Origin: Actibacterium ureilyticum
Lineage (GTDB): Bacteria > Pseudomonadota > Alphaproteobacteria > Rhodobacterales > Rhodobacteraceae
Length of the DNA stretch: 64,000 bases
NCBI RefSeq assembly: GCF_002285435.1
Contig: NZ_NSBT01000036.1
Span: 1 to 64,000 of the forward strand
Direction of reading: 5' to 3'
Part shown: positions 1 through 64,000 of the stretch, one piece after another
Layout: each line of letters begins with the position of its first letter
Position numbering within the stretch: the first letter of the stretch is position 1
The notes under the pieces: model-generated
The model's input: only the letters and a program-made list of their open reading frames with translations
Database searches by the model: none
What the model was told of the DNA's origin: nothing
Program-made: the position numbers and the translations under genes

Positions 1-6
1 CGCCCG

Positions 7-852
7 TCAGTCCAGAAACGCCTTTTCGACCACGTATTCGGCGGGCTTGGAATTGGCGCCCTCGGTCAGGCCATAGCCTTCGAGCAGCTCCTTGATCTCC
101 AGGTTGAAGGCCAGGTTGCCGCAGACCATCGCGCGGTCGGTTTCCGGGCTCAGTGGCGCGACACCCAGGTCGGCGAACACCTCGCCCGCGCGCATCAGGT
201 CGGTGATGCGGCCCATCTTGGGGCTCTGCTCGCGGGTCGTGGTGGGATAGTACCGCAGCTTGTCGGCGAAGCCCTCGCCGATCAGCTCGGCCAGCATCTC
301 ATCGCCGCGGATTTCGTCGATCAGCGCCGCGCCATAGGCCAGCTCGCCGACCTCGCGGCAGGTGTGGGTGATGATCACCTCGTCATAATCGGTAAAGGTC
401 TGCGGGTCGCGCAGCAGGCTCGCGAAGGGCGCAAACCCGGTGCCAGTGGCAAAGAGCCACAGCCGCTTGCCCGGCAGCAGCGCGTCATGGACCAGCGTCC
501 CCACGGGCTTGGGCCGCAGGATGATCTGATCGCCCGGCTGGATATGCTGCAACCGGCTGGTCAGCGGGCCGTCTTGCACCTTGATCGAGTAGAATTCCAG
601 CTCCTCATCCCAGGAAGGCGAGGCGATGGAATAGGCCCTGAGCAGCGGTTTCTGCTTGCCGGTCTTGGGGTCGGGATCGCCCATCAGACCGATCATCACG
701 AACTCGCCCGACCGGAACCGCAAGGAAGCGGGCCGCGTCACGCGGAAGGAAAACAGCCGGTCGGTCCAGTGTGTCACCGCCGTCACGGTTTGCGCATCGG
801 GCAGGGTGGGCAGGGCGCGGGCGGCACCCGCGACGGGTCTTTGATCGGTCAT
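7..852 (-). CDS. fpr: Ferredoxin--NADP reductase
   Basis: Flavoprotein of 281 aa that moves electrons between NADPH and ferredoxin or flavodoxin in the cytoplasm. The FAD-binding RAYS motif is at residues 72-75, the NADP-binding GTGFAPF motif at 137-143 and a VCGN motif lies near the C-terminus. The protein ends in VEKAFLD, the tail typical of the bacterial FPR subclass. I chose the ATG at 852 because a GAGAGA Shine-Dalgarno precedes it and the protein then has normal family length; an upstream extension would overlap the preceding gene. It is the last gene of the sulfur operon, 23 nt after the DUF934 gene, so I infer it supplies reductant to the sulfite reductase. A general redox role is also possible. 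Confidence 0.93.
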   Translation of the reverse strand: MTDQRPVAGAARALPTLPDAQTVTAVTHWTDRLFSFRVTRPASLRFRSGEFVMIGLMGDPDPKTGKQKPLLRAYSIASPSWDEELEFYSIKVQDGPLTSRLQHIQPGDQIILRPKPVGTLVHDALLPGKRLWLFATGTGFAPFASLLRDPQTFTDYDEVIITHTCREVGELAYGAALIDEIRGDEMLAELIGEGFADKLRYYPTTTREQSPKMGRITDLMRAGEVFADLGVAPLSPETDRAMVCGNLAFNLEIKELLEGYGLTEGANSKPAEYVVEKAFLD

Positions 853-875
853 GGTCTCTCTCGGATTTATTTTGC

Positions 876-1301
876 TCAGGCGCTGCCGCGCAGGCGGTTC
901 TGATAGCTGTGGCTTTGCCAGTTGGCGCGGGATTCCCACAAGGGCCAGGGCTGGCGCGCGGCCAGATCGTCCGAGATCTCGACCTCGTCAAAGCCCGACC
1001 GGCGCGCCATCGCGTATTGCTCGCACAGCACATGGCCGCGCGCGCGCAGCCGCCCCTGATAGCCCAGCAGCCGCAGCCGCTGCGCCAGGGTGAAACCGCG
1101 CCCATCGGCCGAGGACGGGAAATCGATCCGGATCATGTCGATCCCGTCGGTCAGCGCGCCCAGCAGCGCCGGATCGGTGTCGGACGGCAGGTCGAGCCCC
1201 ACCACCGAACGGTCCTTCACTTCGGCCAGCGCATCCAGCGTGGCAAATGCGCCCGGCCATTCGTCGGGCGCGAACCCGGTATCGGTCACGATGATGCTCA
1301 T
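876..1301 (-). CDS. DUF934 family protein of the sulfite reduction operon
   Basis: Protein of 141 aa matching the DUF934 family, which is known almost only from sulfite/sulfate assimilation loci in proteobacteria. It has no visible cofactor motif and no membrane segment. The sequence has mixed alpha/beta character, with a central stretch LPSDTDPALLGAL and a C-terminal segment EVEISDDLAAR. The ATG at 1301 overlaps the cysH stop by 4 nt (ATGA), so the two are translationally coupled. It sits between cysH and fpr. No biochemical function is established that I know of. Its fixed context suggests an accessory role for CysI or CysH, perhaps electron delivery or assembly. Confidence 0.85.
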   Translation of the reverse strand: MSIIVTDTGFAPDEWPGAFATLDALAEVKDRSVVGLDLPSDTDPALLGALTDGIDMIRIDFPSSADGRGFTLAQRLRLLGYQGRLRARGHVLCEQYAMARRSGFDEVEISDDLAARQPWPLWESRANWQSHSYQNRLRGSA

Positions 1302-2053
1302 GCCGCGTCTCCTTTCGGCAGCGGGCCGCGCACGACCTTGCCGTTGATGAAATGAATCCCGCATTCTTCCTTGTCTTCGTCGCGCCAGCGGCCCGCGCGC
1401 GGGTCCTCGCCCGGGGCGACCTTGCTGGTGCAGGGGGCGCAGCCGATCGACGGATAGCCCTGCGCCACCAGCGGATGCCGGGGAAGGCGGTTGTTGATCA
1501 TGTAATCCTGCACGTCCTGCGGCGCCCAGTGGGCCAGCGGGTTGATCTTGATCCGCCGGTCGCCCTCGTTCTCGAAGAAATCGAGCGCGGCACGGGTCGA
1601 GCCCTGAAACCGTTTGCGTCCGGTGATCCAGGCGTCGAACCCCTCCAGCGCGCGCTCCATCGGTTCGACCTTGCGCAGGTTGCAGCAGGCATCGGTGCTT
1701 TGGCGGTGCAGCAGCCCGTCGGGGTCATGGGCGGCCAGCGCGGCGGGGCGCGCGCGGATCACCCGCACATCGGTCAGGCCCAGCTTTTCCGACACCTCGG
1801 TCTGGTATTGCAGCGTTTCGGGAAACAGCATCTGGGTGTCGATGAACATCACCGGAGCCGACCGGTCCAGCACCGACAGCATGTGCAGCAGCACCACCGA
1901 TTCCGCGCCAAAGGACGACACCAGCGCGATGCGCCCGACCTGGGGGTCGGTCAGCGCACGTTCCAGCACCGCCTTCGCCGCGTGGTTGCGATAGCGCTCG
2001 TTCAGATGCGCGACGCGTTCCGCGACAGGGGCAAGGGGGGCTTCAAGCGGCAT
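1298..2053 (-). CDS. cysH: Phosphoadenylyl/adenylyl-sulfate reductase
   Basis: Cytoplasmic reductase of 251 aa that converts activated sulfate (APS or PAPS) to sulfite with thioredoxin or glutathione as donor. The nucleotide-binding loop SSFGAES is at residues 46-52. Cysteines C123-C124 and C205-x2-C208 form the [4Fe-4S] ligand set that marks the APS-reductase type, and the catalytic cysteine is in the ECGIH motif (C231). That pattern argues for APS as the substrate, although the name CysH is kept. The ATG at 2053 gives the normal length and overlaps the end of cysI by 11 nt, as expected in a tightly packed operon. Confidence 0.94.
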   Translation of the reverse strand: MPLEAPLAPVAERVAHLNERYRNHAAKAVLERALTDPQVGRIALVSSFGAESVVLLHMLSVLDRSAPVMFIDTQMLFPETLQYQTEVSEKLGLTDVRVIRARPAALAAHDPDGLLHRQSTDACCNLRKVEPMERALEGFDAWITGRKRFQGSTRAALDFFENEGDRRIKINPLAHWAPQDVQDYMINNRLPRHPLVAQGYPSIGCAPCTSKVAPGEDPRAGRWRDEDKEECGIHFINGKVVRGPLPKGDAA

Positions 2054-3713
2054 CTTGTTCGGCCACCCTGTCGTAAAGCGCCGATTTGAAGGGCGCCATG
2101 CCCAGCCGGCGATAGGTTTCCAGGAAGGTTTCGCCCGCATCCGCGCGGTGTTCCAGATAGGCGTCGACCAGCCGTTCGATAGCGGGCACGATTTCATCGG
2201 CTGGGAAACCCGGGCCGGTGCGCGTGCCGATCTCGGCAGTTTCGGTGCCGTCGCCACCCAGGGTGATCTGGTAGTTCTCGACGCCCGCGCGATCCAGACC
2301 CAGAATGCCGATATGGCCCACATGGTGGTGGCCGCAGGCATTGATGCAGCCCGAGATCTTGATTTTCAATTCGCCAATCTCGTGTTCCAGCTTCAGCTCG
2401 TCGAACCGCGTGGCGATCTGCTGCGCGATCGGGATCGACCGGGCGGTCGCCAGCGCGCAATAATCCATGCCGGGGCAGGCGATGATATCCGACACCAGCC
2501 CGACATTCGCCGCGCCCAGCCCGGCGGCCTTGAGCCGGGCAAAGACCTGCGGCAGGTGGGATTTGTGCACATGCGGCAGCACGACATTCTGTTCGTGGCT
2601 GATGCGCAACTCGTCATGGCCGAATGCCTCGGCCAGATCGGCCAGCACGCGCATCTGCTCGGCGCTGGCATCGCCCGGCGTGGCGCCATGGGCCTTTATC
2701 GACACGGTCACGATGGCATAGCCCGGCTGGGCATGCGCGGACAGGTTGGTATCGGCCCAGGACCGGAACACCGGATCGGCGTCATAGGCGGCCTGATAGG
2801 CATCGACGGGCGCGTCGATGAAATCGGGACGGCGGAAGCGGCTGTTGATTTCGGCGAACAGCTGCTGGTCGATCCCGTCGAAGGCCGCGCGGCGCTTGAC
2901 GAATTCGGCCTCGACCAGATCGCGATAGGTGTCCAGCCCGTTTTCATGCACGGTGATCTTGATCCGCGCCTTGTACTTGTTGTCGCGCCGACCCAACAGG
3001 TTATAGACGCTGACGATCGATTCCAGATAGGGCAGCAGATCTTCGGGCGGCAGGTGCTCGCGGATGACCTTGCCGATCATCGGGGTGCGGCCCAGGCCAC
3101 CGCCCACGATCACCTCGAACCCCGGCGCACCGGCATCGTCGCGCACCATGCGCAGCCCGATGTCGTGCGCCTTGGTCACGGCGCGGTCATTCGGCGCGCC
3201 GGTGATGGCGATCTTGAACTTGCGCGGCAGGAACTGGAATTCCGGGTGGTCGGTCGACCATTGCCGGATCAGCTCGGCCCAGGGGCGCGGGTCCTCGATT
3301 TCGTCCGCGGCGGCACCGGCGAAATGGTCGCTGGTCACGTTGCGGATCGTGTTGCCGCTGGTCTGGATGGCGTGCATTTCCACATCGGCCAGCGCGGCCA
3401 GCATGTCGGGCACATCCTTAAGCTTGGGCCAGTTGTACTGGATGTTCTGGCGCGTGGTGAAATGGCCATAACCCTTGTCCCAGCGTTCGGCGATATAGGC
3501 CAGCTGGCGCATCTTGGCCGCGTCGAGCGAGCCATAGGGGATCGCCACCCGCAGCATATAGGCGTGCAGCTGCAGATAGAGCCCGTTCATCAGCCGAAGC
3601 GGCTTGAATTCATCCTCGGTCAGGGCGCCGTCGATGCGGCGGTCGACCTGATCGCGGAACTGCGCCACACGTTCGCGCAGAAACGCGTCGTCGAATTCGG
3701 TATAGTTATACAT
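2043..3713 (-). CDS. cysI: Sulfite reductase hemoprotein (nitrite/sulfite reductase family)
   Basis: Protein of 556 aa that reduces sulfite to sulfide in six electrons using sirohaem and a [4Fe-4S] cluster. The cluster/sirohaem ligands are visible as C413-x5-C419 and C456-x3-C460. Two ferredoxin-like half-domains and two sirohaem domains repeat along the chain, as in the family. No flavoprotein subunit (cysJ) is present nearby, while fpr is the last gene of the operon, so this is probably the ferredoxin-dependent type. The start at 3713 overlaps the DUF2849 gene by 8 nt. A nitrite reductase reading is possible from the family alone, but the cysG/cysH context favours sulfite. Confidence 0.92.
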   Translation of the reverse strand: MYNYTEFDDAFLRERVAQFRDQVDRRIDGALTEDEFKPLRLMNGLYLQLHAYMLRVAIPYGSLDAAKMRQLAYIAERWDKGYGHFTTRQNIQYNWPKLKDVPDMLAALADVEMHAIQTSGNTIRNVTSDHFAGAAADEIEDPRPWAELIRQWSTDHPEFQFLPRKFKIAITGAPNDRAVTKAHDIGLRMVRDDAGAPGFEVIVGGGLGRTPMIGKVIREHLPPEDLLPYLESIVSVYNLLGRRDNKYKARIKITVHENGLDTYRDLVEAEFVKRRAAFDGIDQQLFAEINSRFRRPDFIDAPVDAYQAAYDADPVFRSWADTNLSAHAQPGYAIVTVSIKAHGATPGDASAEQMRVLADLAEAFGHDELRISHEQNVVLPHVHKSHLPQVFARLKAAGLGAANVGLVSDIIACPGMDYCALATARSIPIAQQIATRFDELKLEHEIGELKIKISGCINACGHHHVGHIGILGLDRAGVENYQITLGGDGTETAEIGTRTGPGFPADEIVPAIERLVDAYLEHRADAGETFLETYRRLGMAPFKSALYDRVAEQDAA

Positions 3714-4014
3714 TGCCTGCCTCCGCCTGCTTGCCATGGGCATAGTTCGAGGGGCCGCGCGTGCGGAACGCCTCGCGGAAATGGGTGGGTTCGGGGCCGT
3801 TATCGCCCGCGCGGGCATCGGCCAGATAGGCGCCCACGACGATATCGGGTTGCTGTTCGGCATGCAGAAGGCGCAGTTGCGCGTGGGCCTCGTCCTCGAT
3901 CAGCTCGGCCTTGTGCATGTGCGGGGTCCACTGGTCGTCGGCGGTCAGCCAGACGGCGTCGCCCTCCAGCAGGTGGTTGGCGGTCACGACCTTGGGGGTG
4001 AACTTGCGGCTCAT
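3706..4014 (-). CDS. DUF2849 domain protein of the sulfur operon
   Basis: Small soluble protein of 102 aa matching DUF2849, a family found beside cysG and cysI in alphaproteobacteria. The N-terminal half (TPKVVTANHLLEGDAVWL) looks like a small beta-barrel fold. There are no cysteines and no membrane segment, so it is unlikely to hold a metal centre through thiolates. It overlaps cysG by 4 nt and cysI by 8 nt, which implies translation in fixed ratio with both. Its role is unknown; help with sirohaem handling or with CysI assembly is my inference from position. Confidence 0.85.
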   Translation of the reverse strand: MSRKFTPKVVTANHLLEGDAVWLTADDQWTPHMHKAELIEDEAHAQLRLLHAEQQPDIVVGAYLADARAGDNGPEPTHFREAFRTRGPSNYAHGKQAEAGNV

Positions 4015-5405
4015 AGCGCCAGCTCCTTCGATGCGAATGTGTTGGTGATGCTGGCCGCCGCGCGCGGGGCCAGCCCGAAAAGGATCACGGCGGGGCCGTT
4101 GATGTCGTCCAGCGCGGCGGGCAGTTCCGCCAGGGTGGTGCCCACCACGCGCGTGTCGGGGCGCGAAACGTTTTCCACCACACTGACCGGGGTTGCCGGG
4201 TCGGCGCCATGCATCAGCAGCCGCCCCTGGGCGAAGCGCGCGCTGCGTTTGCCCATATAGATCGCGGCAACCTCGCCCGGACGCGCCAGCGCGCGCCAGT
4301 CGTGATCGGCGAACCCCTTCATGTCGTGGCCGGTCATGAACCGGACGGCGGTGTTGCGCCCACGGGCCGTCAGCGGCTGGCCAATCTGGGCGGCCCCGGC
4401 GGCCGCAGCCGTGATCCCGGGATGGATGGCCCAGGCGATGCCGACCTCTTCCAGCGCGCCGATCTCCTCGTCCAGGCGCGCGAAAACGCCCGGATCGCCC
4501 GCTTTCAGGCGCACGACATGGGCACCATTGCCCGCGTGTTCGGCCATCAGCTGGTGAATACGCTCCTGCGGGGTGGACGGGCCGAAGCCTTCCTTGCCGA
4601 CATCGACCAGCAGCGCCTCACGCCGGGCCAGTTCCAGGATCTGCGGACTGACCAGACGGTCATGCAGCACCACGTCGGCCTTATCCAGCAGCTTGCGCGC
4701 CTTCAGCGTCAGCAGTTCCGGGTCGCCCGGCCCCGCGCCCACGAAATCGACACGGCCCGGGCGAGCGGCGGCGGCGTGGTGGTCGAACAACAGCTCGGCC
4801 AGGGTGGCGTTCAACGCGGCCTCGCCCTGCTGTTCCAGCGCGCGCGGACCCGCGTCGAAGTAATAGTCGGCCCAGAAATCCCGCCGCTTGCGCCCCATCG
4901 GCAGACGGTCGGCCAGCGGGCGGAACAGCTTGCCGATCCGCGCCAGCACACCCAGCTGCTGCGGCAAGCGCGCTTCCAGATCGGCCTTGATCGCGCGGGC
5001 CAGCACCGGCGCCGCGCCCTCGGTCCCGATGGCCACGGTCACCGGATCGCGGTCAACGATGGCGGGGGTGATGAAATCGCTGTCGGCCAGGTTATCGACG
5101 ATATTGGTCAGCACCCCGGCCTCAGCGCCGATGGCCGCGATGCGGGCGTCCTCGACGGTATCCTCGGCCGCGGCATAGATCAGCCGCGCGCCCGCAGCGT
5201 CCGACACCTGCAGCCCGCGCGGCAGCCATTCCAGCCGGCCCTGCGCCGCCCAGTCGCGGATCTGCGCGTCGGCGCTGTCGGCAAAGACCCGCAGCCGCGC
5301 CGTCGTCTTCAACAACAGGCGCAGCTTCGCGACGGCGGCATCGCCACCGCCAGCCACAAGGATCGTGTGGCCGTCCATCGACAGGTAGATCGGGAAATGC
5401 TTCAC
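4011..5405 (-). CDS. cysG: Sirohaem synthase (multifunctional CysG)
   Basis: Fusion protein of 464 aa that makes sirohaem from uroporphyrinogen III. The N-terminal half is a precorrin-2 dehydrogenase/ferrochelatase with an NAD-binding GGG motif at residues 19-21 and the key aspartate of the NIVD motif at D104. The C-terminal half is a uroporphyrinogen methyltransferase beginning at about residue 218, with the SAM-binding GAGPGDPELL motif at 223-232 and the conserved aspartate of the LHDRL motif at D249. It is the first gene of the operon that ends in fpr and supplies the cofactor for CysI. The upstream region is AT-rich and probably holds the operon promoter. Confidence 0.95.
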   Translation of the reverse strand: MKHFPIYLSMDGHTILVAGGGDAAVAKLRLLLKTTARLRVFADSADAQIRDWAAQGRLEWLPRGLQVSDAAGARLIYAAAEDTVEDARIAAIGAEAGVLTNIVDNLADSDFITPAIVDRDPVTVAIGTEGAAPVLARAIKADLEARLPQQLGVLARIGKLFRPLADRLPMGRKRRDFWADYYFDAGPRALEQQGEAALNATLAELLFDHHAAAARPGRVDFVGAGPGDPELLTLKARKLLDKADVVLHDRLVSPQILELARREALLVDVGKEGFGPSTPQERIHQLMAEHAGNGAHVVRLKAGDPGVFARLDEEIGALEEVGIAWAIHPGITAAAAGAAQIGQPLTARGRNTAVRFMTGHDMKGFADHDWRALARPGEVAAIYMGKRSARFAQGRLLMHGADPATPVSVVENVSRPDTRVVGTTLAELPAALDDINGPAVILFGLAPRAAASITNTFASKELAL

Positions 5406-5708
5406 GTTGGGCTACTCCGGGCTTCAGACCCAGATATAGAACATTCGTCCGTAATTTTGCTATATGGCGGTTTTCATAAGTCCATATGCGCAGATACCAC
5501 GCAGATATCGGAATAAATTCCCAATCCATCCCAAAACACGGAAACACAGACCCCGGGCAGCGTCCCCTGATGAAACACGGCCTTCGCCCGCGAAATCCCG
5601 CATCCGCTGGAACACAGTCACGTTTATGAGAGAATCCCGCCTTAACAACAGGGAAATGCTGGGGCATTCTGCACCGCAGAGAGGCCCCGACACCCAAAAG
5701 AGGCGGCT
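5406..5708. promoter_or_regulatory. Divergent control region between cysG and the MaoC-Pta gene, with an inverted repeat
   Basis: This 303-bp gap separates two divergent operons and is visibly richer in A+T than its neighbours. The clearest element is the inverted repeat ATATGG-N14-CCATAT at 5462-5487, 57 bp upstream of the cysG start, in a position suitable for an operator. The plus-strand operon has a good Shine-Dalgarno (AAGAGGCGG) just before 5709. I see no conserved riboswitch fold and no convincing small gene here. The identity of the regulator is unknown. Confidence 0.4.
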
Positions 5709-7097
5709 ATGCAATATATCGAGAATCGCACCTTCGACGAGCTGCAACCCGGCGACAGCGCCCAGATCGAGCGGGTGCTGACCGCCCGCGACATCGACCT
5801 GTTTGCCATCGTTTCGGGCGATGTGAACCCCGCCCATGTCGATCCCGACTATGCCAAGGACGACATGTTCCACAAGGTCATCGCGCATGGCATGTGGGGC
5901 GGCGCGCTGATTTCGGCGGTGCTGGGCACCGAATTGCCGGGGCCGGGGACGATCTATCTCGATCAGTCGCTGAAATTCCACCGCCCCGTCGGGATCGGCG
6001 ACCGCGTGATCACCCGCGTGACCGTGCGCGAGAAACAGGACAAGAACCACGTCATCCTGGATTGCGAATGCACCAATGGCGGCGGGGCGACCGTGATCAG
6101 CGGCGAGGCGACGGTGATCGCCCCCACCGAAAAGGTCCGCCGCCCCCGCGCCGAGATGCCCGAGCTGCACATGCACCGCGCGGGCGAAGGCTATGACCGG
6201 CTGATCGCCATGACCCGCGCGCTGGACCCGATCCGCACCGCCATCGTGCATCCTTGTGACGAAACATCGCTGGACGGGGCCTGTGCGGCGATGAAAGAGG
6301 ATCTGATCGTGCCGATCCTGGTCGGCCCCGAAGCCCGCATCCGCGCTGTGGCACAGGAACACGGGATCGACATCTCGGGGCTCGAGATCGTCGATGCCGC
6401 CCACAGCCACGATTCCGCGATCAAGGCGGTCGAACTTGTGCGCGCCGCCAAGGCCGAGGCGCTGATGAAGGGTGCGCTGCACACCGACGAGATCATGTCG
6501 GCGGTGGTCGACAAGGCGACCGGCCTGCGCACCGAACGCCGGATGAGCCATGTCTTCGCGCTGGACGTGCCGACCTATCCCAAGACGCTGCTGATCACCG
6601 ACGCGGCGATCAATATCTTCCCCGATCTCGAAACCAAGGCCGACATCGTGCAGAACGCGATCGAGCTGGCCCATGCCCTGGGCACGCCCGACCCCAAGGT
6701 GGCGATCCTGTCGGCGGTCGAGACGATCTATCCCAAGATCCCCTCGACGCTCGAGGCCGCGGCGCTGTGCAAGATGGCCGATCGCGGCCAGATCACCGGC
6801 GGGACGCTGGACGGGCCGCTGGCCTTTGACAATGCGATTTCCAAGGCCGCGGCCGAAACGAAGGGAATCGTCTCGCCCGTGGCCGGGGACGCCGATATCC
6901 TGATCGCACCGGATCTGGAGGCCGGCAACATGATCGCCAAACAGCTGATGTATCTGGCCGGTGCGGAATCCGCCGGCATCGTGATGGGCGCGCGGGTGCC
7001 GATCATGCTGACCAGCCGCGCCGACGGGCGGCTGTCGCGCATCGCCTCGGCGGCGCTGGCGCAACTGGTGGTCCGCCACAAGACGGCCGCCGAATGA
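5709..7097 (+). CDS. Bifunctional MaoC hydratase-like / phosphate acetyltransferase fusion
   Basis: Protein of 462 aa with two domains. Residues 1 to about 150 form a MaoC-like hotdog domain; the hydratase signature segment with DVNPAHVD and HGMWGGAL is visible near residues 38-70. Residues from about 165 to the end match the phosphate acetyl/butyryltransferase family, which converts acyl-CoA and phosphate to acyl phosphate. The gene overlaps ackA by 4 nt (ATGA), so the pair forms an acyl-CoA to acyl phosphate to acid plus ATP module. The fusion is known in alphaproteobacteria under names such as bifunctional enoyl-CoA hydratase/phosphate acetyltransferase. The substrate of the MaoC part is not clear. 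Confidence 0.9.
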   Translation: MQYIENRTFDELQPGDSAQIERVLTARDIDLFAIVSGDVNPAHVDPDYAKDDMFHKVIAHGMWGGALISAVLGTELPGPGTIYLDQSLKFHRPVGIGDRVITRVTVREKQDKNHVILDCECTNGGGATVISGEATVIAPTEKVRRPRAEMPELHMHRAGEGYDRLIAMTRALDPIRTAIVHPCDETSLDGACAAMKEDLIVPILVGPEARIRAVAQEHGIDISGLEIVDAAHSHDSAIKAVELVRAAKAEALMKGALHTDEIMSAVVDKATGLRTERRMSHVFALDVPTYPKTLLITDAAINIFPDLETKADIVQNAIELAHALGTPDPKVAILSAVETIYPKIPSTLEAAALCKMADRGQITGGTLDGPLAFDNAISKAAAETKGIVSPVAGDADILIAPDLEAGNMIAKQLMYLAGAESAGIVMGARVPIMLTSRADGRLSRIASAALAQLVVRHKTAAE

Positions 7098-8260
7098 GCG
7101 ACGCGATCCTTGTCCTGAACGCCGGGTCGTCGTCGGTCAAATACGCAATCTTCGGCGCCGCGCCCGGCGCCGATGCCCTCACCCACGGCCAGATCGACCG
7201 GATCGGCCAGGGCGCCGTCTGGCACCCCGAGGACCACCCGGCCGAGCCGCTGCCGCTGCCCCATGACGCCGGGCACAAGCCGGTGCTGACCTGGCTGACC
7301 GACCGGCTGCGCGCCGATGCCAGCGACCTGAACGTGGTGGCCGCGGGCCACCGCGTGGTGCATGGCGGGCGGGATTTCGGCGAACCCTGTGTCGTGACGC
7401 CCGCCGTGCTGGACGGCATCCGCGCATTGTCGCCCCTGGCCCCCGGCCACCAGCCTCACAACATCGCGGGGATCGAGGCGTTGCAGACGGTCTGGCCCGA
7501 CATCCCGCAAGTGGCCTGTTTCGACACCGCCTTTCACCGCACCCAGCCGCGTCTGGCGCAGCTTTTCGCCCTGCCCCGCGCCCTGACGGACGAGGGCGTG
7601 CTGCGATACGGGTTCCACGGGCTCAGCTATGACTATATCGCCAGCCAACTGCCCTCGGTGCTGGGCGCACGGGCCGAGGGCCGCGTGATCGTCATGCATC
7701 TGGGCAATGGCGCCAGCGCCTGCGCCATGGTGAACCGTCACAGCGTGGCGACGACCATGGGCTTCACCGCGCTGGACGGGCTGATGATGGGCACGCGCTG
7801 CGGCGATATCGACCCCGGCGTGCTGATCCACCTGCAACGCACCCACGGCTATGATGCGGACGGGCTCGAGACACTATTGGGCAAACACTCCGGCCTGAAG
7901 GGGGTTTCCGAGCTGAGCAGCGACATGCGCGACCTGCTGGCCAGCAAAACGCCCGAAGCCGCCGAGGCGGTGGCACTTTTTGCCTATCGCGCCAGCCTGT
8001 CGGTCGGATCGCTGGCCGCTGCGATGGGGGGCCTCGACGCGCTTGTCTTCACCGCCGGGATCGGCGAGCATTCCGCCGAGGTCCGCGCGCTGGTGGCTGA
8101 CCGCTGCGGCTGGCTGGGCCTGTCGATCGACGCGGACGCCAACGACCGGCATCAAACACTGTTTCACACCGCCGAAAGCGCCGTTGCCGCCGCCGTCATC
8201 CCCACGAACGAGGAACTGGTCATCGCCAATCGCACGCGCACGCTGGTCGCGGCTGGTTGA
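7094..8260 (+). CDS. ackA: Acetate kinase
   Basis: Cytoplasmic kinase of 388 aa that interconverts acetyl phosphate plus ADP with acetate plus ATP. The acetate kinase signatures are present: VLNAGSSSVKYA near the N-terminus, AAGHRVVHGG near residue 80, the catalytic aspartate in ACFDTAFH, the phosphate-binding MHLGNGAS and the FTAGIGEHS motif near the C-terminus. Length is normal for the family. It is coupled to the upstream phosphotransacetylase fusion by a 4-nt overlap. A preference for propionyl or other short acyl phosphates cannot be excluded from sequence. Confidence 0.94.
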   Translation: MSDAILVLNAGSSSVKYAIFGAAPGADALTHGQIDRIGQGAVWHPEDHPAEPLPLPHDAGHKPVLTWLTDRLRADASDLNVVAAGHRVVHGGRDFGEPCVVTPAVLDGIRALSPLAPGHQPHNIAGIEALQTVWPDIPQVACFDTAFHRTQPRLAQLFALPRALTDEGVLRYGFHGLSYDYIASQLPSVLGARAEGRVIVMHLGNGASACAMVNRHSVATTMGFTALDGLMMGTRCGDIDPGVLIHLQRTHGYDADGLETLLGKHSGLKGVSELSSDMRDLLASKTPEAAEAVALFAYRASLSVGSLAAAMGGLDALVFTAGIGEHSAEVRALVADRCGWLGLSIDADANDRHQTLFHTAESAVAAAVIPTNEELVIANRTRTLVAAG

Positions 8261-8290
8261 GCACGCGCGCCGCCCGGTCTAAAACACCCC

Positions 8291-9352
8291 ATGCCGATTG
8301 CCCTGCCCGACCTGGCCGCCCTGACGGCGCTGGAATTCGACGAGATCATCGATGCCCGATCCCCGGCGGAATACGCCGAGGATCACATCCCCGGCGCTTT
8401 GAGCCTGCCGGTCCTCAGCGACGATGAACGCGCGCGGGTTGGCACGATCTATAAACAGCAAAACCCGTTTGCCGCGCGCAAGCTGGGCGCGGCGCTGGTC
8501 GCCCGCAACGTGGCGCATCACCTGGACACCGTGCTGGCCGACCGGCCCAAGGGGTATCGCCCTCTGGTCTATTGCTGGCGCGGCGGGCAGCGGTCGGGGT
8601 CGTTTGCGCTGATCCTGCGCCAGATCGGCTGGCAGGCCGAAACCATCGACGGCGGCTATCGCAGCTATCGGCGGCTGGTCAATCAGGCGCTCTATGACAC
8701 ACCGTGGCCCAGCCCGGTGATCGTGCTGGACGGCAATACCGGCACCGCCAAGACCGACCTGCTGGCGCTGTTGGCCGCGCGCGGTCAACAGGTGATCGAC
8801 CTGGAGGGGATGGCGAACCACCGCGGTTCGCTCTTCGGGGCGATGGCGGGCGGCCAGCCCGCGCAAAAGGCGTTCGAAACCCGGCTGGCCATGGCCGCCA
8901 CCGCGCTCGATCCCACCCGCCCCGTGTTGGTCGAAGCGGAATCGAGCCGCGTGGGCGAACGCAGCCTGCCACCCAGCCTGTGGCAGGCGATGTGCGCCGC
9001 CCCCCGGATTATGGTCGACGCGCCCCTGCCCGCCCGCGCAGCGTATCTGGCGCGGCGCTATACGGATGTCACCAATGACCCCGCGCGGCTGGCCGCGACC
9101 CTGCAGGCGCTGGCGCCACGGCATTCGGCCGACCGTATCGACCACTGGCGCGCGCTGGCCGAACAGGGCGCCTTTGCGGATCTGGCGGGCGCGTTGATGG
9201 GCCACCACTACGACCCCCTCTATGCCAAGCAGCGCGGACGTTATGCCGACCGGGTAAAGGCCACGGTGACATGCGACGGGCTGGCCCCCGACGATCTGGA
9301 TCGGCTGGCCGACCGGATCGCCGAACAGGTGGCGCGGCTTAGCGGATCGTGA
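8291..9352 (+). CDS. mnmH: tRNA 2-selenouridine synthase
   Basis: Protein of 353 aa that replaces the sulfur of 2-thiouridine at the tRNA wobble position with selenium from selenophosphate. The N-terminal rhodanese domain carries the reactive cysteine in YCWRGGQRS (C95). A P-loop domain follows with GNTGTAKT at residues 148-155; the residue before the lysine is Ala rather than the usual Gly. The convergent neighbour selD makes selenophosphate, which supports the call, and the two genes overlap tail to tail by 14 nt. No selA or selB is in this window, so selenium use may be limited to tRNA. Confidence 0.93.
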   Translation: MPIALPDLAALTALEFDEIIDARSPAEYAEDHIPGALSLPVLSDDERARVGTIYKQQNPFAARKLGAALVARNVAHHLDTVLADRPKGYRPLVYCWRGGQRSGSFALILRQIGWQAETIDGGYRSYRRLVNQALYDTPWPSPVIVLDGNTGTAKTDLLALLAARGQQVIDLEGMANHRGSLFGAMAGGQPAQKAFETRLAMAATALDPTRPVLVEAESSRVGERSLPPSLWQAMCAAPRIMVDAPLPARAAYLARRYTDVTNDPARLAATLQALAPRHSADRIDHWRALAEQGAFADLAGALMGHHYDPLYAKQRGRYADRVKATVTCDGLAPDDLDRLADRIAEQVARLSGS

Positions 9353-11522
9353 TCGTGCCGGTGCCGGGCTGGCACGCCCCGATCTGCACCGCATCGACAC
9401 CGGCGGCCTGAAGATCCCGAAGCGTTTGCGCCGCCTGATCCGCCGGCACGGCGGCCAGCAACCCGCCCGCCGTCTGCGGATCGCAAATCAGCGCGGCATC
9501 CCCCGCGCCTATCTCGCCGATCACATGTTGCAGCGCCTTTTCGTTTTCCGGGGCAAGCGATGAGCGCACGCCATCTTCGGCCAGCGCCCGCGCGCCCGGC
9601 AGGACCGGCAGATCAGCCAAAGACAGCTCTGCCGACAGGTGCGAGGCCCGCAGGATCCCCAGCAGATGCCCGGCCAGACCATAGCCCGTGATATCCGTCA
9701 TCGCATGGGCCACAGGCGCCAGCACCGCCGCCGCCGGGGATTGCGACTGCCCCAGCCGGTCCAGCGTTTCGGCCACGACGCCACCCGTGGCGCGGCCCTG
9801 CATCTCGGCCGCGAAAACGATGCCGCTGCCCACGGGCCGGGTCAGGATCAGCGCATCGCCCGCACGCGCGCCGTTCTGGCCGATGGGGGCCGCATCGCGA
9901 TGGCCGGTAATGGTGAAGCCCACCATCAGCTCGGCCCCCTGTGCGGTGTGGCCACCGATGATATCCACGCCCTCACCCGTGAAGATCTCCGACGCACCCT
10001 GCAACAATTCGCGCAGCATGTGCTGTTGCAGGCGCGGGTGCATCCGGGGCAAGGTGACCTGTGCCAGCGCGACCTGCGCCGTGGCCCCCATCGCCCAGAT
10101 GTCGCCCAGCGCATGCACCGCCGCGATCCGACCCAGCACAAATGGATCGTCCCAGAAGGCGCGGAAATGATCGGTTGTCATCACCTGAAACCCTTCGCCC
10201 GTGCGCAGGATCGCCGCATCGTCGCCGGGGCCGGTCAGAACCTCGGCCCGTTTCGGCGCGGGCAGGCTGGCCAGTGCCCCGCGCAGCGCATCGGCGCCGG
10301 GCTTGGCCGCGCAGCCACCGCAGACGGGCTGGCCATCGCCCATCGCCTGTGCCACGCCCAGCGCGGCACCCTCCGGCGCAGGCGGCGGCGCCATCGGGCG
10401 CATATCGCGGAACTGGTCCATGAACCGCCGGTCGATCCGGTCCTTCCACTTCCACAGCCAGCGCCCTTCGAGCCTGAGGCCGAACTTGTCGGCCACAGCG
10501 CGCTGCCGCCCGGTCGAGATCAGCTTCAGGTAATCGCGCTGCGGGTGATAGTCGCGCCGCGTGCCGCCGGTCAGATCGGCGCGCAGGTTGTGCAGCAGAA
10601 CGGGCGCCTGCCGCACCGCATAGACCCCTGCCTTGGGGCGCGGGGCATGGGCCATATGCGCGCAATCGCCCACCGCATAGATCGCTGGATCGGTGATGCT
10701 GGACAGGTCCGCGCCCACGGTGATGAACCCGTCGGTCAGATCCAGCCCGGTTTCGGCCAGCCAGCCCTGCGGCCGCGCACCGGCGGCACCGATGACCAGA
10801 TCGGCGCGCAATTCGCGCCCATCCTGCAACCGCACGCCATCGGCCAGCACCGCAGCGATGCGCGCATCGGTGTGCAGCGTCACCGCGTGATGGTCGAGCT
10901 GCGCCAGCAGCGCCCGGCGCGCCCCCGCCCCGATATCGCGCAGGGCGGTCGGCCCAGCCTCGACCAGATCCACCTGGCCTTTGACGCCCGCCTTGGCCAG
11001 CCGATGGGCGGCGGCCAGCGACAGTTCGACCCCCGCAACACCCGCCCCGATCACCAGAACGCGGGGCGATGCGCCGGCGGTCGCCACGAACCCCTCCCAC
11101 CGGTCGGCAAAGGCGCCCAGCGGCTTGGCGGGCACGGCGAATTCGGTGAACCCCGGCAGATCGGGCAGGTCCGATGTGATGCCGATATCGACCGCAGCGA
11201 TGTCATAATGGATATCGGCATGGCCCGGCACGGTGATCAGCCGCGCTTCCCGGTCGATCCCCGTCGCCCGCCCCAGCACCAGCCGCGCGCCCGCAATCCG
11301 CGCCAGCCGCACCAGATCGATCTGCAGATCCGGCTGGTCGTAATGCCCCGCGACCATCCCCGGCAACATCCCCGAATAGGGCGCGGTCGGCCCGGGGTTG
11401 ATCAGCGTCAGCCGCACCCCCGGCACCGGCTTCATCGCCCAGGACCGCAGCACCAAAGCGTGTGTGTGCCCGCCACCGATCAGGACCAGTTCGCGCGTCA
11501 GGGGGATGTCGGGTGTCCTCAT
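9339..11522 (-). CDS. selD: Selenide, water dikinase fused to an N-terminal FAD/NAD(P) oxidoreductase
   Basis: Two-domain protein of 727 aa. Residues 1 to about 375 are a pyridine nucleotide-disulfide oxidoreductase-like (NDH-2-like) domain, with a dinucleotide motif IGGGHTH at 15-21, a second motif GAGVAG at 159-164 and the FAD-contacting YAVGDCAH at 282-289. Residues from about 395 are SelD, which makes selenophosphate from selenide and ATP. Its catalytic cysteine is in CGGCAAK (C404 with K407), so it is a Cys form and not a selenoprotein. The fusion architecture is known. The flavin domain may reduce a selenium donor to selenide, which is an inference. Confidence 0.92.
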   Translation of the reverse strand: MRTPDIPLTRELVLIGGGHTHALVLRSWAMKPVPGVRLTLINPGPTAPYSGMLPGMVAGHYDQPDLQIDLVRLARIAGARLVLGRATGIDREARLITVPGHADIHYDIAAVDIGITSDLPDLPGFTEFAVPAKPLGAFADRWEGFVATAGASPRVLVIGAGVAGVELSLAAAHRLAKAGVKGQVDLVEAGPTALRDIGAGARRALLAQLDHHAVTLHTDARIAAVLADGVRLQDGRELRADLVIGAAGARPQGWLAETGLDLTDGFITVGADLSSITDPAIYAVGDCAHMAHAPRPKAGVYAVRQAPVLLHNLRADLTGGTRRDYHPQRDYLKLISTGRQRAVADKFGLRLEGRWLWKWKDRIDRRFMDQFRDMRPMAPPPAPEGAALGVAQAMGDGQPVCGGCAAKPGADALRGALASLPAPKRAEVLTGPGDDAAILRTGEGFQVMTTDHFRAFWDDPFVLGRIAAVHALGDIWAMGATAQVALAQVTLPRMHPRLQQHMLRELLQGASEIFTGEGVDIIGGHTAQGAELMVGFTITGHRDAAPIGQNGARAGDALILTRPVGSGIVFAAEMQGRATGGVVAETLDRLGQSQSPAAAVLAPVAHAMTDITGYGLAGHLLGILRASHLSAELSLADLPVLPGARALAEDGVRSSLAPENEKALQHVIGEIGAGDAALICDPQTAGGLLAAVPADQAAQTLRDLQAAGVDAVQIGACQPGTGTITIR

Positions 11523-11534
11523 GCCGTCTGCCTG

Positions 11535-12590
11535 TCACTCATATCCGGTCATTTCAAGATAGCCGCGCCCGCTATGGCTGCCGCCGATGCGCACCGGCCC
11601 CTCCCAATACGGGAAAAGCGTGTCCATCCAGGCGTTTTCGTTGACCGCCCGCAGGGTCAGGTCCAGATCCCGCTCGGGCAGTTCCACCCGCCAGCCCACC
11701 GGCATATCCCGCCCCGCAACCTGCGCGCGGTCCAGCGGCGTCATGCGCAGCGCCCCGTCGCCAAACGGCGCCACCGTCCCATCCGCCCCGATCCACGTGC
11801 CCGAGGTATAGGCCCCGCCGCCGGTATCGCGCAGCTGAAACCCCATCAGCTTCGCCCCATCGTCCAGGTGGAGCGAGATCCAGTCCCACCCCGCCTGATC
11901 CGCCGACAGGGGCTGCGAAGACCACTCGCGATCCAGCCACGCGGTGCCGGTCACGGTCACATCGCCATCGGGCAGGGTCAGGGTGCCCGTCACGGTGTAG
12001 TGCGGCTGAGAGTAATAGTACGACGCCTGCCCCTCGGGCGATTTCTGTGAATAGCCGTCGCGGCCCTGCAAAACCAGCGGCGCATCGGCTTTCAGGCGCA
12101 GCGCATAGGCGAAATCCTCGCCGGTCGCTTTCAGCGTCAGGTCCTGTAGCCCCTGCCCCGGCGCGCCGCGCATTTCCCAATCGTCGATCCAGGCGGCAAA
12201 GGGCGCGGCGCGCACGCCCGCCTGCCCCACCCCGCCCCGGCCCATACGCTCGGCCACATGATGGGTGTCCGGCGTGGTCACGGCTGCATGGGCCAGCCAC
12301 AGCTGCGGGTCCTGCCAGCCGGGCCGTGTTTCGGGCGCGATGGCGGACCGGAACAGCGTCCATTGCACGCCCAGATCGCGGCCCGAAGCATCGGTCAGAT
12401 TGGCGGTCAGGTACCACCATTCGATACGGAATGCGGGGTGTGCGCCGTGGTCTTCGGGGAATTGCAGCGCTGTGCCTTCGACCGGCAGGGCAAAGCCCTC
12501 CTGCCCCGTGCCCAACCCGGCGAAGCCCTGCGTGTGGCCCCAGGCGGGCCAGAGCGTCAGCAGCAGGATCAGGATGCCCCTAACGCTCAT
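11535..12590 (-). CDS. Exported AttH/CrtC-like (lipocalin-like) protein
   Basis: Protein of 351 aa with an N-terminal signal sequence (SVRGILILLLTLWPAWG) and a body matching the AttH/CrtC (hydroxyneurosporene dehydrogenase-like) family. Hallmarks are FRIEWWYLTANL, the WTLFRSAI segment and the DREWSSQPL motif. It lies directly downstream of, and overlaps by 11 nt, the large ABC permease gene, giving an ATPase-permease-AttH unit. Related AttH proteins accompany ABC transporters in Agrobacterium (attEFGH). No carotenoid genes are nearby, so a carotenoid hydratase role is unlikely here. It probably handles a hydrophobic substrate at the cell envelope. Confidence 0.85.
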   Translation of the reverse strand: MSVRGILILLLTLWPAWGHTQGFAGLGTGQEGFALPVEGTALQFPEDHGAHPAFRIEWWYLTANLTDASGRDLGVQWTLFRSAIAPETRPGWQDPQLWLAHAAVTTPDTHHVAERMGRGGVGQAGVRAAPFAAWIDDWEMRGAPGQGLQDLTLKATGEDFAYALRLKADAPLVLQGRDGYSQKSPEGQASYYYSQPHYTVTGTLTLPDGDVTVTGTAWLDREWSSQPLSADQAGWDWISLHLDDGAKLMGFQLRDTGGGAYTSGTWIGADGTVAPFGDGALRMTPLDRAQVAGRDMPVGWRVELPERDLDLTLRAVNENAWMDTLFPYWEGPVRIGGSHSGRGYLEMTGYE

Positions 12591-14985
12591 GCGCGAAGAC
12601 CCCCAGCAATCGGGCCGGTTGCAGCCGTGCCAGCCGCCACGCGGGCCAGGCCGCCGCCGCGCCACCGGCCAGCAACGCGATCCCGCCCAGCAGCAGCCAG
12701 TCGCGCGGGAACAGCCCCATCGGCAATTCCCACCCAAAGGCCGCGACATTCACGATCTTCAGCAGCACCCAGGCCAGCAGCAACCCCACGGGCAGGGCAA
12801 AGATCATCGTCAGCGCCGTCAGCAACACCGCGCGCAACAGCTCCAGCCCCGCCAGATGCCGCCGCGTGACCCCCACGCCCCAGACCGGCGCGAGCTGCGG
12901 CAGGCGCATCGCCGCCAGCGTCAGCTGCGCGGTCAGGATCGCAAAACCCGCAACGCCCAGCGTCAGTACGCCCAGCGCGCCGGTCACGGCAAAGGTCTGT
13001 TCGAACACCCCCAGCGAGAACGCCTTGATCGCCGCCTGATCGGTGATCTGATCGGGCGACAGGCCCAGTTCGTCCTGCATCGCGCGGCGCAGATCATCCG
13101 CGCGATCGGGCGCAATGCGGATGCCGTGGCGCAACTTCGGCACATCGGGGAAATGGGTGACCAGCGTATCGACCGACACGATCACCTGCCCCAGCGGATT
13201 GCCGTAGTCAGAGTAAACCCCCGCGATGGTCAGCGGCGCGGGCAGGCCTGCAACCGACAGCGGATCGCCCACCGACAGCCCCGCCCGCCGGGCCAGCTGC
13301 TCGTTGACCAACAGCGCATCGCCCATGGCCAACCGGTCCCACACATCGGACGTGGCATCCAGCAAGGGCCAGTGATCGCGATAGGTCGCGTGATCGGCCA
13401 CGCCATAGACCGCCACCGGCCGCCCAGCGGCCTGCGCGGTCACGTCCCAGATGGGCAGGACGGCATCAGCGCGGGGCGCCAGCCAATCGCGCAGCGCGGC
13501 GCCCTGTGCCTCGTCGGCCGCGGTCACATACAGCTCGGACGCCAGGCGCTGGTCCAGCCAACCGGTAAAGGTCTGGCGAAAGCTGGACACCATCGTGGTC
13601 ACGCCGACATTCGCCGCCAGCGCCAGCAAAAGCGCCATCAGCGCCAGCGACAGCCCCGGCAATTGTTGCCGCGTATCGGCCCAGAACCAGCGCAGCATCG
13701 CGCGGTCGCCCAGACGCTCGGCCAGCGCCAGCAGCGCGGCCAGCAACACCGGCAACAACAGCGCCGCCGCCAGCAGAAGCGCCGCCAGCATCGCAAACCC
13801 CGCGATCAGCCCCTCTGCGCGCCATGCCAGCCCGATCCCCGCCAGCGCCAGCAGAATTGCCACCAGCCCCTGCCACCGCAGCGAGCGGACCGAGGCGCGC
13901 AGCCAAGCCCGTGGTTGCGCCGGGGCCAGCACCGGCAGCCGCGCCAGCCGCCACAGGCTTTGCCCCGATGCCAGCGCCACCCCGGCAAAGGCCATCGCGA
14001 AGCCCGCGCCCCACCATTGCGGACGCAGCGCCAGTTCCCCCGACACCGCCGCGCCATAAAGCCCCGACAGGGTCGCGGCCACATCCGGTAACAGCCAAGC
14101 CGCGATCAGGTATCCCAAAACCATGCCCGCGCCCGCCGCGACCAGGGTCAGCAGCACAATCTCGGCCAGCAGCATCGTGATCAGGTCGCGCAGCGGCACG
14201 CCCAGCGCGCGCAGTGTGCGAAACAGCGGGCGGCGCTGTTCGAACGCCAATCCGATGGCCCCGTGCACGATGAACAGACCCACGGCAAAGGACAGGAAGC
14301 CGAAAGCCGTCAGGTTCAGGTGGAAACTGTCGGTCAGGCGGGCCAGATCGTTGCCCGCATCGGGGGCCTGACGGGTCAGATCGGGGGCAAGATCGCCCAG
14401 CGGGGCCTGCACCAGCGGCTGCACCGGATCGACCAGCAGATAGGATATCTGCCCTTCCCGCCCCAACAGGCCCTGCGCGATGCCGATATCGACCATCACC
14501 AGCCCCGGCGCCAGATCCGGGACGGGGGTCAACGGCGGCAGGCCCGGTGTGTCTTTCAGCAGGGCAATCGTTTCCGGCGCGGCATAGCCCAGCCCCGGCG
14601 GCGTGATGAAATCCTGGATCGGCAGGCCCTGCCCGATCTGCGCCGGGGCGCTGCCCATGGGCAGGGTGGACGGGTCGATCCCCAGCACCCGCACATCGCC
14701 CTGCCACATGCCCGACAGAACCGGCGACACGCGCCACCCGCCCCGCCGCAGCACGACATATGTCTGTTCGGAAATCACCGCATCGGGGGGCGGCACCAGA
14801 CGCTCCAACCGGTTCTGGCCCAGCACCCGCGCGGCATCGTCATAGCTCGCCCGTGCCTGGGCGTTGATCGCCTGCACGCCCGACCACAGCGCGGTCGCAA
14901 TGGCCAGACCCAGGAACAGGCTCAGCCCCTGCAACTTGTGGCGCCGCCAATGCGACAACAGCGCCTGCAACACCGCCCGGCGCAT
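12580..14985 (-). CDS. FtsX-family ABC transporter permease (AttH-linked)
   Basis: Membrane protein of 801 aa with the duplicated MacB/FtsX permease layout. A membrane segment near residues 20-38 is followed by a large extracytoplasmic domain, a block of helices from about 225 to 460, a second extracytoplasmic domain and a final group of helices at about 660-790. Such proteins move or extract lipids, lipoproteins or peptides rather than import solutes. Its start touches the stop of the upstream ATPase gene (TGATG, 1-nt overlap) and its end overlaps the AttH-like gene, so the three are one transport system. The substrate is unknown. Confidence 0.88.
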   Translation of the reverse strand: MRRAVLQALLSHWRRHKLQGLSLFLGLAIATALWSGVQAINAQARASYDDAARVLGQNRLERLVPPPDAVISEQTYVVLRRGGWRVSPVLSGMWQGDVRVLGIDPSTLPMGSAPAQIGQGLPIQDFITPPGLGYAAPETIALLKDTPGLPPLTPVPDLAPGLVMVDIGIAQGLLGREGQISYLLVDPVQPLVQAPLGDLAPDLTRQAPDAGNDLARLTDSFHLNLTAFGFLSFAVGLFIVHGAIGLAFEQRRPLFRTLRALGVPLRDLITMLLAEIVLLTLVAAGAGMVLGYLIAAWLLPDVAATLSGLYGAAVSGELALRPQWWGAGFAMAFAGVALASGQSLWRLARLPVLAPAQPRAWLRASVRSLRWQGLVAILLALAGIGLAWRAEGLIAGFAMLAALLLAAALLLPVLLAALLALAERLGDRAMLRWFWADTRQQLPGLSLALMALLLALAANVGVTTMVSSFRQTFTGWLDQRLASELYVTAADEAQGAALRDWLAPRADAVLPIWDVTAQAAGRPVAVYGVADHATYRDHWPLLDATSDVWDRLAMGDALLVNEQLARRAGLSVGDPLSVAGLPAPLTIAGVYSDYGNPLGQVIVSVDTLVTHFPDVPKLRHGIRIAPDRADDLRRAMQDELGLSPDQITDQAAIKAFSLGVFEQTFAVTGALGVLTLGVAGFAILTAQLTLAAMRLPQLAPVWGVGVTRRHLAGLELLRAVLLTALTMIFALPVGLLLAWVLLKIVNVAAFGWELPMGLFPRDWLLLGGIALLAGGAAAAWPAWRLARLQPARLLGVFAHER

Positions 14986-15641
14986 CAGGCGACCCTGCCG
15001 CTGGACAGGTGCAACCGCCGATCCATGCGCGCGGCCAGCTTTTCGGAATGCGTCACCATCAACAGCCCGGCGCCCGCATCGGCCACCAGATCCAGCATCA
15101 GGTCCATGACCGCCGCGCCGGTCGCCTCGTCCAGGTTGCCGGTGGGCTCATCCGCCAGGATCAGCGCCGGTGCCCCCGCCAGCGCGCGGCCGATGGCCAC
15201 CCGCTGCTGCTGCCCGCCCGAAAGCTGGTCGGGATACCGGTGCAACAGGTCCGCCAGCCCCAGCCGGTCTGCCAGAGTGGCGATCCGGGCCGCATCCAGC
15301 CGCCCCGCCATCCGCGCCTGAAACGCCAGGTTGGCCGCCACATCCAGCGACGGGATCAGGTTGAATTGCTGGAACACGATGCCGATGGCATTGCGCCGCA
15401 TCCCGGCACGGCCGCTGTCGGATTGCGCGCCGATATCGGCGCCATCGATCCGGATCTGGCCCTGATCGGGCCGGTCCAGCCCGGCGCAAAGATGTAGAAG
15501 CGTGCTTTTGCCGCTGCCGCTTTCCCCGGTCAGCGCGACGGTTTCGCCCGCGGCCAACCTCAGGCTGACACCTTGCAGGACCTGTACCTTGGCCGGATCG
15601 GTCCCGAAACTCTTGGCGACCTGATCGACTTCCAGCAACAT
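14985..15641 (-). CDS. ABC transporter ATP-binding protein (LolD/MacB type)
   Basis: ATPase of 218 aa that powers the adjacent FtsX-type permease. Walker A is GESGSGKST, the signature is LSGGQQQRV and Walker B with its follow-on is ILADEPTGNLDE, all typical of the LolD/MacB/FtsE group. I chose the ATG at 15641 because GAAGGAAG stands just upstream; a longer reading to 15674 lacks a ribosome binding site. It is the first gene of the ATPase-permease-AttH operon and follows the second permease operon at a distance of 77 nt. Confidence 0.92.
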   Translation of the reverse strand: MLLEVDQVAKSFGTDPAKVQVLQGVSLRLAAGETVALTGESGSGKSTLLHLCAGLDRPDQGQIRIDGADIGAQSDSGRAGMRRNAIGIVFQQFNLIPSLDVAANLAFQARMAGRLDAARIATLADRLGLADLLHRYPDQLSGGQQQRVAIGRALAGAPALILADEPTGNLDEATGAAVMDLMLDLVADAGAGLLMVTHSEKLAARMDRRLHLSSGRVA

Positions 15642-15718
15642 GCGCACCGCTTCCTTCGGGGGGTTTCGGCCCAATCTAGCGCCTGCGCCGGGCGTGGCAA
15701 CGGTCAGGGCGCCGCAGC

Positions 15719-18241
15719 CTATTCGCGACCGCGCAACACCTGTGCCGGGCGCCCCGCCAGCGCGGGCCAGGCAAAGGCCAATCCGGCCAGCAGCGTGGCC
15801 GCGATCCCGCCGCCAACGATCAGCGCGGCAGAAAGCGGCTCAAAATGAAAATCGGCCTCCATCACAAAGCGCATCACCGCCCATCCGGCCAGCCCACCGG
15901 CCAGAACCGCGACCAGCCCCGCCGCCGCGCCCAGGATCACCGCGCGCAGGGCAAAGGACCGCAGGATCAGCAGCCGCTCGGCGCCCAGCACCTTGAGGAC
16001 CGAGGCCTCGAACACCCGCGCCTTCAGCCCCGCCGCCGCAGCGCCGATCAGCACGAAGAACCCGGCGACCAGCGACGCCAGCGCGCCATAGGTGATGGCG
16101 CTGGCCATGCCGCCCAGGATGCCCGCCACGCGGTCGACGGCATCGCGCACCCGGATCGCGGTCAGGTTGGGATAGGCCCGCGCCAGATCGCGCAGCAACG
16201 GCGCCTCGGCCGCCGCATCGGCATAGACGGTGGCGATATGGGTGTGCGGCGCGCCCTGCAACGCGGCGGGGTCCAGCACCATCACGAAACCGATCCCGGC
16301 GGTGGAAAAATCGACCTCGCGAAAGGACGTGATCCGCGCGGTGATGTCCCGGCCCAGGATGTTGACGGTGACCCGATCGCCCAGCTTCAGGCCCATTTCC
16401 AGCGCCTCTTCCTCGGCAAAGCTCATCAGCGGCTCGCCGGTATAGTCCGCGGGCCACCAATCGCCCTGCGTCACCCGCGTGTTGGGCGGCGGCGCGGCGG
16501 CATAGGTCACGCCGCGATCCCCGCGCAGGACCCAGTGATTGCCCGCAACCTCGCGCGCGGGTTTGCCGTTGATGCGGGTGATCACGCCGCGCAGCATCGG
16601 CGCGGTATCCACGCGGGAAATGCCCGGGTCCGACCCGGTGCGGTCCAGGAAACCCGCCAACTGGTCGGGCTGGATATCCACCATGAAATAGGATGGCGCG
16701 ACCTCGGGCAGCTCCCCCGAAATCGCCGCCCGAAGGTTGGTGTCGATCTGGCCCACAGCCGCCAGCACCGACAGGCCCAGCCCCAGCGACAAGACGACCG
16801 ACGCGGCCTCACCCCCCGGCCCCGCCACCGCGCCCAGCGCAAGGCGCAGCGCAGGGTGGCCGCGCACCGCAGCGGACCGCGCGGCGCGCCGCGCCAGCCG
16901 CCGCACCAGAAACGACGCAATCCACAGGATCACCAACGCGCCGACAATCCCCGCCGCCGCCCAATAGGTCAGATAGGCGACACCGGAAAGCTGCGCGGCA
17001 ATGACGACCAGCGCCAGCGCGGACAGGGCAATCGCGGCCAACGCGCCCAGCCCGGGCCGGCCCCGCACCCCGCCCGCCGCGTCACGATACAGCGCCGCCG
17101 CGCGCACCCCTTGCGCTCGCGACAGCGGCCAGAGCGTGAAGATCAGCGCCGTCAACAGGCCGTAAAGCGCGGCCTCGGCCAACGCGCCAGGTTGCAGGGC
17201 AAAGTCCACCGGCAGCGGCAGCTTCGCCGCGATCAGCGGCGCCAGCAGCAGCGGCAGCGTCCCGCCCAGCACCACGCCCGCCGCGATGCCCAGCACCGCC
17301 AGCGCCCCGATCTGCAGGAAATAGGTCAGGAAGATCACCCGCCGCGTCGCGCCCAGGGTCTTCAACGTGGCGATCACCGCCGTCTTGCCATCCAGATAGC
17401 TGCGCACGGCGGCGGACACACCCACACCACCGACGGCCAGCCCCGCCAGCCCGACCAGCACCAGGAACGCGCCCATCCGCTCGACAAACCGCGACAGGCC
17501 CGGCGCGGCATTGCGGCTATCGCGCCAACGCAGCCCGGTGTCGCGGAAAAGCGCCTCTGCCTGCGCCTCCAACGCCGCAAGATCGCTGCCTTCGGGCAGT
17601 TTCAGGCGATAGCGGCTTTCGTAAAGCGTGCCCGGCGCCAAGAGGCCCGAGCCATCCAGCGCCGCAGTCCGCACGATGGTGCGCGGGCCCAGCGAAAAGC
17701 CGCTGCCCGCGCTGTCAGGCTCGACCGCCAGAATGGCGCGCAGCTCATACTCGGCGGTGCCCAGCCGGAACGTGTCACCGGGGCGCAGGCCCAGACGGTC
17801 GACCAGCACCCGATCCATCACCGCGCCATTGCCGGCCAGCGCGTCGGCCAGCGACATCGGGGGGTCCAGCACCGGCTGGCCATAAAGCGGCCATGCATCG
17901 TCGACGCCCTTCACCTGTGTCAGCGCGCGTTCCTCATCCGGCTGCGCGCCGACAACGGCCATCGACCGAAAATCCACGATCTCGGACACCGCATCTGCGT
18001 TGCGGCGCATCCAGTCGCGTTCCTCGTCCGAGGCAAAGCGATAGGTGAAGCGCAGTTCGGCATCGCCGCCCAGCAGCACCGCACCCTGCCCGCGCATCCC
18101 CTGTTCGACGCTTTCGCGCACGGTGCCCACGGCGGCAATCGCCGCCACGCCCAATGCCAGACACACCAGAAAGACATAAAACCCGCGCAGCCCGCCGCGC
18201 AGCTCGCGCCCGGCCAGGCGCGCGGATTGCCGCAGGCTCAT
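15719..18241 (-). CDS. FtsX-family ABC transporter permease (YbbP-like)
   Basis: Membrane protein of 840 aa of the FtsX/MacB permease superfamily. A membrane anchor at about residues 20-42 is followed by a large periplasmic domain, a first helix group from about 265 to 380, a middle helix group near 400-450, a second periplasmic domain and a last helix group from about 710. It is translationally coupled (4-nt overlap) to the upstream ATPase gene. The pair together with the divergent TesA-like gene matches the ybbP-ybbA-tesA arrangement known from E. coli. The substrate has not been settled for this family; a role in envelope lipid or peptide export is likely. Confidence 0.9.
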   Translation of the reverse strand: MSLRQSARLAGRELRGGLRGFYVFLVCLALGVAAIAAVGTVRESVEQGMRGQGAVLLGGDAELRFTYRFASDEERDWMRRNADAVSEIVDFRSMAVVGAQPDEERALTQVKGVDDAWPLYGQPVLDPPMSLADALAGNGAVMDRVLVDRLGLRPGDTFRLGTAEYELRAILAVEPDSAGSGFSLGPRTIVRTAALDGSGLLAPGTLYESRYRLKLPEGSDLAALEAQAEALFRDTGLRWRDSRNAAPGLSRFVERMGAFLVLVGLAGLAVGGVGVSAAVRSYLDGKTAVIATLKTLGATRRVIFLTYFLQIGALAVLGIAAGVVLGGTLPLLLAPLIAAKLPLPVDFALQPGALAEAALYGLLTALIFTLWPLSRAQGVRAAALYRDAAGGVRGRPGLGALAAIALSALALVVIAAQLSGVAYLTYWAAAGIVGALVILWIASFLVRRLARRAARSAAVRGHPALRLALGAVAGPGGEAASVVLSLGLGLSVLAAVGQIDTNLRAAISGELPEVAPSYFMVDIQPDQLAGFLDRTGSDPGISRVDTAPMLRGVITRINGKPAREVAGNHWVLRGDRGVTYAAAPPPNTRVTQGDWWPADYTGEPLMSFAEEEALEMGLKLGDRVTVNILGRDITARITSFREVDFSTAGIGFVMVLDPAALQGAPHTHIATVYADAAAEAPLLRDLARAYPNLTAIRVRDAVDRVAGILGGMASAITYGALASLVAGFFVLIGAAAAGLKARVFEASVLKVLGAERLLILRSFALRAVILGAAAGLVAVLAGGLAGWAVMRFVMEADFHFEPLSAALIVGGGIAATLLAGLAFAWPALAGRPAQVLRGRE

Positions 18242-18936
18242 TCCGCGGCGTCCCGTTCGGCGGCATCCGCGTCAATGCGCCCGTCGCGCAGCCGCACCAC
18301 CCGGTCGCACCGTGCCGCCAGTTCCGGGGCATGGGTCACCATGACCAGCGTCGCTCCATACCGGTCGCGCAAATCGAACAGCAAATCCATAATCGCCGCG
18401 CCATTGGCGCCATCGAGGTTGCCGGTGGGTTCATCCGCCAGCAAAAGCTGCGGCTCTGGTGCGGTGGCTCGGGCCAGCGCGACACGCTGCTGCTCGCCAC
18501 CCGACATCTGCGCCGGGTAATGATCCACCCGCGCGCCCAGGCCAACCGCCTGCAAGGCCGCGCGCGCCTTGTCAAAAGCATCGCGATCCCCCGAAAGCTC
18601 CAGCGGGGTTGCCACGTTTTCCAGCGCCGTCATGGTCGGGATCAGATGGAATGACTGGAACACCACGCCCACATGGCCGTTGCGGAACCGCGCCAGCGCA
18701 TCCTCGTTCATCGCCGACAGGTCGTGCCCCATCGCCTGAACCTGACCGCCGGTCGCGCGCTCCAACCCCCCCATCACCATCAGAAGCGAGGATTTGCCCG
18801 ACCCCGACGGTCCCACCAGCCCCATGCTTTCGCCCGGCTGCACATCCAGCGATATTCCGTGCAGGATATCGACCGCACCGGCATTGCCCGACAGGGTCAA
18901 GTGGACATCGCGCAAGGAAAGCATAGGTGTGGTCAT
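18238..18936 (-). CDS. ABC transporter ATP-binding protein (YbbA-like)
   Basis: ATPase of 232 aa, partner of the 840-aa permease. It has Walker A GPSGSGKSS, signature MSGGEQQRVALARA and Walker B LLADEPTGNLDG. I chose the ATG at 18936; an in-frame TTG at 18954 would add six residues but has no better ribosome binding site. The gene is divergent from the SGNH esterase gene, with 48 bp between the two starts, so the promoters overlap or are shared. Its similarity to LolD is a family feature and does not by itself prove a lipoprotein substrate. Confidence 0.92.
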   Translation of the reverse strand: MTTPMLSLRDVHLTLSGNAGAVDILHGISLDVQPGESMGLVGPSGSGKSSLLMVMGGLERATGGQVQAMGHDLSAMNEDALARFRNGHVGVVFQSFHLIPTMTALENVATPLELSGDRDAFDKARAALQAVGLGARVDHYPAQMSGGEQQRVALARATAPEPQLLLADEPTGNLDGANGAAIMDLLFDLRDRYGATLVMVTHAPELAARCDRVVRLRDGRIDADAAERDAAE

Positions 18937-18984
18937 GTCAAATCCGGTAATCAAAGCCGTCTAAAGCGATATGGGGCCATCCTG

Positions 18985-19629
18985 ATGATCCGCAAGTTTC
19001 TGATAACACTGTGCCTGTGCATATCCGGTGCAGGCGTTGCGCAAGCAGGGGCGATCACCATCGCCGCGTTGGGCGACAGCCTGACCCAGGGTTACGGCCT
19101 GCCGCCCGAGGACGGGTTCGTGCCACAGCTGCAATCCTGGTTGGACGATCAGGGGCGCGACGTGACGCTGATCAACGCGGGCGTGTCGGGCGACACCACG
19201 GCGGGTGGGCTGTCCCGCGTGGCCTGGACCCTGACGCCCGAGGTCGACGCGCTGATCGTGGCACTTGGCGGCAATGACCTGCTGCGCGGGATCGCGCCGG
19301 AAACCGCGCGCGCCAATCTGGACGGGATATTGTCGGCCGCCGAAGCCCAGGGGGTGCCGGTCCTGCTGGTGGGGGTCGCCGCGCCCACGAATTACGGCCC
19401 CGACTACAAACAGGCGTTCGACGCGATCTATCCCGATCTGGCGCAGAAACACGATGCGCTGCTGTTTCCCGCGTTCCTCGACCCGCTGCTGGCCGCTGCC
19501 CCCGACCGCGCGACCGCGATCCGCGATTTCATCCAGGGCGACGGCATCCACCCCAACGCGCAGGGCTTTGCGGTGATCGTCGCCGCCATTGGCCCCACGG
19601 TGCTGGACCTGATCGAGCGGGCGGAATAG
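18985..19629 (+). CDS. tesA: Periplasmic SGNH esterase / TesA-like lysophospholipase
   Basis: Protein of 214 aa with a signal peptide (FLITLCLCISGAGVAQA, cleavage expected after residue 21). The SGNH hydrolase blocks are all present: ALGDSLTQGYG with nucleophile S32, the glycine block INAGVSGDTT, the GGND block with N97 and the DGIHPN block with D186 and H189. Members hydrolyse thioesters, lysophospholipids or aryl esters. It is divergent from the YbbA/YbbP-like ABC genes, the same arrangement as tesA-ybbAP in E. coli, which suggests joint action on envelope lipids. The stop lies 3 nt from the convergent hemC stop. Confidence 0.87.
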   Translation: MIRKFLITLCLCISGAGVAQAGAITIAALGDSLTQGYGLPPEDGFVPQLQSWLDDQGRDVTLINAGVSGDTTAGGLSRVAWTLTPEVDALIVALGGNDLLRGIAPETARANLDGILSAAEAQGVPVLLVGVAAPTNYGPDYKQAFDAIYPDLAQKHDALLFPAFLDPLLAAAPDRATAIRDFIQGDGIHPNAQGFAVIVAAIGPTVLDLIERAE

Positions 19630-19632
19630 CCC

Positions 19633-20595
19633 TCAGGCGCCGATAAAGTCGAAGAACCCTTCGCCCGCCTGCGCCCGCAGCGCGGCACCCATTTCCCGGC
19701 CCAGTTCCGCGCCATCCTCGATGGGGGCGGTGCGCGCATCGCTCAGCGCCTCGGACCCGTCGGGGCGCAGGATCTCGCCCCGCAGGCGGATCTGCCCGCC
19801 CTCGATCTCGGCCAGACCGGCAATCGGGGTCTCGCACGAGCCATCCAGCGCGCCCAGGAACGCGCGTTCCGCCGCCAGCCGCTGCGCGGTCTCAGCATGG
19901 TGAATCGCCTCGAGCAGCCCAGCGGTATTGGTGTCGTCGATCCGCCGTTCGATCCCGATGGCCCCCTGCGCCACGGCGGGCAGCATATCCTCGGGCGCAA
20001 TCGGGGTCTTGGGCACATCGGCCATGTCCAGCCGGTTCAGCCCCGCCATCGCCAGAAAGGTCGCCTTGGCCACGCCCTCTTCCAGCTTGCGCAGGCGGGT
20101 CTGCACGTTGCCACGGAACTCCACCACCCGCAGCCCGGGCCGCCGGTGCAGCAACTGCGCCTTGCGCCGCAGGCTGGATGTGCCCACCACATCGCCATCG
20201 GCCAGCGCGGTCAGCCCGTCGCCCTGATGCGACACGAACGCATCGCGCACATCCTCGCGCGGCAGGAAACAGCTCAGGCACAATCCATCGGGCTGTACCA
20301 CCGGCATGTCCTTCATCGAATGCACGCCGATATCGATCTGCCCCTGCAACATCGCTTCTTCGATTTCCTTGGTGAACAGGCCCTTGTTCCCGATCTCTTT
20401 CAGCGGGCGGTCGGCCTCGATCATCCGACGATTGTCGCCGGTGGTCTGGATCACGACGATCTCGAACGCCTCTTCAGGCAGGTCGAACGCCCGCGACAGG
20501 CGCGCGCGCGTCTCATGGGCCTGCGCCAGCGCCAGCGGCGAGCCGCGCGTGCCGATCCGAAGGGGTGAGGCGGGGGTGGGCAAATTCAGCGTCAT
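19633..20595 (-). CDS. hemC: Porphobilinogen deaminase (hydroxymethylbilane synthase)
   Basis: Cytoplasmic enzyme of 320 aa that polymerises four porphobilinogens to hydroxymethylbilane on the way to haem and sirohaem. The N-terminal signature [13 protein letters not shown], the catalytic aspartate in HSMKDMP (D96), the arginine-rich [11 protein letters not shown] substrate site and the dipyrromethane attachment cysteine in [10 protein letters not shown] (C254) are all visible. It is divergent from hemE with a 105-bp spacer, so these consecutive haem genes could be regulated together. The length is normal. Confidence 0.95.
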
Positions 20596-20700
20596 GCGCC
20601 ACCTCTAGCGCCGCTGCGGCGTCCTGACAACTCGGTCAGGGTTGACACCGCGTCGCAACCCGGCGACCAAACCCCGACCAAAGCGAAGCGGGGACAGGAC

Positions 20701-21738
20701 ATGGCCGACACGAAAAAGCTGATGCTGCGGGCGCTGGCGGGGGAAACGCTGCCCGTGCCGCCGATCTGGATGATGCGCCAGGCCGGGCGTTACCTGCCCG
20801 AATACCGCGCCACACGGGCGCAGGCGGGCGATTTCCTGTCGCTGTGCTATAACCCCGAGCTTGCGGCCGAGGTCACGCTGCAACCGATCCGCCGCTATGG
20901 GTTCGACGCGGCGATCCTGTTTGCCGATATCCTGCTGCTGCCGCAGGCCTTGGGGGCCGATCTGTGGTTCGTCACCGGCGAAGGCCCGCGCCTGTCCACG
21001 ATCACCACGCCGGACGAGTTGGCGAAGCTGAAACCGGTCGAGGCGATCCACGACACGCTGAACCCGATCTATGAAACCGTGCGCATCCTGTCGCGCGAAC
21101 TGCCCAAGGAAACCACGCTGATCGGCTTTGCCGGCGCGCCCTGGACCGTCGCCACCTATATGATTGCCGGTCGCGGCACCCCAGATCAGGGCCCCGCGCA
21201 CCAGCTGATCGCCGAGGATCGCGCAACGTTCGAAGGGCTGCTGGACCGCCTGACCGAAGGCACGATCGACTACCTGTCGAAACAGATCGAGGCCGGGGCC
21301 GAGGTCGTGAAGCTGTTCGACAGCTGGGCCGGATCGCTGAAGGGCGCCGATTTCGACCGCTATGCCCTGGAACCCGCCAAGCGCATCATCGCCGCGCTGA
21401 AATCCCGCCACCCCGACACACCCGTCATCGCCTTCCCGCGCGAGGCTGGCGAGCGCTATGTCGGCTTCGCCAAGGCCACCGGCGCCGATTGCGTTGCGCT
21501 GGACAATTCCGTCAGCCCGGAATGGGCCGCCGAACATGTTCAGGTCGATGGCTGCGTGCAGGGCAACCTGGCCTCAAGCCACATGGTCACGGGCGGCCAG
21601 GCGCTGGTGGATGAAACCCGCCACATCGTGCAGGCCTTCTCCAAAGGCCCTCATATCTTCAACCTGGGCCACGGGATCACCCCGGATGCCGATCCTGCGA
21701 ATGTCCAGCTGATGATCGATACGGTGCGGGGCGGGTGA
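20701..21738 (+). CDS. hemE: Uroporphyrinogen decarboxylase
   Basis: Cytoplasmic enzyme of 345 aa that decarboxylates the four acetate side chains of uroporphyrinogen III to give coproporphyrinogen III. The family signature [15 protein letters not shown] includes the substrate-binding arginines R26 and R30. The [10 protein letters not shown] segment with the catalytic aspartate and the C-terminal FNLGHGI motif are also present. An AGGAC ribosome binding site stands close to the ATG. It begins a plus-strand unit divergent from hemC; a small orphan frame overlaps its stop codon, and hemF lies convergent beyond it. Confidence 0.95.
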
Positions 21739-22043
21739 CGACCCTACACACCGAATTTCGAAACGTTAAAAAGGGCTCAGTATTGGACCGCGTCGAAGCT
21801 TACAAGTTACTGGTCGAGAAAATGCATGCCTTGGCGGAACAGATTGACCGAGAACCCGAAACCCTAAACGAGGACCTCGTCGAACACGTTGCCGAAGGAC
21901 GCAACCATCAGAGCTATACGATTGAAATCAGAATCGAACGTTCACGTGAAGGCGCGCTTGCCTTGCTTGGAAGCATCCACGACAACAACACGAACAAATT
22001 TTCATTGCTGGAAGAACGGTTGGAACTGGACTCTCGCACCTGA
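21735..22043 (+). CDS. Small orphan protein overlapping the hemE stop
   Basis: Predicted protein of up to 102 aa. The longest reading begins with GTG at 21735, overlapping the hemE stop; a start at the TTG at 21783 behind AAAAAGGGCT is equally plausible. The sequence is soluble and charged, with a predicted helical N-terminal part ([19 protein letters not shown]) and a strand-rich middle ([11 protein letters not shown]). I do not recognise a family. Its base composition is visibly more AT-rich than its neighbours and its codon use differs, which suggests recent acquisition. It may be coupled to hemE translation. Whether it is expressed is uncertain. Confidence 0.5.
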
Positions 22044-22090
22044 CGAAACCGGCCGAAAACAGCCTGATCCCGCGCCCCTTCATTGTTCCT

Positions 22091-22118
22091 GAAAATACTC
22101 CGGGGTGAATGCCCCGGA
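22091..22118 (-). terminator. Intrinsic terminator downstream of hemF
   Basis: The perfect hairpin TCCGGGG-TGAATG-CCCCGGA at 22099-22118 is followed on the minus strand by GTATTTTC, giving a stem and T-rich tail 41 nt after the hemF stop. A second GC-rich inverted sequence around 22120-22150 may add to it. Stem-loops of this CCCCGG-type ending in TATTTT recur after genes in Rhodobacteraceae, to my knowledge. Confidence 0.6.
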
Positions 22119-22159
22119 CCCGTCCGGGGCAGAGGGGCAGCGCCCCTTCCCCACCGTTT

Positions 22160-23053
22160 TCACACCCACTTAGCCAGCGGCGGCAGGCTCATCAGAACCG
22201 CATTCGCGTCGTGGCCGGTTTCCAGCCCGAACTTGGTCCCTCGGTCATAGACCAGGTTATATTCCGCATAAAGCCCGCGATGGATCAGCTGGGTGTCCTT
22301 GTCGCCCTCGGTCCAGGGGGTGTCCCGCCGCTTCTCGGTCACGGGCACGAAGGCGGGCAGGAACGCACGGCCGACATCCTGGATAAAGGCGAAATCGGCT
22401 TCCCAGTCACCGCTGTTGTGATCGTCCAGGAAGATGCCACCAACCCCGCGCGCGCGGCCGCGATGCGGGACAAAGAAATACTCGTCCGCCCACTCCTTGA
22501 ACCGGGGATAGAAGCCCGCATCATGCCGGTCGCAATGCGCTTTCTGCACCGCATGGAAATGCGCGGTATCCTCGTCATATTCGATGCAGGGGTTCAGGTC
22601 CGATCCGCCGCCGAACCACCAGGCGCCCGGGGTCCAGAACATGCGCGTGTTCATATGGACCGCCGGTGTATGCGGGTTTTGCATATGCGCCACCAGGCTG
22701 ATACCGCTGGCCCAGAAGCGCGGATCGCTGTCCATTCCCGGCTTGCCGCGCGCCGCCATTGCCTTTTGCGCCCGCTCGCCCAGCGCGCCATAGACGGTCG
22801 AGACATTGACGCCCACCTTTTCGAACACCCGGCCGCCGCGCATCACGCTCATCAAGCCGCCACCGGCGTCGGACCCATCGGGTGATTTGCGTTTGGTTTC
22901 CGTCACCTCGAACCGGCCCGCGGGCCGGTCGGCAAAGGGCCCTGCGGCCTGGCTGTCTTCCAGCCCCTCGAACGCGGCGACGATCTGGTCGCGCAGCTCG
23001 CGGAACCAGGCGGAGGCGCGGGCCTTGCGGTCTTCAAACGGGTCGGACATCAT
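22160..23053 (-). CDS. hemF: Oxygen-dependent coproporphyrinogen III oxidase
   Basis: Enzyme of 297 aa that converts coproporphyrinogen III to protoporphyrinogen IX with molecular oxygen. Hallmarks are the MNTRMFW segment, NPCIEYDEDTAHFHA, the conserved FYPRFKEWADEYFF block and the HRGRARGVGGIFLDD signature. Two adjacent ATG codons open the frame behind AGGGAG; I use the outer one. Its anaerobic counterpart hemN is also in this window, next to fnrL, so the cell can make haem with or without oxygen. It is convergent with the hemE unit. Confidence 0.95.
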   Translation of the reverse strand: MMSDPFEDRKARASAWFRELRDQIVAAFEGLEDSQAAGPFADRPAGRFEVTETKRKSPDGSDAGGGLMSVMRGGRVFEKVGVNVSTVYGALGERAQKAMAARGKPGMDSDPRFWASGISLVAHMQNPHTPAVHMNTRMFWTPGAWWFGGGSDLNPCIEYDEDTAHFHAVQKAHCDRHDAGFYPRFKEWADEYFFVPHRGRARGVGGIFLDDHNSGDWEADFAFIQDVGRAFLPAFVPVTEKRRDTPWTEGDKDTQLIHRGLYAEYNLVYDRGTKFGLETGHDANAVLMSLPPLAKWV

Positions 23054-23187
23054 CGAAACTCCCTGATCTTGCGCCGGGGCTAGCAGCTTTGGCGCGCGCC
23101 CACCAGTGGCGGCTTGCCACAGCGTCGGACTTTTCCCCGGGCGCGCAATGCCTATATGATGGGCGTGATCCAGTGAAAGGTAAGCCG

Positions 23188-23583
23188 ATGCGTCATCTCA
23201 TCCTGCTTGCGCTGCTTCCGCTTGCAGCCTGCGCCACACCGGGGCAACGCTGCGAACGCGCCGCGACCGAGGATCTGCGCGTCATCGACCTGTTGATCGC
23301 CGAGACCGAGGCGAATATCGCCCGCGGCTATGCCATCACCCGCGAGGTCGACACCAGCCCGCGCCTGCGGGTCTGCTATGGCCAGGGCTGGGGCCATCAC
23401 AGCCGCACCGGCGTCGTGTTCTGCAACCGCAACGAAACCGTGGTGCGCGACCGGCCCGTGGCCATCGACCTGAAGGTGGAAGAGGCGAAGCTGAAATCGC
23501 TGCGCGCGAAACGCAACGAAACCGCCAGCCGCGCCGCCCGCCGGATCGCCGCCTGCCGCCAGCAATACCCGGTGGAGGGCTGA
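23188..23583 (+). CDS. Small lipoprotein of unknown function
   Basis: Protein of 131 aa beginning with a lipoprotein signal (RHLILLALLPLAAC, lipobox LAAC with the modified cysteine at residue 15). The mature part has further cysteines at positions 22, 63, 79 and 122 that could form disulfides in the periplasm, and an alanine/arginine-rich helical segment at about 95-120. I do not recognise a family. The ATG at 23188 has AAAGG upstream at good spacing. It lies alone between hemF and a convergent SDR gene, 11 nt from the SDR stop. Confidence 0.72.
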   Translation: MRHLILLALLPLAACATPGQRCERAATEDLRVIDLLIAETEANIARGYAITREVDTSPRLRVCYGQGWGHHSRTGVVFCNRNETVVRDRPVAIDLKVEEAKLKSLRAKRNETASRAARRIAACRQQYPVEG

Positions 23584-23594
23584 GCGCCCGGGGA

Positions 23595-24404
23595 TCAGTG
23601 CGCGGGCGCGCCCACCGCATCCAGCAGGGTCCGCCCGCCATCGACGGTCACGATCTGACCGGTCATGAACCCTGCGCTGTCGGATGCCAGGAACTGCACC
23701 GCCTCGGCCACCTCGTCGGGGGCTGCGATGCGTGACAGCGGCGTGCATTTCTGGATCTCTTCGCGGAATTCGGTGTGTTCCTTCAGCGCGCCCTTCAGGC
23801 TGGCGCTCATGACCGAACCGAAGGCCACCGCATTGACCCGGATGCGGTGCGGGGCCAGCGCCACGGCCATGGACCGGGTCATCTGGTCCAGCGCCGCGCT
23901 GGCGATGGAATAGCCCAGAAGCTCGGGCTGGGTGCGCCGCGCGGCAATTGACGACAGGTTGACGATGGCCCCCAGGCTGCCATCGCCTTCGGGATCGTCG
24001 GCGCCCTGTTTGATCATCCGCTTGGCGATCACCTGGGTCAGCCGCAGGCTGGTCATCAGGTTCTGATCCAGCAGCGGCATGACCTCGTCCGCATCGGGGT
24101 CCAGCGGATCGGAGACCATCATCTGCCGGCTGGCATTGATCAGGATATCCACCCGGTCGAACGCATCGATCGTCGCCGACAGCAGGTTGGCGACGGTCAG
24201 ACGCTCGCGCAGATCACCGGCATAGTAACGGATATTCCCCTCGCCCTCGGCCAGATCGCCGAACTCGGCCTCCAGCCGGGTCTCGTCGATATCGGCGCAC
24301 ATGACATTCGCGTTATGATTGGCAAAATGGCGCGCAATCGCCAGACCGATGCCATTGGCCGCCCCGGTGACGATCGCGGTCTTTCCGGCAATCGAAAAAC
24401 TCAT
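23595..24404 (-). CDS. SDR family protein lacking the catalytic lysine
   Basis: Protein of 269 aa with a Rossmann fold of the classical short-chain dehydrogenase type. The cofactor motif TGAANGIG is at residues 13-20, the structural asparagine is at N115 and the active-site Ser and Tyr are at S152 and Y165. The lysine expected four residues after the tyrosine is a serine (YSIAS, S169), and the usual NNAG motif reads INAS at 89-92. The C-terminal segment with GQIVTVDGG is normal. The protein may therefore be a weak enzyme, use another proton relay or have a binding role. It is a single gene upstream of rsmC on the map and transcribed after it. Confidence 0.85.
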   Translation of the reverse strand: MSFSIAGKTAIVTGAANGIGLAIARHFANHNANVMCADIDETRLEAEFGDLAEGEGNIRYYAGDLRERLTVANLLSATIDAFDRVDILINASRQMMVSDPLDPDADEVMPLLDQNLMTSLRLTQVIAKRMIKQGADDPEGDGSLGAIVNLSSIAARRTQPELLGYSIASAALDQMTRSMAVALAPHRIRVNAVAFGSVMSASLKGALKEHTEFREEIQKCTPLSRIAAPDEVAEAVQFLASDSAGFMTGQIVTVDGGRTLLDAVGAPAH

Positions 24405-24444
24405 GCACGACTCCCCTGTTCCAGTTGGCGCAGCCTAGCCCGTT

Positions 24445-25446
24445 TCATCGGCCCCGGCGAGGGGCGGTTTGCGGCCCGGTCGCGCAGAGCAGCTTGAACC
24501 GGTTGTCGCCGCCGATCTCTTCGGTCTTCGCAAAGAATTCGCCCAACGCCCGCTCATAGGGCAATTGCCGGTTGGCCACCAGCCACAGCGCCCCGCCCGG
24601 CCGCAGGATCCGCGCCGCATTGCGCAGAAACGCCACGCCCAGCCCCGGATCGGCGGCGCGCCCGGTGTGGAAGGGCGGGTTGGTGATCACCGCGTCATAG
24701 CCGCGATCGGCCCCGAACGCGGTGGCATCGGCCCAGTGAAACCGGGCGCGCGGGTCGGTGACGTTCCGGCGCGCGCAGTCCAGCGCGGTGTGATCGGCCT
24801 CGACCAGGTCGATCTGCGTGATGCCGGGCCGTTCCAGCGCGCGGGCCGACAGATATCCCCACCCCGCGCCCAGATCGGCCACGCAGCCTTTCAGCGTCGC
24901 GGGCAGCGCATCGGCCAACAGGGCCGAGGCCGGATCGACCCCATCGGCGGAAAACACCCCCGGCGCGGTCACGAAGCCGCCCGGCACGGTCACCGCGCCC
25001 GCCCGCCAGTCGCCGAAGCCGTCACCGGGCGCGTGAATCGCAAAAATCTTGCCGTGGGACTTCGACACCGCCGCCGAACACTCCGCCCGCGCCCGGCTGG
25101 CCTTGAACAGGCTGTCGATCCCGTCGGTCTTTTGCCCGTCGATCAGCAGCACACCGTCCGGCACCAGCTCAGCCGCCTGTGCCACCATCATGCGCGCCAG
25201 ATCCTTGGCCCGGGGCACGAACACCACCGCCGCGGCATAGTCCCCCACGGGCGCCACGGCACAGTCATAGCCACGCGCGGCCCAGGCATCGTGATCGGGC
25301 TTGAACCCCTGGATCACATGCACCCGGTCCTGCGGCAGCGCCGACAGATCGGCGGCGGCGGTGGGCGCGAAAACGGCAATCCGGCCCGCAGGCGGCAACA
25401 GCCCGGGATCCGCATCCAGCATCAGGGTCAGTCGAGTGTCGGCCAT
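24445..25446 (-). CDS. rsmC: Class I SAM-dependent methyltransferase, RsmC-like
   Basis: Protein of 333 aa with two related halves, as in RsmC, the enzyme that methylates G1207 of 16S rRNA. The C-terminal half carries the SAM motif VADLGAGWGYLSA near residue 190 and the catalytic NPPFHTG motif near residue 260, which is typical of N2-guanine methyltransferases. The N-terminal half is a degenerate methyltransferase-like domain. RlmG is a close alternative. It lies 18 nt after clpS in the same direction and may be co-transcribed with it. Confidence 0.85.
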   Translation of the reverse strand: MADTRLTLMLDADPGLLPPAGRIAVFAPTAAADLSALPQDRVHVIQGFKPDHDAWAARGYDCAVAPVGDYAAAVVFVPRAKDLARMMVAQAAELVPDGVLLIDGQKTDGIDSLFKASRARAECSAAVSKSHGKIFAIHAPGDGFGDWRAGAVTVPGGFVTAPGVFSADGVDPASALLADALPATLKGCVADLGAGWGYLSARALERPGITQIDLVEADHTALDCARRNVTDPRARFHWADATAFGADRGYDAVITNPPFHTGRAADPGLGVAFLRNAARILRPGGALWLVANRQLPYERALGEFFAKTEEIGGDNRFKLLCATGPQTAPRRGR

Positions 25447-25464
25447 GGGATCAGGCGCGCGCGC

Positions 25465-25812
25465 CTATTCCTTTTCCATCGTGCATTGCAGCGGATGCTG
25501 GTGCCGGCGGGCGAAATCCATCACCTGCGACACCTTGGTTTCGGCCACCTCATAGGAAAACACGCCCACAACGGCGACACCCTTCTTGTGCACCGTCAGC
25601 ATCAGCTCGAACGACTGCGCGTGGTTCAGGCCGAAGAACCGTTCCAGGATATGCACCACAAATTCCATCGGCGTATAGTCGTCGTTCAGCAGCAGGACCT
25701 TGTAAAGCGGCGGGCGCTTGGTCTTCTGCCGGGTTTCGGTCAGAATACCGGTATCCGACCCGTCATCGTGGTCGGAATCGTCGCTCATCAGGATCACGGC
25801 ATGTTTGCTCAT
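25465..25812 (-). CDS. clpS: ATP-dependent Clp protease adaptor ClpS
   Basis: Adaptor of 115 aa that binds N-end rule substrates and delivers them to ClpAP. After a disordered acidic N-terminal tail of about 30 residues, the ClpS core begins with [18 protein letters not shown], which includes the N-degron pocket residues, and goes on to the conserved [12 protein letters not shown] segment. I chose the ATG at 25812 because GGAG stands upstream; an in-frame TTG at 25833 has no such site. clpA is not in this window. The divergent gene is a HAD hydrolase. Confidence 0.93.
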
Positions 25813-25921
25813 GCGCGGCTCCACTGGTTGCAATCGTCATGGCTTGAGCACGTTTATATAAGCGCGATAGGGTCGCTGAAAAGGCCCATCCTTGGGCGCA
25901 TTGTCACGAAGACGGCAAAAC

Positions 25922-26623
25922 ATGACCTCTGGACTGACGACAATCGGGTTCGATGCCGATGACACGCTGTGGCATAACGAGCGTTTCTTTCAGCTGACCC
26001 AGGCGCGATTTGCCGAATTGCTGGCCGATTTCGCCGCGCCAGAGCACCTGCACGACCGGCTTCTGGCGGCCGAACGGCGCAATCTGGGGCATTACGGTTT
26101 CGGGGTGAAGGGCTTTGTGCTGTCGATGATCGAAACCGCGATCGAGGTTACCGAGGATCGCGTGCCCGCCCCGGTGATCCGGCAATTGCTGGAGGCCGGG
26201 CAGGACATGCTGCGCCACCCGATCGAGCTTTTGCCCCATGTGCAGGACACCATCGCCGCGCTTGCCGATGACTTCACCCTGCTTCTGATCACCAAGGGCG
26301 ACCTGCTGGACCAGGAACGCAAGCTGGCGCAATCGGGACTGGGCGATCTGTTCGACGGGGTCGAAATCGTGTCCGACAAGACGGCGCAGACCTATACCAC
26401 CGTTTTCGCCCGTCATGGCAGCGGTGCTGCCCGCGCGATGATGGTCGGCAACTCGCTGCGATCCGACGTGATCCCGGCGATACGGGCCGGGGCCTGGGGC
26501 GTGCATGTGCCCCATGACCTGACCTGGGCGCTGGAACATGCGCAGCCGCCGCAGGACAGTCCGCGGTTCCGCGAAATGTCGCATCTGGGAAAATTACCCG
26601 CCCTGATCGCCGAGATCGGCTAA
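25922..26623 (+). CDS. HAD-superfamily hydrolase
   Basis: Cytoplasmic phosphatase-like protein of 233 aa. Motif I is FDADDTLW with nucleophile D11 and acid/base D13, motif II is LLLITKG, motif III is the lysine in VSDKTAQ and motif IV is MVGNSLRSDV. A helical cap of about 90 residues lies between motifs I and II, so it is a subclass I HAD protein. The substrate is not evident. The ATG at 25922 is preferred; an upstream in-frame extension overlaps the promoter region shared with clpS. Confidence 0.87.
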   Translation: MTSGLTTIGFDADDTLWHNERFFQLTQARFAELLADFAAPEHLHDRLLAAERRNLGHYGFGVKGFVLSMIETAIEVTEDRVPAPVIRQLLEAGQDMLRHPIELLPHVQDTIAALADDFTLLLITKGDLLDQERKLAQSGLGDLFDGVEIVSDKTAQTYTTVFARHGSGAARAMMVGNSLRSDVIPAIRAGAWGVHVPHDLTWALEHAQPPQDSPRFREMSHLGKLPALIAEIG

Positions 26624-26796
26624 CATCTAGTGGCTGGCCACAGCCCACCCACACCATCTTGGTCGCATCTGCGCATCAGCCCGAAACCCGTTGAAAATAA
26701 GATGTTTTCGGATTGCCGATGCTGTGTTACGTTTTGCGTAATGAAAAATGTCGACCGGGAAAACCCGGCGGCTTGAGGCAGAAAAAGGCAATCGTC

Positions 26797-28296
26797 GTGT
26801 TTGACACGGGGCAGTGGGTCCGCAACGGGCTGACGTTTCTATTCCTATTGACGCTCGCCATCTGGGTGCCGCGCGACGCTATGTCGGCGCCCTATGCGGC
26901 GATGGTGGTCGATGCCCGCTCGGGCGAGGTTCTGCATTCGCGCAATGCCGATACCCGCCTGCATCCGGCATCCCTGACCAAGATGATGACGCTTTACATT
27001 GCGTTCGAAGCGGTCGAGCGGGGCGAGATCTCGCTCGACACGATGGTGCGGATTTCCAAGACGGCGGCGGCGGAACCCCCGTCCAAGCTGGGGCTGCGGG
27101 CCGGGCAACAGATCAAGCTGCGCTATCTGATCCGGGCGGCGGCGGTGAAATCGGCCAATGACGCGGCCACCGCCATCGGCGAGGCGATCGAGGGCAGCGA
27201 GGCCGCCTTTGCCCGCCGCATGAACCGCACCGCCAAGGCCCTGGGGATGAGCCGCACCAGCTTCAAGAACGCGCATGGCCTGACCGAAAACGGCCACCTG
27301 TCGACGGCGCGGGACATGACCACGCTGGGCCGGCACCTGTTTTACGACTATCCCGAATATTACAACCTGTTCTCGCGCAAATCGACCAATGCGGGCATCC
27401 GCGAGGTCGCCAATACCAACCGCCGCCTTCTGGGCAGCTATCGCGGCGCGGACGGGATCAAAACCGGCTATACCCGCGCGGCAGGCTTCAACCTGGTCGC
27501 ATCGGCACAGCGCGGGCGGGAACGTATCATCGCCACCGTTTTCGGCGGGCGGTCGTCGGCCTCGCGCAATGCCAAGGTCGCCGAATTGCTGGATCTGGGC
27601 TTCAGCCGCGCGCCCAGCCGGGTTGCCGTGCGCAAGCCCGCGCGGCCCAACTATGCCTCGGTCAAGGTGGCGCAAAGCTCTGGCAATGCGGGCAAGACGA
27701 TCCGGCTGGTCACGGCGATCACCAAATCGCACCGGCCCGCCGCGCGTCCGGGCCAACAGCCGCAGCAGGCCACGCCGATGCCGTCGCCGGAATTGCTGGC
27801 CAGCATGCAGGATGACATCCTGGACGCGGTGAAAGAGGCGACCGAGGCCCCCGCGCCCGCCGCCAAGCCAGAGCCGAAACCCGAACCCGAAGCGGAAATC
27901 CTGGTGGCCAAGGTCACGACCGTACCGGAACCCGCCGCGATCGCCATCGCCCCCGCCGCCCGTCCGCGGGCGCGCAAGATCGTTCTGGCCTCGCTGGAGC
28001 CGACCCGCGCCGCCGATCCGGACAAACCCGAGGTGGTGACCCGGATCTCGACCTCGGGCGGACGGCATTGGGGGATCAATGTCGGACGCTATGGCTCGCG
28101 TCATCAGGCAGAAAGCACCCTGCTGCGCACCGCGCTCGAGGAGCTGGGCACGCTGGACAACGCCCTGCGCAAGGTGGTGCAGAACCCACGCGGGTTCGAG
28201 GCGAATTTCGTCGGCATGACCCAGGATCAGGCCGCGCTGGCCTGTCGCCGGCTACAGGCGCGCGGCAGCGAATGTTCGACCTTCGGGCCTGGCTGA
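26797..28296 (+). CDS. D-alanyl-D-alanine carboxypeptidase with C-terminal SPOR domain
   Basis: Penicillin-binding protein of about 499 aa (DacA/PBP5-type) that trims D-Ala from peptidoglycan pentapeptides. A signal sequence precedes the catalytic domain, which has SLTK (S59-K62), SAN (119-121) and KTG (222-224). A proline/alanine-rich linker follows. The last 75 residues, starting near GRHWGINVGRYGS, form a SPOR domain, which binds denuded glycan at division sites. The GTG at 26797 gives a normal signal peptide; ATG codons at 26713 and 26719 would add an unlikely hydrophilic extension. An intrinsic terminator follows the gene. Confidence 0.9.
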   Translation: MFDTGQWVRNGLTFLFLLTLAIWVPRDAMSAPYAAMVVDARSGEVLHSRNADTRLHPASLTKMMTLYIAFEAVERGEISLDTMVRISKTAAAEPPSKLGLRAGQQIKLRYLIRAAAVKSANDAATAIGEAIEGSEAAFARRMNRTAKALGMSRTSFKNAHGLTENGHLSTARDMTTLGRHLFYDYPEYYNLFSRKSTNAGIREVANTNRRLLGSYRGADGIKTGYTRAAGFNLVASAQRGRERIIATVFGGRSSASRNAKVAELLDLGFSRAPSRVAVRKPARPNYASVKVAQSSGNAGKTIRLVTAITKSHRPAARPGQQPQQATPMPSPELLASMQDDILDAVKEATEAPAPAAKPEPKPEPEAEILVAKVTTVPEPAAIAIAPAARPRARKIVLASLEPTRAADPDKPEVVTRISTSGGRHWGINVGRYGSRHQAESTLLRTALEELGTLDNALRKVVQNPRGFEANFVGMTQDQAALACRRLQARGSECSTFGPG

Positions 28297-28320
28297 ACGC
28301 GGCCACATCCCCAAAACCGA

Positions 28321-28352
28321 AACGCCCGCCTTGCAGCGGGCGTTTTTCTTTT
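28321..28352 (+). terminator. Rho-independent terminator of the D,D-carboxypeptidase gene
   Basis: A perfect 9-bp stem AACGCCCGC / GCGGGCGTT with a 6-nt loop is followed by TTTCTTTT on the plus strand, 24 nt after the stop codon. On the minus strand the tail is not T-rich, so it acts for the plus-strand gene. Confidence 0.9.
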
Positions 28353-28361
28353 GCGGCCCGG

Positions 28362-28520
28362 TCAGGGGCGCGGGTGATCGTCCCAGTCGTCGCTCAGGAT
28401 GCGGCGGCTGTCGCCTTCGGGATCGTCGAACTGGCGGCTGCGCAGCGCCCAGAAGAACGCGGCCAGCCCCAGCCCGCCCAGAAACAGCGAGATCGGGATC
28501 AGATATACCAGCATTTCCAT
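28362..28520 (-). CDS. ccoS: cbb3-type cytochrome oxidase assembly protein CcoS
   Basis: Very small membrane protein of 52 aa. One transmembrane helix spans about residues 3-25 (EMLVYLIPISLFLGGLGLAAFFWAL), followed by the family hallmark RSRQFDDPEGDSRRIL. CcoS is needed for insertion of cofactors into the cbb3 oxidase. It is the last gene of the ccoGHIS operon, 4 nt after ccoI, and ends just before the convergent terminator of the carboxypeptidase gene. The start is fixed by the ATG at 28520. Confidence 0.92.
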   Translation of the reverse strand: MEMLVYLIPISLFLGGLGLAAFFWALRSRQFDDPEGDSRRILSDDWDDHPRP

Positions 28521-28524
28521 CGGG

Positions 28525-30711
28525 TCACCTCAGCCGCAGCGCGTTCAGCGAAACGGTAATCGAACTGGCCGACATCGCCAAGGCCGCCGCCAGCGGCGTG
28601 GCAAAGCCCAGCAGCGCCACGGGCACGGCAATCGCGTTGTAAAGCGCGGCGATGGAGAAGTTTTCCTTGATCCGGCGCGTGGCCTTTTGCGCCGTCGTGA
28701 TCGCCGCCGGAAGCGGCGACAGGTCCTTGCCCAGCAGCACGATATCCGATGCCACCCGCGCGGCATCCAGCGCCGAGGCGGGCGAGATCGACACATGCGC
28801 CGCTGCCAGCGCGGCGGTGTCGTTCAGACCGTCGCCCACCATCAGCACCCGCGCGCCATCCGCGCTCAGCCCGGTGACATGCGCGGCCTTGTCGACGGGC
28901 AACACACCCGCCTGCCAATGGGTGATGCCCAGCCGGTCGGCCAGATCGCGCACCGGTCCTTCGGCATCGCCGGACAACAGGTGGACGGCCATGCCCTGTG
29001 CCTGCAACGCGGCGACCGCCGCTGCCGCGCCGGGACGCAGCGCGTCGGCAAAGGTGAACTCCACCGGCGCGCCCTGCCCGATCTGCAACCAGGCCGCTGT
29101 TGTGGTGCCAGAGGACGCGCCGACCCATTCGGCCCGGCCCAGACGCACGGTTTCGCCGCCCAACCGCCCCTCGACCCCATAGCCGGGCTTTTCGCGGATA
29201 TCGGACAGGCGGGCGGGTTTAATCCCGGCTTGATCCGCCGCCCTGGCCAGCGCGCGCGCCAGCGGATGGGCCGATGCCCCCGCCAGCGCCAGCGCGATTT
29301 CCAGCACCCGGCGCGGATGATCGCCCAGATTGGTGGGTTCCGGCGCGCCTTCGGTCAAGGTGCCGGTCTTGTCGAAAACCACGGTATCGACCTCGGCCAG
29401 GCGTTCCAGCGCGGTGCCGTGCTTGATCAGCAGCCCCCGCCGGAACAGCCGGCCCGAGGCCGCCGTCGTCACCGCAGGCACCGCCAGCCCCAGCGCACAG
29501 GGGCAAGTGATAATCAGCACCGCCACCGCGATGTTCAGCGCCAGACGCAGGTCACCGCCCGATACCCAGAGCCAGCCCAAAAAGGCGAAAAGCGCCAGCA
29601 GATGCACGCCCGGCGCATAGATCGACGCCGCCCGGTCCGCGAGCGAGGTATAGCGGTTTTTCGAGCTTTCGGCGACCGACACCAGATCGGCCATGCGGTG
29701 CAGCGAGCTGTCCTCGCCCGCCGCCGTCACCCGCACCAGAAGCGGGCCGGTCAGGTTGACCTCGCCCGCGCTGAGCACACTGTCGGGCCCGGCGAAAACC
29801 GGCAGGCTTTCCCCGGTCAAAAGCGAGCGGTCGGTTTCGCTTTGGCCTTCGACCACCACCCCATCCACGGGCAGCCGCCCGCCGGGCCGCACCCGCACCA
29901 GATCGCCCACCGCCAGATCGGCGATGGCCACGACCTCCTCGACCCCGTCCACCACACGGGTGGCGCGCGGCACCTCCAGCGCGGCCAGTTCCTCGGCCGC
30001 CGACCGCGCCACGGCGCGGGTCCGGTGATCCAGATACCGCCCTGCAAGCAGGAAGAAGGTCAGCGAAAGCGCCGCATCGAAATAGGCGTGTTGCCCCGAC
30101 AGGATGGTTTCATAAAGCGACATGCCCGCCGCCAGCAGGATCGCCAGCGAGATCGGTACATCCATGTTCAGCCGCCGCGCCGACAGTGCCGCCCAGGCAT
30201 TGCGGAAGAACGGCTGGGCGGAAAACGCGATGGTGGGCAGGCTGATCGCGGCGGAGATCCAGTGGAACAGGTCGCGCGTGGCATCCGCCGCCCCCGACCA
30301 GACCGCCACCGACAAAAGCATCACGTTCATCATCGCGAACCCGGCGACGGCCAGCCGCATCAGGATCTCGCGCCCCGCCTTGTCCGTCGCGGTCACCGAC
30401 AACAGGCCCGCATCCAGCTCATGCGCCTCGTATCCCAGACCGTCGAGTTCGGTGATCAGCTGATCGGCTGTGATCTCGGGCGCGGCATCGACGCTGACAC
30501 GCTTCAGCGTCAGGTTCACCCGCGCCGAATGCACACCCGGCACTCGCGCCAGCCCCTTTTCGACGGTCGAGATACAGCCCGCGCAGTGAATCGTCGGCAA
30601 GGACAGCAACAGTCGCGCATCGGGCTGCGCGGCGGCGGCCAGATCCTCGGCGGCGGGGGCCGCGGCACAGGCCGGACAGGCGGAAGGGCGGGCTTGGATT
30701 GCGCTGCTCAT
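28525..30711 (-). CDS. ccoI: Copper-translocating P-type ATPase CcoI
   Basis: P1B-type ATPase of 728 aa that delivers copper for assembly of the CuB centre of cbb3 oxidase. An N-terminal CPAC (residues 12-15) precedes a heavy-metal-associated domain with HCAGC (C43, C46). The membrane copper site CPC is at 403-405, the phosphorylated aspartate is D447 in DKTGT and the hinge motif GDGLNDTAAL is near the C-terminus. It lies 3 nt after ccoH. The cco context distinguishes it from a general copper-export ATPase. Confidence 0.95.
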   Translation of the reverse strand: MSSAIQARPSACPACAAAPAAEDLAAAAQPDARLLLSLPTIHCAGCISTVEKGLARVPGVHSARVNLTLKRVSVDAAPEITADQLITELDGLGYEAHELDAGLLSVTATDKAGREILMRLAVAGFAMMNVMLLSVAVWSGAADATRDLFHWISAAISLPTIAFSAQPFFRNAWAALSARRLNMDVPISLAILLAAGMSLYETILSGQHAYFDAALSLTFFLLAGRYLDHRTRAVARSAAEELAALEVPRATRVVDGVEEVVAIADLAVGDLVRVRPGGRLPVDGVVVEGQSETDRSLLTGESLPVFAGPDSVLSAGEVNLTGPLLVRVTAAGEDSSLHRMADLVSVAESSKNRYTSLADRAASIYAPGVHLLALFAFLGWLWVSGGDLRLALNIAVAVLIITCPCALGLAVPAVTTAASGRLFRRGLLIKHGTALERLAEVDTVVFDKTGTLTEGAPEPTNLGDHPRRVLEIALALAGASAHPLARALARAADQAGIKPARLSDIREKPGYGVEGRLGGETVRLGRAEWVGASSGTTTAAWLQIGQGAPVEFTFADALRPGAAAAVAALQAQGMAVHLLSGDAEGPVRDLADRLGITHWQAGVLPVDKAAHVTGLSADGARVLMVGDGLNDTAALAAAHVSISPASALDAARVASDIVLLGKDLSPLPAAITTAQKATRRIKENFSIAALYNAIAVPVALLGFATPLAAALAMSASSITVSLNALRLR

Positions 30712-30714
30712 GGC

Positions 30715-31176
30715 TTACCCGCGCACGAACAGCTCCAGCCGCTGGCGGAAGGGCGTCCCGTCCTCGGCCCGGGCCTCGACCCGCATCATCCACTTGCCAT
30801 GGTCCAGATCGATCGGCGTGGAATAGGTGCCGTTATACCCGCTGAAGACCGGCCGGATATCGTCCTGAGCCTCGGTCGTGCGGCCGATCAGAACCTCGAT
30901 CGTTTCGGGGATGACCGGCTGGCCCTGGCTGTCGGTGAAATAAAGATGCAGCAGCCCCCCCTCGTACCGTGTCGCAATCGACCAGCCCAGCGCCTCTTGC
31001 GCGGCGCGGCGCTGGTCGAATTCCTGGCTGGCGACATAGCTGTTCTTGACCTCCAGCCCCGGAAAGGTGCTGACAGCCTTGACCGCCATGAAGATATTCA
31101 CGCCGATGATCACCGCGAAGGCCGACACGGTGATCAGCAGAACCTTGCGTCCGGTCAGTTCCTTGGCTTCGGTCAT
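30715..31176 (-). CDS. ccoH: cbb3 oxidase assembly protein CcoH (FixH)
   Basis: Membrane protein of 153 aa with one N-terminal transmembrane helix (about residues 11-33) and a periplasmic FixH domain containing the NSYVASQEFD and HGKWMMRVEA segments typical of the family. It is required for a stable cbb3 oxidase, probably acting with CcoI in copper delivery. It overlaps ccoG by 4 nt, so the two are translationally coupled. Confidence 0.93.
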   Translation of the reverse strand: MTEAKELTGRKVLLITVSAFAVIIGVNIFMAVKAVSTFPGLEVKNSYVASQEFDQRRAAQEALGWSIATRYEGGLLHLYFTDSQGQPVIPETIEVLIGRTTEAQDDIRPVFSGYNGTYSTPIDLDHGKWMMRVEARAEDGTPFRQRLELFVRG

Positions 31177-32603
31177 TGGGCTCTCCCGTTGAAGACGGTG
31201 TCACTGAAGGCACGCTCGTCCGCGATGGTGTCGGTGACCCAGAACCGGAACCCGGTCCGTTCGGTCGTCGCCGGGCCGCTGCCTGCGGGGGCCACCACAT
31301 AGACGCGCTGCAACTTGGTGGCATCCGCCGGGACCAGCACCGTGTCGCCATCGATCCCCTCCAGCCGGACCTGCAGGTCCTCGGCATCCGTCGCGGTGAT
31401 CTGGAACGGCCGGTCATCGCCATGCTTGTTGCGCAGCCTGACATCATATGTATTGCGGATTGCGCCGTCGGACAATGTCACGAATGTGGGGTTGCGCACC
31501 GGCGACACGGTCAGGTCGATATCGGACCGCATGAACAGCGCCACGACCAGCCCGATCCCAACCGCCGACCAAAGCGCGGTATAGATCATCGTGCGCAGGC
31601 GGAAGATGTGCGTCCAGATCGAGCGCGGCTTCTCGCCCGCGCGTTCACGCGGCTCGTCGGTCAGTGCCATATAGTCGATCAGCCCGCGCGGCTTGCCGAT
31701 CTTGGCCATCACGTCGTCACAGGCGTCGATGCACAGCGCACAGGTGATACATGCCAGTTGCTGGCCATCGCGGATGTCGATCCCCATGGGGCAGACATTC
31801 ACGCAGGCATTGCAGTCGATGCAATCGCCCAGCTGATCGGCATCGGCGGCCTTGCGATGCTTGCCGCGCGGCTCGCCCCGCCATTCGCGATAGGCCACGG
31901 TCAGCGTATCTTCGTCCATCATCGCGGCCTGGATGCGCGGCCAGGGGCACATATAGATACAGACCTGTTCGCGCGCGAACCCGCCGAAAACGAAGGTCGT
32001 CGCGGTCAGCACGGCGATCGTGATATAGGCCACCGGATGCGCGTTCAGCGTCAGCAGATCCTTCAACAGGCTGGGCGCGTCGGTGAAATAGAACACCCAG
32101 GCTCCGCCGGTCGCCAGCGCGATCAGCAGCCACAGCACCCATTTGGTCATCCGCAGCCGCAGCTTGCGCGCGTCCCATTTGGCGTTCCACAGGCGCACGC
32201 GCTTGTTCCGGTCGCCCTCGACCCAGCGTTCCACCAGGATGAACAGGTCGGTCCAGACCGTCTGCGGGCAGGTATAGCCGCACCAGACCCGCCCCAGGGC
32301 CGAGGTGAACAGGAACAGCCCCAACCCCGCCATGATCAGCAGCCCCGCGACGAAATAGAACTCGTGCGGCCAGATCTCGATCATGAACATGAAAAACCGG
32401 CGGTTCGCCAGATCCACCAGAACCGCCTGATCGGGCAGGTTCGGCCCCCGGTCCCAGCGGATCCACGGGGTGATATAGTAGATCCCCAGCGTCACGGCCA
32501 TGATCCACCATTTCAGGTTCCGAAATGTCCCGCTGACCCGCCGGGGAAAGATTGGCTCGCGCGCAGCATAGAGTTTTTCGGGGGTGTCGTCGGCTGTACT
32601 CAC
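31173..32603 (-). CDS. ccoG: Cytochrome oxidase accessory iron-sulfur protein CcoG
   Basis: Membrane protein of 476 aa (RdxA/FixG family) with several transmembrane helices and two [4Fe-4S] ferredoxin motifs, CIDCNACVNVCP and CITCALCIDAC, in its middle part. Further CxxxCP motifs (CGYTCPQ, CIYMCPW) lie in the membrane region. Members reduce Cu(II) for cbb3 assembly. A C-terminal immunoglobulin-like domain is periplasmic. I chose the GTG at 32603 because GGAG stands 7 nt upstream and the homologous length results. An FNR box centred 70 bp upstream indicates oxygen control. It is the first gene of ccoGHIS. Confidence 0.94.
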   Translation of the reverse strand: MSTADDTPEKLYAAREPIFPRRVSGTFRNLKWWIMAVTLGIYYITPWIRWDRGPNLPDQAVLVDLANRRFFMFMIEIWPHEFYFVAGLLIMAGLGLFLFTSALGRVWCGYTCPQTVWTDLFILVERWVEGDRNKRVRLWNAKWDARKLRLRMTKWVLWLLIALATGGAWVFYFTDAPSLLKDLLTLNAHPVAYITIAVLTATTFVFGGFAREQVCIYMCPWPRIQAAMMDEDTLTVAYREWRGEPRGKHRKAADADQLGDCIDCNACVNVCPMGIDIRDGQQLACITCALCIDACDDVMAKIGKPRGLIDYMALTDEPRERAGEKPRSIWTHIFRLRTMIYTALWSAVGIGLVVALFMRSDIDLTVSPVRNPTFVTLSDGAIRNTYDVRLRNKHGDDRPFQITATDAEDLQVRLEGIDGDTVLVPADATKLQRVYVVAPAGSGPATTERTGFRFWVTDTIADERAFSDTVFNGRAQ

Positions 32604-32666
32604 GGAATCGCTCCGATATCCTGGTTCGCTGAGGACGTTTATTGACAGGACAGCGGCCCGGGCACT

Positions 32667-32680
32667 TTGACCTAGGTCAA
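32667..32680. promoter_or_regulatory. FNR box between ccoG and the DUF2270 gene
   Basis: The perfect palindrome TTGACCTAGGTCAA matches the FNR consensus TTGAY-N4-RTCAA. With the box centred at -41.5, the ccoG transcript would begin near 32632, leaving a leader of about 29 nt, and an AATAAA -10-like hexamer stands at the right distance. The same box could serve the divergent DUF2270 gene. FnrL is encoded 5.5 kb away. Confidence 0.88.
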
Positions 32681-32793
32681 AACATGAATTCCCCATTCAG
32701 CAATTCCCGGCAGACGCGCGTTTTGCGTCGCGCGCGCTGGCGTGCCAAACTTGGGCACCCGGACCGTCACGGCCCGGACAGGGGAGGACATCG

Positions 32794-33471
32794 ATGGACG
32801 AGGAATGCGACCCCGGCGTGCGCCGGTTTTCAGCCGCCGAGATCGGCGCATTGGCACATCTTTACCGCGGCGAGGTCTATCGCAGCACGATCTGGCGCAC
32901 GCGGCTGGACACCACCACCAACTGGTCGGTGGTGACGCTGGGCGTCGCGCTGTCGATCTCTTTTGCCTCGCCCGGGGCGTCGGCGGTGCCGCTTTTGCTG
33001 GTCGGCATCCTGATCTGGCTGTTCGCGGTGCTCGAGGCGCGGCGCTATCGCTATTTCAATGTCTGGCGGGCACGGGCGCGGTGGATGGAAACCCATTTCT
33101 ATGCGCCGATGCTGGAAGATGGCGATCTGCATGCGGAACGCAACTGGCAGAAAACCCTGGCACAGGATTACATGCGGCCCGATTACCATGTCAGCTTCGT
33201 GACCGCGCTGGGGCGGCGCATCCGGCGCAATTATCTCTGGATCCTGACGATCCAGACGCTGGCCTATATCGGCAAGCTGGTGGTGCACCCCACCGCCGTC
33301 GGCAGCTTTCAGGAACTGATACGCCGCGCCGATATCGGCCCGGTCCCGGGCGAAGCGGTGATGGGTATGGGGGTTCTTTACCTGGGCACCTGGGCCACGA
33401 TCGCCTTTCTGACGCAGAAACGCGATGCGATGAAAGCCGCCCGTCGGGGACCGGGGCGGTCGCTGGGCTAG
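32794..33471 (+). CDS. DUF2270 membrane protein
   Basis: Protein of 225 aa with about four transmembrane helices: two near residues 44-80 and two more at about 148-166 and 188-208. It matches DUF2270, a family of predicted integral membrane proteins without known function. A soluble segment between the helix pairs contains ARWMETHFYAPML. The strong ribosome binding site GGGGAGGA supports the ATG at 32794. It is inserted between the ccoGHIS and ccoNOQP operons and shares an FNR box with ccoG, so a role tied to low-oxygen respiration is likely but unproven. Confidence 0.85.
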   Translation: MDEECDPGVRRFSAAEIGALAHLYRGEVYRSTIWRTRLDTTTNWSVVTLGVALSISFASPGASAVPLLLVGILIWLFAVLEARRYRYFNVWRARARWMETHFYAPMLEDGDLHAERNWQKTLAQDYMRPDYHVSFVTALGRRIRRNYLWILTIQTLAYIGKLVVHPTAVGSFQELIRRADIGPVPGEAVMGMGVLYLGTWATIAFLTQKRDAMKAARRGPGRSLG

Positions 33472-33501
33472 GGATTCTGGACAGAAAGCCGCAGATTGGA
33501 T

Positions 33502-33551
33502 AAAAAAGCACCGGCCCCCCGGAAACGCGCGAACAGGATGGGGACCGGTGC
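33502..33551 (-). terminator. Terminator of the ccoNOQP operon
   Basis: On the minus strand a long stem formed by GCACCGGTCCCC and GGGGGGCCGGTGC is followed directly by TTTTTTA (A-run at 33502-33507). It stands 40-89 nt after the ccoP stop and fits a Rho-independent terminator. Confidence 0.8.
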
Positions 33552-33557
33552 CATCAA

Positions 33558-33577
33558 CCGGGGGCCTGAGCCCCCGG
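33558..33577. terminator. Additional hairpin in the ccoP / DUF2270 convergent gap
   Basis: The perfect hairpin CCGGGGGC-CTGA-GCCCCCGG lies between the ccoP stop and the main minus-strand terminator. On the plus strand it is followed by AAGCCTTTTC, so it may end DUF2270 transcription; on the minus strand it has no T-tract and could instead protect the ccoP mRNA end. Confidence 0.45.
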
Positions 33578-33590
33578 AAGCCTTTTCAAC

Positions 33591-34466
33591 TCATTCTCCG
33601 CCGCCCAGCTGGTGGACATAGCTGGCAACGGCCCGGATCTCGGCCTCGGACAGGCGTTCGTTCCAGTTCGGCATCACGCCGAAACGGGCGTTTTCGACCG
33701 TGTATTTGATCGCATCCGCGCTGCCGCCATAAAGCCAGATCGCATCCGTCAGGTTCGGTGCGCCCTGCGCACGGTCGCCGGTGCCGTCTTCCATGTGGCA
33801 CGAAATGCAGTTTTCCTCGAACACGACCGCACCTTCGGTGGCCAGCGCCGCGTCGTGGTCTTGCCCCGACAGGCTTTGGACAAAGGCCACGACCTGGTCG
33901 ATCTGTTCCGGCTCCAGCAGCTCGTCGCGGCCAAAGGCGGGCATTTCCGAATAGCGCGCATCGTCGCTTTCGTTCCGGATGCCGTTGGTGACGGTATAGT
34001 GGATCTCGTCGATCGTGCCGCCCCACAGCCAGTCATCGTCCAGCAGGTTGGGATAGCCCGAGGCCTGAACCCCGGCCGCACCCGACCCGTGACATTGCGC
34101 ACACCAGGTCTTGAACACGGCCGCGCCACCCTGAACCGCATAGTTATGCAGATCGGGATCCTCGGTGATCGCGGCCAGTTCGACCGCCTCCAGCTCCTGC
34201 ACCAGGCCGGCATTGGCCTCGTCGAACCGCGCGATCTCTTTCTCGACCTCGGCCCGGGTGGAATAGCCCAGGATGCCCGGCGTCGCCTGTTTCACCAGCG
34301 GCCAGGCGGGATACAGGACCGAATAGCCCAGCGCCCAGACGATGCAGGCATAGAAGGTATAGAGCCACCAGCGCGGCAGGGGATTGTTGTATTCCTCGAT
34401 CCCGTCCCAGGAATGGCCCGTTGTTTCGACCTCGTCCGGGGCCTTGTTCTTGTTGTCCGTGCTCAT
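33591..34466 (-). CDS. ccoP: cbb3-type cytochrome c oxidase diheme subunit III
   Basis: Membrane-anchored dihaem cytochrome c of 291 aa. It passes electrons from soluble or anchored cytochrome c toward CcoO and CcoN. One transmembrane helix lies at about residues 33-55, and the periplasmic part has two haem sites, CAQCH (C122, C125, H126) and CISCH (C220, C223, H224). It overlaps ccoQ by 4 nt and is the last gene of ccoNOQP, followed by a clear terminator. Confidence 0.96.
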
Positions 34467-34648
34467 GGCCGCGCCTCCTTGTCCGTGGCGGGTTTGTCTT
34501 CATGCCGGAAGGGGATGTTCGCGCTGTCCCGGTGCCCCTTGGTGCTGCCCGGGCGGAACACCCAGACGATCACACCTACGAAGAACAGGGTCAGGAACAG
34601 CAGCGCCCAACTGTCGGCGAATGCGCGCGTCAGCGAATAGGTATCCAT
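34463..34648 (-). CDS. ccoQ: cbb3-type cytochrome oxidase subunit CcoQ
   Basis: Small protein of 61 aa with one transmembrane helix (about residues 14-32) and a charged cytoplasmic tail. CcoQ stabilises the interaction of CcoP with the CcoNO core. The ATG at 34648 follows GGAGGGA at good spacing; a GTG one codon earlier is less likely. It sits in the conserved position between ccoO and ccoP. Confidence 0.93.
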
Positions 34649-34658
34649 CACTCCCTCC

Positions 34659-35384
34659 TCAGCGGCTCGCCACCGGCTCGAAGGTCGAGAAGTCGACCAT
34701 CGTGCCCAGCACTTGCAGATAGGCGATCAGCGCGTCGGCCTCGGAAATGCCCGGCTGACCGTCGAAATTGCGCACCTGTGCCCCCGGATAACGCTCCAGC
34801 AGCCCGTCGGTATCGCCCCAGGGGTCGATCTGAACGGTGAAGTCGGCCTGCGCGTTTTCCAGCATCTCGTCGGTATAGGGCACGCCGACGAAACGATGCG
34901 TCTTCATGCTGTCTTCGATGTACTGGCCATCGATCATCCGACGCTCCAGGAACGCGTATTTCGGCATCACCGATTCCGGCACGACCGACTGCGGATCGCG
35001 CAGGTGGTCGATATGCCATTCATCCGAATAGCGGCCACCGACGCGGGCCAGGTCCGGCCCGGTACGCTTCGACCCCCATTGGAACGGATGGTCATACATC
35101 GATTCCGCCGCCAGGCTGTAATGGCCATAGCGTTCGACCTCGTCCCGCATGGGGCGGATCATCTGGCTGTGGCAGACATAGCAGCCCTCGCGGACATAGA
35201 CATCGCGCCCCGCCAGTTCGAGCGGCGAGTAGGGACGCACCCCCTCGACCTCTTCGATGGTGTTCTCAAGATAGAACAGCGGGGCGATTTCCACGATGCC
35301 GCCAACGGTCACGACCAGAAAGCTGAAGACCAGAAGCAGCGTCGCGTTCTTCTCGAGGATTTTGTGTTTATCGAGGATGGACAT
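34659..35384 (-). CDS. ccoO: cbb3-type cytochrome c oxidase monoheme subunit II
   Basis: Membrane-anchored cytochrome c of 241 aa. It has an N-terminal transmembrane helix (about 14-34), the family motif [10 protein letters not shown] and one haem-binding site CYVCH (C68, C71, H72). A conserved methionine in the [16 protein letters not shown] region is a likely axial ligand. It relays electrons between CcoP and the CcoN active site. It lies 11 nt after ccoN. Confidence 0.96.
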
Positions 35385-35395
35385 CGTTGCCTCCG

Positions 35396-36997
35396 TTATT
35401 CAGCCGGAGCCGCAACCGGTGCCCGGGCTTCGGCCGGGGCAGAGGTGACGGTTTTCCAAAGGTTGTAGCACATGATCAGCGCGCCGGTGATATAGAGCAG
35501 GCCGCCTGTGCCACGCACCACATACATCGGGAACTTCGCGGCCACGGTGTCGGCGAACGAGTTCACCAAGAAGCCCTGCGCATCGACCTCGCGCCACATC
35601 AGGCCCTCCATGATGCCGGTGACCCACATGGCCGACGCGTAAAGAACGATGCCGATGGTGGCGAGCCAGAAGTGCCAGCTGACCATGCTCAGGCTATAGA
35701 GCCGCTCGCGATGCCACAGCTTGGGCACCAGGAAATAGAGCGCACCGAAGGTGATCATGCCGTTCCAGCCCAGCGCGCCGGAATGCACGTGACCGATCGT
35801 CCAGTCGGTATAGTGGCTGAGCGAGTTCACCGCCTTGATCGACATCATCGGACCTTCGAAGGTGGACATGCCATAGAAGCCCACGGACACGACCATCATC
35901 CGGATCACGGGGTCGGTACGCAGCTTGTCCCAGGCGCCCGACAGCGTCATCAGGCCGTTGATCATGCCACCCCAGCTGGGCATCCACAGCATGATCGAGA
36001 ACACCATGCCTAGGGTCGACGCCCAATCCGGCAGCGCGGTGTAATGCAAATGGTGCGGACCGGCCCAGATATACAGGAAGATCAGCGCCCAGAAGTGGAT
36101 GATCGACAGCTTGTAGCTGAAGACCGGGCGTTCGGCCTGTTTCGGCACGAAGTAATACATCATCCCCAGGAAGCCCGCGGTCAGGAAGAAGCCCACCGCG
36201 TTGTGGCCGTACCACCATTGCGTCATGGCGTCCTGCACACCGGCAAAGACCTGAACCGATTTGGAACCGAAGATGCTGACCGGGATCGACAGGTTGTTGA
36301 CCACATGCAGCATCGCGACGGTCACGATGAAGGACAGATAGAACCAGTTGGCCACATAGATATGCGGCTCTTTACGCTTGATGATCGTGCCCAGGAACAC
36401 CGCCAGATAGACGACCCACACGATGGTCAGCCACCAGTCGACATACCATTCGGGCTCGGCGTATTCCTTGGATTGCGTGGCCCCCAGCAGATAGCCGGTC
36501 GCCGCCAGCACGATCATCAGCTGGAAACCCCAGAACACGAACCAGGCGGCGTTGCCGCCCCAAAGCCGTGCCGCGGATGTCCGCTGAACCACGTAGAAGG
36601 ATGTGGCGATCAGGGCGTTGCCGCCAAAGGCGAAAATCACCGCCGAGGTGTGCAGCGGCCGCAGCCGCCCGAAATTGGCATACCCCTGCGCCCAGTCGAA
36701 ATTCAGTTCCGGAAAGGCCAGCTGGAACGCGATGAACGTCCCCGCGGCAAAGCCGACGACCCCCCAGAAACAGGTGGCGATCACACCGGCGCGCACAACG
36801 CCGTCCATGTATTCGCCCTCTTCGACCGGTTTCGCTTCCCCCGTGCTGCGCACCGTCCAGAAAAACATGCCCGCAGCTACGGCCATGATCGTCAGCGCGT
36901 TCACAAGATAGGCTGCGTCCCGGGCATAGTTCGCGGCGATTGCGGCCAATACCGCGATCACCCCGAACAACGCCATCTTAACGTAATCCCACATCAT
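35396..36997 (-). CDS. ccoN: cbb3-type cytochrome c oxidase catalytic subunit I
   Basis: Integral membrane protein of 533 aa with about twelve helices that reduces oxygen to water at a haem b3-CuB site and pumps protons. The helix carrying [17 protein letters not shown] and the [11 protein letters not shown] segment provide the haem and copper histidines of the haem-copper oxidase family. I chose the ATG at 36997 behind GAAGGGA; an in-frame GTG further upstream is unlikely. It heads ccoNOQP. An FNR box centred 94 bp upstream gives a predicted leader of about 53 nt. Confidence 0.96.
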
Positions 36998-37084
36998 GTG
37001 TCCCTTCGTCTTATCCGCCACGAATCGAGGTCCGGCGGTTCGTCTCCGACGTTGGGGGTATCGCTTGGGGCGCGGTCAGGCGCA

Positions 37085-37098
37085 TTGATCCATGTCAA
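37085..37098. promoter_or_regulatory. FNR box for ccoN
   Basis: TTGATCCATGTCAA fits the FNR consensus. If centred at -41.5 it places the ccoNOQP start near 37050 on the minus strand, 53 nt before the ccoN ATG. It is one of two FNR boxes in the ccoN-uspA gap. Confidence 0.88.
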
Positions 37099-37116
37099 AA
37101 CCAAACCCCGTCTGGG

Positions 37117-37130
37117 TTGATCCTGGTCAA
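37117..37130. promoter_or_regulatory. FNR box for uspA
   Basis: TTGATCCTGGTCAA fits the FNR consensus and lies 32 bp centre-to-centre from the ccoN box. With the box at -41.5 the uspA transcript would start near 37165, 30 nt before its ATG. Confidence 0.87.
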
Positions 37131-37194
37131 AGCGTCGCAGCCGCGATCGGCGTTAGGGTTCGGGCAAGCATCCGTTCCGCCAAGGAGTATTTCG

Positions 37195-38034
37195 ATGGCT
37201 TACAAGACGATTCTGACAACCCTGACCAGTCCCGACCTGTCCAAATCCGCTTTGGAACAGGCCATTGCCGTCGCCGCCCGGTGGCAGGCCCATCTGGAGG
37301 TGCTGTGCATCGGCGTCGACCAGACCCAGCCCAGCTTCTATTATGCGGGCGCCAACGCCATCATCCAGCAGGAAACCCTGACCCGCGCGCGCGAGGATTC
37401 CGAGGCGATCGAGGCCGCGGTACAGGCCCGGCTGCGCCCCGAAAGCATCGCCTGGAGCACCGAGCCCGGCGTCGCCCAGATCGTCGGCCTGTCGCAGATG
37501 GTGGCCCAGCACGCCCGGTTCGCGGATCTTGTGGTGTTGCCGCCGCCCTATGGCGAGGGCGCGGATCTGGCCGATGAGACCGTGGTCGAGGCCGCGATGT
37601 TCGGCGGCAAGGCCCCGATGATGATGATCCCGGCCGATTTCGCCGTCGACCAGATGGGCCGCAAGATCGTGATCGCCTGGAACCAGAGCGAGGAGTCCCT
37701 GACCGCGATCCGGCTGTCCCTGCCGCTGCTGCAACAGGCCGATCTGGTGAATATCTGCATCATCGACCCGCCGCAGCACGGCCCCGACCGGTCGGACCCG
37801 GGCGGCGCGCTGTCGCAGATGCTGGCACGGCACGGGGTGCGGGCCGAAATCTCGGTCCTGGCGAAGACCATGCCGCGTGTGTCAGATGTATTGATGCGGC
37901 ACATTCAGGACATCGATGCCGACATGATCGTGATGGGCGCCTATGGCCATTCGCGCTTCCGCGAAGCGATCCTGGGTGGCGCCACCCGCAGCATGCTGGA
38001 AAACTGTCCCTATCCGGTTCTGATGGCCCACTGA
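37195..38034 (+). CDS. Universal stress protein with two Usp domains
   Basis: Cytoplasmic protein of 279 aa made of two tandem Usp domains. The C-terminal one keeps the ATP-binding pattern MGAYGHSRFREAILGGATRSML near the end; the N-terminal one lacks it. The ATG at 37195 has AGGAG 8 nt upstream. It is divergent from ccoNOQP and has its own FNR box, so it is probably induced when oxygen falls. Linkage of a Usp gene with cco and fnr genes recurs in Rhodobacteraceae. It ends 15 nt from the convergent fnrL stop. Confidence 0.9.
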   Translation: MAYKTILTTLTSPDLSKSALEQAIAVAARWQAHLEVLCIGVDQTQPSFYYAGANAIIQQETLTRAREDSEAIEAAVQARLRPESIAWSTEPGVAQIVGLSQMVAQHARFADLVVLPPPYGEGADLADETVVEAAMFGGKAPMMMIPADFAVDQMGRKIVIAWNQSEESLTAIRLSLPLLQQADLVNICIIDPPQHGPDRSDPGGALSQMLARHGVRAEISVLAKTMPRVSDVLMRHIQDIDADMIVMGAYGHSRFREAILGGATRSMLENCPYPVLMAH

Positions 38035-38049
38035 ACCGGCCCTGGCCGA

Positions 38050-38796
38050 TTAGCCGAAGAACCCGCCATCGGCATCGTCGCCTGTTTCGTTCAGCAGGCG
38101 GTCGATGTCGGGCACGACCACGTGGCGCTTGCCTTCAAGCTGGATCACCCCGGACTTTCTGAGCGCCGAGATCTGGCGGCTGACGGTTTCCAGCGTCAGG
38201 CCCAGGTAATCGGCCATCGCCTCGCGCGTCAGCGGCAGGTCGAACACCACCTGCCCGGCGGCACCCTGCGGCTTCAGCGACGCATCGCGGCGGGCCATGA
38301 TCGCCAGCAGGCTGGCGATCTTCTCGCGCGCGGTCTTGCGGCCCAGAAGCAGCATCCATTCCCGTGCCGCATCCAGTTCGTCCAGCGTCATTTCCAACAG
38401 GCGCTGGCCGATATGCGGCGTGCGCAGCATCATTTCTTCGAACGCCTTCTTGCGGAAACAGCACATCGTGACCTGCGTGGTGGCGGTCACGTCATAAGGG
38501 GCGTGATCGCGCCCCGGGCGTCCGACGAAATCCGACGGCAGCAACAGCCCGACCATCTGGGTCCGGCCATCCTCCATCGTCTGGCTCAGGGTGGCGATCC
38601 CCTCGACCACCGAGGCGACGAAATCCATGTGATCGCCCGACCAGATGATGGTCTGCCCCACATCATAGGTGCGGTAATACTTGATCGCGTTCAGTGCATC
38701 CAGCTCATCGGACTCGCAGCGCGCACAAACAGCGCGATGCCGGATCGGACAGTTGTCGCAATCCATATGTGCCGTGGAATGTTCGTGAACCGCCAT
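38050..38796 (-). CDS. fnrL: FNR/CRP-family oxygen-sensing regulator FnrL
   Basis: Regulator of 248 aa. Four N-terminal cysteines (C13, C16, C24, C27) and the pair C112-C113 supply ligands for the oxygen-labile [4Fe-4S] cluster. A cyclic-nucleotide-binding-like fold and dimer helix follow. The recognition helix ETVSRQISALRKSG (E203, S206, R207) is the FNR type that reads TTGAT half-sites. The ATG at 38796 gives an N-terminus like that of R. sphaeroides FnrL. It is flanked by FNR boxes of ccoN, uspA, ccoG and hemN, which are its likely targets. The box 15 bp upstream of its own start suggests autoregulation. Confidence 0.95.
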   Translation of the reverse strand: MAVHEHSTAHMDCDNCPIRHRAVCARCESDELDALNAIKYYRTYDVGQTIIWSGDHMDFVASVVEGIATLSQTMEDGRTQMVGLLLPSDFVGRPGRDHAPYDVTATTQVTMCCFRKKAFEEMMLRTPHIGQRLLEMTLDELDAAREWMLLLGRKTAREKIASLLAIMARRDASLKPQGAAGQVVFDLPLTREAMADYLGLTLETVSRQISALRKSGVIQLEGKRHVVVPDIDRLLNETGDDADGGFFG

Positions 38797-38811
38797 CAGA
38801 GGTCGCCCAAT

Positions 38812-38825
38812 TTGATTTCGATCAA
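38812..38825. promoter_or_regulatory. FNR box between fnrL and hemN
   Basis: TTGATTTCGATCAA is a perfect FNR site, the best in the window. Its centre is 41.5 bp upstream of the A of the hemN start codon, and only 22 bp from the fnrL start codon, so it can activate hemN but is placed to repress fnrL. Confidence 0.92.
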
Positions 38826-38859
38826 GGTCAATCGTAACCGAGAACCTCAACCTAGGCGA

Positions 38860-40215
38860 ATGAAAACGGAATCGCAACTTCAGCGGCTCGGGCTTTTTGA
38901 CGCGCGTGTGCCGCGCTATACCAGCTATCCCACGGCGCCGCATTTCAACGGCGCCGTCGGCGCGGAACAGATGCGCAGCTGGATCGGGGCGATCCGGCCG
39001 GGCGACACGATCTCGCTTTATCTGCATGTGCCCTTCTGCCGCCGGTTGTGCTGGTTCTGCGCCTGCCGCACCCAGGGCACCCGCACCGACAAGCCGCTGC
39101 GCGCCTATGTCGACACGCTCAAGGCCGAACTTGCGCTTCTGGCGCGCGACCTGCCCGACGGGGTCCGCCTGTCGCGGCTGCATTGGGGTGGCGGCACGCC
39201 GACGCTGCTGCACCCCGAGATGATTTCAGAGCTTTGCGCGGCGGTATTCGACACCGTTCCGCTGGACAAGGATGCCGAATTCTCGGTCGAGATCGACCCG
39301 AACGAGGTCGACGCCCCGCGGGTCGAGGCGCTGGCGCAGGCGGGGATGAACCGCGCGTCGATCGGGGTGCAGGATTTCAACGAAGACATCCAGTCGACCA
39401 TCGGCCGGATCCAGTCCTATGAAACCACCCGCGACGCGGTGGAGCTGGTCCGCGCCCATGGCGTGGGCAGCGTCAATGCCGACATCCTGTTCGGCCTGCC
39501 CGGCCAGACCACGGCCCGCATCGCGGATTCGGTTCAAAAGCTGCTGTCGCTGTCGCCCGACCGCGTGGCGCTTTACGGCTATGCCCACGTGCCCTGGATG
39601 GCCAAGCGCCAGCAGATGATCCCGTCCGATGCCCTGCCCACACCGCAGGAGCGGCTGAAGCTTTTCGAAACCGCGCGGCGGCTGTTCCTGTGGGATCAGT
39701 ACAGCGAGATCGGGATCGACCATTTCGCACGCATCGGCGACGGGCTGGAGATTGCCCAGCGGACCGGGCGGCTGCGGCGCAATTTTCAGGGCTATACCGA
39801 CGACACCTCGCAGGTGCTGATCGGGCTTGGGGCATCGTCGATTTCGAAATTCCCCCAAGGATACGCCCAGAACGCGCCCAGCACGTCGGATTACACCCGC
39901 GCGGTCCAGGCCGGCGGATATGCCACCGCGCGCGGCCATGTGTTCAGCGCCGATGACACCCTGCGCGCCCGCCTGATCGAGGCGCTGATGTGCGATTTCC
40001 GCATCGACCGGGCCGAGATCCTGTCCCAGCACGATATCGCGCCCGACGCGCTGAACGCGCTGTTCCAATCGGTGGCCGAACCCTTTGGCGACATGGTGAA
40101 GGTGACCGATACCGGGTTCCGCATCACGCCCGAGGGGCGCCCGCTGACCCGCATCATCGCCCGTGGCTTCGATGCTTATGACCTGTCCAAGGCCGGGCAC
40201 AGCTCGGCGATCTAG
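38860..40215 (+). CDS. hemN: Oxygen-independent coproporphyrinogen III dehydrogenase
   Basis: Radical SAM enzyme of 451 aa that makes protoporphyrinogen IX without oxygen. The N-terminal VPRYTSYPTAPHF block is typical of HemN rather than of the haem chaperone HemW. The cluster motif is C60-x3-C64-x2-C67-x-C69, and the SAM-binding HWGGGTPT motif follows. Length is right for HemN. It stands directly behind a perfect FNR box, so it should be induced by FnrL at low oxygen, while hemF serves aerobic growth. The ribosome binding site is weak (AGG 3 nt from the ATG). Confidence 0.94.
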   Translation: MKTESQLQRLGLFDARVPRYTSYPTAPHFNGAVGAEQMRSWIGAIRPGDTISLYLHVPFCRRLCWFCACRTQGTRTDKPLRAYVDTLKAELALLARDLPDGVRLSRLHWGGGTPTLLHPEMISELCAAVFDTVPLDKDAEFSVEIDPNEVDAPRVEALAQAGMNRASIGVQDFNEDIQSTIGRIQSYETTRDAVELVRAHGVGSVNADILFGLPGQTTARIADSVQKLLSLSPDRVALYGYAHVPWMAKRQQMIPSDALPTPQERLKLFETARRLFLWDQYSEIGIDHFARIGDGLEIAQRTGRLRRNFQGYTDDTSQVLIGLGASSISKFPQGYAQNAPSTSDYTRAVQAGGYATARGHVFSADDTLRARLIEALMCDFRIDRAEILSQHDIAPDALNALFQSVAEPFGDMVKVTDTGFRITPEGRPLTRIIARGFDAYDLSKAGHSSAI

Positions 40216-40218
40216 GGG

Positions 40219-41427
40219 CTAGCGGCCTTCGGCGAAATCGACCATCTGCGGCAGACAGACGCGGCGCAGGTCATAGGTCTGGCAGATATGCGCGCGGGCG
40301 GCCTGGCGCAGGTTTTGATAGCGCGCCGGGTCCTCCAGCGCCGCGATCAGGGCGCGTGACCAGGCCTCGATATCGAAGAAATCGACCAGTTGCCCATTCA
40401 CCCCGTCGGTGATCACCTCTTCGACCGGCGGCGTGCGCGAGCCGATGACATGGGCGCCCAGGCTCATCGCCTCGAGCATCGACCAGGACAGCACGAAGGG
40501 ATAGGTCAGATAGGCATGGACGCGGCCCACCCGCACCAGATCGCACAGCTGGCCATAGGGCAGCTTGCCCACGAAATGCACCCGCCCCAGGTCCAGCCGC
40601 CCGTCCAGTTCGGCCAGCATCCGGTCCTTCCAGGTCTGCCCCTTCGCGGGCAGCCCGCCATAGCCCGCCTCGGTCCCGCCGACGATGACCACGCGCGCAT
40701 CGGGGCGCGCGTTCAGCACCTGCGGCAAGGCCCGCATGAAGATGTGAAAGCCGCGATAGGGTTCCAGGTTGCGATTGACGAAGGTGATGACCTCGTCCCC
40801 CGCACGTAACAGCGGCCCGCCACCCGGAACCTGAAACGCAGCACTCGGATCGGGCTGCAAAAGGTCGGTGTCGATCCCGTCGTGAATGACCCGCATCTTG
40901 GGGGCGTATTCGGCGGGCATCAGACCGGCCTGCCATGCGGTGGGCGCCACGGCGGCATCGCAGGTTCCCATCGCCTGCCGGATCAGCGGCTGCTGCATCA
41001 GCGTGCGCATCCGCGCGGACAGGTCATGGGGCCGGAATTCGGTGTCGAACCCCACATCCGCGCCGCTGGGCCGATAGAAATATTCGGCATAGGCCAGATG
41101 CCGGGCGTCGGGCCAGATCTCGGGCAGGAACAGGGTTTCGCCCCAGCCGAAATGGCCAAACACCACGTCGGGCGTGAAACCGTGCTGCGTCTGCAGGGTC
41201 TGGGCCGCGCGCGCGGCCGCCAGCCCGCGATCCACGTTGCGCACGATATGCCGGGCAGCGCCGCGCGGCTCGGGCGGCTCGAACGCGTATTGCATGGTGA
41301 CAAACGGGGTGCGTTGCCGGTTGTTCTTCCAGGTCAGCGCCCGAACCTCGTGGCCGCGACGGCGCAGCGCCTCGGCCAGGTGTACGAACTGGCCGGGGAA
41401 ATTCTGATGCACAAAAAGAAACCGCAA
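40219..41427 (-). CDS. Glycosyltransferase family 4 protein
   Basis: Cytoplasmic glycosyltransferase of 402 aa with the GT-B fold. The N-terminal domain begins FLFVHQNFPGQFVHLAEALRRRG and carries a FGHFGWGETLFLPEIWP segment seen in a GT4 subgroup. The C-terminal domain has the donor-binding features VNRNLEPYRGFHIFM and SWSMLEAMSLGAHVIGSRTPPVEEVI, in which the conserved glutamates lie. Donor and acceptor sugars cannot be told from sequence. It follows the yej operon at a distance of 45 nt, with a strong hairpin between, and its stop is 3 nt from the convergent hemN stop. Confidence 0.87.
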   Translation of the reverse strand: MRFLFVHQNFPGQFVHLAEALRRRGHEVRALTWKNNRQRTPFVTMQYAFEPPEPRGAARHIVRNVDRGLAAARAAQTLQTQHGFTPDVVFGHFGWGETLFLPEIWPDARHLAYAEYFYRPSGADVGFDTEFRPHDLSARMRTLMQQPLIRQAMGTCDAAVAPTAWQAGLMPAEYAPKMRVIHDGIDTDLLQPDPSAAFQVPGGGPLLRAGDEVITFVNRNLEPYRGFHIFMRALPQVLNARPDARVVIVGGTEAGYGGLPAKGQTWKDRMLAELDGRLDLGRVHFVGKLPYGQLCDLVRVGRVHAYLTYPFVLSWSMLEAMSLGAHVIGSRTPPVEEVITDGVNGQLVDFFDIEAWSRALIAALEDPARYQNLRQAARAHICQTYDLRRVCLPQMVDFAEGR

Positions 41428-41440
41428 TTCGCCCCTCCGT

Positions 41441-41465
41441 CCGCCTGTTAGAACGCAACAGGCGG
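41441..41465 (-). promoter_or_regulatory. Strong hairpin between yejF and the glycosyltransferase gene
   Basis: A perfect 9-bp stem CCGCCTGTT / AACAGGCGG with a 7-nt loop lies in the 45-nt gap, directly upstream of the GGAGGGG ribosome binding site of the glycosyltransferase gene. There is no T-tract, so a simple terminator is unlikely. It could stop 3' decay of the yej message or modulate read-through or translation. Confidence 0.5.
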
Positions 41466-41472
41466 GGGCAGG

Positions 41473-43089
41473 TCAATCCGCAACCACCGGATCGTCGGCG
41501 GCTTTCATTTCGAACGCGGCCTCCATCAGGATGCGGGTATAGGGCGTTTCGGGATCCGAGAAGATCCGCGCGGCGGGACCGGCCTCGACGATGTCTCCCT
41601 GTTTCATCACGATGACCTTGTGGCTCAGCGCGCGCACCACCTTCAGGTCGTGGCTGATGAACAGATAGGCCAGCCCGTATTTGCGTTGCAGGTTGCGCAG
41701 CAGATCGACGATCTGGACCTGCACCGTCATGTCCAGCGCCGATGTGGGCTCGTCCAGCACCACCAGTTTCGGGCGCAGGATCATCGCCCGCGCAATCGCG
41801 ATGCGCTGCCGCTGGCCGCCGGAAAACTCGTGCGGGTAGCGATCCATCATCTCGGGCTGCAAGCCGACCTCGGTCAGGATCTCGGCCACCATGTCGCGCT
41901 TGTTGCGGCCCGGTTCGACCCCGTGCACGCCCAGCCCTTCGGCGATGATCTGTTCCACCGTCATCCGGGGCGAGAGCGACCCATAGGGGTCCTGGAACAC
42001 GATCTGCATATCCCGCCGAAGCGGGCGCAGCGCGCGGGATTTCCAGCCCTGAATGTCGGTCCCGTCATACAGGATCGGCCCCTGGGACAAGATCAGCCGC
42101 ATGATCGCCAGCGCCAGCGTGGTCTTGCCCGAGCCGCTTTCGCCGACGATGCCCAGCGTTTCGCCCGGGCGCACGGCGATGGTGGCCGCGTTCACCGCCT
42201 TGACGTGGCCGACCGTCTTGCGCATCAGCCCGCGCTGGATCGGGAACCACACCCGCAGATCGCGGGTTTCGACCAGCGGCGCGCCGCCTTCGGGCACGAT
42301 GTCGGGGCCGCCCTTGGGCTCGGCCGCCAGCAGCTTCTGGGTATAGGGGTGCTGCGGGTTGGCAAAGATCTCGGCCGTGCGGCCGGTCTCGACAATCTCG
42401 CCATCCTTCATCACGCAGACCCGGTCGGCAATCTTGCGCACGATGCCCAGGTCATGAGTAATGAACAGCAGGCTCATGCCGGTTTCGCGCTTCAGATCCG
42501 CCAGCAGATCCAGGATCTGCGCCTGAATCGTCACGTCCAGCGCGGTGGTCGGCTCGTCCGCGATCAGCAGTTCGGGGTTGTTGGCCAGCGCCATGGCGAT
42601 CATCACCCGCTGCCGCTGTCCGCCCGACAGCTGATGCGGATAGGCGCCCAGCCGGCTTTCGGGGTCGTGAATGCCGACCTTGTCCAACAGCTCGATCACC
42701 CGCGCGCGGGCCGCCGCCCCGGTGACGCCCTGATGCAGGGTCAGGCTTTCGGCCAACTGCTTTTCCAGCGTGTGCAGCGGGTTCAGCGAGGTCATCGGCT
42801 CCTGAAAGATGAAGCTGATATCGTTGCCGCGAACCTTCATCAGGTCCTTTTCCGGCGCGCCGACCATCTGGCGGCCCTTGTATGTGATCGACCCCTTCAC
42901 GCCCGCGCTTTCGGGCAGCAGCGACACGGTCGACAGCGCCGTCACCGACTTGCCCGAGCCGCTTTCGCCCACCAGGGCGACGGTCTCGCCCTTTTCAACG
43001 GCAAAGGATACGGCCCTGACGGCCAGCTTGTCCTGACCGTCCTGCCGGAAACCGACCGACAGGTTCTGAACCTCCAGCAGCGTGCTCAT
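41473..43089 (-). CDS. yejF: Peptide ABC transporter ATP-binding protein YejF (double NBD)
   Basis: ATPase of 538 aa with two complete nucleotide-binding domains in one chain. Each has a Walker A GESGSGK(S/T), an LSGGQRQRV or FSGGQRQRI signature and a DEPT(T/S)ALD Walker B. It energises the YejBE permease for uptake of oligopeptides; in enterobacteria the system imports microcin C-type peptides. The start at 43089 overlaps the yejE stop by 4 nt. The 45-nt gap that follows holds a hairpin before the glycosyltransferase gene. Confidence 0.94.
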
Positions 43090-44195
43090 TGGAACGTCTT
43101 TCTGGGGTCGAACGCGTCGCGGACCCCTTCGAAGATGAACACCAGCAGCGACAGCATGATCGCAAAGGTGAAAAACGCGGTGAAGCCCAGCCAGGGCGCT
43201 TGCAGGTTCTGTTTGGCCTGCAGTGTCATCTCGCCCAGGGACGGGGCCGAGGATGGCAGGCCGAAGCCCAGGAAATCCAGCGACGCCAGCGACCCGATCG
43301 TGCCGGTGATGATGAAGGGCAGCAGCGTGACCGTCGCCACCATCGCATTGGGCAGCATGTGGCGGAACATGATCTTCCAGTTGCTGACGCCCAGCGCCCG
43401 CGCCGCGCGGACATATTCCAGGTTCCGCGCCCGCAGGAACTCGGCCCGGACCACACCCACCAGCGCGGGCCAGCCGAAGAGCGTCATCAGGAACACCAAC
43501 AGCCAGAAGCTGCGCCCCAGGATCGCGAACAGGATGATGATGATGTAAAGCTGCGGGGTCGAGGTCCAGATCTCGATCACCCGCTGAAAGATCAGGTCGA
43601 CCCAACCGCCAAAGAACCCCTGCACCGCGCCCGCGATCACCCCGATGATCGACGCGAAGAAGGTCACGATCAGGGTAAAGAAGATCGACAGCCGGAAGCC
43701 ATAGATCACCCGCGCCAGCACGTCGCGCGCGGTGTCGTCGGTGCCCAGCAGATGTTCGCCATCGGGGGCCGACGGTGCGGGCCCGTCCAGATCGGCGATG
43801 GTGTTGAAGCTGTAGCGGATCGGCGGCCAGATGATGCGCCCCTTTTCGATCGCCTCGCCTGCGACCACCCCGTCCTGGGCATCGTCCAGCACCCCCTCGG
43901 GGTCGTCCCAGCAATCCTCAAGCCCGCCCGACACGATCAGGCACTGAACCTCGACATCGCGATAGATCGCTTCGGTCCGGAAATCGCCGCCGAAGGCGGT
44001 TTCGGGATAGAACTTGTAGACCGGGAAATGGTGTTCGCCGTGATACTGCACATAGATCGGCTTGTCGTTCGCCAGAAGCTCAGCAAAAAGCGACAGGCCG
44101 AAAAGCACCGAAAAGACGATCAGCGACCAAAAGGCACGGCGGTTGCGCTTGAAATTGCGCCAACGGCGCTGGTTGAGGGTCGACAGCCGGATCAT
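43086..44195 (-). CDS. yejE: Peptide ABC transporter permease YejE
   Basis: Inner-membrane permease of 369 aa of the DppC/OppC type. An N-terminal helix at about residues 22-40 is followed by an extracytoplasmic segment of roughly 120 residues, which is typical of YejE, and then by five helices. The EAA-type loop that contacts the ATPase lies near VRAARALGVSNWKIMFRHMLPN. The ATG at 44195 lies 4 nt after the yejB stop; the reading upstream of it is only a frame extension. It works with YejB as a heterodimer. Confidence 0.93.
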   Translation of the reverse strand: MIRLSTLNQRRWRNFKRNRRAFWSLIVFSVLFGLSLFAELLANDKPIYVQYHGEHHFPVYKFYPETAFGGDFRTEAIYRDVEVQCLIVSGGLEDCWDDPEGVLDDAQDGVVAGEAIEKGRIIWPPIRYSFNTIADLDGPAPSAPDGEHLLGTDDTARDVLARVIYGFRLSIFFTLIVTFFASIIGVIAGAVQGFFGGWVDLIFQRVIEIWTSTPQLYIIIILFAILGRSFWLLVFLMTLFGWPALVGVVRAEFLRARNLEYVRAARALGVSNWKIMFRHMLPNAMVATVTLLPFIITGTIGSLASLDFLGFGLPSSAPSLGEMTLQAKQNLQAPWLGFTAFFTFAIMLSLLVFIFEGVRDAFDPRKTFQ

Positions 44196-44199
44196 GCGC

Positions 44200-45291
44200 T
44201 CAGCTCTCCCGGCTTTCGAAGTCGATCCGCGGATCGACCAGCACATACATCAGATCCGACAGGATGCCGATCAGCAGCCCCATCAGGCCAAAGACGAAGA
44301 GCGTCCCGAAGATGATCGGATAATCGCGCGCCACCGCAGCCTCGAACCCCAGCCGCCCCAGCCCGTCCAGCGAGAACAGCGTTTCGATCACGATGGACGC
44401 GCCGAAGAACACGCTGATGAACAGTCCTGGGAAACCGGCGATCACGATCAGCATCGCGTTGCGGAAGATATGGCCGTAAAGCACGCGCCGCTCGCTCAGC
44501 CCCTTGGCCTTGGCGGTCATCACATATTGCTTCTTGATCTCGTCCAGGAAGCTGTTCTTGGTCAGCAGCGTCAGCGTCGCAAAGCTGGAAATCGTCGTGG
44601 CGAGAACCGGCAGGGTGATGTGCCAGAAATAGTCGATGACCTTGCCGATCGCCGTCAGATCGTCCCAGTTGTCCGAGGTCAGCCCGCGCAGCGGAAACCA
44701 TTTGAGATAGGATCCGCCCGCAAACAGCACCAGCAGGAGAACCGCAAACAGAAACCCCGGGATCGCATAGCCCACGATGATCGCGCCGCTGGTCCAGGTG
44801 TCAAAAGGCGAGCCATCCTTGACCGCCTTGCGGATGCCCAGCGGGATCGACACGAGATAAGCGATCAGCGTGGACCACAGGCCCAGCGTGATCGACACGG
44901 GCAGCTTTTCCTTGACCAGATCGACAACGCTGACGGATCGGAAATAGCTCTCGCCGAAGTCGAACCGCAGGTATTCGCCCATCATGATCAGGAACCGTTG
45001 CAGCGGCGGCTTGTCGAAGCCGAATTCCTTTTCCAGCTCGGCGATGAAATCGGCCGGCAATCCGCGCCCGCCGACATAACCGTTTTCAGCCCCGCCCGCA
45101 GCGTCCACGCTGATCCCCGCATCGCCGCTTCCGGCGATCCCGGAGAACACGTCGCCCTCGCCCTCGATCCGGGCGATGATCTGTTCGACCGGGCCGCCCG
45201 GCACGAACTGGGTCAGGGTGAAATTCACGATCATGATCCCGACCAGGGTCGGAATGATCAGCAGCAACCGCCGCAGGATATAGCTGCCCAT
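44200..45291 (-). CDS. yejB: Peptide ABC transporter permease YejB
   Basis: Inner-membrane permease of 363 aa of the DppB/OppB type. The first helix is at about residues 8-28 ([18 protein letters not shown]), followed by a periplasmic insert with a glycine-rich stretch and then five helices. The EAA loop with [21 protein letters not shown] contacts the ATPase. It lies 6 nt after yejA and 4 nt before yejE. Confidence 0.93.
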
Positions 45292-45297
45292 GGGCCG

Positions 45298-47217
45298 TTA
45301 CCTCAGGACGCCGGCCTGTTTCAGGCGTTCGGCCGCCTCGGCATCGTACCACCAGAAATCGTAATGCCCGATGGCCAGCATCGGCAGTTCATCGGGATGG
45401 TCATAGATGTCGTAATAGGCGACGAAGGACTTGTCGTTGTACCAAAGCGGAATGTCGAAGCGCAGGAACCGCAGCGTGCGGTCCAGCGCGTGAACCGATG
45501 TGCGCAGCTCGTCCAGCGTCTCGGCCTCCAGGACGGTGCCCAGGATCCGGTCCACCGCCGGTTCGCGCAGACGCATCAGGTTGCGCGAGCTGTTGTCGGC
45601 CGTGGACGAGCCATACCACTGGAACAGGCCCAGCGACGGTTCGAAATCCATCTGGATGCCATGATTGGCCAGGTCGAAATCGCCCGACCGGCGACGTTCC
45701 ACGTATTGCGCCGTGTCGACCTTGTCCATCCGGGCGCGGATGCCAAGGGCTTCCAGATTGCGCAGGAACGGGCTGACGACGCGGAAATATTTCGGAAAGG
45801 TCTGCAGGATCACAAGCTCCAACACCTGACCGTCCTTGCGGCGGACGCCATCGTCCCCCGCCACCCAGCCCGCCTCGTCCAGCAGCTGTGCCGCCTGGCG
45901 CAGCATCCGGCGCGAGGGCTGGTTGCGGGCGGGATCATGGGCGACCGGCGACACGACCTCTTCGGTCAGGATCGCGGGATCCAGCAGCCCCTCGTCCACC
46001 AGCGGCTGCAGGATCGCAACCTCATCCGCGCCGGGAACCCCGGAGGCCGCCAGATCCGTGCCCTGCCAATAGGACACGGGCTGCTTATAAAGGTCATAGT
46101 AAAGCGTGCGGTTGGTCCATTCGAAGTTGAACGCCATCGAAACCGCCTGGCGCACGCGCTTGTCCTGCCACTTGTCCTTGTCCAGGTTGAACACCCAAGC
46201 CAGCCGCTGGCCGACCGTCTGATCGGGGATTTCCTCTTGCACGACATGGCCGTTGCGGATGTTCGGGAAATTGTACCCCTCGGCCCAGTTCTGCGCCTCG
46301 TTCTCGATCCGGAAGGTGTATTCGCCGGATTTGAACCCTTCGAACGCAGCGGCGGTATCGGCAAAATATTCCACGCGGATGGTGTCGAAATTGTCCCGCC
46401 CCACATTGAACGGCAGGTCCTTGGCCCAATGGTCGGGATTGCGGCGATAGACAACACGGCGATTGAAATCGAAACTGTCCAGCACATAGGCGCCGGTCGA
46501 CATGAAGGGCTGCTTGGTGCTTTTGTCCAGCCGCGCGCCGGTTTCCTCGAACCACTTCTTGGAAAAGGCCGGGGTGCCGCCCGCGATGCCGATCCGGTCG
46601 CGGACCGAACTGTCGGGCTGGAAGCTGAACTTGATGCGATGGGGGCCCAGAACCTCGACATCGGTAAAGAAATTCTCGACGATGCGGCGGTATTCGATGA
46701 TGCCCTGTTCCAGGAACAGCTTGTGCGAAAATTCGATATCCTCGGCCGTCATCGGGGTGCCGTCCTGGAATGTCACGTCTTCGCGCAGGTTGAAGATCAC
46801 CCAGGACAGATCCTCGGGGTATTCCAGCGTGGTGCACAGATAGCAGTACATCCCATAGGGATCGTCGGCGGTCGACGACAGGACGCTTTCGGTGCCGATC
46901 GTGTTCAGCGCCGCCGGAACCCCGTCACGCGCATATTGGTTGAAACTGTCGAAATTGCCCTGCGACCAAAGCGAGATCTCGCCCCCCTTGGGCGCGTCGG
47001 GGTTCACATAGTCGAGATGCTTGAAATCCGCCGGGTATTTCAATTCGCCGAAATTCGAAAAGCCATGCGCGGTGGTCACGTTTTCCTGGGCGCGGGTGGT
47101 GGTGGCCCACAGGGCCGCCAGCGCCAGAACGATCAGGGAAACCGCAAAGCGCGGCGCAAGACCGCGGTGCTGGCTTCGGGGAATTGCAATCGCGTGTGCC
47201 TTGGGGCGTTTTCGCAT
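45298..47217 (-). CDS. yejA: Peptide ABC transporter substrate-binding protein YejA
   Basis: Periplasmic binding protein of 639 aa of the SBP family 5 (DppA/OppA-like). A basic N-terminus and hydrophobic stretch form the signal peptide, with cleavage expected after TTTRA near residue 43. The mature part starts with AHGFSNFGELKYP, characteristic of YejA. Two lobes and the peptide-binding cleft are as in the family. It heads the yejABEF operon, which imports peptides. Ordinary nutrition or uptake of peptide antibiotics are both possible uses. Confidence 0.94.
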   Translation of the reverse strand: MRKRPKAHAIAIPRSQHRGLAPRFAVSLIVLALAALWATTTRAQENVTTAHGFSNFGELKYPADFKHLDYVNPDAPKGGEISLWSQGNFDSFNQYARDGVPAALNTIGTESVLSSTADDPYGMYCYLCTTLEYPEDLSWVIFNLREDVTFQDGTPMTAEDIEFSHKLFLEQGIIEYRRIVENFFTDVEVLGPHRIKFSFQPDSSVRDRIGIAGGTPAFSKKWFEETGARLDKSTKQPFMSTGAYVLDSFDFNRRVVYRRNPDHWAKDLPFNVGRDNFDTIRVEYFADTAAAFEGFKSGEYTFRIENEAQNWAEGYNFPNIRNGHVVQEEIPDQTVGQRLAWVFNLDKDKWQDKRVRQAVSMAFNFEWTNRTLYYDLYKQPVSYWQGTDLAASGVPGADEVAILQPLVDEGLLDPAILTEEVVSPVAHDPARNQPSRRMLRQAAQLLDEAGWVAGDDGVRRKDGQVLELVILQTFPKYFRVVSPFLRNLEALGIRARMDKVDTAQYVERRRSGDFDLANHGIQMDFEPSLGLFQWYGSSTADNSSRNLMRLREPAVDRILGTVLEAETLDELRTSVHALDRTLRFLRFDIPLWYNDKSFVAYYDIYDHPDELPMLAIGHYDFWWYDAEAAERLKQAGVLR

Positions 47218-47314
47218 TCGGCGCCTCTCATTCGGTCGGTCTGTCCTGACTCAAGCTAAAGACACCGCACCAACATTCAAGTTGAGATTACGTGAGCAGG
47301 GCTTGAGCGCATAT

Positions 47315-47344
47315 AAAAAAGCCGCCCCGGCAGAGCGGAGCGGC
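47315..47344 (-). terminator. Terminator of the cytochrome c gene
   Basis: On the minus strand the stem GCCGC-T-CCG / CGG-G-GCGGC is followed by TTTTTT (47315-47320), 26 nt after the stop of the membrane cytochrome c gene. Confidence 0.75.
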
Positions 47345-47369
47345 CTTTGACATCGTTGCGCGCGACGGC

Positions 47370-47891
47370 TCAGCCGCCGACGGTCGTCAGATACGCGATC
47401 AGGTTTGCGCGGTCTTCGACCTTTTTCAGGCCCGAGAACGACATGGTCGTGCCCGGCGCGGCACCGCGCGGATTTTCCAGGAAGGTGTTCAGATGCTCGG
47501 GCGTCCAGGCATCGCCAACCGCTTGCAGCGCGCCGGAATAGCCGAACCCGTCGACCGCGCCGATCGGACGGCCGACCACGCCATACAGATACGGGCCGGT
47601 GCCGTTGGCGCCGTCTTCCAGCTTGTGGCAGGCCTTGCACTTGCCGAAGACCTTTTCGCCCTTGCCCGCATCGGCCGCGGCCAGCACATCGGCAAAGGCC
47701 ACCTCGACTTCGGCCTCGCCGCCGCCGTCACCCTCTTCGACCTCGATCATGTAACCCTGGGCTGCATGATCTTCGCCGTGGCCACCACCGGTGTGATACA
47801 GCGCCTCGGCCGCCCAGCCCCCCAGCAGGAAAACGAGCAGTGCGCCGCAGAAGCCACCGATGATCTTCGTGAAAGTCATTGTGTCGAACAT
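47370..47891 (-). CDS. cycM: Membrane-anchored cytochrome c (CycM/c552 type)
   Basis: Protein of 173 aa with an N-terminal signal anchor (about residues 8-27), an acidic glycine-rich linker (about 33-65) and a class I cytochrome c domain. The haem site is CKACH (C85, C88, H89) and the likely methionine ligand is in PGTTMSFSG. Such anchored cytochromes connect the bc1 complex with terminal oxidases in Paracoccus and relatives, so it could feed the cbb3 or an aa3 oxidase. A second ATG four codons in is a possible start. A terminator follows. Confidence 0.9.
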
Positions 47892-48009
47892 GTCGCGGTT
47901 CCATCCAGTCGGTATTTGGCGCGTATCTACGCGCTTCCATCCCCAACATGCAAGGTGTAGTTACCGCGACCAAAAGCCATAGTGGCCCATAAGTGACTGG
48001 GGAAGGTCC

Positions 48010-48843
48010 ATGACAGCAAGAATTGCCTTTCAGGGAGAGCCGGGCGCCTATTCGCACCAGGCCTGCCACGAAGCCCGCCCGGAATTCGAGGCCCTGCCCT
48101 GCCGCACATTCGAGGACGCGATCGAGGCGGTGCGCAGCGGCAAGGCCGAACTGGCGATGCTGCCGGTGGAAAATTCGACCTATGGCCGCGTGGCCGATAT
48201 CCACCGCCTGCTGCCCGAATCGGGCCTGCATATCATCGACGAGGCCTTCGTCCGGGTGCATATCAACCTGTTGGGCGTGCCGGGCGCCAAGTTGGACGAT
48301 ATCAAGACCGCGCAAAGCCACACCGTCCTTCTGGGGCAGTGCCGGGCATTCTTGCGCGAACACGATATCGATGCCATCGCCGGGGCCGACACCGCGGGTT
48401 CGGCCCTGCATATCGCCGAGCTGGGCGATCCGGCGCAGGGCGCGCTGGCATCGGAACTGGCGGGCGAGATCTATGGCCTGAACGTCCTGGCCCGCCATAT
48501 CGAGGATCACGATCGCAACACCACGCGGTTCCTGATCATGGCGCGCGAGCCGGATCTGAAACGCCGCGGCACGGGCCCGATGATGACCAGCTTCGTCTTT
48601 CGGGTGCGCAACATTCCTGCCGCGCTTTACAAGGCGATGGGCGGGTTCGCGACCAATGGCGTCAACATGACCAAGCTGGAAAGCTATATGGTCGACGGAT
48701 CCTTTACCGCGACGCAATTCTTCGCCGATATCGAAGGCCATCCCGACGACCGCAATGTCCAGCTGGCCATGGAAGAGCTGGAATATTTCACCACGCACCT
48801 GAACCTGCTTGGGGTCTATCCGTCGGATTCGCGGCGCCGCTAG
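48010..48843 (+). CDS. pheA: Prephenate dehydratase
   Basis: Monofunctional enzyme of 277 aa that converts prephenate to phenylpyruvate in phenylalanine synthesis. The catalytic domain begins IAFQGEPGAYSHQAC and ends with the NTTRFLIM motif. The C-terminal ACT domain, with ESYMVDGSFTATQF, binds phenylalanine for feedback control. No chorismate mutase domain is fused. Its stop overlaps the convergent SRPBCC gene stop (shared CTAG). Confidence 0.95.
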   Translation: MTARIAFQGEPGAYSHQACHEARPEFEALPCRTFEDAIEAVRSGKAELAMLPVENSTYGRVADIHRLLPESGLHIIDEAFVRVHINLLGVPGAKLDDIKTAQSHTVLLGQCRAFLREHDIDAIAGADTAGSALHIAELGDPAQGALASELAGEIYGLNVLARHIEDHDRNTTRFLIMAREPDLKRRGTGPMMTSFVFRVRNIPAALYKAMGGFATNGVNMTKLESYMVDGSFTATQFFADIEGHPDDRNVQLAMEELEYFTTHLNLLGVYPSDSRRR

Positions 48844-49310
48844 GACGGCGCGCGCGCGGCCTGGCTTTCCAGATCGCGCGCGAATTCGGCCACCGCGCGC
48901 TTGAACCGCTTGTTCAGCGACGATTTCGCCAGCCGCAGCGATTGCAGGAACACCCGCACCCCCAGCGTCCGGGGGCGCAGTTCCAGCTGTACCATCAGCC
49001 GGGTGCGGCGCGGGGACAGCGGGATCAGCTGTACCAGGAAATCGCCGCGCAAACCCCGGCTGCGGATGTCGATGACCATGCGTTCGGGCGCGTCGAACGC
49101 GGTCAGTTCGGATGTGATGTCGCGATGCCGCCCGCGATAGGTCAACTGGCTGAGCCATGTGGCCCCGACGCCCGGCTGGTCCAGATTGTCGGTACGGGCC
49201 ACCTCGGCCCCGCGCCGCAACGCCGCGCGTTCGAACTTGTGAAAATCCGAGACAGCCGAAAACACCGCGTCAGCGGGCAGGTTGATATCTTCGCGGGTCG
49301 AAAACTTCAT
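48840..49310 (-). CDS. SRPBCC-family (START-like) protein
   Basis: Protein of 156 aa with the helix-grip fold of SRPBCC proteins. The N-terminal MKFSTREDINLPADAVFSAV pattern is typical, and beta strands follow through WLSQLTYRGR and RTRLMVQLELRP to a basic C-terminal helix (SSLNKRFKRAVAEFARDLE). The family binds hydrophobic ligands or acts as a cyclase or chaperone; nothing here tells which. It has no signal peptide. It lies 39 nt after nudC in the same direction and overlaps the pheA stop by 4 nt. Confidence 0.78.
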   Translation of the reverse strand: MKFSTREDINLPADAVFSAVSDFHKFERAALRRGAEVARTDNLDQPGVGATWLSQLTYRGRHRDITSELTAFDAPERMVIDIRSRGLRGDFLVQLIPLSPRRTRLMVQLELRPRTLGVRVFLQSLRLAKSSLNKRFKRAVAEFARDLESQAARAPS

Positions 49311-49349
49311 CGGATAGCGTCGTTTCTGGCTGGTTTTGCCTGTTTGAAA

Positions 49350-50315
49350 CTAATCCAGACGATCCGCAAGCCAATGCTGCATCAGGAATTGCGCGATCGC
49401 CCCCTGCCGGGCGGGCTTGATCCGGGTATGCTCGCCCGCGAAGATCGACAGCATCTCTTCGCGGCTGACCCACAGCGCGTCTTCCAGCTCGACCGGGTCC
49501 AGCGTAATCTCGCGCCCCAAGGCCACGCCCCAGGCCCCGAACATCAGCGACGCCGGAAAGGGCCAGGGCTGGCTGGCCAGATAGCCCACCTGGCCGACGC
49601 GGATACCGGCCTCTTCGTGGACCTCGCGCCGCACCGCCGCTTCCAGTGTCTCGCCCGGCTCGACAAACCCCGCCAGCAGGGAATACATCCCCTCGGGCCA
49701 GCCGGGCGAGCGCCCCAGCAGGACCGAATTGCCATGGGTGATCAACATGATGACCACCGGATCGGTGCGCGGAAAATGCTGGCCCTGGCATTGCGGACAG
49801 CCGCGCTGCCAGCCCGCCATCACCGGCTGGGTCGCGGCACCGCACCGGGCGCAGAACCCATGGGTCTGGTGCCAGCCGATCACCGCCTTGGCCGTCGCGG
49901 CCAGCTCGGCATCGGCGGGCGACAGCCGGGCCATCACACGGCGCAGTTCGGCAAAGACGCCGCCCGGCGCCAGATCGGGGTGAACCTGTTCGCTGGCATC
50001 CAGGAAACTGTCGGGCTGTTCGGGCGGGGCTTCGGGCACCCAGTCGGACAGGTCACAGGCAAACCGCGGCGCCCCATCGACCAGCCCCAGAAAGATCGCC
50101 GCCGCCTGACGATGGTGGATCAGCGTGTGGCTGGCGGGCAACCAATCCAGCCGGTCCAGATCGGGCGCCCGCAACAGCGGCTTGCCGCGCCACAGCAGCA
50201 GAACCCGCGCCGACGGGTCGCCCCACATCCGCGCCAGCGCGTCGGAATCCGACCGCAAATGCGCCGCGCGTTCCAGGCCCGCGCCGCCGAATGTGACCGT
50301 TTCCGCCAGCTTCAT
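49350..50315 (-). CDS. nudC: NAD(+) diphosphatase (NADH pyrophosphatase)
   Basis: Nudix hydrolase of 321 aa that splits NAD(H) into NMN(H) and AMP and can remove NAD caps from RNA. A zinc-binding set CARC (C155, C158) and CPQC (C173, C176) precedes the Nudix box GFVEPGETLEAAVRREVHEEAG-type segment starting at G216. The NudC-specific motif SQPWPFPASLM is at 249-259. The ATG at 50315 gives normal family length. It may be co-transcribed with the SRPBCC gene. Confidence 0.93.
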   Translation of the reverse strand: MKLAETVTFGGAGLERAAHLRSDSDALARMWGDPSARVLLLWRGKPLLRAPDLDRLDWLPASHTLIHHRQAAAIFLGLVDGAPRFACDLSDWVPEAPPEQPDSFLDASEQVHPDLAPGGVFAELRRVMARLSPADAELAATAKAVIGWHQTHGFCARCGAATQPVMAGWQRGCPQCQGQHFPRTDPVVIMLITHGNSVLLGRSPGWPEGMYSLLAGFVEPGETLEAAVRREVHEEAGIRVGQVGYLASQPWPFPASLMFGAWGVALGREITLDPVELEDALWVSREEMLSIFAGEHTRIKPARQGAIAQFLMQHWLADRLD

Positions 50316-50508
50316 CGTCGTCCGTCCACCTTGCCCTTCGGCCCTTTTCGCCGCTTCTGTGCCAGTTGCGCAAGACGTGAGCAATGCAATTTATTTCGCC
50401 TTTAGAGCGATTTTGGCCTCGCCTATTTGTGAACGGGGAATTAGTTTTCTCAACCGGAAGGGTTCTAACCTGCGACCGAAAGCCTGTTGAGCAGCGGGCA
50501 GACGGTTC

Positions 50509-52467
50509 GTGCGTACACTGAAAAGCCAAGCATCATCTGGCGTGGACGGGTCGGGGGATCAATTGTCCGAATTGCTGAGGCCGTTTTCCCGGCTCGATAA
50601 CAACCAGGCGCATCTCAGGATTCTGGAAACCACAGACCTTCATATGTACCTTTTGCCATATGATTATTTCGCCGATCAGGCGCGCATGGATCTGGGTCTG
50701 TCGCTGATTGCCGAACAGGTGGAAAGGGCACGGGCCGAGGCCGACGCGGCGCTGCTTTTCGACAATGGCGATCTGTTGCAGGGCAATCCGATGGGCGATT
50801 ACCTGGCCAATCGCCATGCGGGGCATCCCGAAATCGAAAACCCGATGATCGATGCGATGAACCTGCTGGGCTATGACGCGGCGACGGTGGGCAATCACGA
50901 TTTCAACTATGGGTTGAGCTATCTGCAACAGGCGACAGAGCGGGCGGAATTTCCATTCGTGCTGTCCAATGTCATCACCCGGCGCGGGGCGGCGCCCGAA
51001 CGCGATACGCTGCTTTACGATCCCTTCGTGATCCTGAAGCGCACCCTGCGGACGGGCGATGGCCGCGCGGTGCCAATCAAGATCGGCGTGATCGGCTTCG
51101 TGCCCCCGCAGATCACGGTGTGGGACTTCCGCCACCTTGTGGGCCGGATCATCACCCGTGACATTCTGGACAGCGCCCGCACCTGGGTTCCGGTGATGCG
51201 ACAGGCGGGGGCTGACCTGATCGTGGCGCTCTGCCACAGCGGCATCGGCCCGGCACAGGAAACGACAGGGATGGAAAACGCCGCGGCCGCGCTGGCGGCG
51301 GTGCCGGGGATCGACGTGATCCTGGCGGGGCATGCCCATCAGCATTTCCCCGGTCCCGACATTCCCGCAACCGCGCATACCGATCCGGTCGCGGGGCGGC
51401 TGGGCGGCAAGCCCGCTGTCATGGCCGGGTTCTGGGGCACGCATCTGGGGGTGATCGACCTGTTGCTGGAACAATCCGACACCAGCTGGTCGGTGCGCGA
51501 CAGCCGCAGCCGGCTGCAAGCGGCCTCTGAACCCGCCGGCGCAACACCCCGGGGCCGCAAGATCCGCACCCGGATCGAGGCTGCGGCCGACGACATCCAC
51601 CGCCAGACCCTGGACTATATCCGCCGCCCGGTCGGCCAAACGACGATCGGGCTGGATACCTATTTCGCGCGGGTAGCCGGGTCGGGCGCGGTCGCCTTGG
51701 TGGCCGAAGCACAGCGCTGGTACATGGAGGCCCGGCTGTCGGGCACGCGCCACGCCGGTCTGCCGCTGCTGTCGGCCGCTGCACCGTTCAAGGCCGGGGG
51801 ACGCTCTGGCCCCGCCTTTTACACCGATGTGCCCAAGGGGCAGCTGACCATCCGCGATATCTCGGATCTCTATTTCTATCCCAACACCATCCATGCGCTG
51901 CGAGTGACGGGGCGCGAATTGCGCGACTGGCTGGAACGCGCGGCGGCACAGTTCCTGCAGATCATCCCGCAGCAGAGCGACCAGCCGCTGCTGAACAAGA
52001 CCTTTCCCAGCTATAATTTCGAGATGATGCAGGGCATCGGCTATGTGATCGATCCGACGCAACCCGCCCGCTATGACGCGTCGGGCACCCTGATCAACCC
52101 CGAGGCCCGGCGCATTCGCGACATCCACCACTATGGCGCGCCCGTCTCAGACAGCGATGTGTTCGTCGTGGCCACCAACAGCTATCGCGCGACCGGCGGG
52201 GGCGGCTTTCCCGGCGCCCGGATCGAGAACATCATCTACGAGGCCCCCGACATGGTGCGCGACGTGATCCTGCAATACATCACCGATACCGGCGGCGTGC
52301 GCGACATCACCCCGTTCAACTGGCAGTTTCCGGATCTGCCGGGCACCAGCGCGTTGTTCGAAAGCGCCCCGCAAGCCGCCACGAAAATCCCGGCGCTGCG
52401 CCATGGCCGGATCGACCATGTCGGCCCCGGGCAGGACGGGTTCGACCGGTTCCGCCTGTCTTTCTGA
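50509..52467 (+). CDS. cpdB: CpdB-like 2',3'-cyclic-nucleotide phosphodiesterase / 3'-nucleotidase
   Basis: Two-domain metallophosphoesterase of about 652 aa. The N-terminal calcineurin-like domain has the metal motifs TDLH, DNGD, GNHDF, CHSG and GHAHQH. The C-terminal 5'-nucleotidase domain has FYPNTIHALRVTG and NSYRATGGGGFPG. Homologues in enterobacteria are periplasmic, but this N-terminus (RTLKSQASSGVDGSGDQL) is hydrophilic with no signal sequence, so it may act in the cytoplasm or leave by another route. The GTG start at 50509 is uncertain; later GTG/TTG codons are possible but do not create a signal peptide. Confidence 0.88.
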   Translation: MRTLKSQASSGVDGSGDQLSELLRPFSRLDNNQAHLRILETTDLHMYLLPYDYFADQARMDLGLSLIAEQVERARAEADAALLFDNGDLLQGNPMGDYLANRHAGHPEIENPMIDAMNLLGYDAATVGNHDFNYGLSYLQQATERAEFPFVLSNVITRRGAAPERDTLLYDPFVILKRTLRTGDGRAVPIKIGVIGFVPPQITVWDFRHLVGRIITRDILDSARTWVPVMRQAGADLIVALCHSGIGPAQETTGMENAAAALAAVPGIDVILAGHAHQHFPGPDIPATAHTDPVAGRLGGKPAVMAGFWGTHLGVIDLLLEQSDTSWSVRDSRSRLQAASEPAGATPRGRKIRTRIEAAADDIHRQTLDYIRRPVGQTTIGLDTYFARVAGSGAVALVAEAQRWYMEARLSGTRHAGLPLLSAAAPFKAGGRSGPAFYTDVPKGQLTIRDISDLYFYPNTIHALRVTGRELRDWLERAAAQFLQIIPQQSDQPLLNKTFPSYNFEMMQGIGYVIDPTQPARYDASGTLINPEARRIRDIHHYGAPVSDSDVFVVATNSYRATGGGGFPGARIENIIYEAPDMVRDVILQYITDTGGVRDITPFNWQFPDLPGTSALFESAPQAATKIPALRHGRIDHVGPGQDGFDRFRLSF

Positions 52468-52534
52468 ACTCGACAAACCGGCCCGCGCGTGGTTGATCGC
52501 AGCTCAGACACGGCCATTCGGGAAGGGGTTCAAG

Positions 52535-52894
52535 ATGCGGCGTTTCATTGTTCTGGTGGGGCTTCTGGCGCTGGTTGCCCTGGCGGCGCTGGTCACGAAA
52601 CCCGGCGCCGATGACGCCGAGGCGCATCTGAGCGCAATCCTGCGCGCCCAGGTCGACCGTCAGGATATCGCCCAGCAGGATGACGTGATCGGCACGGCGG
52701 CGCTGATCGGGTGCAAGCTGCGGCCCGGCGATTGCGTCGACCTTTTGCGCCGCGGGATTGACATGACCGTCACCGACCACACGCTTTACACCCGCGTCGA
52801 CATTGACGGCTTTGACCGCCAGGCGCGATGCTATGGCGCCTTTGGCCGGTTCTGGTGCCCCGGCAGCGGCGACATGACCGGCGCCGAAGGCTAA
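52535..52894 (+). CDS. Small exported or anchored protein of unknown function
   Basis: Protein of 119 aa with an N-terminal hydrophobic segment at residues 4-20 (FIVLVGLLALVALAALV) that can serve as signal or anchor. The rest is soluble with four cysteines in the pattern GCKLRPGDCVDLL and ARCYGAFGRFWCPG, which could form two disulfides. It resembles small DUF4359-like proteins, but I am not sure. GGAAGGGG precedes the ATG at 52535. It follows the CpdB-like gene after 67 nt and precedes the SRP RNA gene. Confidence 0.7.
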   Translation: MRRFIVLVGLLALVALAALVTKPGADDAEAHLSAILRAQVDRQDIAQQDDVIGTAALIGCKLRPGDCVDLLRRGIDMTVTDHTLYTRVDIDGFDRQARCYGAFGRFWCPGSGDMTGAEG

Positions 52895-52932
52895 GCTTGC
52901 AAATCCCGCGCGCCGGGATTATCTAACCGGTC

Positions 52933-53026
52933 GAGAGGTTGGCGCGGGCAGGCACCTCGCCAACCCGGTCAGGTCCGGAAGGAAGCAGCCGTAACGAGCC
53001 CCGCTTGGGTCGTTGTCCAGCCTCTC
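52933..53026 (+). ncRNA. ffs: Signal recognition particle RNA (4.5S, bacterial small type)
   Basis: About 94 nt that fold into one long hairpin. The ends GAGAGG and CCTCTC pair. The conserved Ffh-binding core GGTCAGGTCCGGAAGGAAGC, including the GGAA tetraloop, is at about 52967-52986, and the asymmetric bulge sequence AGCAGCC follows. The RNA binds Ffh and FtsY for co-translational membrane targeting. The ends are estimated from the pairing. The 3' end is 4 nt from the pcaB stop codon. Confidence 0.95.
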
Positions 53027-53029
53027 ACC

Positions 53030-54094
53030 CTAATCCCCCGACGCATCCCCGATCGACGTGACCTGCGACAGCAGGGTTTCGGTCGCCGAAAGCCCGCGCG
53101 CCGTGGCCATGCAGATCTGCGGCAGCACCAGCCATTCCAGCGTCCAGGCGCTGCCGGAGCGGTCCTGTTCGTGGATCATCGCCTGATGCAGCAGCCCGAT
53201 CTGCCCCGCGTTGAACCGCGCCAGCGTCACCAGAAGCTCTGCCAGGATCGGGTTCTGCTTGTGCGGCATGGCCGACGAGCCGCCGCCGCCCGCAACCGTC
53301 ATCGCGTCGATGCCTTGCTGGGTCATCAGCGCGATATCCTGACCGATCTTGCCCAGGCTCCCGCTGATCGCGGCCATCAGCCCGCCATAGGCGACGATGG
53401 GCGCGCGGTTCACATGCCAGGCCCGCGCCGGGTCGCCCAGACCCAGTTGCCGCGCCATGTCGGCGGCAATCGCGTCGCCCGCATCGCCGAACCCCGCGCG
53501 GTTGCCCACCGCGCCGCCCAGTTGCAGCAACTCGACCCCGGGGCGCAGATCGCGCAGCGCGGCGATGTGGTCTTCGACCGCGATCCGCCAGGGCGCAAGC
53601 CGGTCGGCCACCTGCATCGGCAGCGCCGCCTGCATCCGCGTGCGGCCCATCAGCGGGTTCGCGCCAAAGGCCTGCTCCAACGCCTCGACCTGATGGGCGA
53701 TGGCGGCCAGACGCCCGGCAACCAGATCCGACATGTCGCGCAGGATCAGCACCGTGGCGGTGTCGATCACATCTTGCGAGGTCGCGCCGGTATGCACCAG
53801 CTTGGCATCCTGCCCCACGGCACCGCGCAGCTGCCGGATCAGCTCCGGCACCGGCAGGCCATCGCCCCCGGTCGCGGCGCTTAGCGCGCCCATGTCGGGC
53901 GAAAAACCGTCGATCTGCCAGGCGACAGCTTCACAGGCGTCGGGCGCAGCCTGCCCCACCGCCCCCATGGCGCGGGTCAGGGCGGCTTCGAACCGCAGCA
54001 TCGCCTGTATCTGGCGGTCCGGAGACCAGATCGCCGCCGCGTCGTCATCGCCGATCAGGCCCCAGAGCCAGCTTTGTTCCAATGCCGGGATCAC
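53030..54094 (-). CDS. pcaB: 3-carboxy-cis,cis-muconate cycloisomerase
   Basis: Enzyme of 354 aa of the fumarase/aspartase/argininosuccinate lyase superfamily. It cyclises 3-carboxymuconate to 4-carboxymuconolactone in protocatechuate breakdown. The superfamily signature GGGGSSAMPHKQNP and the upstream HTGATSQDV motif are present. Pseudomonas PcaB has about 450 residues, so the C-terminal domain is largely missing here. The frame starts with GTG at 54094, overlapping the pcaD stop by 4 nt (GTGA), so translation is coupled. It is the last gene of pobA-pcaCHGDB and ends 4 nt from the SRP RNA. Confidence 0.92.
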   Translation of the reverse strand: MIPALEQSWLWGLIGDDDAAAIWSPDRQIQAMLRFEAALTRAMGAVGQAAPDACEAVAWQIDGFSPDMGALSAATGGDGLPVPELIRQLRGAVGQDAKLVHTGATSQDVIDTATVLILRDMSDLVAGRLAAIAHQVEALEQAFGANPLMGRTRMQAALPMQVADRLAPWRIAVEDHIAALRDLRPGVELLQLGGAVGNRAGFGDAGDAIAADMARQLGLGDPARAWHVNRAPIVAYGGLMAAISGSLGKIGQDIALMTQQGIDAMTVAGGGGSSAMPHKQNPILAELLVTLARFNAGQIGLLHQAMIHEQDRSGSAWTLEWLVLPQICMATARGLSATETLLSQVTSIGDASGD

Positions 54095-54876
54095 ATCATG
54101 CCCTCGTAAAGCGCCATCAGGATTTCGGCCACTTTCTCAGGTGCTTCAATGGATGGCAAATGCCCCACCCCGGCGATCTCGGAAAATTGTGCGCCGTCGA
54201 TCAGATCGGCCAGCCCGCCCACCACGTCGGTTGGGGTCGCCTGATCGGCGCTTCCTGCGATACAGGCCACCGGAAGCTGAAGCGCACGGGTGCTTTCGGT
54301 CAGGTCCGCGTCGCGTACCGCACGACACGCGGCGACATACCCACCCAGCGGCGTGCGGACCAGCATGTTGCGATAGCCCGCCACCGCCGCTGGCTGTCCC
54401 GACAGGAAGCCGGGCGAGAACCAACGCTCCAGCACCGCGTCCGCCATCGGGGCGATGCCGCCCTGCTCCAGCGCCGCGATGCGGGTGTCCCACATCTCGG
54501 GCGTGCCGATCCGCGCGGCGGTGTTCGACAGGATCAGACCGGCAATCAGGTCGGGCCGGTGCGCGGCCATGTGCTGGCCGATCTGCCCGCCCATCGACAC
54601 CCCGCAGAACAGCGCGCCCGAAAGCCCGCAGTGATCCATCACCCCGGCCATGTCGGCGGCGTGATCGGCGATGCTGCTGGCGCCGGTGTCGGACAACCCG
54701 TGACCGGATTTGTCCATGCACAGCACCGGCAGCTCGGCAGGCAGACGCGCGATTACCCCGTCCCAGATCCGCAGATCGGTGCCCAGCGAATTGGCAAACA
54801 CCACCGGACGCGCGCCGGCCCGCCCGGGCCGGAACGCCACATGCAGCACCCGCTGGCCGATCCTTACGAATTCCAT
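54091..54876 (-). CDS. pcaD: 3-oxoadipate enol-lactonase
   Basis: Alpha/beta hydrolase of 261 aa that opens 3-oxoadipate enol-lactone to 3-oxoadipate. The nucleophile elbow is CGVSMGG with S94, the histidine is in GVGHLPSIE near residue 238 and the typical FANSLGTDLRIWD block lies near the N-terminus. The ATG at 54876 follows AGGAG. It is 25 nt after pcaG and coupled to pcaB. Confidence 0.93.
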   Translation of the reverse strand: MEFVRIGQRVLHVAFRPGRAGARPVVFANSLGTDLRIWDGVIARLPAELPVLCMDKSGHGLSDTGASSIADHAADMAGVMDHCGLSGALFCGVSMGGQIGQHMAAHRPDLIAGLILSNTAARIGTPEMWDTRIAALEQGGIAPMADAVLERWFSPGFLSGQPAAVAGYRNMLVRTPLGGYVAACRAVRDADLTESTRALQLPVACIAGSADQATPTDVVGGLADLIDGAQFSEIAGVGHLPSIEAPEKVAEILMALYEGMM

Positions 54877-54901
54877 GGTTTGCGCTCCTGTCCGGGCGAT
54901 T

Positions 54902-55597
54902 TCAGATGTCGAAGAATACCGTCTCGCCCTCGCCCTGAAGCCGGATGTCGAAACGATAGACCTGCACGCCATCGCGCATCCCGGCCTGTTTCGCGATCAG
55001 CGTCGGGCGGCGGCTTTCCCATTCGATCAGGTTCAGCACCGGATCGGTGGCGTTCGCCGCGCCCTCGTCTTCGAAATACATCCTTGTGTTCAGCCCGATA
55101 TTGATGCCACGCGCGACAATCCACAGGTTGATATGCGGGGCCATGTCGTGATGCGCCTCGTCCGCGCGGCCCTGCCAGTCGTCATTGGCATGCGCGGGCG
55201 GGTGCAGCGGCCCCGACCCCAGCTTGCGCCGCGCGCGCACGGGCCCGGGCTTCACGGTGTCGAAGCCCCATTCGCCGGTCTCGAAATCGGTGATGACCCG
55301 GCCCCAGCCGCGAAAGCCGTCCTCGACTTCGCCGCCGCCTTCGGGATGGGCATAGATGCCGGCGGCATTGGCCTGCCAGGCCTCGATCAGCACGTCCTTG
55401 ACCGGGTTGCCGGTGCCGTCGATCACCACGCCCTCGACCCGGATGCGTTCGCCCTTGGCATTCGGCCCGGCAATGTCCCAGCCCAGTTCCTGGCGATAGA
55501 TGTCGAAACCCGCCGCGCCGGGGGCCAGCCCGATATGCACATAAGGACCGGCGGTCTGCGATGGGGTTTCCTTCAGATAATCCAGACGCTGCACCAT
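54902..55597 (-). CDS. pcaG: Protocatechuate 3,4-dioxygenase alpha subunit
   Basis: Subunit of 231 aa of the intradiol dioxygenase that cleaves protocatechuate to 3-carboxymuconate. It shares the fold of PcaH but lacks the full set of iron ligands. The SQTAGPYVHIGLAPG segment near the N-terminus and VLIEAWQANAAGIY are family features. It is slightly longer than the Pseudomonas alpha subunit (about 200 aa), with an insertion around residues 120-145. It lies 2 nt after pcaH. Confidence 0.93.
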   Translation of the reverse strand: MVQRLDYLKETPSQTAGPYVHIGLAPGAAGFDIYRQELGWDIAGPNAKGERIRVEGVVIDGTGNPVKDVLIEAWQANAAGIYAHPEGGGEVEDGFRGWGRVITDFETGEWGFDTVKPGPVRARRKLGSGPLHPPAHANDDWQGRADEAHHDMAPHINLWIVARGINIGLNTRMYFEDEGAANATDPVLNLIEWESRRPTLIAKQAGMRDGVQVYRFDIRLQGEGETVFFDI

Positions 55598-55599
55598 GA

Positions 55600-56708
<1,109 letters not shown>

Positions 56709-56741
56709 CTTGCAATTCCTTCCCGGGTCCGGGCCGACCCG

Positions 56742-57911
56742 TCAATAGGGCAAACCCACATAGTTTTCGGCCATCGCCTGTTGCGCCGCGCTGTTGTCGC
56801 GCAGGAATTCCAGCTCGGCGATCTGCATCTTCAGGTCGAATGCCGTCTGTTCGGGATACCGATGCAGCAGTGACGAGAACCACCACGAGAACCGCTCGGC
56901 CTTCCAGATGCGTTTCAATGCCTTTTCGGAATAGCTGTCGATCCCCTGCGCGGAGCCGTCCTCGTAGAATGCCCGCAACCCGTTATACAGGTAATGGATG
57001 TCCGACGCCGCGGTGTTCAGCCCCTTGGCTCCGGTGGGCGGCACGATATGCGCGGCGTCCCCGCACAGGAACAACCGGCCCCAGCGCATCGGCTCGGTCA
57101 CAAAGGACCGCAGCGGCGCGATGGATTTTTCGATCGACGGGCCGGTGACCAGCTTGTCGGCCATATCGGCGGGGATGCGGCGTTTCAACTCGGCCCAGAA
57201 ATCATCGTCGCTCCAATCGCCGGGCGCGTCGGTCAGCGGGCACTGGATGTAATAGCGGCTGAGGTTTTCGTTGCGCATCGAACACAGCGCGAAGCCGCGC
57301 GGCGAATTGGCATAGATCAGCTCGTGATGCACCGGCGGGGTTTCCGACAGCACACCCAGCCAACCAAAGGGATAGACCTTTTCGTATTCGCGGCGCACGG
57401 TCTCGGGGATGGTCTTGCGGCTGACTCCGTGAAACCCGTCGCAGCCCGCCACGAAATCGCATTCGATCCGCCGCGCCGCGCCGTCCACGGTATAGCTCAC
57501 CGCCGGGGCATCGGTATCGGCGCCGTGGATCGTGACATCCTCGACCTGATATTCGATCTTGCCACCGGCCTTTTCGCGCGCGGCATACAGGTCGCGGGTC
57601 AGTTCGGTCTGGCCATAGACGATGACCGGCGTTCCGGTCAGCCCGGCGAAATCGACACGAAACATCGTGTCGCCAAAGGACACCATGGTGCCGTCATGCA
57701 CGTGACCCTCGGCATGCATCCGGTCGGCGCAGCCGGCTTCCTCCATCAGCGCGACCAGACCACGTTCCAGCACGCCCGCGCGGATCCGGCCCAGGACATA
57801 GTCCTTTGTCTTGCGCTCCAGCACGACGCTGTCGATCCCGCGCCGGTGCAGAAGCTGCGACAGCAAAAGCCCGGACGGCCCTGCACCGATGATGGCAACC
57901 TGCGTTTTCAT
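56742..57911 (-). CDS. pobA: 4-hydroxybenzoate 3-monooxygenase
   Basis: FAD-dependent hydroxylase of 389 aa that converts 4-hydroxybenzoate to protocatechuate with NADPH and oxygen. The dinucleotide motif IIGAGPSGLLLSQLL is at residues 7-21, RIRAGVLE near 43 is a substrate/flavin contact and the second FAD motif LFLCGDAAHIVPPTGAKG lies near 280. It is the first gene of the pca operon, so protocatechuate is made and degraded from one transcript. It is divergent from pcaQ, with a palindrome in the 84-bp gap. Confidence 0.95.
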   Translation of the reverse strand: MKTQVAIIGAGPSGLLLSQLLHRRGIDSVVLERKTKDYVLGRIRAGVLERGLVALMEEAGCADRMHAEGHVHDGTMVSFGDTMFRVDFAGLTGTPVIVYGQTELTRDLYAAREKAGGKIEYQVEDVTIHGADTDAPAVSYTVDGAARRIECDFVAGCDGFHGVSRKTIPETVRREYEKVYPFGWLGVLSETPPVHHELIYANSPRGFALCSMRNENLSRYYIQCPLTDAPGDWSDDDFWAELKRRIPADMADKLVTGPSIEKSIAPLRSFVTEPMRWGRLFLCGDAAHIVPPTGAKGLNTAASDIHYLYNGLRAFYEDGSAQGIDSYSEKALKRIWKAERFSWWFSSLLHRYPEQTAFDLKMQIAELEFLRDNSAAQQAMAENYVGLPY

Positions 57912-57944
57912 CGAACCCCTCCCGATCGTTTGACAAGACCATGA

Positions 57945-57956
57945 ATAATCAATTAT
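57945..57956. promoter_or_regulatory. Candidate LysR-type (PcaQ) operator
   Basis: ATAATCAATTAT, with arms ATAAT and ATTAT around two bases, lies in the pobA-pcaQ gap. The T-rich/A-rich inverted symmetry is what LysR regulators bind. It is not a close copy of the published PcaQ site of Sinorhizobium, so the assignment is tentative. Confidence 0.4.
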
Positions 57957-57995
57957 GGAAAGTAAAATGACTTCTGATTGGATTTGATTTCCAAT

Positions 57996-58949
57996 ATGGC
58001 AACAAACAAGGCCAAACAGATCAAGATGCGGCACCTGTCGGCCTTCGTGGAATCCACGCGCGCCGGGTCGCTGAAGCTGGCCGCCGAACGTCTGTTCCTG
58101 ACCCAACCGGCGATTTCCAAGACCCTGAAGGACCTTGAGGAGATCCTGGGCGTCAGCCTGATGGACCGGGGCCGCGGCGGGCTGAGCCTGACGCGCGAGG
58201 GCGAGGTTCTGCTGCCCTTCGCCGAACAAAGCCTGGCCGCGCTGGAACACGGGCTGTCCAGCCTGGAAGCGATCAATGCGGGCGATGCCAGCCCGCTGCG
58301 CGTGGGGGCGTTGCCGTCGGTCGCGGCGGACCTGCTGCCGGTCGCGGTGGATGTCTTTGCCCGGCTGTCGCCTGCAACCCCCGTCACCGTGGAAGAGGGG
58401 CGCATCAGCTCGATGCTGGAACATCTGCGGATGGGCTATCTGGAATTCGTGATCGGCCGCCTGGGCAAGCCCGAGACCATGATCGGCCTGAGCTTTACCC
58501 AGCTTTATGCGGAAAACGTCGTCTTTGCGGTGGCGGCGGATCACCCGCTGGCGCAGGGATGCGAGCTTGAGGATATCGCCAACTGGCTGGTGCTGTACCC
58601 GCCCGCGACCGCCGCGATCCGGTCCTTTGTCGACCGGTTCATGATCACCAAGGGGATCGGGCGGCTGCCCGACCGGCTGGACACCGTTTCCGGCGCCTTC
58701 GGGCGGTCGATGACCCTGGGTCCGCGCAAGGCGATCTGGATCATCTCCGAAGGCGTGGTGTCGCGCGATATCGCGGCCGGGCGCATGGTGGCGCTGCCGC
58801 TCGACACCTCGGCGATGGCCGGGCCGATCGGGATCATGGCCCGCTCCGAGGAAGACCCGACGCCGCCCATGCGCCTGTTCCGACAGGCATTGCTGGCCGC
58901 CCGCGATCAGACGCGAGGGCTGGCCGAACCCTCAACCGAAACCCCGTAA
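57996..58949 (+). CDS. pcaQ: LysR-family regulator PcaQ
   Basis: Regulator of 317 aa. The N-terminal winged helix-turn-helix contains RLFLTQPAISKTLKDLEE, and an effector-binding domain follows from about residue 90. The helix and the following RGRGGLSLTREGEVLLPFAEQ segment resemble PcaQ, which activates pca genes in response to 3-carboxymuconate or the muconolactone in rhizobia. It is divergent from pobA. I use the ATG at 57996; a TTG at 57978 would add six residues. Downstream, 16 nt away, is the BKACE gene, likely in the same unit. Confidence 0.88.
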   Translation: MATNKAKQIKMRHLSAFVESTRAGSLKLAAERLFLTQPAISKTLKDLEEILGVSLMDRGRGGLSLTREGEVLLPFAEQSLAALEHGLSSLEAINAGDASPLRVGALPSVAADLLPVAVDVFARLSPATPVTVEEGRISSMLEHLRMGYLEFVIGRLGKPETMIGLSFTQLYAENVVFAVAADHPLAQGCELEDIANWLVLYPPATAAIRSFVDRFMITKGIGRLPDRLDTVSGAFGRSMTLGPRKAIWIISEGVVSRDIAAGRMVALPLDTSAMAGPIGIMARSEEDPTPPMRLFRQALLAARDQTRGLAEPSTETP

Positions 58950-58965
58950 CCACAGGCTGACCTTA

Positions 58966-59805
58966 ATGTCCCAGACCCCCTGCATCATCTGCGTGGCGAT
59001 CACCGGATCGCTGCCGCAGAAATCCGACAACCCCGCCGTGCCGATCACGGTCGGCGAACAGGTCGAAAGCACGCATGAAGCGTTCGAGGCTGGCGCCGCC
59101 ATCGTTCACGCCCATGTCCGCAACGACGATGGCACGCCCAGTTCCGACCCCGAGAAATTCGCCCGCCTGAAAGAGGGGCTGGAAAAGCACTGCCCGGGGA
59201 TGATCATCCAGTTTTCAACCGGCGGGCGCTCTGGCGCGGGACAGACCCGTGGCGGGATGCTGCCGCTGCAACCGGACATGGCCTCGCTTTCCGTAGGGTC
59301 GAACAATTTCCCGACCCGCGTCTACGAGAACCCGCCGGATCTGGTGCAATGGCTGGCCAGCGAGATGGTCGAACACGGCGTAAAGCCCGAGATCGAGGCC
59401 TTTGACCTGAGCCATATCCTGCAGGCAAAGGCAATGTGGGAACGCGGCGAGATTGCGGAACGCCCCTATGTGCAATTCGTGATGGGGGTCAAGAACGCCA
59501 TGACCGTCGATCGCGATGTATTCGAATACTATATCCACACGGTCAAGCGGCTGTTCGGCGCGGATGTGCCCTGGTGCGCCGCCGGGATCGGGCGCGAGCA
59601 GATCACACTGAACGACTGGGCCGTCAGCAACGGTGGCCATGCCCGCACCGGGCTTGAGGACAACGTGCGCCTGAACAAGACGACGCTGGCGCCGTCGAAT
59701 GCCGCGCTGGTGCGCCGCGTGGCCGAGATTTGCGACAAATACGAACGCCCCGTGGCCAGCTGGCAGCAGGCGCGTCAGATCCTGGGCCTTTCGCCCGCGG
59801 CTTAA
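58966..59805 (+). CDS. Beta-keto acid cleavage enzyme (BKACE, DUF849 family)
   Basis: Cytoplasmic zinc enzyme of 279 aa. Members condense a beta-keto acid with acetyl-CoA to give acetoacetate and a new acyl-CoA; the founding member acts in lysine fermentation (Kce). The zinc ligands H48 and H50 (VHAHVR) and E230 (GLEDNVR), and the AITGSLP motif are conserved. Its place beside pcaQ and opposite pobA-pca suggests 3-oxoadipate as substrate, yielding succinyl-CoA and acetoacetate, which would replace PcaIJ and PcaF. That substrate is an inference. Confidence 0.88.
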   Translation: MSQTPCIICVAITGSLPQKSDNPAVPITVGEQVESTHEAFEAGAAIVHAHVRNDDGTPSSDPEKFARLKEGLEKHCPGMIIQFSTGGRSGAGQTRGGMLPLQPDMASLSVGSNNFPTRVYENPPDLVQWLASEMVEHGVKPEIEAFDLSHILQAKAMWERGEIAERPYVQFVMGVKNAMTVDRDVFEYYIHTVKRLFGADVPWCAAGIGREQITLNDWAVSNGGHARTGLEDNVRLNKTTLAPSNAALVRRVAEICDKYERPVASWQQARQILGLSPAA

Positions 59806-60284
59806 TCGCCCGCCCTGGCGTCGCCGGGATCGACCAGCGGCGCCCGGCTCAGGTGGTTGCCCGCATCGGCGGCCTTGGTCGCCAGCCGCAGGAATTCCTG
59901 CTGCTCCTGCGGGTCCAACCCGCCCAGGATGTCCTGTTGCAGATCCTGTACCAGCGGCATCACCCGGGCCAACAGCGCGCGGCCCGGCTCGGTCAGGGTC
60001 GCAACCCGCGCGCGGCGGTCACGCGCGCTGACCTTGCGCGCGACATAGCCCTTTGATTCCAGCCGATCGACCACCCCGCCGATCGTGGCCCGGTCATAGG
60101 CGATCAGCCCCGCCAGGCTGGCCTGATCGATCCCGGGATTGACCCGAATCGCGTTCAGCGCCGCAAATTGCACCGGAGTCAGATCGATTCCGTTGGATTT
60201 CATCCGGTCCTGAAAGATCGATACCGAGATCTGGTTGAGCCGCCGGATCAGGTGGCCCGCCATATTGTAGATTTCCAGTTTCAT
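59802..60284 (-). CDS. MarR-family transcriptional regulator
   Basis: Winged-helix repressor of 160 aa. The N-terminal dimerisation helix starts MAGHLIRRLNQISVSIF, the recognition helix is in DRATIGGVVDRLESKGYV and the wing is in [13 protein letters not shown]. MarR proteins often sense aromatic acids or their CoA esters. It is divergent from the TRAP transporter and monooxygenase genes, so it is their likely repressor; the gap holds clustered half-sites. Its stop overlaps the convergent BKACE stop (shared TTAA). Confidence 0.88.
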   Translation of the reverse strand: MKLEIYNMAGHLIRRLNQISVSIFQDRMKSNGIDLTPVQFAALNAIRVNPGIDQASLAGLIAYDRATIGGVVDRLESKGYVARKVSARDRRARVATLTEPGRALLARVMPLVQDLQQDILGGLDPQEQQEFLRLATKAADAGNHLSRAPLVDPGDARAGD

Positions 60285-60354
60285 AACTTCACTTTACCAG
60301 ATTTCATCTGAGCGACACCAATCACGGGTGACACGTGACCGGGAATGAGCAAGC

Positions 60355-60410
60355 TTAGTATGTTGACTCATGTCAATGCTAAGCATACTTACGATATGCG
60401 TACATACTAA
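60355..60410. promoter_or_regulatory. MarR operator region upstream of the TRAP operon
   Basis: TTAGTATG at 60355-60362 and its exact reverse complement CATACTAA at 60403-60410 flank further related half-sites: GCATAC at about 60383 and TATGC near 60395, plus two TGCGTAC direct repeats (60396 and 60412). Such stacked GTATG/CATAC half-sites fit a MarR dimer binding to more than one site across the promoter. Confidence 0.55.
60363..60376. promoter_or_regulatory. FNR-like palindrome in the MarR/TRAP gap
   Basis: TTGACTCATGTCAA is a perfect inverted repeat of the TTGAC-N4-GTCAA form, like the ccoG box. It is nested within the MarR half-site cluster. It may be an FnrL site or part of the MarR operator. 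Confidence 0.35.
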
Positions 60411-60431
60411 TTGCGTACGGGAGGAAACGCG

Positions 60432-61457
60432 ATGACTTTCAAATCAGCCCTTTTGGGGACCCTGGCCAGCTGCGCCCTTTTCGCCGGATCGGCCAAGGCC
60501 GAGGATGTCACGCTGCTGATGCACCATTTCCTGTCGCCGGCCGCCAATGCGCACAAGCTGATGCTGCAAGGCTGGGCCGATGACGTGACCGAGGCCAGCG
60601 ATGGCCGCATCAAGGTCGAAATCTTCCCCGCCATGTCGATGGGCGGCAAACCGGGCGAGCTGTACAGCCAGGTGCGCGACGGCACCGCCGATATCGTCTG
60701 GACGCTGCTGGGCTATACCCCCGGCGTCTTCCCCCGGACCGAGGTTTTCGAGCTGCCGACCGTGCATCGCGGCTCGGCCGCGGCCACGACCCAGGCGCTG
60801 AACGCATCGTTCGACCTGCTGGCTGACGATTTCAAGGACATCAAGGTCCTGTTCCTGCACACCCATGACGGCAACCTGATCCATTCGGCCACCAAGCCGG
60901 TCGAAACGCTTGATGACGTTGCGGGCATGAAGCTGCGCACGCCGGGCCGCACCGGCGCCTGGGTGATCGAGGGCATGGGCGCCGAACCCGTGGCCATGCC
61001 GGTGCCCGCCCTGCCCGAGGCGATGTCCAAAGGCGTCGTCGATGGCGCGCTGACCACATACGAGATCGTGCCCGCGCTGAAGCTGCAGGAGCTGGACAAA
61101 TACGTGACCGAGCTGCCCGATGGCGACCGGTTCGGTACCGCCGTCTTCATGCTGGCGATGAACAAAGACACCTATGCCGGGCTTGATGACGAGCTGAAGG
61201 CGGTGATCGACGCCCATGCGCTGACCAATGTCTCGGCCGAGATCGGCCAGATGTGGGAAGGGTTCGAACAAAGCGGCCTGGACGCGCTGGCCGGCAAGGG
61301 GATCACCCCCACCGTTGTCAGTGCCGAGGAAGGCGCCAAGTTCGAGGCCATGAACCAGGCGGTCGTCGACCGCTGGATCGAGGATGTCACCGCACAGGGC
61401 ATCGACGGCGCCGCGCTGGTCGACGCCGCCCGTGCAGCCGTGAACGCCGCGCAGTAA
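60432..61457 (+). CDS. TRAP transporter substrate-binding protein (DctP family)
   Basis: Periplasmic binding protein of 341 aa. The signal peptide TFKSALLGTLASCALFAGSAKA is followed by EDVTLLMHHFLSP, and the family arginine that grips the substrate carboxylate lies in GMKLRTPGRTGAW. A GGGAGG ribosome binding site precedes the ATG at 60432. It belongs to the DctPQM set and is controlled from the MarR region. The neighbouring flavin hydroxylase makes an aromatic acid such as 3-hydroxybenzoate a likely ligand, but this is inferred. Confidence 0.92.
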   Translation: MTFKSALLGTLASCALFAGSAKAEDVTLLMHHFLSPAANAHKLMLQGWADDVTEASDGRIKVEIFPAMSMGGKPGELYSQVRDGTADIVWTLLGYTPGVFPRTEVFELPTVHRGSAAATTQALNASFDLLADDFKDIKVLFLHTHDGNLIHSATKPVETLDDVAGMKLRTPGRTGAWVIEGMGAEPVAMPVPALPEAMSKGVVDGALTTYEIVPALKLQELDKYVTELPDGDRFGTAVFMLAMNKDTYAGLDDELKAVIDAHALTNVSAEIGQMWEGFEQSGLDALAGKGITPTVVSAEEGAKFEAMNQAVVDRWIEDVTAQGIDGAALVDAARAAVNAAQ

Positions 61458-61468
61458 GCGCCATCGCC

Positions 61469-61490
61469 GGGGGGGGGGCGAATGTCCCCC
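61469..61490 (+). other. Ten-base G tract and hairpin between the TRAP P and Q genes
   Basis: A run of ten G residues (61469-61478) is followed by CCCCC at 61486-61490, making a short GC hairpin in the 65-nt gap. It has no T-tract. Such a stem could lower membrane-subunit expression relative to the abundant binding protein. The G run is also prone to length error. Confidence 0.6.
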
Positions 61491-61522
61491 GCATCCGAAA
61501 CTTCTGCCTGAAAGGGCCCCGC

Positions 61523-62020
61523 ATGACCCGCCTGCTGGAGCGGACCGCCGATCTTTTCGCGCTGATCGGTGGCGCCGTTGTCATCTTTATCGTGCTTGTC
61601 ACGACGCTTAACGCCGGGGCGTTGATCCTGGACCGGATCGCCGGGCTGTTCGGCTCCGATGTCTCGGCCCTGCCCGGGTACGAGGAACTGGTGCGGCTGT
61701 CGATTTCCGTCGCGGCGCTGATGTTCTTTCCCTATTGCCAGATGAAACGCGGGCATGTGGCCGTTGACCTGTTCGTGGCGCGCCTGCCGCAGGTGATCAA
61801 GACCGCGCTGGAACGGGTCTGGCTGCTGCTGACCGCCGGGATCGCGCTGTTCCTGGCCTGGTGGATGGTGCACGGGCTGTTCGAAAAGCGCGACGACGGC
61901 GTGATCACCGGTGTGCTGGGCCTGCCGGAATGGCCGTTCTATGCCCCGGGTATTGCCGCGCTTATCCTGTGGGCCGCCATCGCCCTGACCCAGATCCCGG
62001 GGGCGCGCCATCATGCTTGA
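61523..62020 (+). CDS. TRAP transporter small membrane subunit (DctQ family)
   Basis: Membrane protein of 165 aa with four predicted helices, at about residues 9-31, 58-73, 94-115 and 139-160. It forms the small integral subunit of the tripartite transporter and pairs with the large DctM subunit. The YCQMKRGHVAVDLF motif is typical. AAGGG stands upstream of the ATG at 61523. It overlaps the next gene by 8 nt. Confidence 0.92.
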   Translation: MTRLLERTADLFALIGGAVVIFIVLVTTLNAGALILDRIAGLFGSDVSALPGYEELVRLSISVAALMFFPYCQMKRGHVAVDLFVARLPQVIKTALERVWLLLTAGIALFLAWWMVHGLFEKRDDGVITGVLGLPEWPFYAPGIAALILWAAIALTQIPGARHHA

Positions 62021-63404
62021 TCCCGAAATCATCGGCCTGATCGGCCTGGCCGTTCTGTTCGGCCTGCTGGCGCTGCGGATGCCGGTTGGGCTGGCGATGA
62101 TCTTTGTCGGCATCGGCGGCACCTGGGCGCTGAGCCTTGCGGTGTCTCATGTGCGCTTCGTGCCCTACCTGCGGCAATTCAAGTCGCTGCTGTGGGAAAA
62201 CGTCGCCAGTTACGAGCTGTCGGTGCTGCCGCTGTTCATCCTGATGGGCTTCATCGCCAGCGAGGCACGGTTGAGCCAGGACCTGTTCAAGGGGCTCGAG
62301 GCGCTGTTGGCCAGGCGCCGGGGCGGTGTGGCCATGGCCGCCGTCACCGCCTGTGGCGGTTTCGGTGCCGTCTGCGGCTCCAGCCTGGCGACGGCGGCCA
62401 CCATGGGGCGCGTCGCGCTGCCGGAACTGCTGCGGCTGGGCTATGCGCCGTCGCTTGCCTCGGGCGCGCTGGCGGCTGGCGGCACGCTGGGCATCCTGAT
62501 CCCGCCCTCGGTCGCGCTGGTGATCTATGCGGTGATCGTCGAAGGCTCGATCCTGCAGATGTTCCAGGCCGCGCTGATCCCCGGGCTGATGGCGGTGGCA
62601 ACATTTACCATCGTGATCGCGGTCATGGTCCGCGCGCGCCCCGATCTGGCGCCCGAACCCGGCCCGATGCCCGCCGATGAACGCCGCGCCGCGATCCGGC
62701 GGCTGGTGCCGGTGATCGTGATCTTCGGCGCGATCATCCTTGGCCTGGGGCTGGGCCTGTTCACCCCCACCCCCGCCGCCAGCATCGGTGTCTTCCTGAT
62801 CATGGTCTACGGCTTTGCGCTGAAGTGGATCACCGGCGAGGGGTTGAGCTTTGCCGGGCTGATCGACGCGATCCGCCAGACCGCCGTGACCGCCGGCATG
62901 ATCTATCTGATCCTGTTCGGGGCCGAGGTGCTGAAGGGCTTCTTCACCCGCTCGGGCCTGCCCGCGACCCTGTCGGACTGGGCCATGGCCAGCGGCTTCG
63001 ATCCCTTCGTGGTGCTGATCATCATGCTGGCGATCTTCATGCTGCTGGGCTGTTTCATGGAAAGCCTGGCGATGATCCTGGTGGTGGTGCCGTTCTTCTG
63101 GCCGACCCTCGTGGCGCTGAACGGGGGCGACTATGTCACCGCCGAAACCGCCGCCTATGGCATGGACAACGAAAGCCTGAAGATCTGGTTCGGGATATTG
63201 GCCCTGATCGTGGTCGAACTGGGCCTGATCACCCCGCCCGTGGGGCTGAATGTCTTCATCATCTCGTCGCTCAACCGGGACATCGGCATGGGCACCGTAT
63301 TCAAGGGCGTCACACCGTTTCTGGGCGCCGAACTCGTCCGTGTGGGCATCCTGTTGGCTTTGCCCGCACTTACACTGACCTTGCCGCGATTGCTTGGCGG
63401 CTGA
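62013..63404 (+). CDS. TRAP transporter large permease (DctM family)
   Basis: Integral membrane protein of 463 aa with about twelve helices, the ion-coupled channel of the TRAP system. Family features include LFILMGFIASEARLSQDLF, the CGSSLATAATMGRVALPE segment and GTLGILIPPSVALVIYAV, which form the two hairpin regions near the substrate and sodium sites. A C-terminal LGLITPPVGLNVFII repeat matches the second hairpin. It is translationally coupled to the DctQ gene and followed after 18 nt by a flavin monooxygenase. Confidence 0.95.
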   Translation: MLDPEIIGLIGLAVLFGLLALRMPVGLAMIFVGIGGTWALSLAVSHVRFVPYLRQFKSLLWENVASYELSVLPLFILMGFIASEARLSQDLFKGLEALLARRRGGVAMAAVTACGGFGAVCGSSLATAATMGRVALPELLRLGYAPSLASGALAAGGTLGILIPPSVALVIYAVIVEGSILQMFQAALIPGLMAVATFTIVIAVMVRARPDLAPEPGPMPADERRAAIRRLVPVIVIFGAIILGLGLGLFTPTPAASIGVFLIMVYGFALKWITGEGLSFAGLIDAIRQTAVTAGMIYLILFGAEVLKGFFTRSGLPATLSDWAMASGFDPFVVLIIMLAIFMLLGCFMESLAMILVVVPFFWPTLVALNGGDYVTAETAAYGMDNESLKIWFGILALIVVELGLITPPVGLNVFIISSLNRDIGMGTVFKGVTPFLGAELVRVGILLALPALTLTLPRLLGG

Positions 63405-63422
63405 GTATCAAAAGGTAGGGAC

Positions 63423-64000
63423 ATGACAACTGAACCCATCATAATCGCCGGTGGTGGCATCGGCGGACTGGCTGCGGCTTGCGGTCTGGCCAGGAAAGGA
63501 CAGCGCAGCATCGTCGTCGAACAGGCGCCGAAACTGGGCGAGATCGGCGCGGGTATCCAGATCGGGCCGAACGCATTTCACTGTTTCGACTATCTGGGCG
63601 TCGGCGATCAGGCACGCGCCGTCGCGGTCTATATCGACAAGCTGCGGCTGATGGATGCCCAGACGGGCGAGGATATCACCGCGATCCCGCTGGACGAGCC
63701 CTTTCGCGAACGGTTCAAGAACCCCTATGCGGTGGTCCACCGGGCCGATCTGCATGGCGTTCTGCTGGATTACTGCCAGAAATCGGACCTGATCGACCTG
63801 CGCACCGATCACAAGGTCACCGGCTATGAACAGGATGGCAGCTCGGTCACCCTGCTGCTGGACGGGCGCGATCCGATCAAGGGCCGCGCGCTGATCGGGG
63901 CCGAGGGGCTGCGTTCGCCCATCCGGGCGCAGATGATCGGCGATGGCGAACCGCGGATTTCGGGCCACACCACCTATCGCTCGGTCATTCCGACCGAACA
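63423..64000 (+). CDS. FAD-dependent aromatic hydroxylase, probable 3-hydroxybenzoate 6-monooxygenase (partial)
   Basis: The first 192 codons of a flavoprotein monooxygenase that runs off the window. The FAD motif IIAGGGIGGLAAACGLARKG starts at residue 6. The segment EIGAGIQIGPNAFHCFDYLGVGD and the NPYAVVHRADLHGVLLD motif resemble 3-hydroxybenzoate 6-monooxygenases, which make gentisate. Salicylate or 6-hydroxynicotinate hydroxylases are related alternatives. It lies 18 nt after the TRAP permease gene and is probably the catabolic gene served by that transporter. GTAGGG precedes the ATG. Confidence 0.85.
   Translation, partial: MTTEPIIIAGGGIGGLAAACGLARKGQRSIVVEQAPKLGEIGAGIQIGPNAFHCFDYLGVGDQARAVAVYIDKLRLMDAQTGEDITAIPLDEPFRERFKNPYAVVHRADLHGVLLDYCQKSDLIDLRTDHKVTGYEQDGSSVTLLLDGRDPIKGRALIGAEGLRSPIRAQMIGDGEPRISGHTTYRSVIPTE

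Follow-up and report, generated by a model that had tools for sequence, protein, structure and literature searches.

Enzymes of the BKACE family combine a 3-oxoacid with acetyl-CoA and release an acyl-CoA and acetoacetate. The order of reactions from 4-hydroxybenzoate to 3-oxoadipate is well established, and the only compounds common to the protocatechuate and catechol branches are 3-oxoadipate enol-lactone and 3-oxoadipate. A role for BKACE at the end of these branches has already been proposed, in Betaproteobacteria in 2019 and in Methylobacterium in 2022 and 2025, according to the accessible parts of the papers concerned. In Ralstonia eutropha H16, a COG3246 protein of the catechol branch, linked to catBCD within the CatM/BenM regulon, was predicted to cleave 3-keto acids such as beta-ketoadipate, and its homologues were described as often standing with protocatechuate 3,4-dioxygenase genes (PMC6449761, 2019, in excerpt). 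The Methylobacterium DUF849 gene, kce, lies between pcaG and pcaB in a cluster reported to contain neither pcaIJ nor pcaF (PMC8963497, 2022, in excerpt). Introduction of pcaHGBL and kce, without pcaIJ/pcaF, together with vanABK enabled M. extorquens to grow on protocatechuate, at a slower rate than the donor; the accessible sections describe no control without kce (PMC12379598, 2025). The family's 2014 substrate groups are cited differently in the accessible text of two papers: PMC4922564 places beta-ketoadipate under part of G3 and labels G4 "negatively charged", whereas PMC8963497 gives G4 for beta-ketoadipate.

Available passages of other papers concern the order Rhodobacterales. Phaeobacter, Pseudophaeobacter, Leisingera and Ruegeria were reported to lack pcaIJ, for which a 3-oxoacid CoA-transferase seems to substitute (PMC5064897, 2016). 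In Roseovarius nubinhibens, ISM_RS03130/03135 were named pcaIJ, and a strain edited in ISM_RS03130 did not grow on 4-hydroxybenzoate, which was read as a PcaI phenotype; pcaF did not turn out to be the main thiolase gene, and in the thiolase mutants one acetyl-CoA acetyltransferase gene was raised (PMC12442348, 2025). The main text of that paper, as far as accessible, mentions neither DUF849 nor acetoacetate. Among the openly licensed papers surveyed, we saw no report of BKACE as a pathway end in Rhodobacterales. What this analysis adds is a genome-wide test for the classical genes, a family-wide replacement that includes a swap of genes in one slot, and BKACE-scoAB operons in both branches. 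The BKACE route looks like the usual ending in this bacterial family, where the textbook genes have been reported missing.

Results

We analyzed a 64,000-nucleotide stretch of the Actibacterium ureilyticum genome (the window; Table 1). Its BKACE gene, as initially described, is an intact open frame with an ATG start and 279 codons for amino acids, and the product matches PF05853 over its full length (residues 5-275, E = 4.2e-92, cut-off 24.8 bits). The genes pobA-pcaC-pcaH-pcaG-pcaD-pcaB are transcribed in the opposite direction, from 57911 down to 53030; each passes its own NCBIfam model, pcaB through PRK05975 only, which upholds the gene set first read beside BKACE. The BKACE gene also directly follows pcaQ as stated earlier, with a gap of 16 nt, and stands outside the pca operon proper, on the other strand and behind pcaQ.

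Table 1. Annotated genes around the BKACE gene (window coordinates; scores in bits)
Feature	Position	Strand	Model match
pcaB	53030..54094	-	PRK05975 427.7, cut-off 371; TIGR02426 335.4, below cut-off 355.75
pcaD, 3-oxoadipate enol-lactonase (3-oxoadipate-forming step); start codon picked by eye, listed ORF extends to 54972	54091..54876	-	TIGR02427 286.6, cut-off 255.85
pcaG, protocatechuate 3,4-dioxygenase alpha subunit	54902..55597	-	TIGR02423 233.8, cut-off 126.25
pcaH	55600..56328	-	TIGR02422 381.8, cut-off 296.4
pcaC, 4-carboxymuconolactone decarboxylase	56325..56708	-	TIGR02425 186.8, cut-off 155.7
pobA, 4-hydroxybenzoate 3-monooxygenase	56742..57911	-	TIGR02360 689.4, cut-off 538.7
pcaQ, LysR-type activator of pca genes; start codon picked by eye, listed ORF starts at 57978	57996..58949	+	TIGR02424 343.9, cut-off 303.8
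BKACE, predicted 3-oxoadipate:acetyl-CoA acetyltransferase	58966..59805	+	PF05853 308.8; NF053568 489.1, cut-off 350
MarR-family regulator, convergent with the BKACE gene, 4 nt overlap	59802..60284	-	PF01047 44.2, cut-off 24.6
TRAP transporter binding protein (DctP)	60411..61457	+	PF03480 141.6
TRAP transporter large permease (DctM)	62013..63404	+	PF06808 249.7

From its neighbourhood, the TRAP system is likely to serve aromatic acid uptake; a part for the MarR-family regulator in the 4-hydroxybenzoate pathway is uncertain. Matches to ATAACC-N4-GGTTAT, which we take to be the PcaQ consensus, numbered 10 in the window at up to three mismatches (5.4 expected), and none lies between pobA and pcaQ. 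A short inverted repeat, ATAATCAATTAT, is found at 57945-57956 between these divergent genes and is a possible regulator site.

The window protein scores above the cut-off of NF053568, the NCBIfam equivalog named "3-oxoadipate:acetyl-CoA acetyltransferase", and fails the equivalog for Kce of lysine fermentation (NF052387, 247.6 bits, cut-off 382). His48, His50 and Glu231 are invariant in all 148 aligned relatives (135 distinct, members picked by similarity); we take them to be metal ligands, as in the Kce structure. The preliminary description had named H48, H50 and E230: the histidines were right, while residue 230 is Leu and the third ligand is Glu231, the earlier number presumably being that of Kce. 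Arg88 is likewise invariant, one of 98 such positions in this set, and is specific to the subgroup: Met stands there in the paralogue from the same genome, and Ala in Kce in the printed alignment. Arg88 is likely to bind the far (second) carboxylate of 3-oxoadipate. Kce shares the fold family, the histidine pair, the Glu-Asp motif and the reaction class, but it scores only 171 bits and, besides the Ala at the Arg88 position, the printed alignment shows Glu at the Leu16 position. The nearest solved structures are full-length close relatives (PDB 3fa5, 3chv and 3no5, DUF849, 404-496 bits), deposited as unknown function or uncharacterised.

We then asked what the whole genome (4.15 Mb, 46 contigs, 99.89% complete) holds for the classical ending. 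Only two CoA-transferase subunits, an A and a B on contig C18, match PF01144. On TIGR02429 the A subunit reaches 231.5 bits, which places it in a ScoA-like group, compared with 309.9-375 bits for the PcaI group. No CoA-transferase of the PcaI group, nor of the type that stands between pcaG and pcaF in the related locus L191, was found genome-wide with PF01144 and TIGR02429. Because PF01144 does detect this other PcaIJ type (L191/G014; 65.7 and 132.9 bits), such a pair would have shown. No protein exceeds the PcaF cut-off (TIGR02430, 597); at least four thiolases reach about 290-390 bits, of which the best, at 390 bits, is of the BktB type, and the three others checked resemble acetyl-CoA acetyl- or acyltransferases. 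The genome-wide search proposed with the first reading thus returned no PcaF over cut-off and a single, ScoAB-like CoA-transferase pair. The window itself was correctly said to lack pcaI, pcaJ and pcaF, since none of the matches lies on its contig, C29. Acetoacetyl-CoA synthetase is likewise not found over cut-off (TIGR01217, 520.9; best 259.5), so ScoAB stays the likely activator of acetoacetate.

The same genome carries a second BKACE gene, which fails NF053568 (176.5 bits) and lies in a different cluster (L003, contig C16, 1468-2415), adjoining 3-hydroxyacyl-CoA dehydrogenase-like and thioesterase-like ORFs and a divergent regulator; the cluster resembles one for carnitine breakdown. The scoA and scoB genes are split by two other ORFs (L001 369-2208; L002 540-2646), an unusual arrangement in a two-subunit pair; one of the two is presumably GSCFA-like.

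To place the locus among its relatives, we surveyed 198 genomes of the window's bacterial family, one per genus, with four models. Of the 126 genomes with pcaH, 117 have BKACE over its cut-off; of the 72 that lack pcaH, 24 do (Fisher p 5e-19, relatedness ignored). Among the 126, 99 have BKACE without a PcaI-group gene, 18 have both, five have only the PcaI group and four have neither. Of the 114 pcaH genomes with completeness of 90% or more and contamination of 5% or less, 107 have BKACE and seven have PcaIJ; none is without both. Those seven consist of the five PcaI-group genomes and two of the four with "neither" (G014 and G059), in which a different pcaI-pcaJ pair and pcaF stand between pcaG and pcaB, the slot that holds BKACE in many other genomes. 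The G014 pair matches PF01144 and its thiolase passes the PcaF model; in G059, pcaF is over cut-off and the two CoA-transferase ORFs share 67% identity with their G014 counterparts. BKACE was not found in the pca loci of the remaining two genomes (G119, 78% complete; G196, 64% complete). The swapped genes run from 1964 to 4829 in L191 and from 8297 to 11119 in L192; the L191 subunits match PF01144, yet no NCBIfam model at 1e-20.

BKACE and pcaH are also close in many of these genomes. Among the 109 genomes with both genes for which BKACE coordinates are listed, the distance between them is at most 10 kb in 76 and at most 900 bp in 65; the other 33 have no listed BKACE within 10 kb, and in 29 of them the genes are on different contigs. 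The groups used here were defined by TIGR02429 score, without a tree. The PcaI group spans 309.9-375 bits in 29 genomes, with pcaF within 5 kb in 18, and all matches outside it, among those listed (down to 230.7 bits), score at most 267.5. This group replaced pcaF as marker of the classical route: pcaF was dropped after it exceeded its cut-off in 119 of the 198 genomes, including 92 that have no PcaI-group gene. The phenylacetate thiolase may be picked up by the PcaF model as well. A PcaF-model protein is over cut-off in 80 of the 117 genomes with both BKACE and pcaH, so canonical thiolysis is possible there. At three survey loci, the CoA-transferase A beside BKACE is 84-87% identical to ScoA of the window's genome and 44-47% identical to a PcaI-group protein.

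Outside the family the picture changes. Across 241 genomes sampled from the class, 48 have pcaH (47 over cut-off) and 14 have BKACE. Once the four genomes of the window's family are removed, 44 genomes with pcaH and 193 without it remain; by hand count, BKACE is present in 3 of the former and 7 of the latter. Of those 44, 14 have a strong PcaI match, with E values up to 1e-85 and scores down to 296.9 bits. The rarity of BKACE here indicates that the replacement characterises the window's family and a few other groups rather than the class as a whole.

We examined the best 80 named relatives, from at least 579, together with as much as 10 kb of flanking sequence in either direction; they are 78-84% identical to the window protein (one 76%) and form a biased sample. 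A pcaH or pcaG gene is present in 37 loci, and in 36 BKACE is the next gene after pcaG, in the same orientation. A catechol-type dioxygenase is present in 27 loci, one of which also has pcaH. Close homologues thus occur in both branch types, and because the branches share only two intermediates, this narrows the substrate. scoA is found in 23 loci, at most 400 bp downstream of BKACE in 19 of them, and at every CoA-transferase place in the 80 loci ScoA matches at least as well as any PcaI-group query, the latter reaching 198 bits at best. Gene orders include pcaC-pcaH-pcaG-BKACE-CoA-transferase A-B-pcaD-pcaB on Phaeobacter inhibens pP88_d; benD, an ABC transporter, LysR, dioxygenase, hydrolase-BKACE-CoA-transferase A-B-benE on Sulfitobacter CB2047 pSpoCB-3; and pobA-pcaD-C-H-(alpha subunit)-BKACE-lyase-TRAP genes on Paracoccus versutus pTAV3. 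In 16 of the 80 loci, four of which have little sequence on one flank, the surroundings contain no pca, sco or ring-cleavage gene. Together with the 24 of 72 pcaH-negative genomes that carry BKACE, these loci suggest that some members may act otherwise. Loci of the Marivita type (L019, L028, L042, L044, L072 and others) have a BKACE 78-80% identical to that of the window, away from ring-cleavage genes and in some cases near a lytic transglycosylase gene.

Discussion

We propose, with a probability of roughly 0.88, that the window gene encodes a BKACE-family 3-oxoadipate:acetyl-CoA acetyltransferase, predicted to be the committed exit of the protocatechuate branch in this genome. That 3-oxoadipate is the substrate was suggested earlier from gene position; the assignment, still a prediction, now draws on subgroup, context and the exclusion of the classical genes, and is backed by NF053568, the family-wide co-occurrence with pcaH and the swap with pcaIJF. 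Weighing on the other side are the place of the window gene apart from the pca operon, the 18 of 117 genomes that also carry a PcaI-group gene, the 33 of 109 that show no BKACE close to pcaH, and the rarity of BKACE beyond the family. By their family matches, PobA and PcaHG, PcaB, PcaC and PcaD would convert 4-hydroxybenzoate to 3-oxoadipate; BKACE would then turn 3-oxoadipate and acetyl-CoA into succinyl-CoA and acetoacetate. ScoAB, the sole PF01144 CoA-transferase of the genome, would move CoA from succinyl-CoA onto acetoacetate, and an acetyl-CoA acetyltransferase would probably split acetoacetyl-CoA into two acetyl-CoA. The net reaction would be 3-oxoadipate + CoA to succinate + acetyl-CoA, equal to that of PcaIJ plus PcaF, which are unrelated proteins, work by CoA activation and then thiolysis, and occupy the same slot in two related genomes. 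Given this equal sum, the route would trade dedicated enzymes for one dedicated enzyme and general ketone-body enzymes. The idea that BKACE stands in for PcaIJ/PcaF is supported by the equivalog match, the co-occurrence with pcaH and the slot swap; the idea that it finishes the branch in one step is not, because BKACE leaves acetoacetate and uses up acetyl-CoA, so that ScoAB and an acetoacetyl-CoA thiolase are still required.

This raises an obvious question: could ScoAB itself act as PcaIJ, with a general thiolase of the BktB or acetyl-CoA acetyltransferase type as PcaF, and BKACE have only a side activity or another substrate? ScoAB and PcaIJ do fall under one subfamily model (TIGR02429/TIGR02428), and the thiolases with PcaF-model scores of about 290-390 bits are candidates for the second role. 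The loss of growth on 4-hydroxybenzoate in the R. nubinhibens CoA-transferase mutant and the apparent stand-in for pcaIJ in Phaeobacter, Pseudophaeobacter, Leisingera and Ruegeria also agree with such an arrangement, in the accessible text of PMC12442348 and PMC5064897. However, both observations are expected equally if ScoAB uses up acetoacetate made by BKACE, and a PcaIJ role for ScoAB leaves unexplained why BKACE tracks pcaH (117 of 126 genomes) and why it fills the slot held elsewhere by pcaIJF. We therefore consider this explanation improbable.

More doubtful still is that the enzyme cleaves another aromatic-derived 3-oxoacid, for example benzoylacetate or a branched 3-oxoadipate, and that its place beside the pca genes marks a side path. 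The family is promiscuous, benzoylacetate-type activities included (PMC4922564, in excerpt), and the 16 bare loci would suit such a role, but catechol clusters and protocatechuate clusters alike contain homologues with an identity of at least 76%, and NF053568 names 3-oxoadipate. The identification as a 3-keto-5-aminohexanoate cleavage enzyme of lysine fermentation is hardly tenable: homologues bear that name, as protein or enzyme, in 22 of 25 plasmid records listed, but the model scores contradict it, and no lysine-fermentation gene was recognised among ten window proteins scanned. For the window protein the name is unsupported by the curated model, and such naming may have kept the enzyme's role hidden.

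Compared with the closest described system, the window gene resembles Methylobacterium kce in being a DUF849 gene with pca genes in a cluster without pcaI, pcaJ or pcaF; it differs in that it belongs to a Rhodobacterales genome and comes after pcaQ, transcribed oppositely to the pca genes, instead of lying between pcaG and pcaB, and here the absence of pcaIJ/pcaF was checked genome-wide (comparison with the accessible text of PMC8963497 and PMC12379598). The R. eutropha H16 protein is alike in its predicted 3-keto acid cleavage and differs in its catechol-branch setting (PMC6449761, in excerpt).

Whether BKACE, ScoAB and acetoacetyl-CoA thiolase, and not PcaIJ/PcaF, form the standard end of both branches of the beta-ketoadipate pathway throughout Rhodobacterales seems to us evenly balanced. 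If so, the R. nubinhibens "PcaIJ" and the compensating acetyl-CoA acetyltransferase would be the acetoacetate-handling half of the route, as would the 3-oxoacid CoA-transferase of Phaeobacter, Leisingera and Ruegeria in the 2016 paper. The CoA-transferase results in the available text of PMC12442348 and PMC5064897 fit a role of ScoAB in the BKACE route, though they were published otherwise.

Most sampled pcaH genomes of the window's family have BKACE without a PcaI-group gene, which suggests a reason for the missing textbook genes. The BKACE route may thus explain the "missing pcaIJ" of marine Roseobacters, which we take to belong to this family in GTDB. The accessible part of PMC9873259 applies PcaIJ/PcaF labels to the benzoate plasmid of Sulfitobacter D7 and reports CatC as not found there; in the available gene table, which is incomplete, the D7 cluster has the dioxygenase and hydrolase with no annotated BKACE or CoA-transferase adjoining, and it speaks neither for nor against the proposed route. 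In two benzoate clusters a small hypothetical ORF lies between the catechol dioxygenase and the hydrolase (L213 7524-7904; L214 8089-8469) and could encode muconolactone isomerase (CatC).
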